Source: Spirochaeta africana DSM 8902
Lineage (GTDB): Bacteria > Spirochaetota > Spirochaetia > DSM-27196 > DSM-8902
Assembly (NCBI RefSeq): GCF_000242595.2
Contig: NC_017098.1
Location: 3,244,202-3,285,855, forward strand
DNA: 41,654 nt
Direction of reading: 5' to 3'
Both the position numbers and the translations under genes were made by a program. The notes beneath the pieces were generated by a model. It worked only from the letters and a program-made list of their open reading frames with translations, ran no database searches and was not told where the DNA came from. Positions 1 through 41,654 of the stretch are shown here, in pieces. Numbering within the stretch: position 1 is the stretch's first letter; every line of letters starts with the position of its first letter.

Positions 1-1
1 C

Positions 2-835
2 CAGCCGCTGTCACCCGAGCAGATTATGCAAGCCCTGCAGGCCGCCTATCCCCACCGGATTGCCGAGGTCGCCTGGCGAGACAACGACTGGGCCCTGCGT
101 ATTGATGACGACTGGATATATTTCTCCCACGGTCGATTCCTGCCCAAACACCTTCGCGACAGCTGGGAAAGCTACGACCCGATCACCTTTTACCATTATC
201 CTGCCGAGCTCCCCGAGTTCGAGCCGCCGGATGCCGAACAGCAGCAGCGTTTTGCCCGCATCCTGGAGCGCCGCCGCACCAGCCCTCCGCGTCGCCACGC
301 CGGACTGTACAACGCCATCTGGCAGGCCCATGACGAAGCCAGCGCCTATGCCCAGGTTAAATCAATCTACTTCCTTGGTCTGCAGACCATGGTCCACCGC
401 GACCTGCTCACCGTACTGGCTGCCATCGAGGCCGAAATACGCAGCGCCGCCCGCAGCGACCGCGAGCTGGCCGCCTTTCTGGACACTATCGCCGGGGTTG
501 AAGGCTACAGCTACCGCCGTATCGCCGATACCAGCAGCCTCAGCTTCCACTCCTACGGCGCTGCTATCGACATCATCCCCCGGTCCTACCAGGGTCGAGC
601 ACCCTACTGGCTGTGGGCCAGTCAGTGGAATCCAGAATGGTATATGATGTCATATGACGAACGCTTTATGCCCCCGATTGCGCTGGTCGAAATCTTTGAG
701 CGCCACGGCTTTATCTGGGGTGGGAAATGGCTCCTGTTTGACACCATCCACTTCGAGTATCGCCCGGAAATACTTATCATGAACGGCTATGCCACCGACA
801 CCCCGATCATCCACCAGCAGCGGTTCCGGTTCTGA
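2..835 (+). CDS. M15-type D-Ala/L-Ala peptidase-like protein, 5' truncated
   Basis: This is probably a zinc peptidase of the M15 (VanY/CwlK-like) group that cuts peptidoglycan stem peptides. The C-terminal half has the metal-site pattern: His (548-550) in FHSYGAAID followed by Asp (569-571), then WGGKW and DTIHFEYRPE with Asp at 740-742 and His at 749-751. These match the HxxxxxxD and D/ExxH signatures of the family. The first ATG is at 26, but the frame stays open to the left edge and upstream codons (QPLSPEQI) read naturally into the protein, so the true start and any signal peptide are probably outside the window. The N-terminal part is unfamiliar. It is convergent with the next gene, 16 bases away. 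The substrate is unknown; a phage-type endolysin role is unlikely because there are no phage genes nearby. Confidence 0.72.
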   Translation, partial: QPLSPEQIMQALQAAYPHRIAEVAWRDNDWALRIDDDWIYFSHGRFLPKHLRDSWESYDPITFYHYPAELPEFEPPDAEQQQRFARILERRRTSPPRRHAGLYNAIWQAHDEASAYAQVKSIYFLGLQTMVHRDLLTVLAAIEAEIRSAARSDRELAAFLDTIAGVEGYSYRRIADTSSLSFHSYGAAIDIIPRSYQGRAPYWLWASQWNPEWYMMSYDERFMPPIALVEIFERHGFIWGGKWLLFDTIHFEYRPEILIMNGYATDTPIIHQQRFRF

Positions 836-851
836 CCGGAGGCTGTTCAGC

Positions 852-2447
852 CTACTCGTTGGAGTCGAACACCACCTTGCCGGTCCTGTAGTCGTCGGGG
901 TTGATTCCCTCGCGCAGACGCTGGACGTCCGCCTGCTGCCGCACCAGGTCCGGGAAACGGTAGCGCAGCCGGTCATGTGCCGCACCACCGGCCAGGTTGG
1001 CAGCAAATTCGGCGCTCCCTGCCTCGGGGGCTTCCTCCGCCTCGATATCCGCCTGCAGTTCAGCAGCAATCTCGTTCAGCACCTCGAGCCGCAGCCGGAT
1101 CTCGTCACGATCCTCCGTTCCCCGGACAATCGCGTGCGGATCGACCTCCGCCGTCCCCGTTGTCGCAGCGGCCATCAGCCCCTGCAGGACATCCTGCCGG
1201 GCATTACGCCGTGCAATCCGGGTGTTGCGCTGGCTGACGATCCGCCAGCGCAGCACCGGGATCAGATAGAACAGCAGGGAGAACACCAGCGGCACCACTC
1301 CCAGTCCAATCAACACCAGCCCCAGAGGATTGGCAGCAATCTCGCTGAACAGTACCACCACGATGCTGTAGAACAGCCCGAAGCCCTCCTCCGGCAGCCC
1401 GCCTGCCAGACCAAACCCGGTAAAGTAGGCCCCGAACCCGAGGTTGACCCCGTTCAACACCCCGATCCAGCGGTTCAGCCCGGGGGAATTGTCGTTAAAC
1501 GGTACAGTCGGCATAGCAGGCAGCAGCCGGTCGATACGTCCGCCCCGTCGGTCAGAGGGTTCAGCAGTCCGCAGCAGCTCGGGAAAGCGATAGATCAGGC
1601 TTCCCTGTTCGGTAACATCCGGCTCCCCGTCGTATTCCAGCAGCATGCGGTTCATCAGATCGTGTGCCTCGTCCAGTGAGCGCCCGCTCATGGCTCGCAG
1701 CTCGTCCAGGGTAACCACCCCTTTGTGCGTCTGGACAAGCTCCACAAAGGCCTGGCGCTCTCGGGTCTCCCATTCGCGGGCCGGGTCATCGCTGCCGAAC
1801 ACAAAGGCAAACACCGACTGGTGCAGCGGCGGCCCATCCCCCTCGCTGCGACTGGCTGACCAGTCCAGGCCGTTCGACCGGGTCCTGCTCCCGCCTATGC
1901 CGCTGCCAATAGCCGCACCGCGATAGCCATAGCCCCGACGTCGGCCGCTGAACATCCAGAGCCAGAACACCTGCTGGATCAGACGGGTCATCATGTATGT
2001 GCCGCCAATGCTGCGACCCCGTGATCGTCCCTCGGACTTTGCGCTGGCCGCCAGCGAGGCCATCAGGGCCGCGATCACCAGCGCCACAAACAGCACAAAA
2101 TAGCCTACCAGCATCAGCATAATCCACAGCTTGAACACCAGTTTCCCCACAGCCGCTGCACCTCGCCCGATCCGCCGCAGCAGCCTGGCAGCCCGTGCCC
2201 GCGGGCTGCGTTCCCGATGGTGCACCCCATGCGGAAAATGGTACAGAATCTCGCCCGATTCGGTTACTCGCAGATGTCCGCGGTAATCCCTGACCACCTG
2301 CGGCAGGGTTTCCTCAATCTGCAGTCGCGGCAGCCCGGTAGCCGCGATCAGATCGGCAACCGTGGCTTCCCGGCCACGCTTGCGAAAGGCCTGAACCAGC
2401 CTGGACTCGACAGCTCGTCGATTGTACGAATATATTGGAGGCTTCAT
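852..2447 (-). CDS. Membrane protein with repeated winged-helix-like modules, function unknown
   Basis: I do not recognise a named family. The 531-residue protein begins with a region (about residues 10-72) that looks like a winged helix: VADLIAATGLPRLQIEETL, then a wing-like strand pair ending ILYHFP. A second module (about 220-300) has the same layout, with VVTLDELRAMSGRSLDEA and an ending LIYRFPELL. The C-terminus ends a third, shorter unit with LRYRFPDLV. Hydrophobic segments lie at about 100-135 and about 325-400, and a Ser/Gly/Arg-rich loop at about 135-215. The layout suggests an inner-membrane protein with cytoplasmic helix-turn-helix-like modules, which could bind nucleic acid or protein. 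The start is supported by a promoter 6 bases upstream; there is no Shine-Dalgarno sequence. Function is not assigned. Confidence 0.75.
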   Translation of the reverse strand: MKPPIYSYNRRAVESRLVQAFRKRGREATVADLIAATGLPRLQIEETLPQVVRDYRGHLRVTESGEILYHFPHGVHHRERSPRARAARLLRRIGRGAAAVGKLVFKLWIMLMLVGYFVLFVALVIAALMASLAASAKSEGRSRGRSIGGTYMMTRLIQQVFWLWMFSGRRRGYGYRGAAIGSGIGGSRTRSNGLDWSASRSEGDGPPLHQSVFAFVFGSDDPAREWETRERQAFVELVQTHKGVVTLDELRAMSGRSLDEAHDLMNRMLLEYDGEPDVTEQGSLIYRFPELLRTAEPSDRRGGRIDRLLPAMPTVPFNDNSPGLNRWIGVLNGVNLGFGAYFTGFGLAGGLPEEGFGLFYSIVVVLFSEIAANPLGLVLIGLGVVPLVFSLLFYLIPVLRWRIVSQRNTRIARRNARQDVLQGLMAAATTGTAEVDPHAIVRGTEDRDEIRLRLEVLNEIAAELQADIEAEEAPEAGSAEFAANLAGGAAHDRLRYRFPDLVRQQADVQRLREGINPDDYRTGKVVFDSNE

Positions 2448-2453
2448 AGAATC

Positions 2454-2482
2454 AATCTACCGCAGCCCGATCGCTTGGGCAA
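2454..2482 (-). promoter_or_regulatory. Predicted sigma-70 promoter, leaderless
   Basis: Reading the minus strand, TTGCCC (2482-2477), a 17-base spacer and TAGATT (2459-2454) lie 6 bases before the ATG at 2447. Transcription would start at or beside the start codon. The boxes are only fair matches. Confidence 0.45.
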
Positions 2483-2538
2483 TGCGAATGCCCGCCCCGT
2501 GATTGACAAATTGTTCGCCCCAGTGCCGCGGTGCCCCT

Positions 2539-2568
2539 TTGACTCGAATCCTTAGTGTACTATATAAT
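2539..2568 (+). promoter_or_regulatory. Predicted ectA promoter
   Basis: TTGACT (2539-2544), an 18-base spacer and a perfect TATAAT (2563-2568) lie 9 bases before the ectA ATG. The mRNA would have a leader of only 2-4 bases and no Shine-Dalgarno sequence. No obvious operator palindrome is seen around it. Confidence 0.7.
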
Positions 2569-2577
2569 TAACCCTAT

Positions 2578-3102
2578 ATGAACTTTCGACATCCAACAGC
2601 AGAAGACGGCGCCGCAATCTGGCGCATCGTCCGTGATTCCGGGGTGCTGGATCTGAACTCCAGCTACTGCTATCTGATGATGGGGCATTACTTCGGTGAT
2701 ACCTGCATCGTAGCCGAGGATCCACATACCGATCCCGCAGCCAACGGCGACCGCCTGGCCGGTTTTATTGTGGGCTTTCGCCCGCCGCAGGATCCGGCGA
2801 CCCTGTTTGTCTGGCAGGTTGCGGTAGATCCCGGACATCGCGGCAAAGGTGTCGGCAGCCGCATGCTGCAGGCACTCCTGGCAGCCCAGCCGGCGGAAGA
2901 GATCCACTATATCGAGGCGACTATCTCGCCATCGAATACCGCCAGTCAGGCACTGTTTCGTAAGGCTGCCGCGACCCTGAAAACCGACTGCAGCGTGAGC
3001 GATCTGTTTCTGGCAGATATGTTTCCCGGCAGCGGCGAACATGAGCCGGAGCACCGTTACCGCATCGGCCCATTCACCCTTTCCAACAGCGCAAATCAAT
3101 AG
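2578..3102 (+). CDS. ectA: L-2,4-diaminobutyrate N-gamma-acetyltransferase (EctA)
   Basis: EctA transfers acetyl from acetyl-CoA to the gamma-amino group of L-2,4-diaminobutyrate, the second step of ectoine synthesis in the cytoplasm. The 174-residue length is normal. The protein opens with RHPTAEDGAAIWRIV and DLNSSYCYLMM, typical of EctA, and has the GNAT acetyl-CoA loop VAVDPGHRGKGVGSRML at about residues 82-98. It is the first gene of ectABC, 9 bases before ectB. The ATG is fixed by the promoter just upstream and lacks a Shine-Dalgarno sequence, so translation is probably leaderless. No ectR-type regulator or aspartokinase gene is adjacent. Confidence 0.96.
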   Translation: MNFRHPTAEDGAAIWRIVRDSGVLDLNSSYCYLMMGHYFGDTCIVAEDPHTDPAANGDRLAGFIVGFRPPQDPATLFVWQVAVDPGHRGKGVGSRMLQALLAAQPAEEIHYIEATISPSNTASQALFRKAAATLKTDCSVSDLFLADMFPGSGEHEPEHRYRIGPFTLSNSANQ

Positions 3103-3111
3103 GAGGACTCT

Positions 3112-4425
3112 ATGAGTACCAGTACACAAAACACCACCGATGATCCCAGTCAGAAGCACGACGCCACCGACCTGGGGATCTTTGAAACCCTGGAATCGGA
3201 GGTTCGCAGCTACATTCGCAACTTCCCGATCCTGTTTACCAAAGCCAAAGACCACCTGATGTGGGATGCCGACGGCAACGAGTACGTCGACTTCTTCTCC
3301 GGCGCCGGAGCCCTGAACTACGGGCACAACAATCCTGATCTGCAGAAGAAGCTGGTTGACTACATTCTGCGTGACGGGATCGCCCATAGCCTGGACATGG
3401 CAACCGACGCAAAAAAAGAATTCCTCGAGGCATTTCAGGACATTATCCTCAAGCCCCGCCTGCTTGACTACAAGGTCATGTTCCCCGGACCAACCGGAAC
3501 CAACGCCGTCGAGAGTGCGCTCAAGCTGGCCCGGAAGGTCAAGGGACGCGACTCGGTAATCTCCTTTACCAATGCCTATCACGGGATGACCCTGGGGTCT
3601 CTGGCTATAACCGGGAATGCCTTCAAGCGTACCGGTGCCGGCCTGCCGCTGACCAACAGCGTCGCCATGCCGTATGCCAACTACCTCAATGAGGAGATGG
3701 ACACCCTGGCCTATATGGAGCACTTCCTGAAGGATAATGGCTCCGGGGTCGACCTGCCGGCAGCGATTATCCTGGAAACCGTCCAGGGCGAGGGCGGCAT
3801 CAACGTGGCCAGTCTGGCCTGGATCCGTGACCTGGAAGATCTCTGCCGTCGCTGGGACATTATGCTGATTGTAGATGATGTCCAGGCCGGCTGCGGACGC
3901 ACCGGTACCTTCTTCAGTTTTGAGGAAGCAGGAATCACCCCGGATATTGTGTGCATCTCGAAGTCTATCAGCGGCTACGGTCTGCCGATGGCCCTTACCC
4001 TGATCAAGCCGGAGCACGATGTATTCGGGCCTGGTGAGCATAATGGTACCTTCCGGGGCAATAATCTGGCCTTTGTCACCGCCACCGAGACCCTCAAGTT
4101 CTGGCAGGATGACAGCCTGACCAAGAAGATCCGCGCCCAGGAAAAAATGATCGAGGAATCCCTTGGCAAGATTGTCCAGGCCTGCCCCAAGCTCAAGGCC
4201 GAACATCGTGGTCGTGGTTTTATGCAGGGACTGGTCTGTCACGCCAACGGCACCGCCAAGGATGTGTGTCGCGAGGCCTTCAGTCGTGGTCTGATCATGG
4301 AAACCAGCGGCCCGAACAGCGAGGTTGCCAAGCTCTTCCCGCCGATCACCATCAGCGATGCGGGACTGAAGCGCGGGCTCGAACTGCTTGAGCAGGCTGC
4401 TGCAGCCGTAAATGACAACCTGTAG
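3112..4425 (+). CDS. ectB: Diaminobutyrate--2-oxoglutarate transaminase (EctB)
   Basis: EctB converts L-aspartate-beta-semialdehyde to L-2,4-diaminobutyrate with glutamate as amino donor, the first committed step of ectoine synthesis. It is a class-III PLP aminotransferase of usual length (437 residues). Visible marks are the N-terminal [16 protein letters not shown], the glycine-rich [18 protein letters not shown], the [14 protein letters not shown] loop, and the PLP lysine in [13 protein letters not shown] (about K284). A strong Shine-Dalgarno AGGAGG lies 7 bases before the ATG. It sits between ectA and ectC in the same operon. The N-terminus carries about 20 polar residues ([13 protein letters not shown]) before the conserved start. 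Confidence 0.97.
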
Positions 4426-4443
4426 GACTAAAAGGAGCACATC

Positions 4444-4836
4444 ATGTTTACCGTTAAACTGGACGATATCAAGGGAACCGGGAACGAGGTAGATGGCGGC
4501 AACTGGATCAGCCGACGCCTGCTGCTGCGCAAGGATGGTTTCGGATTTTCCCTGCACGACACTATCATCAAGGAAGGCACCGAGACTTACATCTGGTACA
4601 AGAACCACCTGGAAGCAGTGTACTGCATCGAGGGCGAGGGTGAGGTTGAGGATCTGGACAACAACATCACCTATGAGATCAAACCGGGTACGGTATATGC
4701 CCTGAGCGGGCACGAAAAACACCTGCTGCGCGCGCTCAAGGGCGATATGCGGATGGTATGCGTGTTCAACCCACCGATTACTGGCCGAGAGGTTCACGAT
4801 GAGAACGGGGTATACCCGCTTATCGAGGAAGACTGA
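4444..4836 (+). CDS. ectC: L-ectoine synthase (EctC)
   Basis: EctC closes the ring of N-gamma-acetyl-diaminobutyrate by removing water, giving ectoine. The 130-residue cupin has the family signature: [37 protein letters not shown], and [16 protein letters not shown]. The Glu of HLEAVY and the Tyr and His of the last motif match the metal ligands known in EctC. The Shine-Dalgarno AAAGGAG precedes the ATG. It ends the operon, 24 bases before a rho-independent terminator. No ectD (hydroxylase) follows, so hydroxyectoine production is not supported from this window. Confidence 0.97.
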
Positions 4837-4860
4837 CAAAGCCCAAGCAACTCCAGCTCC

Positions 4861-4887
4861 AGCCGACCCGTTTGGGTCGGCTTTTTT
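4861..4887 (+). terminator. Rho-independent terminator of ectABC
   Basis: A perfect 9-bp stem, AGCCGACCC (4861-4869) with GGGTCGGCT (4874-4882), closes a 4-base loop and runs into six Ts (4882-4887). Confidence 0.92.
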
Positions 4888-5039
4888 AATCTGCCAACAA
4901 CCTGCATAACTGATTTCTGCTGCCGTACCGGCGTCCATCCTTATCGGGCTGCACCTCATCTGCCTGACACCAGCCTCTATGCGCGGTATCTTTTTTCCAG
5001 GCAGCACGGCCGGCATCAGTACATAACATGTGTCCTGTA
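4888..5039. other. Intergenic segment without recognised content
   Basis: Between the ectABC terminator and the regulator promoter I see no convincing reading frame, RNA gene or repeat. With the promoter and operator that follow, the whole gene-free gap is 310 bases. Confidence 0.5.
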
Positions 5040-5068
5040 TTGACAATTGCTGCTGATGGCGGTACATT
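5040..5068 (+). promoter_or_regulatory. Predicted promoter of the efflux operon
   Basis: A perfect -35 TTGACA (5040-5045), a 17-base spacer and TACATT (5063-5068) lie just upstream of the 20-bp palindrome. Transcription would begin near 5075. Confidence 0.65.
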
Positions 5069-5086
5069 CCGCCCACCGCAAAAAAA

Positions 5087-5106
5087 GTTACCGAATATTC
5101 GGTAAC
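5087..5106. promoter_or_regulatory. Perfect 20-bp palindrome, likely operator of the double TetR
   Basis: GTTACCGAATATTCGGTAAC is identical on both strands. It begins about 12 bases after the predicted transcription start and about 40 bases before the regulator start codon, a typical autorepression site for a TetR-family protein. Binding is inferred. Confidence 0.75.
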
Positions 5107-5146
5107 ACTTCTGGCGGATTACGGTTTTACAGGGTACAGGATGCAC

Positions 5147-6376
5147 ATGGAGCAGCAATTCACCACCAAACAACTCAAGCGCCGCGAGCAGATTGTGGCC
5201 GCCGGCCTGGTAACCTGGCAGCATACGGACTTTTCTGTGCTGACCATGGATGCGGTAGCCGCCGAACTCGGGGTGAGCAAGCCAGCCCTCTACCGCTACT
5301 TCTCCTCCAAGGATGAGCTGATCCGTGCTATCGATGATTCGGCCGCACACTCGATCCTGACCCATGGCAGCAGCTGGCTATCGGCAACCGGATCAGCTGA
5401 TCTGCTGACCATGAGCATGCTGCTGGTGCAGCATGCCGCCGCCCTGTTTACTGAAAACCCGTATGCCCTGCAGTGTGTTACTGCACGGCGCTACTTTCTT
5501 GAGCCGGCCTCACGTACCGCACTGCTGGCACTGGGAAAACAGATGGAGGATCGACTGGCAGACAGAGCCGACCGGGACACCGCTGACTATCTGCTGTTCA
5601 GTGCCGCGGTCTGGAATATCTATCGGCATTTCTGCGGCAGTGCTCCTGCAGAGCACCAGCAATTGTTGAACCATGCAGCGGTAACCGACGGCTGGATTCT
5701 GGAGCGCTGCCTGAATGGCATCGCCGGCCCGCAGGCAAAGTCGGCATCGATAGACTATGTGGGGGTCGAACAGGCCTTTACCCCCAACCGGTCAGAGACA
5801 CGACGGGAACCGCATCGGATCTTCACCGCGATCGAGCAGGTTGTCAGCGAGGTCGGGGTTGCCGAGGCAACCGTTCAGCGCATCGCCGAGCGTATCGGCA
5901 TATCTACCAGCAGCCTCTATTTTCATTTCTCTGATCGCAGTGACATGATAACCCAGACCATCGAACAAGAACGCCAACATTTTATAGAACTGCTGCATCG
6001 CTGCCGGGCGGATTTTACTGGCAGCCCGCTGGAGCAGCTGTATGGTCTGATGCTGCTGCTGGACACCTACTATCGCATCAATCCCGAGATCCTCACCGTC
6101 GGCAACTGGATTCGCAGCCAGACCGTACGGATTGCCGAACCGCCATCACCGCCAAACCTGGACCAGGATTTTCCCTTTCTGACCGAGGGAATAACCTCGG
6201 GTTGGTATACCGACCAGATTACCTCTTTCAGTATCCTGGCCTATCTGCAGATGTTCGTTATTCACCATCGATTTTTTGATGCCGGCCGGAAGGAGTCCCC
6301 ATGCAGCATAGCCTGCATGCGGCGTCGCTTCAGGCTGGCATTTTACGGAATAGAAACTCAAGGAAATACCCGATGA
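5147..6376 (+). CDS. Tandem (fused) TetR/AcrR-type transcriptional regulator
   Basis: The protein of about 409 residues is twice the usual TetR length and contains two TetR DNA-binding domains. The first HTH is at about residues 33-52 (TMDAVAAELGVSKPALYRYF) and the second at about 242-260 (VQRIAERIGISTSSLYFHF). Each is followed by roughly 130-150 residues that could be a ligand-binding/dimer domain, so it looks like a covalently joined TetR pair. It probably represses its own operon, which encodes a tripartite pump, by binding the palindrome at 5087-5106. Two starts compete: ATG 5141 (AGGG 6 bases upstream) and ATG 5147 (AGGA 5 bases upstream). I chose 5147, with little certainty. Its TGA overlaps an ATG (6373) in the frame of the TolC-like gene, which suggests translational coupling. 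The effector is unknown. Confidence 0.88.
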   Translation: MEQQFTTKQLKRREQIVAAGLVTWQHTDFSVLTMDAVAAELGVSKPALYRYFSSKDELIRAIDDSAAHSILTHGSSWLSATGSADLLTMSMLLVQHAAALFTENPYALQCVTARRYFLEPASRTALLALGKQMEDRLADRADRDTADYLLFSAAVWNIYRHFCGSAPAEHQQLLNHAAVTDGWILERCLNGIAGPQAKSASIDYVGVEQAFTPNRSETRREPHRIFTAIEQVVSEVGVAEATVQRIAERIGISTSSLYFHFSDRSDMITQTIEQERQHFIELLHRCRADFTGSPLEQLYGLMLLLDTYYRINPEILTVGNWIRSQTVRIAEPPSPPNLDQDFPFLTEGITSGWYTDQITSFSILAYLQMFVIHHRFFDAGRKESPCSIACMRRRFRLAFYGIETQGNTR

Positions 6377-6405
6377 GCAATTTTTTGAACTGCAAGGAGA
6401 ACCCC

Positions 6406-7785
6406 ATGCGTACCGCCCACCGCACGCCGCTGCTGCCTGTCGTGCTGTTGCTGCTGATCAGCGCCAGCCTGACCGCACTGCCGGCACCCTCGGAGCTGGA
6501 CATCGACACCGCCGTTGAGCTGGCCCTGGCCAACAACCTGGGCATCCGCTCGCATCGAATCGATGCACAGATTGCCGAGCGCAACTACCAGCATCGCTTT
6601 AACGTGCTGTATCCACAGATTTCCGCACAGGGAACCCTGGCACGGCCAAACGCCGAACCGGAGGACCCCTTTGCCGGCCTGATGGAACAGCTGGGCTTCC
6701 CCCCTGTCCCGGACGCAGAGGATCCGCCCCGCTGGAACATGACCGGAACCCTGAGCGCCCAGCTCACCCTGGCGTCCCAGATGATTCACGGGATTCGCGC
6801 CGTAACCGATGCCTACCACAACGCCGAAATCGAGCTTGACGATGCCCGGCGAGAGCTGGAAAAACAGATCCGAACCTCGTTCTATCAGCTGCTGCTGCAG
6901 CAGGAGCAGCTGGACTTGTCAGAGCGTCGCCTGGCCGCAACCCGGGCCCGACTTGAGGAGGTACAGCAGAACTATGAGGCCGGTCTGGTCGATGAGCTTA
7001 CCCTGCGACGAACCCAGGTAGCCCTGGAGAACCAGCGTCCGGGGTTGTTGCGCCAGCGCCAGGGCTATGCTACAGCCAAGCACAGCCTGGCCGCTGCACT
7101 GGGCGTTGACAGCCTGGAGAACACCACCATTACCGGCTCGATTGAGCAGGCCTCGCTGGAGCTGGCAGATGAATCTGCCCTGCTCCAGCTGATTGACCGC
7201 AATCCCGATATCCAGGCTGCCCGGCGCGGAATCCAGGGGATGGAAACCCGGATCGACCTGACCCGCGCCGAGATGCTGCCAACCCTGACCTTTGCGTTTT
7301 CGCTGAATCCCGGCCTGTCCGGCGACCCGTTCTCCAGCGATCCCTTTGATACCGACAACTGGAGCGATCGCGGCAGCTTCTCGATGACCCTGCGACAACC
7401 GCTTGATCCCCTGCTGCCGGGTTCCAGCACACGACAGAATCTTGCCAACCAGCGGGATGAGCTGCAGCAGGCACACCTGCGGGTAGAACAGGCCCGCAGC
7501 GGCGTTGCCCTGCAGACCCGCCGCCTGCTCGGAGAGATTACTGCAGCGCGCGAGACCATCGAATCGCTGCAGGCAAATGTGGCACTGGCTGAACGTGCCT
7601 TCGAGCTGGCAGAGGAAGCGTATCAAAGCGGGCTGCGGGACTTCTCGGTTGTCCGCGATGCGGAGATAGATCTTGGCGATGCCCGTCTACAGCTGCTGCA
7701 GGAGCAGCACCGCTCTATCGAGCTGCTGCTGGAACTGGAATACCTGCTTAACACCCCACATGAAACCATGAAGGAGATAAACTGA
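6406..7785 (+). CDS. TolC-family outer-membrane efflux protein
   Basis: This is probably the outer-membrane channel of the tripartite pump encoded by the next genes. From ATG 6406 the 459-residue protein begins with a clear signal peptide (RTAHRT, then a Leu-rich core and ASLTALP). Two repeated helical halves follow, of the TolC type: AVELALANNLGIRSHRIDAQIAE near the N-terminus and a matching DLTRAEMLPTLTFAF region mid-protein, with long amphipathic helices rich in Gln, Leu and Glu. The Shine-Dalgarno AAGGAGA (6394-6400) supports 6406. An in-frame ATG at 6373 overlaps the regulator stop and would add 11 residues before the signal peptide. It ends just ahead of the adaptor gene. Confidence 0.9.
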   Translation: MRTAHRTPLLPVVLLLLISASLTALPAPSELDIDTAVELALANNLGIRSHRIDAQIAERNYQHRFNVLYPQISAQGTLARPNAEPEDPFAGLMEQLGFPPVPDAEDPPRWNMTGTLSAQLTLASQMIHGIRAVTDAYHNAEIELDDARRELEKQIRTSFYQLLLQQEQLDLSERRLAATRARLEEVQQNYEAGLVDELTLRRTQVALENQRPGLLRQRQGYATAKHSLAAALGVDSLENTTITGSIEQASLELADESALLQLIDRNPDIQAARRGIQGMETRIDLTRAEMLPTLTFAFSLNPGLSGDPFSSDPFDTDNWSDRGSFSMTLRQPLDPLLPGSSTRQNLANQRDELQQAHLRVEQARSGVALQTRRLLGEITAARETIESLQANVALAERAFELAEEAYQSGLRDFSVVRDAEIDLGDARLQLLQEQHRSIELLLELEYLLNTPHETMKEIN

Positions 7786-7786
7786 T

Positions 7787-8704
7787 ATGAAACACCCTAA
7801 CCTGCCCGTTCAGGGGCTGATTCCCATGCTGACCCTGCTGTCGGTACTGTTGCTGGCATCCTGCAGCCCGGAAAACGGCGATGACGCGCTCACCGGTGCC
7901 GATCAGGAAGACGAACTCACCATATCGGTCACCGTACGCGAGCTGGAACCGCAGCTGATCCGCAATTACATCGATGTGAATGCGGAGATCCAGCCGGTCA
8001 CCAGTGTTGATGTTTTTGCCGACACCGCCGGCGAACTGACCAGACTGACCGTATCCAAAGGAGACCGCGTCAGCCGCACCGATGTAATCGGGGAGGTTGA
8101 TCCCTCACGCGCCGGGCAGCGCTTTGCACCCAGCCCGATCCGCGCCCCGATCAGCGGCACCGTAGTTATGGTGGCACCGCGGGTTGGCTCCCAGATCTCG
8201 CCGCAGACCCCGGTGGCCCGCATCGCCACCACCGACGAGCTGGAGATAACCACCCACATATCGGATCGCCATCTCGGACGGCTGCGCAGCGGCACTCGAG
8301 CACTGGTAAAACTCGATGCCTTCCCCGGCGAGGAATTTCCCGCCCGGATTACCCGGCTGAGCCCGGTGGTAGATCCTCAGAGCCGCACCGCCGAAACAAT
8401 CCTGCGTTTTGATCGCACCGACCGGCGGATTCGCCCCGGCATGTTCGCGCGGCTGCAGATTATCCTGGAGGAACGGCCGGACAGCCTGGCAGTTCCGCAA
8501 ACCGCGATTGTTCGCCGCGACGGGCGCACCATGGTGTACATAATCGACGAAGATTCCCGGGCTGCACGACGCGAGGTAGAACTCGGTATCCAGATTGATG
8601 GCCAGGCCGAACTGCGCAGCGGTGTTCAGCCAGGCGATCGCGTGATTACCCGGGGGCAGAACCTGGTGGAAGCCGGAACCCGTGTCCGGATCCTGGAGGA
8701 TTAG
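7787..8704 (+). CDS. RND efflux periplasmic adaptor (HlyD/MFP family), lipoprotein
   Basis: This membrane-fusion protein should link the RND pump to the TolC-like channel. A lipoprotein signal ends in the lipobox LLASC with Cys26 as the lipidation site. The lipoyl/barrel-sandwich part is visible in VDVFADTAGELTRLTVSKGDRV (about residues 75-97) and its second half PIRAPISGTVVMVAPRVGSQI. It is followed by the beta-barrel segment VDPQSRTAETILRFD and the C-terminal VQPGDRVITRGQNLVEAGTRV. At 305 residues it is short for the family and seems to lack a long alpha-hairpin, as expected for simpler adaptors. It begins 1 base after the tolC-like stop and is followed by the pump gene after 4 bases. Confidence 0.93.
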   Translation: MKHPNLPVQGLIPMLTLLSVLLLASCSPENGDDALTGADQEDELTISVTVRELEPQLIRNYIDVNAEIQPVTSVDVFADTAGELTRLTVSKGDRVSRTDVIGEVDPSRAGQRFAPSPIRAPISGTVVMVAPRVGSQISPQTPVARIATTDELEITTHISDRHLGRLRSGTRALVKLDAFPGEEFPARITRLSPVVDPQSRTAETILRFDRTDRRIRPGMFARLQIILEERPDSLAVPQTAIVRRDGRTMVYIIDEDSRAARREVELGIQIDGQAELRSGVQPGDRVITRGQNLVEAGTRVRILED

Positions 8705-8708
8705 CTGA

Positions 8709-11700
8709 ATGCTCGTAAAAACCATTGTAAACCGACCAACAACCTTTTTTGTTATCTTTGCCTTGCTGGCCGCCTTCGGCCTGTACACCCTGTCGGACAT
8801 TTCGGTCGACCTCTTCCCCGAGATCGATCCGCCGGTACTGGTGGTGTTCACCAACTACGAAGGGGCCGACCCGCAGGAGGTGGAGCGCTCGGTAACCCGC
8901 CCGCTGGAGTCGCTGCTGAGCAATGTCTCGAACGTAAGCCGACTGAGTTCTACCACCAGCCAGGGGAACAGTCAGATCATTATGGAGTTTACCTGGGGCA
9001 CCAACATGGACGAGGCCAGCAACGAGATCCGCGACCGTCTCGACATGGCCCGGGGCATGATGCCGGACGATGCCGGGACCCCCGGGATCTTCAAGTTTGA
9101 CCCATCCCTGATCCCGATTATGGAGCTGCGGCTGATGGGCAACCGCTCCACCGATGAGCTGCGCGAGCTTGCCCTGGACAGTGTACAGCCGCGCCTTGAA
9201 CAGATCGACGGGGTTGCCCAGGCCGGGGTAATGGGTGGACGTGACCGGGTAATCAGGGTCGACATTCCCCGCAGCCGAATGGACGCCTACGGCCTGACAT
9301 TCAATCAGGTGTCCCAGGCGCTGCGCAGCCAGAACATCGACATGGGGGCTGGCACCCTGACAGAGGGAGAGCTCAACTATGTAATCCGCACCGCCGGTGA
9401 ATTCCGCTCGCTGCAGGATATCGAGCGAACCGTGGTTACCCAGCGCAACGGACAGACCATCCGGCTGGGAGACCTGGGTACCGTCAGCGAGGGCTACCGG
9501 CGTGAATCCAGCCTGGTCTACATCAATGGCGAGCCCAGCATCTACATCGCGGTGCAAAAGCAGAGCGATGCCAACTCGGTGCAGGCCGCTGACAACGTGC
9601 TGGCCCAGCTCGACCGCATAAACAGCGAACTGCCCGCCGGGGTCGAGCTCTCGGTTATCTTCGACACCACCCAGCTGATACGGGACTCCCTGGAGACCGT
9701 TACCAACCAGGCCCTGCTGGGGGCAGTGCTGGCAGTCATAATCCTGTTCTTCTTTCTCCGCAGCGTAAAATCAACCCTGGTTGTGGCGATCTCGATTCCG
9801 GTCTCGATCATTGTAACCCTGATGATCATGTTCTTTGCCGGGCTGACCCTGAATCTGATGACCCTTGCCGGCCTGGCCCTTGGGGTAGGCCTGCTGGTGG
9901 ATAACTCGATTGTTATCCTGGAGAATATCTATCGCTACCGGGAAAAAGGCGCCAAGCTGCGTCCCTCGGCCATCCTCGGCAGCCAGGAGATGATCAATGC
10001 GATCATCGCCGCAACCCTGACCACCATCTCGGTGTTCCTGCCACTGGCGATCTTTCGTGCCCAGCTCGAGGTTGCCGGCGAGCTGTTCGCCAGCCTGGCG
10101 TTCACGGTGGTAATATCCCTGATCGCCTCGCTGCTGGTGGCCATCTTCCTGGTTCCGGTCCTGTCCAGCCGGTATTTTCCGCTTACTACCCCGATGCAGA
10201 AACCCCTGAAAGGCGCGGTAAAAAAACTCGATGACGCCATGCAGGCGATGTTTACCGGACTGGATTCGGCCTACAAGGCTGCCCTGCGCCGGGTACTGCG
10301 TCACAAGATCATCACCCTGGTTACCATTACGGTACTGTTCTTTGCCAGTCTGGCCCTGATCGGCTCGATCGGTTTCGAGCTGTTCCCGTCCCAGGAACCG
10401 GACAGCATCGAGCTGAATGTTCGTATGCCGACCGGCACCACCCTCAGTCGTACCGAGGAGGTCATGCGGGATCTTGAGCAGATCATCCGCGGTGAAATCG
10501 AAGGATTCGATGACATCATTCTTAGGGTTGGCTCCAGCGGCATGTTCGGCGGGACCACCGCCCACTCGGGACGTATCTCGATCACCCTGCCGGAGTTTGA
10601 CCAGCGTATTGAGACCGCCGAGGAGATTCGCAGCAGCCTGCGGCCCTACTTTGACCGATTTCCCGGGGTCGAACTGACCTTTGGCGGTGGAGGGATGTTT
10701 GGCGGCGGCGGCGGAATGGGCGGTGGTCGCCCGATTGATATCCGCATTCGCACCGATGATACCCAGCGCGCCCGCGAGGTCGCCAATCAGATAGTGGCAA
10801 TCCTTGATGAACAGGTGGAGGGTGCCGTCGATCCGGAACTGAATATAAGTGACGGCCTGCCACAGGTGGATGTGGTGATCGATCGCGAGCGCGCCTACGC
10901 CCTGGGGCTGAACATTGCCACCATCGGTCAGGAGGTTCGTGCCAACATCGACGGCATCTCTGCTTCCCGCTACCGCACCGGCGGCAGTGAGTACGACATT
11001 GTTCTGATGCTCGATGAGGCAGATCGCACCCAGGTGCCGGATCTGGACCGGATTTTTGTAGCCAACGCAGCCGGCACCCGCATCCCGCTGTCCAGTTTTG
11101 CCTCGTACGAACGAACCACCGGGCCAGTTACCATCAACCGTGAATCCCAGGCCCGGCAGATCCGGGTCCAGGCCGACCTGGCGCCAGGTTTTCAGGTTGC
11201 CCAGGTAGAACCCGAGATCCGCCAGCTGGTTGCCCAGCAGGTTCCCCTGGACGATGGCGTAGTCGTGCTGTTTGAGGGGGAGTTTGCCGACCTGCAGCGC
11301 TATGGCCGGGTATTTATCTCCATCATCATCGTGGCAATCATGCTGGTGTTCGGGGTTATGGCGGCCCAGTTCGAGTCGTTTGTAGACCCGTTCATTATTT
11401 TCTTTACCATCCCCCTCACCCTGATCGGGGTAATCCTGATTCACTTTGCAATGGGGGTAAACCTGAGCCTGTTCACGGCAGTCGGATTTGTAATGCTGGT
11501 GGGAATTGTCGTTAATAACGGTATCGTACTGGTTGATTACACCAATCTGCTGCGAAAACGCGGGCTACCCCTTACCGAAGCCTGTGTAGAAGCCGGCGGC
11601 AACCGACTGCGCCCCATTCTTATGACAAACCTGACCACCATCCTTGGTCTGGTGCCGGTCTCCTTTCTGGAAGGTGAAGGAACCGAACTCATCCAGCCGA

Positions 11701-11885
11701 TCGGGCTTACCGTTATCGGCGGACTCTCGGCCAGTGCCCTGCTGACACTGTTCTTTGTTCCGGTGATCTATGCAGTCTTTAATCGCATCACCGAGAAACG
11801 TGCAGCACGTCGCGAGGCCCGGTTGGAACGGCGCTTCGAGCATCATCTCGAGGCTGATCTGAGCTTCCCCAAGGAGGAAAACTGA
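8709..11885 (+). CDS. RND-family efflux pump, AcrB/SwrC-like
   Basis: This inner-membrane proton-driven exporter has 1058 residues, normal for the family. It shows the N-terminal TM1 (LVKTIVNRPTTFFVIFALLA), the FPEIDPPVL loop, the TM4 motif GLALGVGLLVDNSIVILENI, the second half starting near residue 530, and the TM10 motif GIVVNNGIVLVDYTN. Against AcrB, D407 is kept (here D398), D408 is Asn (N399) and K940 is Asn (N936), a pattern I also associate with SwrC-like and Bacteroidetes RND pumps. A Gly/Met-rich stretch at about residues 656-677 interrupts the second periplasmic region. GGAGGA lies 8 bases before the ATG. Its TGA overlaps the next ATG (TGATG). The substrate is unknown; drugs, lipids or bile-like compounds are all possible. 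Confidence 0.95.
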   Translation: MLVKTIVNRPTTFFVIFALLAAFGLYTLSDISVDLFPEIDPPVLVVFTNYEGADPQEVERSVTRPLESLLSNVSNVSRLSSTTSQGNSQIIMEFTWGTNMDEASNEIRDRLDMARGMMPDDAGTPGIFKFDPSLIPIMELRLMGNRSTDELRELALDSVQPRLEQIDGVAQAGVMGGRDRVIRVDIPRSRMDAYGLTFNQVSQALRSQNIDMGAGTLTEGELNYVIRTAGEFRSLQDIERTVVTQRNGQTIRLGDLGTVSEGYRRESSLVYINGEPSIYIAVQKQSDANSVQAADNVLAQLDRINSELPAGVELSVIFDTTQLIRDSLETVTNQALLGAVLAVIILFFFLRSVKSTLVVAISIPVSIIVTLMIMFFAGLTLNLMTLAGLALGVGLLVDNSIVILENIYRYREKGAKLRPSAILGSQEMINAIIAATLTTISVFLPLAIFRAQLEVAGELFASLAFTVVISLIASLLVAIFLVPVLSSRYFPLTTPMQKPLKGAVKKLDDAMQAMFTGLDSAYKAALRRVLRHKIITLVTITVLFFASLALIGSIGFELFPSQEPDSIELNVRMPTGTTLSRTEEVMRDLEQIIRGEIEGFDDIILRVGSSGMFGGTTAHSGRISITLPEFDQRIETAEEIRSSLRPYFDRFPGVELTFGGGGMFGGGGGMGGGRPIDIRIRTDDTQRAREVANQIVAILDEQVEGAVDPELNISDGLPQVDVVIDRERAYALGLNIATIGQEVRANIDGISASRYRTGGSEYDIVLMLDEADRTQVPDLDRIFVANAAGTRIPLSSFASYERTTGPVTINRESQARQIRVQADLAPGFQVAQVEPEIRQLVAQQVPLDDGVVVLFEGEFADLQRYGRVFISIIIVAIMLVFGVMAAQFESFVDPFIIFFTIPLTLIGVILIHFAMGVNLSLFTAVGFVMLVGIVVNNGIVLVDYTNLLRKRGLPLTEACVEAGGNRLRPILMTNLTTILGLVPVSFLEGEGTELIQPIGLTVIGGLSASALLTLFFVPVIYAVFNRITEKRAARREARLERRFEHHLEADLSFPKEEN

Positions 11886-12181
11886 TGCAGCAGCGAATTG
11901 AAATCATCCTGAACCAGGCGGTCGAGGAGGATCTGTTCGACCGCTTCCAGGCCCACAATGTGGGTACCCGCTACACCAAGATAGCCCCAGCCTTTGGCAA
12001 GGGCCGCAGCGGGGAGCGCCATGGCGATCATATCTGGCCCGAAGAGAACCTGGTGCTGATCATGTATTGCTCCACCGAGGAAGGGGAGCGCATAATCCAG
12101 GCTGCCCGCGAGGTAAAACAGCTCTTTCCCAATGAAGGAATCAAGCTGTACACCATGCCGGCAGAAAATATCCAGCTGTAG
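11885..12181 (+). CDS. Small PII-like protein translationally coupled to the RND pump
   Basis: This 98-residue soluble protein begins QQRIEIILNQAVEEDLFDRF and ends VKQLFPNEGIKLYTMPAENI. The strand-helix-strand pattern resembles the PII superfamily, and it appears to belong to the small transporter-associated proteins found next to RND pumps (the NCBI-style name is PG0541 family; recalled, not searched). The start codon overlaps the pump stop by 1 base, and a full AAGGAGG lies 7 bases upstream, inside the pump gene. A role in sensing or regulating pump activity is inferred. The central GKGRSGERHGDHIWPEEN replaces the long T-loop of true PII proteins. A terminator follows. Confidence 0.82.
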   Translation: MQQRIEIILNQAVEEDLFDRFQAHNVGTRYTKIAPAFGKGRSGERHGDHIWPEENLVLIMYCSTEEGERIIQAAREVKQLFPNEGIKLYTMPAENIQL

Positions 12182-12211
12182 CCAGCAAAACCCTCACCAG
12201 CATGAAATACC

Positions 12212-12256
12212 CTGCCAGTCACCCGCACTCCGGGTGATTGGCAGTTGCATTTTTTC
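12212..12256 (+). terminator. Rho-independent terminator of the efflux operon
   Basis: The 14-bp stem CTGCCAGTCACCCG (12212-12225) pairs with CGGGTGATTGGCAG (12231-12244), with one G-U pair and a 5-base loop. The sequence TTGCATTTTTT follows. The T-rich tail also holds the -35 box of the next promoter. Confidence 0.82.
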
Positions 12257-12272
12257 TCCCACAGGTTACACT
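12245..12272 (+). promoter_or_regulatory. Predicted promoter of the kinase/FHA operon
   Basis: TTGCAT (12245-12250), a 16-base spacer and TACACT (12267-12272) give a start near 12280 and a 5' leader of about 30 bases. The first gene has a good Shine-Dalgarno sequence. Moderate match only. Confidence 0.5.
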
Positions 12273-12309
12273 ACAAGGTGAAACCCGCAGAGGATGTGAG
12301 GAGAAAACT

Positions 12310-12840
12310 ATGGGAACATATCTTGATCAGGTACCGGAGAAGATTCAGGATCATATCCGGGATATCGCGGCGACCTCGGGGCTGCCGCAAGGCGAGGAGG
12401 CCGTCGAGGCCATTGCGCAGGGCTGGCTGCAGAAGCAGGAGCTGTTTGCCGAGAAGACCGCCGAGCTGGACATGGAATCAGTCGATGATATCCTGCCGGA
12501 TTTCGAGCGCGGCGCGCTGCTGCTGACCTACTCAGGATCGCTGCTGACTGTAGGGCCACTGGTCGGCGATGGCCGCTGGGTTGAGTACACCAGCATCGGC
12601 CTGCGCCATGATGTGCCCGATTCGGCCGAGTCCCAGGATACCGGGATCAATCAGGCTATCCTGCTGGATGAGCCGGCAAGCTTTACCAGGGGACCGATTC
12701 AGCAGAGCTCACCGATCTACCGGATCGCTATCCATCGGGAACACCTTGACCCCGAGGAAGAGCAGCAGCGTCTGAGCTCCGCAACCCAGATAATCTCTGA
12801 AGGGTTTGCGGATGTTAACAAGACCCTGACACTGGAGTAA
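12310..12840 (+). CDS. Hypothetical cytoplasmic protein heading the kinase/FHA operon
   Basis: I do not recognise this family. The 176-residue acidic protein has no signal peptide or membrane segment. An N-terminal helical part (YLDQVPEKIQDHIRDIA, then QGWLQKQELFAEKTAELD) is followed by a beta-rich core (GALLLTYSGSLLTVGPLV, VEYTSIGLRHDVP) and a C-terminal helix. GAGGAGA lies 7 bases before ATG 12310, and this start fits better than the upstream in-frame codon at 12238, which lies inside the terminator. It ends with TAA directly in frame with the next coding region. Its place ahead of a phosphatase and a Ser/Thr kinase suggests a signalling role, but this is inference. Confidence 0.82.
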   Translation: MGTYLDQVPEKIQDHIRDIAATSGLPQGEEAVEAIAQGWLQKQELFAEKTAELDMESVDDILPDFERGALLLTYSGSLLTVGPLVGDGRWVEYTSIGLRHDVPDSAESQDTGINQAILLDEPASFTRGPIQQSSPIYRIAIHREHLDPEEEQQRLSSATQIISEGFADVNKTLTLE

Positions 12841-12846
12841 GGCCTT

Positions 12847-13863
12847 ATCGATCCTGCACAGCTGCTGGAGGTTCTTGATGAAATTCTCCGGCACGACCAG
12901 CCCCCCGATGCAGCTGGCGTGCTGGAATTTCTGCGGCCAGGACTCGAGGTGCTGCAAACCGAGCCGGACTACCAGCGTCCGCGCGATCAGCACGGCTTGC
13001 CCGGCGGGCTGGTACGTCTAAGCCCGGTACGCACCACGGTAATCATTCCCGATATTCACGCCCGCATGGAGATTGTCCGGCGCGTACTGGACATTCCGCT
13101 TGCCCTGAGCCCGGATACCGACACCACCACGCCATTACTGACAGCGCTGCAGCAAGGACGCGCCCAACTCGTATGTGTGGGTGATTACGTCCACGCCGAG
13201 CAGCGAGCTGCGGAGCGGTGGCGTCTGGCAATGCAGGAGTTTCTGGAAGGATTTACCAGGCATACCGCTATGGACGACGAGATGCGTGAAAGCCTGGGAA
13301 CCCTGCAGATGCTGGCCGCGATAAAAACCGCCCTGCCCGAAGCCGTGCATCTGTTAAAAGGAAATCACGAGAACATCCGCAACCGCGAAGGAAACGGCAA
13401 TCATTCCTTCGGCAAATTTGCCTACGAGGGGCAGATGGTAGCCGACTATATGGAGCAGTTCTATCCGCCCGAGGTTATCGAAACCATTGACCAGTTCGAG
13501 CAGAACCTGCCGCTGCTGGCAATAGGCGGCAGCTTCCTGGTAAGCCACGCCGAGCCGAGCCGCTTTTTCATGCCTGCCGAGATCCGTGATTATCGGGAGA
13601 ACGGTGAGGTGACCGAAGGCCTTACATGGACCGCCAATGGCGATGCCGAGGACGGCAGCGTAGCCGCCATGCTGGACAGCTATATCAGCAGCGATCCTGG
13701 CCTGAGCTCCTATTATTTTGCCGGGCACCGCCCGGTAAACGGCCGTTACGGCACCCGCGCCGACGGTCGTCTTATCCAGCTGCACAATCCCGCCAGCGGG
13801 ATAGCTGCAGTCATCAACCCCGATCAGCAATTTGACCCGGACCAGGATATTCTGGTGATATAA
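12847..13863 (+). CDS. Metallophosphoesterase of PPP-phosphatase type
   Basis: This probable metal-dependent phosphatase could reverse the work of the kinase encoded next. The motifs in order are VIIPDIHAR (D-x-H), LVCVGDYVHAE (GD), LKGNHENI (GNHE), FLVSHAEPS (His) and YYFAGHRPVNGRY (His). These are the PPP/calcineurin metal-site motifs, though the usual GDxVDRG reads GDYVHAE. The start is uncertain. The first canonical codon is GTG 12919, but the frame is open and coding-like from just after the TAA at 12838-12840 (IDPAQLLEVLDEILRHD). GGAG and AAGG lie 9 and 4 bases before ATC 12847. I give 12847 as the apparent left limit; initiation at ATC, CTG 12862/12865 or GTG 12919 cannot be decided here. 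A small-molecule phosphatase is an alternative role. Confidence 0.82.
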   Translation: MDPAQLLEVLDEILRHDQPPDAAGVLEFLRPGLEVLQTEPDYQRPRDQHGLPGGLVRLSPVRTTVIIPDIHARMEIVRRVLDIPLALSPDTDTTTPLLTALQQGRAQLVCVGDYVHAEQRAAERWRLAMQEFLEGFTRHTAMDDEMRESLGTLQMLAAIKTALPEAVHLLKGNHENIRNREGNGNHSFGKFAYEGQMVADYMEQFYPPEVIETIDQFEQNLPLLAIGGSFLVSHAEPSRFFMPAEIRDYRENGEVTEGLTWTANGDAEDGSVAAMLDSYISSDPGLSSYYFAGHRPVNGRYGTRADGRLIQLHNPASGIAAVINPDQQFDPDQDILVI

Positions 13864-13881
13864 CCCGCAGAAGGAACACCA

Positions 13882-15828
13882 ATGGCAGCAATTCCCGAAA
13901 GAATCGGAAAATACAAGATAATCTCCCAGCTGGCAACCGGCGGAATGGGCGCTGTCTACAAGGCTCAGCATCCAACCCTGCAGCAGGAACTGGTCATAAA
14001 AAAGCTCACCATGCTGGACAGCAGTCACGTGCGGGAGCGCTTTCGCCGTGAAGCCCAGATAATGTTCAATTTTAAAAGCGACTACATCGTGGATGTGTAT
14101 GACCATTTTCGTGAAGGCAAGGCCTACCATATCGTCCAGGAGTACATCGACGGCATCAGCCTGGAGGATCTGATAGAGCGGGAACGCTACCTGCCGGAAC
14201 ACATCGCCCTGCGGATTATGCTGTATGCAGCCCGCGCCCTGAAGTATGCGCATTCCCGCAATGTAGTTCACCGCGACATAAAGCCGGGCAACATCCTGAT
14301 CAGTCGACGTGGTACCGTAAAACTGGTGGACTTTGGCATCGCCTCGATCCGGGATCGCATCAACGACGAGGACCTGACCCAGATCGGTATGACCCTGGGA
14401 ACCCCCTCCTACATGGCTCCCGAACAGTTCACCAGCTCGCGGGATGTCGATAAGCGCGCCGATATCTACTCCCTCGGGGTTATGCTGTACGAAATGCTTA
14501 CCGGGAAGAAGCCGTTTCCCGGCACCAAACTGCCGGAAACCTATCAGCGCATCATCAAAGGCAAGTACCGTAATCCGCGCCGTATCAATCCGAACATCTC
14601 GCGTTTTTCGCTGCGGCTGCTCAAAAAAACCATGCAGCCGAAGCTGCGCCGCCGCTATCGGGATATGCAGCAGGTGATTCGCCGCCTTGAACGCCACCTT
14701 CGCATCAAACCGGTTATCGGGGTGCCGTTCGAGTCTGCCGACATGCTGGCCGACTTCGTCGCTGGCAAGCGCACCTGGCCACGCAACGCCCGGGTGCGCA
14801 TCGGCCAGGCCGCCGGAATTGCCGCCGCAGCACTGCTGCTGATCTGGGGCAGCAGCGGGATCCTTCGCCTGGGGTACCATCAGCGCCTGCTGCAGCCCGG
14901 GCTGTACGGTTCGGTATCGCTGCAGTTGCAGTCCGCCATGGACCCACAGGAGCTCTCACGCCTGCCGATAGACGCACGCCTGACATCGGAGCAATTCCCG
15001 GCGTTACAGTATGATCTGCCCCTGCGCCGGCCACTCCGCAACCTGGCGCCGATACAGCAGCTGCCCCCGCTGCTGCGTCCCGATGCCCTGCCAAACAGCC
15101 TGGTTACCCTGCCCCGGTACATTCGCAGTGGCCGCTATCGCCTTGAGCTGCAGGTAGGCAGTCAGCAGTATCACCAGCTGGTCTATGTGCATGCACGGGA
15201 ACGCCAGTTTCCTGAACCGCGCCGCCAGAACCAGAACCATTTCGTAATTGAGCATGCCAGTCCGGCACCACGCCCGCTGCGTATTTCTTCGGTCATCCGT
15301 GATCAGTTGTCGGGGACCAATATCACCCCACTGGCCAGGGTGGAAGCCCTCCATGGCGGCCGGTTTCAGTCGGTTGAGAGCCTGACAGCAAATCAGCAGC
15401 TTTTAAGCGGAGAAGAGATCCATTTTCGCATCAGCCGTGCCGGCTACTACTCACAGGAGCTGCAGGTATCCAGTCGCCCCGGCGAAACCGAGCTGGAGCT
15501 TCGCTCGGCGCTGGTGCCCCGCAGCGGTCAGATTACCATTGCTACCACAGATTCGCGTACCAGCCTGCGCATCAATAACAGCCGGAGTTATATCCAGGGC
15601 GGCATGAATCCTCGCGATATGCGCATTCCCCCGCTCGATCCCGATCAGCCAATTACCCTGCAGCTGCCCCCTGGCCGCTACACCCTGCAGTCAGTTCGAG
15701 GTTTTCGCCAGGGAAACGAACTCGGGATTAACCTGACCTCCGATCAGCACCGATACTTTCTTATAGAGTTTCTCTCAGACGAAGATATATTTACCCTTTC
15801 GGAAATCCAAGAAGGAGAATTACCATGA
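13882..15828 (+). CDS. Transmembrane Ser/Thr protein kinase (Hanks type, PknB-like)
   Basis: A full cytoplasmic kinase domain fills about residues 10-280: the glycine loop LATGGMGAVYKA, an ATP-site Lys in ELVIKKL (about K40), the helix-C Glu in RFRREAQIM, HRDIKPGN with catalytic D132, DFG with D150, and GTPSYMAPEQ. One membrane segment follows at about 312-334 (AAGIAAAALLLIWGSSGIL). The remaining roughly 310 residues are outside the cytoplasm and beta-rich; the end (GQITIATTDSRTSLRIN to LPPGRYTLQSVRGF) looks like a PEGA-type domain, and no PASTA repeats are present. It is preceded by a phosphoesterase and overlaps the FHA protein by ATGA, so kinase, phosphatase and phospho-reader are co-translated. 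The signal sensed is unknown; a cell-wall or osmotic cue is possible. Confidence 0.94.
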   Translation: MAAIPERIGKYKIISQLATGGMGAVYKAQHPTLQQELVIKKLTMLDSSHVRERFRREAQIMFNFKSDYIVDVYDHFREGKAYHIVQEYIDGISLEDLIERERYLPEHIALRIMLYAARALKYAHSRNVVHRDIKPGNILISRRGTVKLVDFGIASIRDRINDEDLTQIGMTLGTPSYMAPEQFTSSRDVDKRADIYSLGVMLYEMLTGKKPFPGTKLPETYQRIIKGKYRNPRRINPNISRFSLRLLKKTMQPKLRRRYRDMQQVIRRLERHLRIKPVIGVPFESADMLADFVAGKRTWPRNARVRIGQAAGIAAAALLLIWGSSGILRLGYHQRLLQPGLYGSVSLQLQSAMDPQELSRLPIDARLTSEQFPALQYDLPLRRPLRNLAPIQQLPPLLRPDALPNSLVTLPRYIRSGRYRLELQVGSQQYHQLVYVHARERQFPEPRRQNQNHFVIEHASPAPRPLRISSVIRDQLSGTNITPLARVEALHGGRFQSVESLTANQQLLSGEEIHFRISRAGYYSQELQVSSRPGETELELRSALVPRSGQITIATTDSRTSLRINNSRSYIQGGMNPRDMRIPPLDPDQPITLQLPPGRYTLQSVRGFRQGNELGINLTSDQHRYFLIEFLSDEDIFTLSEIQEGELP

Positions 15829-16715
15829 CCATGTTCTTCCGACGCATCATAATTGCGGTGCTCGGCCTGCTCGGCGGGCTGGCCGCCTGGCCGGCAATGC
15901 AGCTGCTGCTCTCCCGGCAGACATCATTCCCCAGCTTCCTGCTGTTCAGCCTGATCAGCGGGGCACTGCTCGGACTGCTGTTCGGCGCCTTCTTCTCCTC
16001 CGCGGCCGGCATCATAGCCCGACGCCTGGATCGCCTGTTTATCGGCATGGGGATCGGGGCTCTGCTTGGCACCATTGGCGGTGCCTTCGGCTTTCTGGTA
16101 GCCCAACGCGTGTTCCTGTTCTTTGGCGAGCGCCTGGCGCTGGCAGACGGCAGCCTGCGCACCATCGGCCTGCCGGTCTCGCGCGCCCTCGGGTGGGCTG
16201 TGCTGGGTACCTGTATCGGTACGGTTGAGGGCATCCGGGTCCACAGCTGGCGCAAGATGGTCACCGGTATCGTAGGCGGATTTCTTGGCGGTATTGTCGG
16301 CGGTGCTGTACTTGAACTCCTGGCAACCCTGTTCCCGTCGTCCGGGATAGCCTCCCTGGCCGGGTTGATACTGCTCGGGATTGCGATCGGCCTGGCCTAC
16401 TCAATCGTGGAGCGCCGCATGTCCTACGGGGTACTGCGTATCCTGAATGGCCCACACAAAGGCAAGGAGTTTATCCTGAACCAGAATCGCATCCTGATTG
16501 GCAGCGGAAAGCGCTGCGAGGTCCTGCTCAGTGACTACGACAAGGTTGAGCCGGTGCACGCCGTGCTGCGAGCAAAGAACCGTGAGCTCACCCTGTCATC
16601 TGACCTGGCCGGCGAGCAGCTCATCGTAAACGACACCCAGGTCGAGGAACGACTGTTAAAGTACGAAGATGTCCTTAAAATCGGCACAGCCAAGCTGCTG
16701 TACAAGCAGGAATAG
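15825..16715 (+). CDS. Polytopic membrane protein with C-terminal FHA domain
   Basis: The 296-residue protein has about six Gly-rich membrane segments in residues 5-198 (for example IIIAVLGLLGGLAAWPAMQL and MVTGIVGGFLGGIVGGAVLE). A cytoplasmic FHA domain follows from about 205 (LRILNGPHKGKEFILNQNRI, LIGSGKRCEVLL, VEPVHAVLRAKN). FHA domains bind phosphothreonine, so it is the likely reader of the kinase encoded immediately upstream. Its ATG overlaps the kinase TGA, and the Shine-Dalgarno AAGGAG is inside the kinase gene. The glycine-zipper helices suggest an oligomer or channel-like assembly; this is inference. The usual FHA His is present (PVHAVL), while the usual GRxxxxC motif reads IGSGKRCE. 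Confidence 0.88.
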   Translation: MTMFFRRIIIAVLGLLGGLAAWPAMQLLLSRQTSFPSFLLFSLISGALLGLLFGAFFSSAAGIIARRLDRLFIGMGIGALLGTIGGAFGFLVAQRVFLFFGERLALADGSLRTIGLPVSRALGWAVLGTCIGTVEGIRVHSWRKMVTGIVGGFLGGIVGGAVLELLATLFPSSGIASLAGLILLGIAIGLAYSIVERRMSYGVLRILNGPHKGKEFILNQNRILIGSGKRCEVLLSDYDKVEPVHAVLRAKNRELTLSSDLAGEQLIVNDTQVEERLLKYEDVLKIGTAKLLYKQE

Positions 16716-16728
16716 AAAGGAGGCTGCC

Positions 16729-18231
16729 ATGCGAAAACGAATCCACACAACCCCCCTACTGATTGCCCTGGTACTGCTGCTCATCCTGCCGACCGGTATC
16801 CTGAGTGCAGATCAGGTATCGATTACCCAGGTAAACCCAGGACGGCTGCTTACCCGCCAGTCGGTCGAACTCTATCTGAGTATTCTTGATGAAAACAACA
16901 TCCCCGTCGACGGGCTTGGCTCCCAGGACTTCGAGCTGTTTGAATCCGAGGACGGAGAAAACTTTATTCCGGTACCGATTACCGATTTTTCGGCACATGC
17001 CATGCAAGAGACCGGGGTAAACTATTTCCTGTTGATAGATAATTCCGGCAGCATGTACGAAACAATGGAAGGGGAAATTACCGACAACCCGGCAGAAATG
17101 AGAATCACCTATGCCAAACAGGCATTGAGAATCTTTCTGCAGTCGGTCGATGATCGTCGTGATCGGGTTCAACTTGCCTCATTCAATACCCGCTTTCATC
17201 TGCATTCCGAGATGACCCATGACACCCAGGAACTGCTGAGCGCTGTTGATCGTATCGAGCGACCCGAGCCGGGTACCGGGGAGGGGTGGACCGAGAACTA
17301 CTATGCCATAAAAACGGCGACATCATATCTCGATCGTTTGCCGGGCCGAAACGTATTGATCATGCTCTCCGACGGCGAGAATTTCCCGTATATGGTTGGT
17401 TCCGGCGATCCGCATCCCGAGTTTGGCGAGCGCATCTACACCCTTGAGGAAAGCATCGAGGCCCTGCAGTACACCGGTATCAGTCTGCATGCAATACGAC
17501 TTGGCGATGATCTGGATGTAAGTCTCGAGGATCTGACTGCCGCCTCCGGTGGTCGCCTCTTCGATACCGTTAACCCGGACGAGCTTGCCACCATCTATCA
17601 GCAAATCCGCGATCAGGTCCTGCGTGAGTATCGTGTCCAGTATCGCGCCGCCATGATTCCATCCGAGCGCCGCATTGTCCAGGTGCGCTACACCGGTGGG
17701 ACAACACCGGCTACCGCTGAACGCACCTATTTTGCCGGCACCCTCTTCGGTATGCCCGGTCAACCTCATCCGGCAGCCCTGATCGTTCCGCTGCTGCTGG
17801 CAATTGCCGGCCTGATAGCCCTGACCCGTATAAGCTTTGTCAATCGTCGCACCACTGCCAACCTGGAGATAATCGACGGCAGCAGCATGACCAAGGTAAT
17901 GCCGATCACCCAGAACAAGACCGTTATCGGTTCTGCCGATGCCGACGACGTTACCCTGGTGAACTCCCCGGGGGCGCGACCGAGTCATGCGACCGTGATC
18001 TATGATCCCGATGATAAAAGCTACAACCTGGAAAGCGAGGATCCGGTAAAGGTAAACAACCAGAAGACCACCCGCCGCAAGCTCGAGCCAGGCGATGTAA
18101 TCAATGTCGGCGGAACCATGGTGGTATTCGATGAGCCGGAACACCCCGACCTGTCGCTGGATACCGACAGCCGCCTCGAACCTGATTTTGGCGATTTCCC
18201 CGATATGGATGAGCCGGAGGACAAGTCGTGA
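16729..18231 (+). CDS. Exported vWA-domain protein with C-terminal membrane anchor and FHA domain
   Basis: From ATG 16729 (AAAGGAGG upstream) the 500-residue protein has a signal peptide (LLIALVLLLILPTGILSA), a short beta domain, and a von Willebrand A domain with MIDAS motif LLIDNSGSM at about D104. A membrane segment follows at about 348-370 (ALIVPLLLAIAGLIALT), then a cytoplasmic FHA-like domain (TVIGSADADDVTLVNSPGARPSHATVIYD, shown by its key GSADADD and PSHA parts). The vWA part would lie in the periplasm and bind a partner through a metal ion, while the FHA part reads a phosphorylated protein inside. It could therefore carry the kinase signal across the membrane. The next gene overlaps by GTGA. 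Confidence 0.9.
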   Translation: MRKRIHTTPLLIALVLLLILPTGILSADQVSITQVNPGRLLTRQSVELYLSILDENNIPVDGLGSQDFELFESEDGENFIPVPITDFSAHAMQETGVNYFLLIDNSGSMYETMEGEITDNPAEMRITYAKQALRIFLQSVDDRRDRVQLASFNTRFHLHSEMTHDTQELLSAVDRIERPEPGTGEGWTENYYAIKTATSYLDRLPGRNVLIMLSDGENFPYMVGSGDPHPEFGERIYTLEESIEALQYTGISLHAIRLGDDLDVSLEDLTAASGGRLFDTVNPDELATIYQQIRDQVLREYRVQYRAAMIPSERRIVQVRYTGGTTPATAERTYFAGTLFGMPGQPHPAALIVPLLLAIAGLIALTRISFVNRRTTANLEIIDGSSMTKVMPITQNKTVIGSADADDVTLVNSPGARPSHATVIYDPDDKSYNLESEDPVKVNNQKTTRRKLEPGDVINVGGTMVVFDEPEHPDLSLDTDSRLEPDFGDFPDMDEPEDKS

Positions 18232-18884
18232 ATCCGCTGCTGCTGTTGATACCGCTGGCACTCGCCGTACCAGCGGTGGTTACCGGTCACCTGCGCACCC
18301 GTGGCAGGGAATACCTGAAGGTTTCGGTAACCCTGTCATTGCTGGTGATTGTTGTACTGCACGGGCAGCAGGTCGGCTGGACGCCCATAGCGGCGCCCTT
18401 TGCGGCTTCACTGCTGTGTGCAGCCGTCGCCGATTACCTGCTGTCGACCCAGCGGAAGGAATGGTATTTTCTGGCCGGGCTGGCAGGATTTCTGGTAGCG
18501 TATGCCATCTACGGGATCGTGCTGCATCGGCTGGCCGGGCTTACACCTGCAGCCGCTGTACTGGCCGCGTTCGCAGCCGCAGCACTCATCCTGCAGTATC
18601 GCACCATGCGCAAACTGCCGCCCGAAATGAAGCTCCCGGTTCTGGTCTATATGCTGGTGGTATCCCACCTGGTGGTGGCGGCTGGGGGGTTGATGAGCGT
18701 ACTGCTGACGACCCGCCCCCTGATCGGCTTTCTGGCAGTCTTTGCAGCCGCCAACATCTATGCCTCGGACAGTTTTATCGCCCACAACATCTTTCGCGCG
18801 CCGCTGAAGCACGACGAGCTGTGGATCCTGCCCACGTACTACGCAGCCCAGATAGCCATGACCGCGGTACTGCTGCTATGGTAG
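18228..18884 (+). CDS. YhhN/TMEM86-family membrane protein (possible lysoplasmalogenase)
   Basis: The 218-residue protein consists almost wholly of membrane helices, about eight. The pattern AAVADYLLSTQRKEWYFLAGLAGFL, here shown by ADYLL and YFLAGLAGFLVAYAIY, with LPVLVYMLVVSHLV and a late ASDSFIAHNIF, matches the YhhN family. Eukaryotic members cleave the vinyl-ether bond of lysoplasmalogens, so a lipid role is plausible; some anaerobic spirochaetes contain plasmalogens. It starts with GTG overlapping the vWA gene stop. It is the last gene of the signalling operon and convergent with aspS, 40 bases away. Confidence 0.82.
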   Translation: MNPLLLLIPLALAVPAVVTGHLRTRGREYLKVSVTLSLLVIVVLHGQQVGWTPIAAPFAASLLCAAVADYLLSTQRKEWYFLAGLAGFLVAYAIYGIVLHRLAGLTPAAAVLAAFAAAALILQYRTMRKLPPEMKLPVLVYMLVVSHLVVAAGGLMSVLLTTRPLIGFLAVFAAANIYASDSFIAHNIFRAPLKHDELWILPTYYAAQIAMTAVLLLW

Positions 18885-18924
18885 CAGTACCGCACAGGGG
18901 TAATCCGCTTGCGGCGTAAGCAAT

Positions 18925-20220
18925 TTACGGCGTAATCCGCTTGCGGTCTCGCGGAAACAACGCTGCTTCCTTGATGTTATCCAACCCCAGCAGTTTCTGG
19001 GTCAGTCGCTCCAACCCGATCGCGAACCCCCCATGCGGGGGGCAGCCATACCGGAATATCTTGCAATACTCACCCAGCCCCTCCTCGGTCAGGCCGAATC
19101 GGGGCAGATTCTCCAGCAGCATGGCATAATCATGAATCCGCCGCCCGCCGGTGGTAATCTCCAGTCCGCGGAACAGCAGGTCAAAGCTTTGGGTTTTCAG
19201 ACCCTCGGGATAGGTATAAAACGGGCGCTTTTTCCGCGGATATTCGGTAACAAACACCGCCTCTATGCCGTATTCCTCCCCGGCCCAGCTGCACAGTTCA
19301 CGCTCTGCCTCGGGATTGATCTCGAAATACCGCTTCCCGCTGCGCCCGGCAGCAATTTTTTTGGCCTCTTCGTGGCTAATCCGGGGAACACGTCCCCAGG
19401 CAGCCGCATCCGGCACCTTGATCCCGTACTCCTGCAGCACCGTATGATGCTCACGCTCCACCGCACTGCAGATATGCTGCAGCAGGGCGACCTCGAGATC
19501 CATCAGATCATCGATGCCGCCAATAAATCCCATCTCTACATCGAGCGAAACATATTCATTCAGGTGCCGCGGGGTATCATGTTTCTCGGCACGATAGGCA
19601 TGGCCAATCTCGAATACCCGCTCCAGACCGGAAGCCACCATCGCCTGCTTGTAGAACTGCGGCGACTGCGCCAGAAATACCGTGTCGTCAAAATAGGCCA
19701 CCGAGAACAGCCCGGTACCGCCTTCGGTACCGGAACCGATCAGCTTGCTCGTTTTGATCTCGGTAAAGTCCTGCGAGCGCAGATACTCGGCAAAGCCCGC
19801 CGCAATCGTGGATTGCACCCGAAAGATATCCAGCACCTTGGGGTTTCGCAGGCTTAACAGCCGATTATCCAGTACGGCATCGATCCCGACCTGCCCCAGA
19901 TCCTGATTCACCGACAGCGGCAGATCACCTGCCGCCTTGCCCAGTACCTCGGTAGCATGCACCTGGATTTCATACCCGCCTGGGGCCTTGTCATTTTCGG
20001 TCACCGTTCCGTCCACACGGATAACTGACTCCAGGCCTGCCGGGACACTGCCCTCATATACCAGCTGCATCAACCCGGTTCTGTCGCGAAGCAGTACGAA
20101 ACTGATCCCCCCGAGTTCGCGAATACGATGAACCCATCCGGCAGCACTCACGGTCTCGCCAGCATGCCGGGACAACCCGGCGGCCAGTACGCGGGCGCTG
20201 GTGCCTTTCTGTTTAGCCAT
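18925..20220 (-). CDS. aspS: Archaeal-type aspartyl-tRNA synthetase, predicted non-discriminating
   Basis: It attaches Asp to tRNA-Asp and, if non-discriminating, also to tRNA-Asn. The 431-residue length (no large bacterial insertion) and motifs mark the archaeal/AspS2 type: an N-terminal OB fold, LRNPKVLDIFRVQS, AQSPQFYKQAM, motif 2 AYRAEKHDTPRHLNEY, and motif 3 GGFAIGLERL near the end. Residues that set tRNA choice are His31 (GWVHRIREL) and Pro80 (KAPGGYEI). In studied AspRSs, His and Pro here go with relaxed tRNA recognition; Trp and Lys go with strict. The start is ATG 20220, with GAGGGG 7 bases upstream; the ATG at 20226 is too close to that site. It follows gatB directly, so the four genes can make Asn-tRNA together. 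Confidence 0.94.
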   Translation of the reverse strand: MAKQKGTSARVLAAGLSRHAGETVSAAGWVHRIRELGGISFVLLRDRTGLMQLVYEGSVPAGLESVIRVDGTVTENDKAPGGYEIQVHATEVLGKAAGDLPLSVNQDLGQVGIDAVLDNRLLSLRNPKVLDIFRVQSTIAAGFAEYLRSQDFTEIKTSKLIGSGTEGGTGLFSVAYFDDTVFLAQSPQFYKQAMVASGLERVFEIGHAYRAEKHDTPRHLNEYVSLDVEMGFIGGIDDLMDLEVALLQHICSAVEREHHTVLQEYGIKVPDAAAWGRVPRISHEEAKKIAAGRSGKRYFEINPEAERELCSWAGEEYGIEAVFVTEYPRKKRPFYTYPEGLKTQSFDLLFRGLEITTGGRRIHDYAMLLENLPRFGLTEEGLGEYCKIFRYGCPPHGGFAIGLERLTQKLLGLDNIKEAALFPRDRKRITP

Positions 20221-21658
20221 TATCATTCCCCTCTCGTGCCTGCCGACGGATTATCTCCTGCAGCAGCTCTGGCTGCGCCTTGCCATCGGTACGGCGCATT
20301 ACCTGCCCCACCACAAACCCGACAGGTTTCTCCTGCCCGGCGGCAATCTCTGCGGCCGCATGCGGATGGTCCTGGAAAACCGCTGCAACTGCTTCCCCCA
20401 GTACCGCCGGATCACTGATCAGCTGTAGCCCACGGGCCTCGATAATTTCGGCCGGGCTTCCCTCACCATCGAACACACGCTGCAGCACCTCTTTCGCGAT
20501 CTTTCCGCTGATCTCGGCCGCATCAATCCTGTGCAGGAGATCTGCCAGATATTCCGGGGTCAATTCTGCGCGGGAGATATCAATCCCGTGTTTGTTCAGC
20601 TGCTTTTTTATATCCGAAACAAACCAGGCTGCCGCGGCACCGGGATCGGCACCATGCTGCACCGCAGCCTCATAGAAATCAGCGCCACTTTTTTCCTCGG
20701 TAATGATGTCGGCATGCACCTCGGTAAGGGCATAGTCCCGGATAAAGCGCTGACGCCGCACCAGCGGAAGCTCCACCATATGCTCGCCCACCCGCGCCAG
20801 AAAATCAGCATCCGGACGGAAGGGCGGCAGATCCGGCTCGGGAAAATAACGGTAGTCATTGGCTGCTTCCTTGCTGCGCATCGACTCGGTCACATCGCGG
20901 TTTTCATTCCAGAGGCGGGTTTCCACCGATATCATACCCTCGTCCCGCAGAACTGCTGTCTGGCGCTCTATCTCGTGTTCCAGTGCCTTCCGCACAAATC
21001 TGGAGGAGTTCAGGTTCTTGACCTCGACCTTGCTGCCCAGCCCGTTGCCCCGCAGATTTACCGAGACATTGGCATCGCAGCGCATGGATCCCTCGTCCAT
21101 ATTCCCGTCACACACCCCCAGATAGCGCACCATACGGCGCAGCTGGTGGAGCAGCGCCTCGGCTTCGGCCCCCTCGGTAATATCCGGCTCGGTAACAATC
21201 TCCAGCAGCGGGGTACCGGTCCGATTGTAATCCAGCAGCGACATGTCCCCGGCATGGATCATCTTGCCGGCATCCTCCTCAAGATGACACTCCTTGATCC
21301 GAACCCGCCTGACCTGATCCTGATATACAAACTCGATCCAGCCATCGGTTCCCAGGGGATGGGCAAACTGACTTATCTGATAGTTTTTTGGCAGGTCCGG
21401 GTAGAAATAGTTTTTCCGGTCGAAGGCACACATCTCGGCCTCGCGACAGTTCAGTGCCCGGGCCACTGCATAGGACAGCTCCATCGCCTTCTCGTTCAGT
21501 GCCGGCAGGACCCCCGGATACCCCAGACAGACCGGACAGACATTGGTGTTCGGCTCATCACCATATGCAGCGCGACAGCCGCAAAAGATTTTCGATTCGG
21601 TCTGCAGCTGCACATGGATTTCCAGCCCGATAAATGATTGATATTCGGTAGCACTCAT
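20213..21658 (-). CDS. gatB: Asp/Glu-tRNA(Asn/Gln) amidotransferase subunit B
   Basis: GatB binds the misacylated tRNA and activates the Asp or Glu side chain in GatCAB. The 481-residue protein starts at SATEYQSFIGLEIHVQLQTES and has NTNVCPVCLGYPGVLP, the ADLPKNYQISQF-type region (FYPDLPKNYQISQF), EDAGKMIH and GTPLLEIVTEPD, all typical. The YqeY-like tail binds tRNA. The Zn-site cysteines are visible as IFCGC and CPVC. The start is ATG 21658, one base after the gatA stop; a longer reading frame upstream is only the gatA region in another frame. The stop overlaps the aspS start region. Confidence 0.97.
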   Translation of the reverse strand: MSATEYQSFIGLEIHVQLQTESKIFCGCRAAYGDEPNTNVCPVCLGYPGVLPALNEKAMELSYAVARALNCREAEMCAFDRKNYFYPDLPKNYQISQFAHPLGTDGWIEFVYQDQVRRVRIKECHLEEDAGKMIHAGDMSLLDYNRTGTPLLEIVTEPDITEGAEAEALLHQLRRMVRYLGVCDGNMDEGSMRCDANVSVNLRGNGLGSKVEVKNLNSSRFVRKALEHEIERQTAVLRDEGMISVETRLWNENRDVTESMRSKEAANDYRYFPEPDLPPFRPDADFLARVGEHMVELPLVRRQRFIRDYALTEVHADIITEEKSGADFYEAAVQHGADPGAAAAWFVSDIKKQLNKHGIDISRAELTPEYLADLLHRIDAAEISGKIAKEVLQRVFDGEGSPAEIIEARGLQLISDPAVLGEAVAAVFQDHPHAAAEIAAGQEKPVGFVVGQVMRRTDGKAQPELLQEIIRRQAREGNDNG

Positions 21659-21659
21659 G

Positions 21660-23141
21660 TCAGCCAACCTCCGTCCCCGGAATCGTATAGAAAGACGGCG
21701 GGCGGACAACCGGTTCCCCGTCGCGCAGCTCCGCAATAATATCCAGCAGCCGTTCATCACTGCCATGAGGCCCCATAATCTGCATGCCAATCGGCAGACC
21801 ATCGACGGTGCCGGCTGGAAAGGCGCAGGCCGGACATCCGGACAGGTTCGCCAGGGTGGTGAAACGGTCTCCCTGTTTCTGCTGGAAGGCATCCAGCTCC
21901 ACCCCGCCTCGTTTGAACGGCGGGCTGGGGAACACCGGCAGCACCAGCCCCTGGGCGCCGGAAAACAGGGATGCCAGCTCCTGATACAGCTTGGTCCGGA
22001 TCCGCTGGGCTCGTACATAGAACTGATCCTGAAACCCGGAGCGCAGTACATAGGTACCCAGCATGATCCGCAGCTTGACCTCATCCCCGAATCCTTCGGT
22101 ACGAGATTTTCGCATCAATTCTACCGGGGATTCGGCAAACACCGGTCGGTGTCCGTAGCGCACCCCATTGTAGCGGGCAAGGTTGGCACTGGCCTCCGCC
22201 GTGGCTATGGTGTAATACGCCGGGACAGCGTAGGCAAGGGTGGCCAGATCAATCTCCTGTATCTCGTAGCCGCAGTCGCGCGCACGCTCACGCATCTGCC
22301 CGTAGGTCCTGGCCACATCCGGCTGCAGCCCGGCATCACCGGCAATAAACGCCAGCCGCCGCGGCGCCGGCTTCAGTTCGGCTGCAACCGCCTCCCAGTC
22401 GATAGTGGTCTGGTCACGGCCATCACTCCCGCGGATTACCGAGAATACCGTGCGCATAAGCTCAAGATCACGGGTAAACACCCCGATCACCTCAAGCGAA
22501 CTGGCATAGGCAACCAGGCCATACCGCGACACCGCCCCATAGGTCGGTTTCAATCCGTATACCCCGCAAAAACCGGCCGGCTGGCGCACCGATCCGCCGG
22601 TATCCGACCCCAGGGCGAAGGGCACCAGCCCGGCCGCAACAGCCGCGGCACTGCCGCCACTGGAACCACCGGCAACCCGCTGTGAATCCCAGGGGTTTAC
22701 AGTCTCTCCCAGCGCCGAGTTCTCGGTGGCCGATCCCATGCCGAACTCATCCATATTGGTTTTGCCGACAACCACTGCCCCGGCCGATAGCAGCCGTTCA
22801 ACAGCAGTTCCGCTGTATGGTGACTGCAGCCCGGCAAGCATCCGGGATCCACAGCTCAAAGGCTGCCCCTGTACCGCAATGTTATCCTTTACCCCGAACG
22901 GCAGGCCTGCCAGGGTCCCGGCACCGCGAGCCGGATCGGCAGAATCAGGTTCTGCTCCAACCAAGGCTGGAGAACCATTTGAAGACCCGCCCGCAGTGGC
23001 CTCCGGCATTCGGGTGTTCCACGACAGAAACGCCCCGATCCCGGCATCAGCGTCCTGGATGCCGGCGAAATACCCCTCCCGGGAGGCCCTGGTCTTGAGC
23101 GCCGTGCGCCATGTTGTTGCTGTGTCGGCTGCAGTATGCAT
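21660..23141 (-). CDS. gatA: Asp/Glu-tRNA(Asn/Gln) amidotransferase subunit A
   Basis: GatA is the glutaminase of GatCAB; it releases ammonia from glutamine for the GatB site. The 493-residue protein has the amidase-signature triad: Lys in LPFGVKDNI, Ser in GGSSGGSAAAVAAG and the nucleophile Ser in SDTGGSVRQPA. DEFGMGSATENSA and YGLKPTYGAVSRYGL are also typical. It follows gatC closely and ends 1 base before gatB. The N-terminal 60 residues carry an extra Gly/Ser/Ala-rich stretch (EATAGGSSNGSPALVG) between the first helix and the core. Confidence 0.97.
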   Translation of the reverse strand: MHTAADTATTWRTALKTRASREGYFAGIQDADAGIGAFLSWNTRMPEATAGGSSNGSPALVGAEPDSADPARGAGTLAGLPFGVKDNIAVQGQPLSCGSRMLAGLQSPYSGTAVERLLSAGAVVVGKTNMDEFGMGSATENSALGETVNPWDSQRVAGGSSGGSAAAVAAGLVPFALGSDTGGSVRQPAGFCGVYGLKPTYGAVSRYGLVAYASSLEVIGVFTRDLELMRTVFSVIRGSDGRDQTTIDWEAVAAELKPAPRRLAFIAGDAGLQPDVARTYGQMRERARDCGYEIQEIDLATLAYAVPAYYTIATAEASANLARYNGVRYGHRPVFAESPVELMRKSRTEGFGDEVKLRIMLGTYVLRSGFQDQFYVRAQRIRTKLYQELASLFSGAQGLVLPVFPSPPFKRGGVELDAFQQKQGDRFTTLANLSGCPACAFPAGTVDGLPIGMQIMGPHGSDERLLDIIAELRDGEPVVRPPSFYTIPGTEVG

Positions 23142-23150
23142 ACACCATCC

Positions 23151-23432
23151 TTACAGTACGTTCGGTACCGCTATAAAACGATCCTCAAGATCCTCGGCAT
23201 TTTCCAGCAGGCTGTCGGTATCGGCAAACTCCCTGGAGGAATCCTGCCGTACCCGATTACCAGATGCATGGCCATGCGTCATGGGTTCGAGCCCGGTTAC
23301 ATCCACCTCTGCCATGGAAGAGAAATACTCGACCATGCGGGAGACAGCCTGACGGAGTGAATCGGCCTCCTGATCGGTGATCTCGATCTGGGCCAGCTCC
23401 GCTGTTATCGCGAGTTCTTTGTCAGATATCAT
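23151..23432 (-). CDS. gatC: Asp/Glu-tRNA(Asn/Gln) amidotransferase subunit C
   Basis: GatC is the small belt subunit that holds GatA and GatB together. The 93-residue protein starts at ISDKELAITAELAQIEIT, with a family-typical helix pair and the wrapping segment TGLEPMTHGHASGNRVRQD, which normally carries the LRxD motif (here VRQD). The start is ATG 23432. An upstream ATG in frame would add residues before the predicted transcription start, so it is not used. No Shine-Dalgarno sequence is present and a promoter lies only 7 bases upstream, so it is probably translated from a leaderless mRNA. It is the first gene of gatC-gatA-gatB-aspS. Confidence 0.93.
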   Translation of the reverse strand: MISDKELAITAELAQIEITDQEADSLRQAVSRMVEYFSSMAEVDVTGLEPMTHGHASGNRVRQDSSREFADTDSLLENAEDLEDRFIAVPNVL

Positions 23433-23439
23433 ACGAAAA

Positions 23440-23467
23440 ACTATACATCGCGCGATTGCATTGTCAA
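23440..23467 (-). promoter_or_regulatory. Predicted gatC promoter, leaderless
   Basis: On the minus strand, perfect TTGACA (23467-23462), a 16-base spacer and TATAGT (23445-23440) lie 7 bases before the gatC ATG. Transcription would start at or next to the A of ATG. Confidence 0.72.
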
Positions 23468-23558
23468 TCAAAGTAGGATAAAGATTGCAAAGCTACTAAA
23501 ATGTAGTACAATTCATTTTGGTGGGTGTTTGTGCGAGGCATGGCGGTCGGAACAGCAT

Positions 23559-23586
23559 TTGACTTCTGCCCCCTCTATAGTGTATT
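23559..23586 (+). promoter_or_regulatory. Candidate promoter of the glycosidase-like gene
   Basis: TTGACT (23559-23564), 16 bases and TGTATT (23581-23586) would give a leader of about 50 bases. A second candidate is TTGCAA (23485-23490), 16 bases and TACAAT (23507-23512), giving a leader of about 125 bases. I cannot choose between them. Confidence 0.4.
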
Positions 23587-23642
23587 TTTTTAGATTCACA
23601 TATCACCTGCACACAGATGTATTAACTGATTGAGGAGCTTCC

Positions 23643-25064
23643 GTGGTAAAGAAAGATTTTCCGACGGTGCATTATTTTGACCAGGACTTTGTCGATGTGT
23701 ACGACCAGACCTGGGCCTGGATACATGACCATTGGCACAAAGGCGACAGCAAGAACGGCCTTGAGCCCAAGTTTTTTCATTCTCCGGGTACTGAGGCAGT
23801 GAATCAGTTCGAAGCAATCTTTTCAACCTTCTTTCTTGTATACAGCAATCGGACCTACCCGGCGGCCGCCCAGCTCGACCTCTTTTATAACAAGCAGGAA
23901 GAAGACGGTGCAATCCGCTCTGACTATCGGCTGACCGACGGCAAACCGGTGCTTACCAAGGATAATCCGGAGGGGGTGAATCCCCCGCTGTTCGCCTGGG
24001 CCGAGTACAATCTGTTTCACAAGGTTGGCAACAAGAAACGGGTCAAGGAGATCATGCCGGTCCTCGAGAAGTACTACACCTGGCTGCAGGATACCTTCCA
24101 GCAGGAAAACGGCCTGTACAAGGTACCCGCTGCCGCCACCAAAATGATCAACAGCCCGCGTGACGGAGCCGAGTACTACGTGGACTTTAATGCACAACAG
24201 GCGCTGAATGCCTATTACATGGCCGAGCTGGGAGAAATTCTCAACGATAAAGAGATTGCGTTCCGCTACAAGCGCCTCTACTTCTCGCTGAAAACCCGTA
24301 TCAACAACCTGATGTGGAACGAAAGCGCCGGTGTGTATTATGACATTGATGGCGAGCATAACCAGATCATGGTAAAAACCATCGCCACCTTCTGGCCGAT
24401 GCTCTGTGCCATTCCAAACGAGGCCCGCATCGAGCGGCTGATCGGTCACATGCGCAATCCGGAAACCTTTGGCACCGAGAACCCCTTTCCGACCCTGGCT
24501 GCGGACGAACCGGCCTATGATCCCGAGGGCGGCGGGTTCTGTGGATCAGTGTTCACCCCGTTCACCTTTATGGTGATCAAGGCACTTGAGCAGTACAAGG
24601 CATTCGAGCTTGCCCGTGAGTTTACCATCCGGCATCTGTACTATCTGCTGGATACCCTCCACCCAGAAGGCAGCGATCGCGGCACCATCTGGGAGGCCTA
24701 TCAGCCGCACAAGGACGGCCCGGCCAAATGGAAGGACAATCCGGATTTTCCCCGGCCGATGCTGCTGGCCTATACCAGTCTGGCAACCATTACCCTGATG
24801 ATCGAGCATGTAATCGGGCTTACGATCAGTCTGCCGCGGAAAGAGGTAACCTGGATAATCCCGACCAAAGAGATTATGGGGATAGAAAACCTGAGCCTGA
24901 AGCGCAACAACATCACCATTCTTGCCAAGAAGAGCGGTCGTGGATGGGAGATACGGCTGGAAAGCGAAAAGCTGTACTACTTTACCGTCGATGTACTGGG
25001 AGAAAAGCTCAAAACCTTGCCGATACCTTCCGGAAAATGCTCTATGCTGCTGGACAAGCTATAG
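23643..25064 (+). CDS. Trehalase/MGH1-like (alpha/alpha)6-barrel glycosidase family protein
   Basis: The 473-residue soluble protein resembles the alpha-toroid glycosidases grouped with trehalase and mannosylglycerate hydrolase-1. Typical stretches are FHSPGTEAVNQFEAIFSTFF, NPPLFAWAEYNLF, EYYVDFNAQQALNAYYMAEL, LMWNESAGVYYDID, GGGFCGSVFTPFTFMVIKAL and GSDRGTIWEAYQPH. A catalytic acid/base pair is not certain; candidates are the Asp or Glu of PRDGAEYYVD and TIWEAYQ. There is no signal peptide, so it acts in the cytoplasm. The start is GTG 23643 with GAGGAG 6 bases upstream. It stands alone between divergent gatC and convergent nudC. Mannosylglycerate or trehalose (osmolytes) are tempting substrates in a salt-adapted cell, but this is not shown. 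Confidence 0.8.
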   Translation: MVKKDFPTVHYFDQDFVDVYDQTWAWIHDHWHKGDSKNGLEPKFFHSPGTEAVNQFEAIFSTFFLVYSNRTYPAAAQLDLFYNKQEEDGAIRSDYRLTDGKPVLTKDNPEGVNPPLFAWAEYNLFHKVGNKKRVKEIMPVLEKYYTWLQDTFQQENGLYKVPAAATKMINSPRDGAEYYVDFNAQQALNAYYMAELGEILNDKEIAFRYKRLYFSLKTRINNLMWNESAGVYYDIDGEHNQIMVKTIATFWPMLCAIPNEARIERLIGHMRNPETFGTENPFPTLAADEPAYDPEGGGFCGSVFTPFTFMVIKALEQYKAFELAREFTIRHLYYLLDTLHPEGSDRGTIWEAYQPHKDGPAKWKDNPDFPRPMLLAYTSLATITLMIEHVIGLTISLPRKEVTWIIPTKEIMGIENLSLKRNNITILAKKSGRGWEIRLESEKLYYFTVDVLGEKLKTLPIPSGKCSMLLDKL

Positions 25065-25073
25065 CACCCGCTA

Positions 25074-25958
25074 TCATGATTTCATCAGAGAGCTGCACAC
25101 CCGGGCTATGATTCCCCGGGCAATGCTCATGCGCGGCGGGAGCATCGGCAGCCTGTCCGGGTAAAACCACTCGGCGGCGATCAGTTCATCCGGCGCAAGG
25201 GTAATCTCCCCACCCGCCCACTCAGCGCTGAAGCCAAGCATCAGGGCATCGGGAAACGGCCACGGCTGGCTCCCGAGATACTGCAGATTGGTAATTTCCA
25301 CCCCGACCTCTTCGCGTACCTCGCGATGCACTGCCTGTTCGACGCTCTCCCCGGGTTCGACAAACCCGGCAATAAGACTGTAAAAGCCGCCGCGATGCCG
25401 CACACTTTGGGCCAGCAAGATCTGCGAACCCCTGGTTATTGCCACGATAACAGCCGGGCTTACCCGGGGATACACCGAGCCGTGAGGGCCGACCTTGGCA
25501 AGCTCCTGCTCGCTCCACACCAGCCGGCTGCCGCTGCGACTGCAGAAGCGGGTCTGCAGATCCCAGCTGTACAGATGGTAACCGCGCAGGATAGCTGGTA
25601 TCTCCCGGGCTGCAGCCGCATCCGGCAGCAGTTCTCGAATCCCGACCAGCTGCATACCCGGGTAATCGAATGTAGCCGCTGCTGCGTCATACGCCAGTAA
25701 AACAGCATACTCCTGCCCGTTCTGCTGGCCAATCCGCAGCAGTCCGGCAGCTGATTGCTGTATGCAGGCCGCTGCCTGGTAAACGGTTGGCAGCGACCCA
25801 TCGGCGGTCAGCAGCACCTGGCGCGTACCGCCATACACCAGCACCCTGCAGTTACCCGGAAGCTCGCTCGCCCCGGCATGTACCCTGCCGGTCGGCGGTT
25901 CGAACACTGCACCCTGCCAGTCAAAGTTACCAGTCAAAGCCGCTGATTCCCAGTTCAT
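25074..25958 (-). CDS. nudC: NADH pyrophosphatase NudC-like Nudix hydrolase
   Basis: NudC splits NADH and NAD caps on RNA into NMN(H) and AMP. The C-terminal domain has a complete Nudix box, GFVEPGESVEQAVHREVREEVGV, seen here as GFVEPGES and REVREEVG, followed by the NudC mark GSQPWPFPDALMLGF. The zinc ribbon is decayed: the first CxxC reads FCSRSG and the second pair reads VGPHG before VYPR, so only one Cys remains. The 294-residue length is near normal. ATG 25958 lies 32 bases inside the upstream dehydrogenase gene, with no good Shine-Dalgarno sequence, so translation is probably coupled. It is convergent with the glycosidase-like gene. Confidence 0.88.
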   Translation of the reverse strand: MNWESAALTGNFDWQGAVFEPPTGRVHAGASELPGNCRVLVYGGTRQVLLTADGSLPTVYQAAACIQQSAAGLLRIGQQNGQEYAVLLAYDAAAATFDYPGMQLVGIRELLPDAAAAREIPAILRGYHLYSWDLQTRFCSRSGSRLVWSEQELAKVGPHGSVYPRVSPAVIVAITRGSQILLAQSVRHRGGFYSLIAGFVEPGESVEQAVHREVREEVGVEITNLQYLGSQPWPFPDALMLGFSAEWAGGEITLAPDELIAAEWFYPDRLPMLPPRMSIARGIIARVCSSLMKS

Positions 25959-27027
25959 CAGCCATGGTACGGAACTCCTGGGCCACCGATGCCGGGATCT
26001 CGATCCCCTCTACGGAGCGAACCCGATAGGCCTCCCACTCCTTCTCACCAGCGGTATAGATACGCTCCTGTCCCGGAGCCTTGTCAGATGCACGCAGGCT
26101 GCGCAGGATATCGCCGATTGATTTTTTGAATATCTCGAGCTCGGTAAAGGCCTCGATATCGATGGCCAGGAAGAAATGCCCCAGGCGATAGGGACGCCGT
26201 TCACCAGCCTCGTCAAAACCGGACAGCGCCTTCAGAAACTGGCCACCCTGCAAGGCGGCTGACAGCACCTCGGTAACCACCGCATACCCATAGCCCTTGT
26301 AGCCGCCGCCATCCTCACCAATGCCTCCAAGCGGGGTCAGGGCAGCCTCGCCGGCTATCAGATCCTTCAGTACCTGATTCGGATCGGTAGCTGTAGACCC
26401 ATCGCGGCGCACCACCCAGCCCTCGGGCATGGTTTTTCCGGTTCGGGCATAGACCTCGATTTTGCCGCGCTGACTCACACTGGTTGCACAGTCAAGAAAG
26501 AACGGGAACTCCTCATCGGTCGGCATGGCCCAGGTCTGCGGATTGGTACCAAGCATGTTCTCCACCCCGAAGGTCGGTGCTATGGAGGGTCTGGCATTGG
26601 TGCCACTCAGGCCAATGCAGCCCTGCTCCACCGCCATCAAGGGATAGTAACCGGCGATCCCGTAATGCGTGGAATTGCGGACCACGGTCATACCAAGACC
26701 GAGTTTCTTGGCCTTTTCCACCGCCATGGCCATGGCTTTGTGGGATACTACCATCCCCATGCCATTATTTGCATCCAGCACCGCCGTGGTAGGCCCCTCC
26801 CGCACGATATCGATCGGCGCATTCGGGTACTGAATCCCGGCCTTTATCCGGTCGTAATAGATCGGCTTGAGCCGGTTGATCCCGTGTGAGTCAATTCCGC
26901 GCAGATCAGCGGCCACCAGCACATCGGCACAGATCTCGGCATCGGCCACGGGCACACCCAGACCGATAAACACCTGCTGCATAAAATCCTTGATATACCC
27001 TGCCGGCTTTCTGATACTCTCGCCCAT
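25927..27027 (-). CDS. Malate/L-lactate dehydrogenase family oxidoreductase (Ldh2 type)
   Basis: This is an NAD(P)-dependent 2-hydroxyacid dehydrogenase of the family that includes YlbC/allD, comC and delta-1-piperideine reductase. The 366-residue protein has ADLRGIDSHGINRL with the catalytic His, NGMGMVVSHKAMAMA, VRNSTHYGIAGYY, GTNPQTWAMPT and DGGGYKGYGYAVVTEVL, all typical. Family members reduce oxaloacetate, pyruvate, 2-oxo acids or imines, so the substrate cannot be fixed. It begins 3 bases after aroC, with AGGGGG 9 bases upstream, and overlaps nudC. Confidence 0.9.
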   Translation of the reverse strand: MGESIRKPAGYIKDFMQQVFIGLGVPVADAEICADVLVAADLRGIDSHGINRLKPIYYDRIKAGIQYPNAPIDIVREGPTTAVLDANNGMGMVVSHKAMAMAVEKAKKLGLGMTVVRNSTHYGIAGYYPLMAVEQGCIGLSGTNARPSIAPTFGVENMLGTNPQTWAMPTDEEFPFFLDCATSVSQRGKIEVYARTGKTMPEGWVVRRDGSTATDPNQVLKDLIAGEAALTPLGGIGEDGGGYKGYGYAVVTEVLSAALQGGQFLKALSGFDEAGERRPYRLGHFFLAIDIEAFTELEIFKKSIGDILRSLRASDKAPGQERIYTAGEKEWEAYRVRSVEGIEIPASVAQEFRTMADELGISGFDW

Positions 27028-27030
27028 AGC

Positions 27031-28086
27031 CTATACCCCCTGTGCTTCGAGTCGCTTGTAGTGATCCTCTATGACCAGGCAGGCCATGGCCTCGATTACC
27101 GGCACCAGCCGCGGGCAGATACAGGGATCATGCCGCCCCTCGGTACGAATCTCACGCTCGGCACCGTTTTTATCCACTGTTTTTTGCGCCTTTGATATGG
27201 ATGATGTCGGCTTGACCGCAACCCGGAACACCAGTTCCTCGCCGGTGGTAATCCCGCCGATTACCCCGCCGGCATTGTTGGTTACAAAGCCATCAGCGCT
27301 CATCGCATCGTTGTGCTCACTGCCTTTCAGATCAACCGCGCCAAAACCAAGACCGATCTCGAATCCCTTGACCGCGCCCAGACTCAGCATACCTTTAGCC
27401 AGATCTGCCTCCAGCTTGTCGAATACCGGCTCGCCCAGGCCAGCCGGCAGACCGTTCACCCGGCATTCGATAATCCCGCCGACGCTGTCCCCTTCCTCGG
27501 CCAGCATCTCGATCCGGGAGACCATCTTGGCAGCCGCCGCAGGATCACAGGCCCGCATGGGATTGTTCTCTATCTCTTCCGGCACCACCTGCTCGCAGGC
27601 GATACCGGCAGCCCGACTGGTGTATGCCAGGATCCTGACCCCGCGCTGCTCCAGCAGCTTGCGGGCAACCGCGCCGGCAGCCACTCGTCCGGCAGTCTCC
27701 CGACCAGAAGCCCGTCCGCTGCCGCGATAGTCCCGGATCCCGTATTTTTTCAGGTAGGTATAGTCGGCATGCCCGGGGCGAAACATCTCTTTGATGTCAT
27801 TGTAGGCGCTCGGCTGGGCGTCCTTGTTGTACAGGATCATCAGCATCGGGGTTCCCGTAGTCTTCCCCTCAAAAACCCCGGACAGAATATGAACCATATC
27901 CGGCTCCTTGCGCGGGGTCGTTACCGAAGACTGTCCCGGCTTGCGTCGATCCAGCTCCTTCTGTATATCTGCCTCACTGATCTCCAGCCCCGGGGGCGCC
28001 CCATCCAGTACGACACCAACCGCGCCGCCATGGCTCTCGCCAAAGGTGCTAATCCGAAACAACGTCCCAAAACTGCTGCCGGCCAT
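27031..28086 (-). CDS. aroC: Chorismate synthase
   Basis: AroC makes chorismate from 5-enolpyruvylshikimate-3-phosphate using reduced flavin, the last shared step to aromatic amino acids. The 351-residue protein starts SSFGTLFRISTFGESHGGAVG and has the signatures RGSGRASGRETAGRVAAGA and GEDSVGGIIEC (here EEGDSVGGIIEC). RTEGRHDPCICPRLVPV is the C-terminal motif. AAGGAGG lies 5 bases before the ATG, so it has its own leader. It heads aroC-dehydrogenase-nudC. No other shikimate gene is in the window. Confidence 0.97.
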   Translation of the reverse strand: MAGSSFGTLFRISTFGESHGGAVGVVLDGAPPGLEISEADIQKELDRRKPGQSSVTTPRKEPDMVHILSGVFEGKTTGTPMLMILYNKDAQPSAYNDIKEMFRPGHADYTYLKKYGIRDYRGSGRASGRETAGRVAAGAVARKLLEQRGVRILAYTSRAAGIACEQVVPEEIENNPMRACDPAAAAKMVSRIEMLAEEGDSVGGIIECRVNGLPAGLGEPVFDKLEADLAKGMLSLGAVKGFEIGLGFGAVDLKGSEHNDAMSADGFVTNNAGGVIGGITTGEELVFRVAVKPTSSISKAQKTVDKNGAEREIRTEGRHDPCICPRLVPVIEAMACLVIEDHYKRLEAQGV

Positions 28087-28191
28087 GATTCCTCCTTACA
28101 AATACCAAGCATGTGCCACCAAATCTATCAGATTAGCTGGAGCAGGAACAGCGTACTCAGCCCCAAATAGATCGAGACCCCGCTTTTACAG

Positions 28192-29193
28192 TCAGGACTG
28201 ATAATCATAAATCTCTATCTCCTGTGCAATCCGTTTCAGTATGGTTTCCAGCATGCGGCTACCGCTGTGCCCTGCCAGGTGCAGAATATCCTGACGACGG
28301 TAACGCACTGACTGCAGCTGCTGCTGAAGACGCTGGCCGGTCTCGGGCGGCAGGCCATCAGCCAAAACCTGACGAATCCTTCCACGATGTACATCCAGCT
28401 CTACCATCTGCTGGTCTCCTACGAAAAACGAGTGACGGAAATCCGGGGTTTTCCCATAGCGCCAGTCCCACTCCTGCAGCCGGGTAAAACATTCATAGGC
28501 CAGTGTATCCCTGGCCTGAAGGTCAGGCTGAAGCTGTACGATTGTTTCCGGATCAACCCCGAACCCCTGAGCTACCGACGAGATCAGTTCCTCGTTACCC
28601 AGATCGGGAGCATATTCCTGCAGATTGGCCACGCGGGATCGTACCGAATCTATACCCTTACTCATTAATCCCCGGTCACGGGCCGTCAGATATCGCAACA
28701 GGTCATCCAGATCGGCATGCAACAACAAAGTTCCATGGTGGATACAGCGATCACGGCCTACCTTGAATGCACTGCCCGAAACCTTTCGCCCCTGAACCAG
28801 CAGGTCACTGCGTTCGTTGCGTTCCGCCGGAATACCCAGCCCGTGCAGCCCGGTCAGCACACAGGTAAAGTTATGGTCCGGATCATAGTGCTGTCGTGGT
28901 ACCATAATACTCCAGTTGATATTGCCGGCATCATGATATACCGCACCCCCGCCACTCTGACGTCGCACCAGCGGAATCCCTGCCGAGAGCATTGATCCCA
29001 ATGCGCACTCCTTCCAGGGATTCTGATGCCGGCCGATTACCACACATGGATCGTTGCGATAAAACAGCACCCGTATCTCTGCTGCGCTGCCGTCGGGCTG
29101 AACCGGCAAGGTCCGATATAACCAGTCTTCAAACGCCAGATTTTCAAATGGATTCAGGGATGAGGAGACAAATGCACGCTGGATCATTTCCAT
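28192..29193 (-). CDS. lplA: Lipoate-protein ligase A
   Basis: LplA attaches lipoate to E2 subunits and GcvH, usually from scavenged lipoate. The 333-residue protein has NPFENLAFEDWLYR, VLFYRNDPCVVIGRHQNPW, PLVRRQSGGGAVYHDAGNINWS and GRKVSGSAFKVGRDRCIHHGT, the catalytic core, with Lys in GRKVSGSAFK. A C-terminal accessory domain follows from about residue 250. The start is ATG 29193 (or ATG 29187). No Shine-Dalgarno sequence is present and a TATAGT box lies 6 bases upstream, so leaderless translation is likely. It is divergent from pth with only 34 bases between them. Confidence 0.95.
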   Translation of the reverse strand: MEMIQRAFVSSSLNPFENLAFEDWLYRTLPVQPDGSAAEIRVLFYRNDPCVVIGRHQNPWKECALGSMLSAGIPLVRRQSGGGAVYHDAGNINWSIMVPRQHYDPDHNFTCVLTGLHGLGIPAERNERSDLLVQGRKVSGSAFKVGRDRCIHHGTLLLHADLDDLLRYLTARDRGLMSKGIDSVRSRVANLQEYAPDLGNEELISSVAQGFGVDPETIVQLQPDLQARDTLAYECFTRLQEWDWRYGKTPDFRHSFFVGDQQMVELDVHRGRIRQVLADGLPPETGQRLQQQLQSVRYRRQDILHLAGHSGSRMLETILKRIAQEIEIYDYQS

Positions 29194-29221
29194 AGCCAGA
29201 CTATAGCCGATTTGCTACACT
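29193..29221 (+). promoter_or_regulatory. Predicted pth promoter, leaderless
   Basis: TAGCCA (29193-29198), a 17-base spacer and TACACT (29216-29221) lie 6 bases before the pth ATG. There is no Shine-Dalgarno sequence. It overlaps the lplA promoter face to face. Confidence 0.5.
29200..29205 (-). promoter_or_regulatory. Predicted -10 box of lplA, leaderless
   Basis: TATAGT on the minus strand lies 6 bases before the lplA ATG. The -35 17 bases further upstream (TGGAGC) is poor. It lies within the spacer of the opposing pth promoter. Confidence 0.5.
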
Positions 29222-29227
29222 TGCTCC

Positions 29228-29749
29228 ATGTTTTCTGCTGTTGTCGGACTGGGAAACCCTGGTCCCCGCTATCGCCATACCCGGCATAATATCGGCTGTA
29301 CCGTGGTGCAGGCCCTTGCCGAACATGAATCGGTAACCGCCTGGAAATCAAAGTTTCACGGCAGCTGGGCGACAGTCAGCCGTCCACCGATGCAGCTGCG
29401 TCTGCTTGTTCCTGCAAACTTTATGAACAAAGCCGGAGAATCGGTGCGCCCGTTTGCCGAATTCTTTTCGCTGTCCCCTGCCGATATCCTGATTGTCCAT
29501 GACGATCTGGAACTCCCGTTCGGGGAGGTTGCCCTGCGCGAGGGTGGCGGGCTTGGCGGACACAACGGGCTACGCTCGGTGGCACAACATCTGGGTACCC
29601 GTGACTTTCCCCGCCTGCGTATCGGAATCGGCAGACCGGCCCGGGGAGATGTTGCCAGCTATGTATTGGCACGGTTTACACCGCAGGAAGAGGCTGAACT
29701 CGTCGACGTGGTGGAAACCGCGGTGGCAACAATCCTGAGATCCACCTGA
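29228..29749 (+). CDS. pth: Peptidyl-tRNA hydrolase
   Basis: Pth frees tRNA from peptidyl-tRNAs that drop off the ribosome. The 173-residue protein is slightly short but has all main motifs: VGLGNPGPRYRHTRHNIGC with the catalytic His, VPANFMNKAGESV, and ILIVHDDLELPFGEVALREGGGLGGHNGLRSV, seen here as HDDLELPFGE and GGGLGGHNGLRS. GTRDFPRLRIGIGRP and YVLARFTPQE follow. The C-terminal tail is trimmed. The gene is transcribed alone and is convergent with recR, 106 bases away. Confidence 0.95.
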   Translation: MFSAVVGLGNPGPRYRHTRHNIGCTVVQALAEHESVTAWKSKFHGSWATVSRPPMQLRLLVPANFMNKAGESVRPFAEFFSLSPADILIVHDDLELPFGEVALREGGGLGGHNGLRSVAQHLGTRDFPRLRIGIGRPARGDVASYVLARFTPQEEAELVDVVETAVATILRST

Positions 29750-29855
29750 GCAGCACCCTGAAGCCTGGGTATCCCTGAGAAACCTGCCGCTGCCAGCCTG
29801 CTGCCTGCCGCTGGCTGATTACCGCCGGACTGCTGTCAGACCGCTGCCGGACAAG

Positions 29856-30446
29856 CTACACCTGTGTCCGTCCCCGCAGGGAACGCTCCAGGGTCATCCG
29901 GTCTACATACTCCAGGTCACCCCCGACCGGAAGCCCCAAGGCAAGTCGTGTTGTGGTAACCCCTTCGATCCCCTCTATCTGGCGGGCAATATACAGGGCT
30001 GTCGTGTCGCCCTCCACCGTCGGATTGGTTGCCAGCACAACCTCGCGGATCTGTCCCTCGCCGATCCGCTCCAGCAAGCGCGGAATCCGGATATCATCCG
30101 GACCGACACCGTCGATCGGGGAGATAACCCCGCCAAGGACATGATATATGCCGGGAAAAACCCGGGCCGATTCCAGCACCGCGACATCCTGGGCAGTCTC
30201 TACCACGCACACCATCGAATGATCACGACGCTGATCGGTACAGATATCGCACGGATCAACCTCGGTATAGCTCCCGCATACCGAGCAGGGTTTGATCCGT
30301 TCCCGCATCTCGGTTATGTAGTGCGCAAGTGAATCGGCATAGTCGCTGTCGCTGTTGAGGATATGATACGCCATGCGAGTGGCGCTTTTTCGTCCGATGC
30401 CCGGCAGTTTGGCCAGCAGACGAACCAGCTGGTCGAGGCTTGTCAT
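29856..30446 (-). CDS. recR: Recombination mediator RecR
   Basis: RecR works with RecF/RecO to load RecA at gaps. The 196-residue protein has the N-terminal HhH (LLAKLPGIGRKSATRMAYHIL), the Cys4 zinc finger CSVCGSYTEVDPCDIC, and a Toprim domain with VVETAQDVAVLE and ATNPTVEGDTTALYIAR. The order dnaX-ybaB-recR is a classic bacterial arrangement. GGGAG lies 5 bases before the ATG. It is the last gene of the tRNA-SRP-dnaX-ybaB-recR row. Confidence 0.97.
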   Translation of the reverse strand: MTSLDQLVRLLAKLPGIGRKSATRMAYHILNSDSDYADSLAHYITEMRERIKPCSVCGSYTEVDPCDICTDQRRDHSMVCVVETAQDVAVLESARVFPGIYHVLGGVISPIDGVGPDDIRIPRLLERIGEGQIREVVLATNPTVEGDTTALYIARQIEGIEGVTTTRLALGLPVGGDLEYVDRMTLERSLRGRTQV

Positions 30447-30459
30447 TTCGGCTCCCTGA

Positions 30460-30789
30460 TCAACCCATATTGCCCATATTAAAGAGATCCGGCGGCAGAT
30501 TCATCCCGCCGGTCAGCGAGGACATCTGTTCCCGGATTACCTCTTTGGCTTTATGCTGGGCATCGGTGGCGGCAGCCAGCACCAGGTCCTGAATCAGTTC
30601 AGGATCGTTGGGATCGATAACATCCGGGCTGATCTCCACCTTCAGCACGGTGAACTCACCGTTCATAGTAATACGGACCATATCACCACCGGCGGTACCG
30701 GTAACGCTGATATGCTTCAGCTGCTCCTGGGCCTCGCCCATCTTGCTTTGCAGACTTGAAAGATTCTTGAAAAGATCCATTGGATTCAT
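30460..30789 (-). CDS. ybaB: YbaB/EbfC-family nucleoid-associated protein
   Basis: YbaB/EbfC is a small DNA-binding dimer; the Borrelia relative EbfC is a known nucleoid protein. The 109-residue protein has the long first helix (LFKNLSSLQSKMGEAQEQLK), the middle sheet with GDMVRITMNGEFTVLKVEIS, and the second helix after DPNDPELIQDLVLAAATDA. The Met/Gly-rich tail GGMNLPPDLFNMGNMG is typical. It lies 9 bases after dnaX and 13 bases before recR. AGGA lies about 8 bases before the ATG. Confidence 0.96.
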   Translation of the reverse strand: MNPMDLFKNLSSLQSKMGEAQEQLKHISVTGTAGGDMVRITMNGEFTVLKVEISPDVIDPNDPELIQDLVLAAATDAQHKAKEVIREQMSSLTGGMNLPPDLFNMGNMG

Positions 30790-30798
30790 AAAGGTATC

Positions 30799-32814
30799 CT
30801 ATCCTGAAATGACTTTGCCGCGAAATACCTTGCGCGGTAATTCTACCTGGGGATCGGGATGATGCTGTTGTTCGTCCTCGTTACTGTCCTCAATCGTTTC
30901 TACCTTTACCCGCAACGGGACGCCCAGCACCGTGTGAATACACTCCTCAATCTGTTCAGACTCCAGCTCGATTGTTTTGGAGGCAAAGGCAGACTTGAAC
31001 TGCAGGTACAGAAACCGGTCATCAAAGGTCTGGCTGATCGCACCGCTGAGCGCCGAACCCAGTGACATGCTGGCATGGCTCACCTCTTCGATCAGTCGGT
31101 CAAACTCACCAAGATCCAGCACACGACGCTCATCACCGCGAGGTTCTGCGGTCGGCAGCTGTTGACCGGCAGAACGACCGGCCCAATCGCTAAGCGTGCT
31201 GGGCTGTTTGCCGGCAGCGTCGGCGTGCGACTGCTCGACAGCCTGATCGCCAGTCGGCGCTGCCGCCTGTTCGGGAGCCGGTGGCTGCGGTGCTGCGGCA
31301 GCAGGGGCCGGCTCGCCGGTTGGCGCGGCAGCGTTCTCTGTCGGCGCCTGCATATGCTGGGTCTGCTGCCTGGCCGGGGAATTCTCCGGCGCTGACTGAG
31401 CCGCTCGGTGCTGCGCCGGCTGTTGCACTGCTGGCTGCCGATCTACCGGCGCTGAGTGAGCCTGTTGCTGTTGGTCTGGCTGTTGGACCGCCGACTGCTG
31501 CGCATGCTGCACCGACTGATCGAGCGACTGTCTGGCTGGTTGTCCTGCCGACTGCCCGGCCATACGTTCCGCTGTCCCGGCCGAAACCGGTGCCCTCCCC
31601 GCCGCACCATTTGCCTGTTTGGCTTCGGTTCCCGGTCCTGACGGCTCCGGGCTGTCCTGCTGCAGAAAATCACCCTGCTCGGCGCGGCGGCGCAAATCAT
31701 GAATCCGGTTCAGCAGCTGACCGGGATCTATATAATCGCGCAGACGACAGAGCTCACCCAGCACCAGTTCCAACTCGAATCGCTCGTTTACGGTATAGCG
31801 CAGCCGCCGGAAGGCCTCCAGCAGCAGATCGAGCCCATGCATCAACTGATGCTCGCTCCAGGCCTCGACCGCCAGACTGGAAAACTCGGCAATCGGGTAC
31901 CCGATTACCGACTCCCGCTTGATCCCGGCCCGCAGCAGCAGCAGATTTCGAAAATACTCGTTCATGTCGATTACAAACTGATCAACACTTACCCCGGTAG
32001 CCATAATCTGATCCGACAGCTCCATGACCCGCTGCAGCGATCCGTCGGCCAGAGCCTCGGCCAGGCTGTTCAGGCGATCCAGCCCCACCAGCCCGAGCTT
32101 GGTCTTGATCTTGTCCAGGGTAATATGTCCATCGCTAAAGGCTACGACCTGATCAAACAGGGTATAGGCATCGCGCAGCGAACCACGGCCCTCCTTGGCA
32201 ATCCACATAAGGGCATCGCGGTCGGCATGGATTCGCATCTCTTCGACCGCCTCAATCAGCTTCTGCAGCAGCTGCTCCAACGGGATAAGCCGAAAATGAA
32301 ATTGCTGGCAGCGCGATTTGATGGTTGCCGGCACCTTGTGCAGCTCGGTGGTGGCGAAAATAAAAATGATATAAGGAGGCGGCTCCTCAATGGTCTTGAG
32401 CAGTGCGTTGAATGCACTGGTCGAGAGCATATGAACCTCGTCGATTATGTAGATCTTGTAGCGAGAATGGTTGGGCGGGAACAGAACCTCGTCCTTGATC
32501 TCCCGTACATCGTTAACGCTGGTGTTGCTGGCTCCGTCGATCTCGATCACATCCAGGGCGGTGCCGCGGGTAATGGATTCTGCTTCGTGCCGGGTGTCGG
32601 TATCAGCGTTCGGTCCCTCGGGACAATTGAGTGCGCGCGCCAGAATACGCGCTGCCGAGGTCTTACCGACCCCGCGCGGGCCGCTGAACAGGTATGCGTG
32701 GGCGATACGCCCATCCTGGATCGAGTTTTTCAGGGTTGCAACAACAAACTCCTGGCCAATCAGGCCGTCGAGAGTTGTGGGTCGCTTTCGGGTTGCGGTA
32801 ACTTCATACGCCAT
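30799..32814 (-). CDS. dnaX: DNA polymerase III subunits gamma/tau
   Basis: DnaX is the ATPase of the clamp loader and holds the replisome together. From ATG 32814 (GAGGAG 8 bases upstream) it has 671 residues. The Walker A reads FSGPRGVGKTSAAR, the Walker B YIIDEVHMLS, sensor 1 IIFIFATTELHKVP and the Arg finger KSRCQQFHF. The usual zinc module after ALNC is missing: NCPEGPNADTDTRHEAESI has only one Cys where most DnaX proteins have four. A Gln/Ala/Pro-rich linker fills about residues 375-530, followed by a tau-type C-terminal domain. I see no clear frameshift signal for a short gamma form. SRP RNA and tRNA genes lie directly upstream in the same direction. Confidence 0.96.
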   Translation of the reverse strand: MAYEVTATRKRPTTLDGLIGQEFVVATLKNSIQDGRIAHAYLFSGPRGVGKTSAARILARALNCPEGPNADTDTRHEAESITRGTALDVIEIDGASNTSVNDVREIKDEVLFPPNHSRYKIYIIDEVHMLSTSAFNALLKTIEEPPPYIIFIFATTELHKVPATIKSRCQQFHFRLIPLEQLLQKLIEAVEEMRIHADRDALMWIAKEGRGSLRDAYTLFDQVVAFSDGHITLDKIKTKLGLVGLDRLNSLAEALADGSLQRVMELSDQIMATGVSVDQFVIDMNEYFRNLLLLRAGIKRESVIGYPIAEFSSLAVEAWSEHQLMHGLDLLLEAFRRLRYTVNERFELELVLGELCRLRDYIDPGQLLNRIHDLRRRAEQGDFLQQDSPEPSGPGTEAKQANGAAGRAPVSAGTAERMAGQSAGQPARQSLDQSVQHAQQSAVQQPDQQQQAHSAPVDRQPAVQQPAQHRAAQSAPENSPARQQTQHMQAPTENAAAPTGEPAPAAAAPQPPAPEQAAAPTGDQAVEQSHADAAGKQPSTLSDWAGRSAGQQLPTAEPRGDERRVLDLGEFDRLIEEVSHASMSLGSALSGAISQTFDDRFLYLQFKSAFASKTIELESEQIEECIHTVLGVPLRVKVETIEDSNEDEQQHHPDPQVELPRKVFRGKVISG

Positions 32815-32855
32815 GCAGGGTGCTCCTCGAACACTCAGTATACACAGCGGCAGGC

Positions 32856-32874
32856 AAAAAAAAAGCCCCTCCGG
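32856..32874 (-). terminator. 3' stem and U-tract of SRP RNA
   Basis: The closing helix of the SRP RNA ends CCGGAGGGGC (minus strand, 32874-32865) and is followed by nine Ts (32864-32856). It could act as a terminator before dnaX. Confidence 0.75.
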
Positions 32875-32991
32875 CTTCTGCCAAGCCGTCTGCGGCACAT
32901 GAAGCAAACACCTACCGCTGCTCCCTTCCGGGCCTGACGGGGTTCAGTATCGCTTCATTGCACAGGACCTGGCGATCAACACCGAAGGGGC
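32865..32991 (-). ncRNA. ffs: Signal recognition particle RNA (4.5S type)
   Basis: The RNA binds Ffh and guides ribosomes making membrane proteins. On the minus strand it shows the universal core GTCCTGTGCAATG, then GAACCCCGTCAGGCCCGGAA and GGGAGCAGCGGTAGG with the GGAA tetraloop. Its ends pair (GCCCCTTCGG with CCGGAGGGGC), giving a hairpin RNA of about 127 bases without an Alu domain, the short bacterial form. It lies between tRNA-Ser(GGA) and dnaX, the same order as in Bacillus subtilis (scr-dnaX). Confidence 0.93.
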
Positions 32992-32992
32992 A

Positions 32993-33080
32993 CGGAGAGA
33001 GAGGGATTCGAACCCTCGGTACCCGGATAGGGTACACACGCGTTCCAGGCGTGCACCTTCGACCGCTCGGTCACCTCTCC
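32993..33080 (-). tRNA. tRNA-Ser (GGA anticodon)
   Basis: The minus strand begins GGAGAGGTGACCGAGCGGTC. The anticodon loop CTGGAAC is closed by CACGC/GCGTG, giving GGA, which reads UCC and UCU. A long variable arm (GTACCCTATCCGGGTAC) and a GGTTCGAATCC T-arm are present. The 3' CCA is not encoded. Confidence 0.96.
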
Positions 33081-33102
33081 AAATTATGCAGTAAAAATCA
33101 AA

Positions 33103-33190
33103 CGGAGAGAGTGGGATTCGAACCCACGGTACCGCAGAACGGCACAACGGATTTCGAGTCCGCCCGATTCAACCACTCTCGCATCTCTCC
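33103..33190 (-). tRNA. tRNA-Ser (CGA anticodon)
   Basis: The minus strand begins GGAGAGATGCGAGAGTGGTT. The anticodon loop CTCGAAA gives CGA, which reads UCG. The long variable arm of a class-II tRNA and the GGTTCGAATCC T-arm are present. CCA is not encoded. Confidence 0.96.
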
Positions 33191-33201
33191 TGATTGATTA
33201 G

Positions 33202-33275
33202 TGTACCCGAGAGGGCTCGAACCTCCGACCTTGAGTTCCGCAAACTCACGCTCTATCCAACTGAGCTACGGGTAC
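33202..33275 (-). tRNA. tRNA-Arg (GCG anticodon)
   Basis: The minus strand begins GTACCCGTAGCTCAGTTGGA. The anticodon arm TGAGT-TTGCGGA-ACTCA gives GCG, which reads CGC. Acceptor GTACCCG pairs with CGGGTAC and the discriminator is A. The short variable loop and GGTTCGAGCC T-arm are normal. Most bacteria use ACG (inosine) for this codon box, so GCG is worth noting. CCA is not encoded. Confidence 0.93.
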
Positions 33276-33288
33276 ATGAATTGTAAAA

Positions 33289-33376
33289 CGGAGAGAGAGG
33301 GATTCGAACCCTCGGTACCCGGTAAGGGTACAACTCCTTAGCAGGGAGCCCGATTCAGCCACTCTCGCACCTCTCC
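33289..33376 (-). tRNA. tRNA-Ser (GCT anticodon)
   Basis: The minus strand begins GGAGAGGTGCGAGAGTGGCT. The anticodon loop CTGCTAA closed by CTCC/GGAG gives GCU, which reads AGC and AGU. Its long variable arm (GTACCCTTACCGGGTAC) is nearly that of the GGA tRNA. CCA is not encoded. Confidence 0.96.
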
Positions 33377-33395
33377 ATTAGTGCACGCCCTTGTA

Positions 33396-33480
33396 CGGAG
33401 AGAGTGGGATTCGAACCCACGGAACCTTGCGGTTCAACGGTTTTCAAGACCGCCACGTTCGACCACTCCGTCATCTCTCC
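33396..33480 (-). tRNA. tRNA-Ser (TGA anticodon)
   Basis: The minus strand begins GGAGAGATGACGGAGTGGTC. The anticodon loop CTTGAAA closed by GCGGT/ACCGT gives UGA, which reads UCA and relatives. The variable arm GAACCGCAAGGTTC is long. It is the first gene after the promoter at 33498-33526. Confidence 0.96.
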
Positions 33481-33497
33481 AAGGCTAACAGGGCGTG

Positions 33498-33526
33498 AAT
33501 ATATCCCGCCCGGCAAAAAATGTCAA
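33498..33526 (-). promoter_or_regulatory. Strong promoter of the tRNA/SRP/dnaX row
   Basis: On the minus strand, perfect TTGACA (33526-33521), a 17-base spacer and TATATT (33503-33498) precede tRNA-Ser(UGA). The region after the -10 is GC-rich (CACGCCC), as in growth-rate-controlled stable-RNA promoters. The -35 box contains the parB stop codon. Confidence 0.85.
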
Positions 33527-34449
33527 GCCGTGGTCTCGGGCGCGATCAACTCGAGCAGGCGATTCAGGTCGTCCATCGAGAAATAGCTGATCTCGATTTT
33601 CCCCTTCTCCTCACTGCCGTTCACGATAACCTTGGTTCCAAGTCGCTTGATAAGCTCCTCTTCCAAATTCATCAATTCTATCGTTTTTCTTAAATCTATT
33701 TCGCGCTCGCCGCGATCCTGGCGGGTACCCTTCCCCGTGTCCTGCACCGGGGGGGGCGACGCCGCAGCGGCCTCGTGCGGCAGCTCCTCGCCGCGAGCGA
33801 GGGCCTCGGCAAAGCGAACCGATAGCCCCTCATCCATGATGCGGGCAAACAGCTGCTGCATTGCCTCGGCACTACCGGCCTGCAGGATAGCCCGGGCATG
33901 CCCGGCCGAGAGCTCACCCTCATCCAGTGCCTGCTGCACCGACTCCGGCAGGCGCAACAGGCGAACCGCGTTGGCAATGGTCGAACGATTCTTGCCCAGG
34001 CGTTTTGCCAGTGCTTCCTGATTCAAACCGGAGGTCTCCATCAGGGATTTATAGGCCTTGGCCTCCTCGATTGGAGACAGATCCTCACGCTGGATGTTCT
34101 CGATCAAGGCAATCTCCAGCTTTTCATCGTGGGAAAAACTGCGCACAATTACCGGGACGGTGTCCATGCCGGCCAGCCTGGAGGCGCGAAATCGTCGCTC
34201 CCCGGCAACTATCTGATAGGTGCCGTCCGGCTGCTCCTCTACCAGCAGCGGCTGGATAACCCCCTTCTCGCTGATAGAATCTGCCAGCTCTGCCAGGGCA
34301 GCCTCCGAGAAATGCTTGCGCGGCTGCTCCGGGTTGGTCACGATATCAGCCAGCGGCACATGCTTTATGGCGCCATCCGGTACGAACTCCTCTACATCCT
34401 GTCCTTGCAGCAGCGCGTCAATCCCGCGCCCCAAGCCTTGTTTAGCCAC
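33523..34449 (-). CDS. parB: Chromosome partitioning protein ParB
   Basis: ParB loads at parS, spreads as a CTP-dependent clamp and directs origin segregation with ParA. From GTG 34449 the protein has 308 residues. The CTP-binding box [14 protein letters not shown], the IPLL-type [13 protein letters not shown] region and [14 protein letters not shown] are present. The [23 protein letters not shown] binds parS, and a C-terminal dimer segment ends the protein. A linker rich in Ala/Pro (about residues 225-245) is encoded by a run of eight Cs. I chose GTG 34449 because AGAGGTGA lies 7 bases upstream; TTG 34455 is too close to that site. The start overlaps the parA stop by 8 bases. Confidence 0.96.
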
Positions 34450-35197
34450 GGGCAATCACCTCTTCTGCGAGTTTCTGATAGTTGCGAGCACCGACACAGT
34501 TCGGATCATACTTGTTGATAGGCACCCCGTGTGACGGCGCTTCTGACAGCCGCACATTGCGCGGAATAATGGTCTGAAACACCTTGCTGCCAAAATACCC
34601 GATTACCTCGCGCACCACCTGCTGCGCGATACGAATACGGGAATCGTACATGGTAAAAAATATGCCCCCGATCACCAGCCGGGTGTTAAAGCGTTTCTGT
34701 ACCAGCCGGATACTCTCCATAAGCTGTGTCAGCCCTTCCAGCGCGAAGTATTCGCACTGCATCGGAATAAATACCCGATCGGCCGCTACCAGGCCATTCA
34801 GGGTAAGAATCCCCAACGATGGCGGACAATCAATAAAGATATAGTCATAGTCCTCGCTCAGTGGTGCCAGCGCCTTACGCAGAAAGTATTCCCGGCGCTG
34901 CTGATCCACCAGCTCCACATTGGCACCGGTCAGGTCCGAGGTGGTTGGTACGATAGAAAGATTCGTGACATCGGTCGTCTGAACCACGGCACGAGGCTCA
35001 ATACTCCCGGTCAGCAGTTCGTATACCCCGGGCCTGGTCTTGTCGGCACCAACACTGGATGACAGGTTTCCCTGCGGATCAAAATCGACCAGCAAAACCC
35101 GCTTGCCGGCCTCGGCAATATACGCACCCAGATTCACTGCACTGGTGGTCTTGCCGACCCCACCCTTCTGATTTGCAAATACGATTGTAATAGCCAT
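34442..35197 (-). CDS. parA: Chromosome partitioning ATPase ParA/Soj
   Basis: ParA is a DNA-binding ATPase that moves ParB-parS complexes. The 251-residue protein has the deviant Walker A FANQKGGVGKTTSAVNLGA, the Walker A' VLLVDFDPQGNLSSSVG, and IFIDCPPSLGILTLNGL (Walker B). It lacks the N-terminal HTH of plasmid ParA proteins, as usual for chromosomal Soj. GAGGTGAC sits just before the ATG, but the promoter -10 is 8 bases upstream, so the mRNA is probably almost leaderless. It is followed by overlapping parB and is divergent from the deaminase gene. Confidence 0.97.
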   Translation of the reverse strand: MAITIVFANQKGGVGKTTSAVNLGAYIAEAGKRVLLVDFDPQGNLSSSVGADKTRPGVYELLTGSIEPRAVVQTTDVTNLSIVPTTSDLTGANVELVDQQRREYFLRKALAPLSEDYDYIFIDCPPSLGILTLNGLVAADRVFIPMQCEYFALEGLTQLMESIRLVQKRFNTRLVIGGIFFTMYDSRIRIAQQVVREVIGYFGSKVFQTIIPRNVRLSEAPSHGVPINKYDPNCVGARNYQKLAEEVIARG

Positions 35198-35205
35198 GTC
35201 ACCTC

Positions 35206-35234
35206 AGTATAGAGTATTTTCGGATACGTGTCAT
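35206..35234 (-). promoter_or_regulatory. Predicted parA promoter, near leaderless
   Basis: On the minus strand, ATGACA (35234-35229), a 17-base spacer and TATACT (35211-35206) lie 8 bases before the parA ATG. Confidence 0.68.
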
Positions 35235-35288
35235 TTCATCAACTTCACGGCACAACCTGCCGATATTCATACTGGTTTCGTATGTTTT

Positions 35289-35315
35289 TTGCGATAATAT
35301 TCATTATAGTATAAA
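35289..35315 (+). promoter_or_regulatory. Weak candidate promoter of the deaminase gene
   Basis: TTGCGA (35289-35294), a short 15-base spacer and TATAAA (35310-35315) lie in an AT-rich segment that also holds TATAGT (35305-35310). The exact boxes are uncertain. Confidence 0.35.
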
Positions 35316-35343
35316 CCGATAGTTGTATAGAGAGGTCAAAAGT

Positions 35344-36426
35344 ATGAGCGTCAATTCCGCTGCTGCAACACAGAAGCTGGTAAACAAGAGCATAATGAAG
35401 CATTTTCCCAAGGTAGAGCTCCACCGCCATCTGGAGGGTACCTTCGCCCTGGAAACCCTGTTTCGTATTGCCCGCCAGAATAACATCGGTCTATCCGACG
35501 ATTTTGCCGAGTTCAAGACCCAGGTGCAGTTTCCCCGGGACTCAGAGCCCGACTTTTTGACCTTCCTCTCCAAATTCCGCAACGACTGGTACCGGTCACA
35601 CCAGGATGTCTATGACATTGTGCATGACTCGGTTGCCGAGATGGCTGAGGACGGGATTCACTACATTGAACTGCGTTTTTCGCCGGAGCATTTTTCCCAC
35701 TATAATAATTTTGACCGGGAGGAAATCACTCGGCTGGTAATCCAGGCTGCCAACACGGCAGCAAAAGAGGCCGGGTTCACAATCCGCTATCTGCTGACCT
35801 TTAACCGCAGCAAGCAGGATCAGTATGAGATGATCAAGCTCTATGACCGCATGCGGGAACTGGACATCCCCGAGATCATCGGCATAGACCTTGCCGGCGA
35901 TGAAAAGGGCGATCCTCCGGAAAACTTTACCGAGTTCTTTGCCCATGTAAAGCAGGACAATCGCTACAAGATTACGATTCATGCCGGAGAGGTAACACCG
36001 TCCCAGCAGATCTGGTTCTCGATCGATAATCTGCATGCAGATCGAATCGGGCATGGGGTATCAGCGATTCACGACCCGGAGGTCCAGCAGGAGCTGATCA
36101 AGCGTGATGTGGCCCTGGAGCAGTGTATAACCAGCAACTACCAGACCGGCAGCTGGGCAGACGAGCAGAATCACCCGCTTGGTGCCCTCTACCGTGCCGG
36201 TGTGCCGGTCACCATCAATAGCGACGATCCATTTATTCAGGATACCGATCTGACCGATGACTATATAAAAACCGTAGAGTATTTCGGGTTTACCCTCGAA
36301 GATCTGATCAATCTGAATCACATAGCAATCCGCACCAGCTTTCTGCCAGATCAGGAAAAAACCACGATGCTGCAGAGTTACGATGAACAGGTGCAACGGT
36401 TTGTCACCACCTATCTGAAGGACTGA
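35344..36426 (+). CDS. add: Adenosine deaminase
   Basis: This zinc enzyme turns adenosine into inosine for purine salvage. The 360-residue protein has the metal and catalytic motifs in order: KVELHRHLEGTF (HxH), IGIDLAGDE, TIHAGEVTP, ADRIGHGV and TINSDDPFIQD. The length is normal. ATG 35344 has AGAGAGGT 8 bases upstream, so I prefer it to the in-frame TTG at 35323. It is divergent from parA and convergent with the YigZ-family gene, where a hairpin spans both stop codons. Adenine deaminase or a related aminohydrolase remains possible. Confidence 0.93.
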   Translation: MSVNSAAATQKLVNKSIMKHFPKVELHRHLEGTFALETLFRIARQNNIGLSDDFAEFKTQVQFPRDSEPDFLTFLSKFRNDWYRSHQDVYDIVHDSVAEMAEDGIHYIELRFSPEHFSHYNNFDREEITRLVIQAANTAAKEAGFTIRYLLTFNRSKQDQYEMIKLYDRMRELDIPEIIGIDLAGDEKGDPPENFTEFFAHVKQDNRYKITIHAGEVTPSQQIWFSIDNLHADRIGHGVSAIHDPEVQQELIKRDVALEQCITSNYQTGSWADEQNHPLGALYRAGVPVTINSDDPFIQDTDLTDDYIKTVEYFGFTLEDLINLNHIAIRTSFLPDQEKTTMLQSYDEQVQRFVTTYLKD

Positions 36427-36439
36427 TCTGGATCAGTCC
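36420..36439. terminator. Hairpin between convergent stop codons
   Basis: GGACTGAT (36420-36427) and ATCAGTCC (36432-36439) form a perfect 8-bp stem with a 4-base loop. Each arm carries one stop codon of the two convergent genes. No T-run follows on either strand, so termination is uncertain. Confidence 0.4.
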
Positions 36440-37053
36440 CCTCTATCTCCCGGTTCAATAATAATGCCGCCGGCCGACAGGTCGGTCAGTCTCCGGCAGA
36501 AATCCGCAGCTCCTGCTTCCGGTAGCTGCACACTGCAGCTGATGTCGGTGGCGAACTCCTGCTCAAGCATCTCTCCCGAGAACTCGGCAATTACCCGCTC
36601 TACCCCGCCAAACAATGGATATGGCACCAGCAGCCGCAGTATCCGGCGCGGTATCAGGCGCACCAGCGGTGCTTGAGCCAGCACCTCGCGGGCTGCATCA
36701 CCGTATGCCCGTACCAGCCCGCCGGTGCCCAGCTTGGTGCCGCCAAAGTACCGGATCACGGCCAGCACCGCATTGGTAACCCCGTGACCAGCCAGCACAT
36801 CCAGTACCGGCCGTCCCGCGGTGCCCTTCGGTTCACCATCATCGCTCATCCCCTCAATCTCGCGTTCCAGGCCGCCATAGCGGAAGGCATACACCACATG
36901 GGTTGGATCCGGGTACCCCAAACGCAACGCAGCCAGGTTGGATTCAACCTGGCTGCGTTCTTCTATCGGGGTAAGCACGGCAATAAAGCGTGATTTTTTC
37001 CGTTCAATCTCGACCGTTGTCTGTGCGGTCGGGATCAGTACCGATTGTTTCAC
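36433..37053 (-). CDS. yigZ: YigZ/IMPACT-family protein
   Basis: YigZ (IMPACT) proteins are small two-domain proteins linked to translation control or to proteolysis (PepQ side activity); the exact role is not settled. The 206-residue form from GTG 37053 matches family length. The core reads KKSRFIAVLTPI, GYPDPTHVVYAFRYG, GMSDDGEPKGTAGRPVLDVL and VIRYFGGTKLGTGGLVRAYG. The GTG start is the centre of the parS palindrome, 34 bases after gyrA; a weak AGGA lies 11 bases upstream. A longer frame reaches into gyrA and adds a basic, unfamiliar N-terminus. It is the third gene of the gyrB-gyrA row. Confidence 0.9.
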   Translation of the reverse strand: MKQSVLIPTAQTTVEIERKKSRFIAVLTPIEERSQVESNLAALRLGYPDPTHVVYAFRYGGLEREIEGMSDDGEPKGTAGRPVLDVLAGHGVTNAVLAVIRYFGGTKLGTGGLVRAYGDAAREVLAQAPLVRLIPRRILRLLVPYPLFGGVERVIAEFSGEMLEQEFATDISCSVQLPEAGAADFCRRLTDLSAGGIIIEPGDRGD

Positions 37054-37063
37054 GTGAAACAAT
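37044..37063. promoter_or_regulatory. parS centromere site (perfect)
   Basis: The 16-bp core TGTTTCACGTGAAACA (37046-37061) equals the bacterial parS consensus and extends to a perfect 20-bp palindrome, ATTGTTTCACGTGAAACAAT. parA-parB lies 2 kb away. I saw no second copy in the window. Confidence 0.95.
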
Positions 37064-37087
37064 TTCCTATATGCTGCACGAGCAGCC

Positions 37088-39607
37088 TCAGGATTCAGTC
37101 TCTGATGCCGGGCCTTCCTCGGGCTGCACCTGGGGTTCTGCAGCCTCCGGGGCCGGATCGCTGCCTGAATCATCCTCGTTTACGCTGCGATCAACTGCTA
37201 CAACCATGTCAGGGGCGGTAATATCAACCAGCTTGTATCCCTGGGCGGCAGCACCCATGGGCCGCAGATTCTGGATAGCAAGCTTCACGGTTTTGCCCTG
37301 GTGGGTGATAAACACTACCTCGTCCTGATCCTCTACCGATATAACCCCTACCACCTCCTGCTCGGTATCAGCCACGGGCATACATCGCTGTCCGCCGGTG
37401 CCCCGACCATGGGGGTTGAACTCACTGAAGCGTATCCGCTTCCCCTTACCGGTAGCATTCACAATCAGCATATCCCGCTGATCATCGACCACCAGACTGC
37501 CGGAGAGTTCGTCACTGGCACGCAGATTGATACCACGCACGCCCTGGCTGGTACGACCGCTGGGGCGCACCGACTGCTCATCTATCCGCAGACCCTTGCC
37601 CTGGCGGGTAATCAGCATCAGCTCCTGCTCACCGGATGTCAGCATGGCATTGCGGAGCTTGTCCCCGTCTTTCATGGTAATAGCGCGGATACCGCGGGTC
37701 TTGGCGTTGCGCAGATCATGCAGCACAACCTTCTTGACCATACCACGCGCGGTCGCCATGAACACAAACCAGTCGGTGCTGAACTCGGTGAACGGCATAA
37801 CCGCCTGGATGTCCTCATCGGCAGAAACCTGGAGTAGGGCCTTTACATGGGTACCGCGCGAGCTGCGGCTGGCCTCGGGGATCTCGAGCACCTTCAGATA
37901 GTAGGCATTCCCTTCGCTGCTGAGAAACAGGATGTAGTCGTGGGTCGAGGCAATAAACAGCTGATTGATCACATCGTCCTCGATCATGTTGCTGCTGGAG
38001 CTGGCTCCCTTGACCCCGGTCGTCTTGTAGGTGCGATATGAGTTCGAGGGTATCCGCTTGATGTAGCCGCGGCGGGTCATGATCACCACCATCTCCTGCT
38101 TCTGGATCAGGTCCTCGATGTTGATTTCCTTGATCTCGTCATGCACGATCTCGGTACGTCGATCATCACCAAACTTTTCGGCCAGTGCCTGCGACTCTTC
38201 CTTGATCAGTTCGAGAATCTTGTGTGGATGCGCCAGCAGATCACGCAGGTAGGCAATCAGTTTGCGGATCTCCTCCAATTCCTCTATTATCTTCTTTGTT
38301 TCCAGGCTTGTCAGCTTTTGCAGCCGCATATCGAGGATCGCCTGGGCCTGAACATCACTCAGCTCGAATGTCTGCATCAGGTTTTCCTTGGCGATCGGCA
38401 CCGTGGATGATTCCTTGATTATCCGGATCACCTCGTCAATGTTGTCCAGTGCGATCTTGAGCCCGATCAGGATATGCTCGCGCTCCTCGGCTTTGCGCAG
38501 ATCAAACCGGGTGCGCCGCTCGATCACCTCCTGGCGGTGCTTTACAAACGCGACGATCATATCCTTGAGGTTGAGCACCTGTGGCTTGCGGTCAACCAGG
38601 GCCAGGGCATTTACATTGAAATTGGACTGCAGCTGGGTATGGGTGAACAGATGGTTCAGGATAATCTTGGGGCTGGTGCCCTTCTTGAGGATTATTACAA
38701 TCCGCATGCCGTCCCGGTCGGACTCGTCCCGCAGATCGGTAATCCCCTCTACCCGCTTATCGCGAACCAGATCGGCGATACGGATAATCAGATTGGCCTT
38801 GTTTACCTGATAGGGAATCTCGGAAATAATGATTCGATCCCTGCCGCTCTTGGTTTCGTCGATGGTAAAACGGGCCCGTACCGGTATCTGGCCCTTGCCG
38901 GTCAGGTAGGCCTGGCGAATCCCCGAGGTTCCATAGATGATACCACCAGTGGGAAAATCCGGACCTTTTACATGCTGCATCAATTCCTCGATGCTGACGT
39001 CGTTATTATCGATATAGGCACAGATAGCCGCTACGATCTCCCGCAGGTTATGCGGTGGCATGTTGGTTGCCATACCGACCGCGATACCGGTGGCACCGTT
39101 TACCAGCAGATACGGGATAGCCCCCGGCAGTACCGATGGTTCCTCGGTGGAGTCATCGTAGTTCGGTGCAAAATCAACGGTCTCTTTTTTTATGTCCCGC
39201 AGCATCTCCTCGGCCAGGGCGGTAAGCCGTGCCTCGGTATACCGCATGGCGGCCGGCGGGTCGCCATCCACCGAGCCGAAGTTTCCCTGTCCGTTTACTA
39301 CCGGATAACGCATGGAAAAATCCTGCGCCAGTCTGACCTGGGCATCGTAGATGCTCTGGTCGCCATGGGGGTGATACTTACCCAGAATATCACCGACTAT
39401 ACGGGCACTCTTTTTGAACGGCTTGTTATGCCAGAGCCCCATATCCCCCATCGAGTAGAGGATGCGGCGATGTACCGGTTTGAGCCCGTCGCGCACATCC
39501 GGCAGCGCACGACTTACGATAACCGACATCGCATAGGTCATGTATGACTGTTTTACTTCATCCTCGATTGCTACGGGTATTACCCGTCCCTCCGGCTGTT
39601 CTGCCAT
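37088..39607 (-). CDS. gyrA: DNA gyrase subunit A
   Basis: GyrA cuts and rejoins DNA in gyrase. The 839-residue protein has the start [21 protein letters not shown], the catalytic Tyr in [10 protein letters not shown], the [14 protein letters not shown] quinolone region, and a beta-pinwheel C-terminus with repeated IKRIP, VKKVV, KRIRF and VKLAI blades. Gln84 replaces the Ser of the E. coli GyrA83 site. The GyrA box (QRRGGKG) in the first blade reads YKTTGVKG. An acidic tail ([16 protein letters not shown]...) ends the protein. GAGGAG lies 6 bases before the ATG, and gyrB is 29 bases upstream. Confidence 0.97.
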
Positions 39608-39636
39608 AGGAAGCTCCTCTGAATCGTTATTACTGT

Positions 39637-41584
<1,948 letters not shown>

Positions 41585-41589
41585 GCTAC

Positions 41590-41619
41590 AAGACAAATAG
41601 CTGCCGGGTGTGCTATGCT
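41590..41619 (+). promoter_or_regulatory. Candidate promoter of the right-edge gene
   Basis: AAGACA (41590-41595), an 18-base spacer and TATGCT (41614-41619) lie 8 bases before ATG 41628. The match is modest. It stands back to back with the gyrB promoter. Confidence 0.4.
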
Positions 41620-41627
41620 TTGACGTT

Positions 41628-41654
41628 ATGAGTGAGGGAAGCTGGGATTATAAA
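41628..41654 (+). CDS. dnaA: Start of a gene cut by the window edge, probably dnaA
   Basis: Only nine codons are present (MSEGSWDYK). Position and direction, divergent from gyrB beside gyrA and parAB, are where dnaA is expected, and a WDY start fits treponemal DnaA as I recall it. This is inference; the sequence alone cannot prove it. Confidence 0.4.

Follow-up and report, generated by a model that had tools for sequence, protein, structure and literature searches.

A kinase, phosphatase, FHA and vWA gene cassette conserved among free-living spirochaetes, with a putative link to an HU-type DNA-binding protein

We analysed a 41,654-nucleotide stretch of the genome of Spirochaeta africana DSM 8902 (the window). 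Judged by gene content and order, an operon in this window is one of many copies of a cassette that is conserved across free-living spirochaetes. The core of five genes, which encode a small soluble protein (g1), a PPP phosphatase (g2), a Ser/Thr kinase (g3), a membrane protein with an FHA-fold domain (g4) and a vWA protein (g5), recurs in this order across Spirochaetota (Table 1). The most likely role of the cassette is to inform a DNA-binding protein, by way of the protein kinase, about conditions beyond the inner membrane. More specifically, the operon may be a dedicated trans-envelope signalling system whose kinase targets g1 and a related protein, g1-HU, and whose FHA scaffold works independently of phosphate. 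We prefer this reading, with slightly more doubt than confidence.

Positions 12310-18884 hold six co-directional open reading frames, and Pfam matches bear out the protein types that an initial annotation, made from the sequence alone, had assigned to this six-gene run. That annotation also counted three overlapping junctions. There are only two, ATGA between the kinase gene and g4 (15825-15828) and GTGA between g5 and the YhhN gene (18228-18231); g4 and g5 are separated by 13 bases. Upstream of the operon, a hairpin (stem of 14 pairs, 9 of them GC) sits between a PII-like gene, which ends at 12181, and g1. The sixth gene, for a YhhN-family protein, had been counted as a member of the system. 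It is probably a passenger, though co-directional: it lies next to the operon in the window alone, and no match to it was found in any relative locus searched for YhhN.

Table 1. Features of the operon and its upstream boundary in the window
Feature	Position	Strand	Description
Terminator-like hairpin + T tail	12212..12251	+	hairpin at 12212-12244; upstream boundary of the operon
g1	12310..12840	+	176-amino-acid soluble protein; conserved domain
GGAG, probable Shine-Dalgarno sequence of g2	12834..12837	+	within the last codons of g1
g2	12847..13863	+	PPP/calcineurin-like protein phosphatase; probable start ATC 12847
g3	13882..15828	+	transmembrane Ser/Thr kinase
g4	15825..16715	+	six-helix Gly-rich membrane domain and cytoplasmic FHA-fold domain
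g5	16729..18231	+	signal peptide, periplasmic vWA domain, one transmembrane helix, cytoplasmic degenerate FHA domain
YhhN gene	18228..18884	+	YhhN-family membrane protein; PF07947, 88 bits

Whether the operon runs without a gap of more than about 20 bases, as had also been claimed, depends on the start of g2. The first canonical start codon, GTG at 12919, would leave 78 bases after g1, and the claim would fail; with a non-canonical ATC at 12847, the gap is 6 bases and the claim holds. Homology and the Shine-Dalgarno sequence indicate that g2 probably starts at the ATC: the spacing in the window (GGAG[TAA]GGCCTT-ATC) equals that in the relatives' loci L045 and L049 (GGAG[TAA]GACCCG-GTG). Programmed readthrough of the TAA, which lies in frame between g1 and g2, was also considered. 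We rejected it and prefer a near-cognate start at the ATC, since those two loci have GTG at the aligned position, after the identical GGAG-TAA spacing, and since many relatives have g1 and g2 in different frames. A weak start codon that is coupled to g1 suggests that g2 may be kept at a low level.

The initial annotation had named beforehand a check of gene order in other spirochaetes as a refuting test, and the idea survives it. Among loci from named genomes, 50 were fully visible, and 37 of these have the order g1-(g2)-kinase-g4-g5; eight families of the window's taxonomic order share it. Being kept across the phylum, the arrangement is more than a product of chance. Across 46 genomes, g1 and g4 were both present in 32 and both absent from 11; three genomes had g1 only and none had g4 only (P = 2.7e-8). 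By these patterns, it is well supported that g1, the kinase, g4 and g5 are inherited together as a unit, which includes g2 in many lineages; conserved gene order likewise gives good support to the earlier view that the kinase, phosphatase, FHA and vWA genes belong to one system. The window's order includes 32 genomes with g4, many of them draft assemblies; in 16 of these no g2 was found, so the phosphatase seems to be dispensable. We saw no other gene family that recurs near the operon across lineages, and a single-protein query with g4 against GTDB gave no match. Two MAG rows, labelled 'Neomarinimicrobiota' (L089) and 'Deferribacteres' (L075), branch among the spirochaete rows of the tree; mis-binning or transfer is the likely cause.

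Conserved residues indicate that the catalytic and metal sites of the kinase, the phosphatase and the vWA domain are intact. First, g3 matches PF00069 with 183 bits over its kinase domain (residues 11-260). Lys40, HRD (130-132), DFG (150-152), the activation-loop Thr and the PE motif are kept in relatives, and g3 has the features of a Hanks-type kinase (VAIK Lys, HRD, DFG, activation loop and APE-type motif). No other clear Hanks-type kinase was found in the window's genome, where Ser/Thr signalling may therefore run mainly through g3; Treponema pallidum and Borrelia burgdorferi are reported to lack kinases of this type (PMC1262709). A single transmembrane helix (about 310-330) is followed by a beta-rich outer part of about 320 amino acids, which differs in length and sequence among relatives and argues against a single universal ligand. 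We found no PASTA repeats in 24 g3 homologues, which places g3 outside the PknB/PASTA class, and the match to NF033483 (248 bits, below the cut-off of 450) is restricted to the kinase domain. A PEGA-type outer domain was rejected: PF08308 matched just 1 of the 24 homologues (E = 0.005).

The kinase domain also matches the PADLOC models for the PD-T4-6 and Mad6 kinases, as might be expected if the operon were an anti-phage defence cassette with a kinase effector. However, these matches span only the generic kinase domain, and g1, g2, g4 and g5 have no PADLOC match. Gene order is also kept across many lineages of one phylum, unlike that of most defence cassettes, and we regard a role in defence as extremely improbable.

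Second, g2 matches Metallophos (PF00149, 26 bits) and has the hallmarks of the PPP family: GDxH, GDxx and GNHE motifs plus two distal His metal ligands. The metal ligands D71, H73, D115, N175, H176, H236 and H296 (numbered from 12841) are invariant in the aligned sequences; His118 replaces the usual second Asp of GDxxD. A g2 profile gave a weak match to PP1/PP5-type chains in the PDB (best E = 0.0018). Third, the vWA domain of g5 (PF13519, 45 bits) has a complete MIDAS (DNSGS, T188 and SDG), and D104, S106, S108, T188 and D215 are invariant in 20 sequences. Hydropathy places the transmembrane helix of g5 at about 348-366, and the FHA-like end of the protein is assigned purely by sequence match (PF16697, 33.7 bits; PF00498, 19.4 bits).

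The initial annotation proposed a relay in which the kinase makes phosphothreonines that are read by the FHA domains of g4 and g5, the phosphatase resets them, and the vWA domain signals outward. Kinase, phosphatase and FHA folds do lie in one operon; in some relatives, canonical small FHA proteins adjoin it, and in treponemes, such a protein is encoded directly upstream of the phosphatase-kinase pair. However, the g4 and g5 FHA domains of the window both lack the Arg and the Ser that bind phosphothreonine (GR...SxxH). Among relatives, the Arg is kept in just 6 of 53 g4 and 2 of 52 g5 proteins, and the Ser in 5 of 53 and 4 of 52. Nor does the window's genome seem to encode a phosphothreonine reader elsewhere: whole-genome searches with PF00498 and with a profile of canonical small FHA proteins gave no match to a canonical FHA protein. 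A relay from kinase to FHA domains through phosphothreonine is not supported, and we consider it improbable.

FHA domains that are encoded next to a kinase are not necessarily phosphothreonine readers. In PrgH, a degenerate FHA domain is needed, yet it was judged unlikely to bind phosphothreonine (PMC3635987). In g4, several hydrophobic helices are combined with an FHA domain (PF16697, 82 bits; PF00498, 22.6 bits). The structural model (pLDDT 91) has six helices and an FHA-fold domain at residues 201-295, whose best match is GarA (6i2r, Z = 18.2, rmsd 1.2 over 94), with 4qcj also similar (Z = 17.5). In 11 of 76 tree rows, at three separate positions that require at least three changes, g4 and g5 are fused into one protein, and the topology of the fusion is consistent, with both FHA domains inside and the vWA domain outside. 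These natural fusions are good evidence that g4 and g5 would work as one complex, and they could be used to map it.

The first protein of the operon, g1, is a domain without a recognised fold. It matched no Pfam, NCBIfam or PADLOC family and no PDB sequence, and no plasmid-borne homologue was found. Although the AlphaFold model has a pLDDT of 91.5, searches of the PDB and BFVD gave no confident match to its fold (best in the PDB: Foldseek E = 0.022, TM 0.16; VIA-align Z = 3.9, rmsd 3.7 over 83). The g1 domain also forms the front part of a second protein, g1-HU (alignments A1 and A6), in which it is fused to an HU/IHF-like DNA-binding domain and whose gene is usually divergent from the operon. 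All 13 tested members of this divergent g1-paralogue family match PF00216 (HU/IHF) above the gathering score (member 1: 57.6 bits against a cut-off of 22.4). In the window's genome, g1-HU is unlinked to the operon (L064:1141-2022(-), assigned by eye from sequence), which is why the initial annotation overlooked it.

A second g1 match of the g1-HU type is present in about 30 of 35 g1-bearing genomes, unlinked copies included, and in none of 11 genomes without g1. This gives good support for placing g1-HU in the same system as the operon. It is absent from about 5 of the 35 g1-bearing genomes of the window's order and was not seen adjoining 16 of 36 complete operons, so g1-HU is either not obligatory or often unlinked.

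We propose the following mechanism. On the periplasmic side, a ligand or partner in the envelope would be bound by the vWA domain of g5 (through its metal site) and by the outer domain of the kinase. Within the membrane, g4 and g5 would together act as a scaffold; as in GarA/OdhI or SctD, its two FHA-fold domains in the cytoplasm would not need phosphothreonine to hold their partners. The engaged kinase would then phosphorylate g1 and/or the g1 domain of g1-HU, its likely targets; phosphorylation would alter DNA binding or transcription, and the PPP phosphatase, where present, would remove the mark. As g1 and g1-HU, the only proteins that could plausibly act as output, are cytoplasmic, we infer that the signal runs from the periplasm to the cytoplasm; the opposite direction, as first proposed, is less likely. 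The complete chain, a one-operon pathway from envelope to chromosome with a transmembrane kinase and a membrane FHA scaffold, gated by the vWA domain and controlling an HU protein through the g1 domain, is offered tentatively.

Alternatively, g1 might regulate the kinase, as a subunit of it or as an inhibitor, and g1-HU might titrate or sense the kinase complex and so autoregulate the operon. The position of g1, first in the operon and beside the kinase pair, and the intergenic region that g1-HU usually shares with g1 would suit these roles. However, autoregulation of a neighbour does not by itself explain why g1-HU is kept when unlinked, and a subunit and a substrate fit the data on g1 alike. 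We consider this alternative possible but unlikely.

No described system with this set of genes was found in the literature searched, as the initial annotation had supposed, although close functional analogues exist. By gene content, the cassette resembles the archaeal ArnA/B/C-PP2A and the PpkA/PppA/Fha1 systems. The Arn network of Sulfolobus acidocaldarius comprises ArnA (FHA), ArnB (vWA), the kinases ArnC and ArnD, and PP2A (PMC7472852, PMC6509490), so FHA, vWA, a Ser/Thr kinase and a PP2A-type (PPP) phosphatase are common to both. The Arn FHA and vWA proteins form a complex, and the g4-g5 fusions point the same way. However, ArnA and ArnB are soluble and cytoplasmic, whereas the operon has its FHA and vWA domains on membrane proteins, with vWA in the periplasm. 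The ArnA class recognises phospho-motifs, and the lack of phosphothreonine-binding residues in g4 and g5 argues against an Arn-like reading of phospho-sites on the vWA protein. Arn also has no counterpart of g1 or g1-HU.

The H1-T6SS of Pseudomonas aeruginosa likewise combines kinase, phosphatase, FHA and vWA in one locus; the vWA domain of PpkA is C-terminal of its kinase domain, and phosphorylation by PpkA is part of how Fha1 functions (PMC3224232, PMC1262709). PpkA/PppA/Fha1 control of the H1-T6SS (PMC3224232) is a precedent for the operon belonging to an envelope machine for secretion or assembly, in which g4 and g5 are the inner-membrane platform and the kinase and phosphatase control assembly. 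In addition, the g4 FHA domain matches best to the model of the SctD/YscD cytoplasmic domain (PF16697), and SctD/YscD/PrgH of type III secretion are also membrane proteins with a degenerate FHA domain. However, we saw no recurring gene near the operon for a secretion ATPase, a sheath, a secretin or any other structural component, be it of T6SS or T3SS, and a link to the T6SS threonine-phosphorylation pathway was not found. SctD has its FHA domain N-terminal, before one transmembrane helix, whereas that of g4 is C-terminal, after six; g4 scored 32.9 bits against the SctD model TIGR02500, below the cut-off of 86, and falls outside that family. An envelope machine seems quite improbable. PppA is a PP2C-type phosphatase, whereas g2 is of the PPP type.

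GarA and OdhI of Actinobacteria, the closest solved FHA structures to g4, bind metabolic enzymes when unphosphorylated. They are small and soluble and have a phosphorylated tail, whereas g4 is a six-helix membrane protein without a phosphothreonine-binding site. The C-terminal part of g1-HU matches HU/IHF in full, but g1-HU differs from that family in carrying the g1 domain and in its association with a kinase operon. With this module, one could cleanly test whether HU-type nucleoid proteins are acted on by a kinase in bacteria.

The six plus-strand ORFs of the operon in the initial annotation all contain the domains it named: g1 (a 176-amino-acid soluble protein without a known family), g2 (a PPP phosphatase), g3 (a transmembrane Ser/Thr kinase), g4 (a six-helix membrane FHA protein), g5 (vWA-TM-FHA), and a YhhN protein. 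Two of the junctions overlap (ATGA at 15825 and GTGA at 18228), not three as first described. A terminator-like hairpin sets the upstream edge and separates the operon from an RND-type transporter and, next after it, a PG0541-family PII-like protein (81 bits) just upstream (see table). The 3.29-Mb genome is a single contig, and the window is its end.

As the initial annotation had suggested, we looked for the same gene order in relatives, and it is conserved. Of the order's 46 genomes, 32 have a g4 homologue, and g1-(phosphatase)-kinase-g4-g5 was seen at every locus of the order with a long enough contig; YhhN was never found at these loci. A phosphatase profile search of GTDB genomes (254 relatives drawn, 79 loci kept, almost all from spirochaetes) gave the complete order in 37 of the 50 loci that had enough sequence on either side, a count that includes L100, where g1 is part of a long open frame and escaped our script's position filter. 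Nine loci, from Treponema and relatives, retain the phosphatase and kinase but not the rest. Within the order, g1 and g4 are both present in 32 genomes, both absent from 11, and g4 never occurs alone (p = 2.7e-8, which overstates the independent evidence because the genomes are related); the three genomes with g1 alone are two incomplete assemblies and one with a fragmentary g1 match. Across the phylum, 53 of 393 genomes drawn had a g4 match, about 36 of them full length. These patterns support a single co-inherited unit. No other real recurring family was found around the operon across lineages besides the g1 family; neighbour clusters that were short, opposite in strand to the core genes, or in 2-3 loci were taken for shadow ORFs or neighbours by chance. 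Beside its full operon, L088 has another phosphatase-kinase pair, and in L137 an extra ORF with a divergent kinase domain and an FHA-like one follows.

Many relatives carry, divergent from g1, a gene for a protein called g1-HU, in which a g1 domain precedes one resembling HU/IHF. By hit counts, g1-HU is present in about 30 of the order's 35 genomes with g1 and in none of the 11 lacking g1, which supports its belonging to the same system. The window genome's copy (293 amino acids) is not beside the operon. The g1 model is confident (pLDDT 91.5) and consists of helices at the N-terminus, some eight strands and a long C-terminal helix; it had no confident match among solved structures. The invariant loop T73-Y-S-G-S and S134 are candidate phosphosites.

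g4 and g5 form a single ORF in 11 of 76 tree rows, and well-supported branches force at least three changes. Three gains would account for these, as would one gain with two losses. The fusions support a g4-g5 complex. Hydropathy suggests that in the fused protein the signal peptide of g5 turns into an inner helix, with both FHA domains cytoplasmic and the vWA domain outside.

Judging from the sequences, the enzymes and metal site are intact and the FHA domains are degenerate. The kinase, the only clear Hanks kinase of the genome (the other PF00069 match is partial, 36.9 bits), has all catalytic motifs; the phosphatase metal ligands are invariant in the aligned sequences, and the g5 vWA domain has a complete MIDAS. 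The g4 structure is confidently predicted (six helices plus an FHA domain) and is nearest to GarA/OdhI, with ArnA and YscD further off. The proposed relay, in which g4 and g5 bind phosphothreonines made by the kinase, is not supported for the window: the phosphothreonine-contacting Arg and Ser are absent there and rare among relatives, and no canonical FHA protein was detected in the genome. As PrgH illustrates, an FHA domain of this kind can be required without binding phosphothreonine (PMC3635987).

Other spirochaetes do have small canonical FHA proteins, whose N-terminal tail carries Thr and whose site is intact (T12, R55, S69, H72 and N91 are invariant in our alignment, A11). They lie directly 5' of the phosphatase-kinase pair in seven of nine treponeme-type loci and close to some full operons, so the relay may hold in part in those lineages. 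Those of treponemes and relatives are GarA-like; PMC12321487 describes GarA as unique to Actinobacteria. A second small type near the operon also has an intact site (VTIGR...SRKHxQIVFRG...DLGSLNKT).

In the mechanism we propose, the vWA domain and the kinase outer domain would do the sensing, the FHA domains would serve as a scaffold, g1 and g1-HU would be phosphorylated, and the outcome would be an effect on DNA. All four protein types also occur in the Arn network, where the phosphatase is a PP2A (PMC7472852; PMC6509490), and PpkA/PppA/Fha1 shares the operon's logic (PMC3224232). However, both lack g1 and HU, and they differ in topology and phosphate reading. In line with the initial annotation, which knew of no described system with this set, we found no paper on the operon in the literature searched, which takes in only a minority of subscription journals.

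The start codon of the phosphatase is very probably ATC 12847, not GTG 12919, because its homologues reach that point and g1 ends in GGAG-TAA, as in L045 and L049, where the phosphatase genes start with GTG. At several loci the homologous position lacks ATG, GTG or TTG, and the apparent start comes just after GGAG at the g1 end. A non-canonical start may keep the phosphatase scarce. Kinase and g4 genes in the order have ordinary starts.

Coordinates of the operon and related features (L numbers are loci from relatives' genomes, except L064, from the window genome)
Feature	Locus	Position	Remark
Operon	window	12310-18884	+ strand
Terminator-like hairpin	window	12212-12244	
Transporter and PII-like genes	window	8709-12181	
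g1-HU	L064	1141-2022	
Second phosphatase-kinase pair	L088	7133-10014	
Extra kinase/FHA-like ORF	L137	8787-10028	
Small GarA-like FHA (treponemes and relatives)	L133	9630-9971	
same	L121	9524-9865	
same	L129	9594-9935	
same	L136	5165-5506	
same	L142	9615-9956	
same	L145	9553-9897	
same	L118	9580-9918	
Second small FHA type	L081	8963-9331	
same	L105	8908-9270	
same	L090	8963-9352	
same	L123	8817-9221	
Apparent unusual phosphatase start	window	12834-12849	ATC
same	L033	5130-5142	ATC
same	L032	4605-4621	ATA
same	L068		ATC
same	L080		CTG
same	L081		CTG
same	L105		CTG
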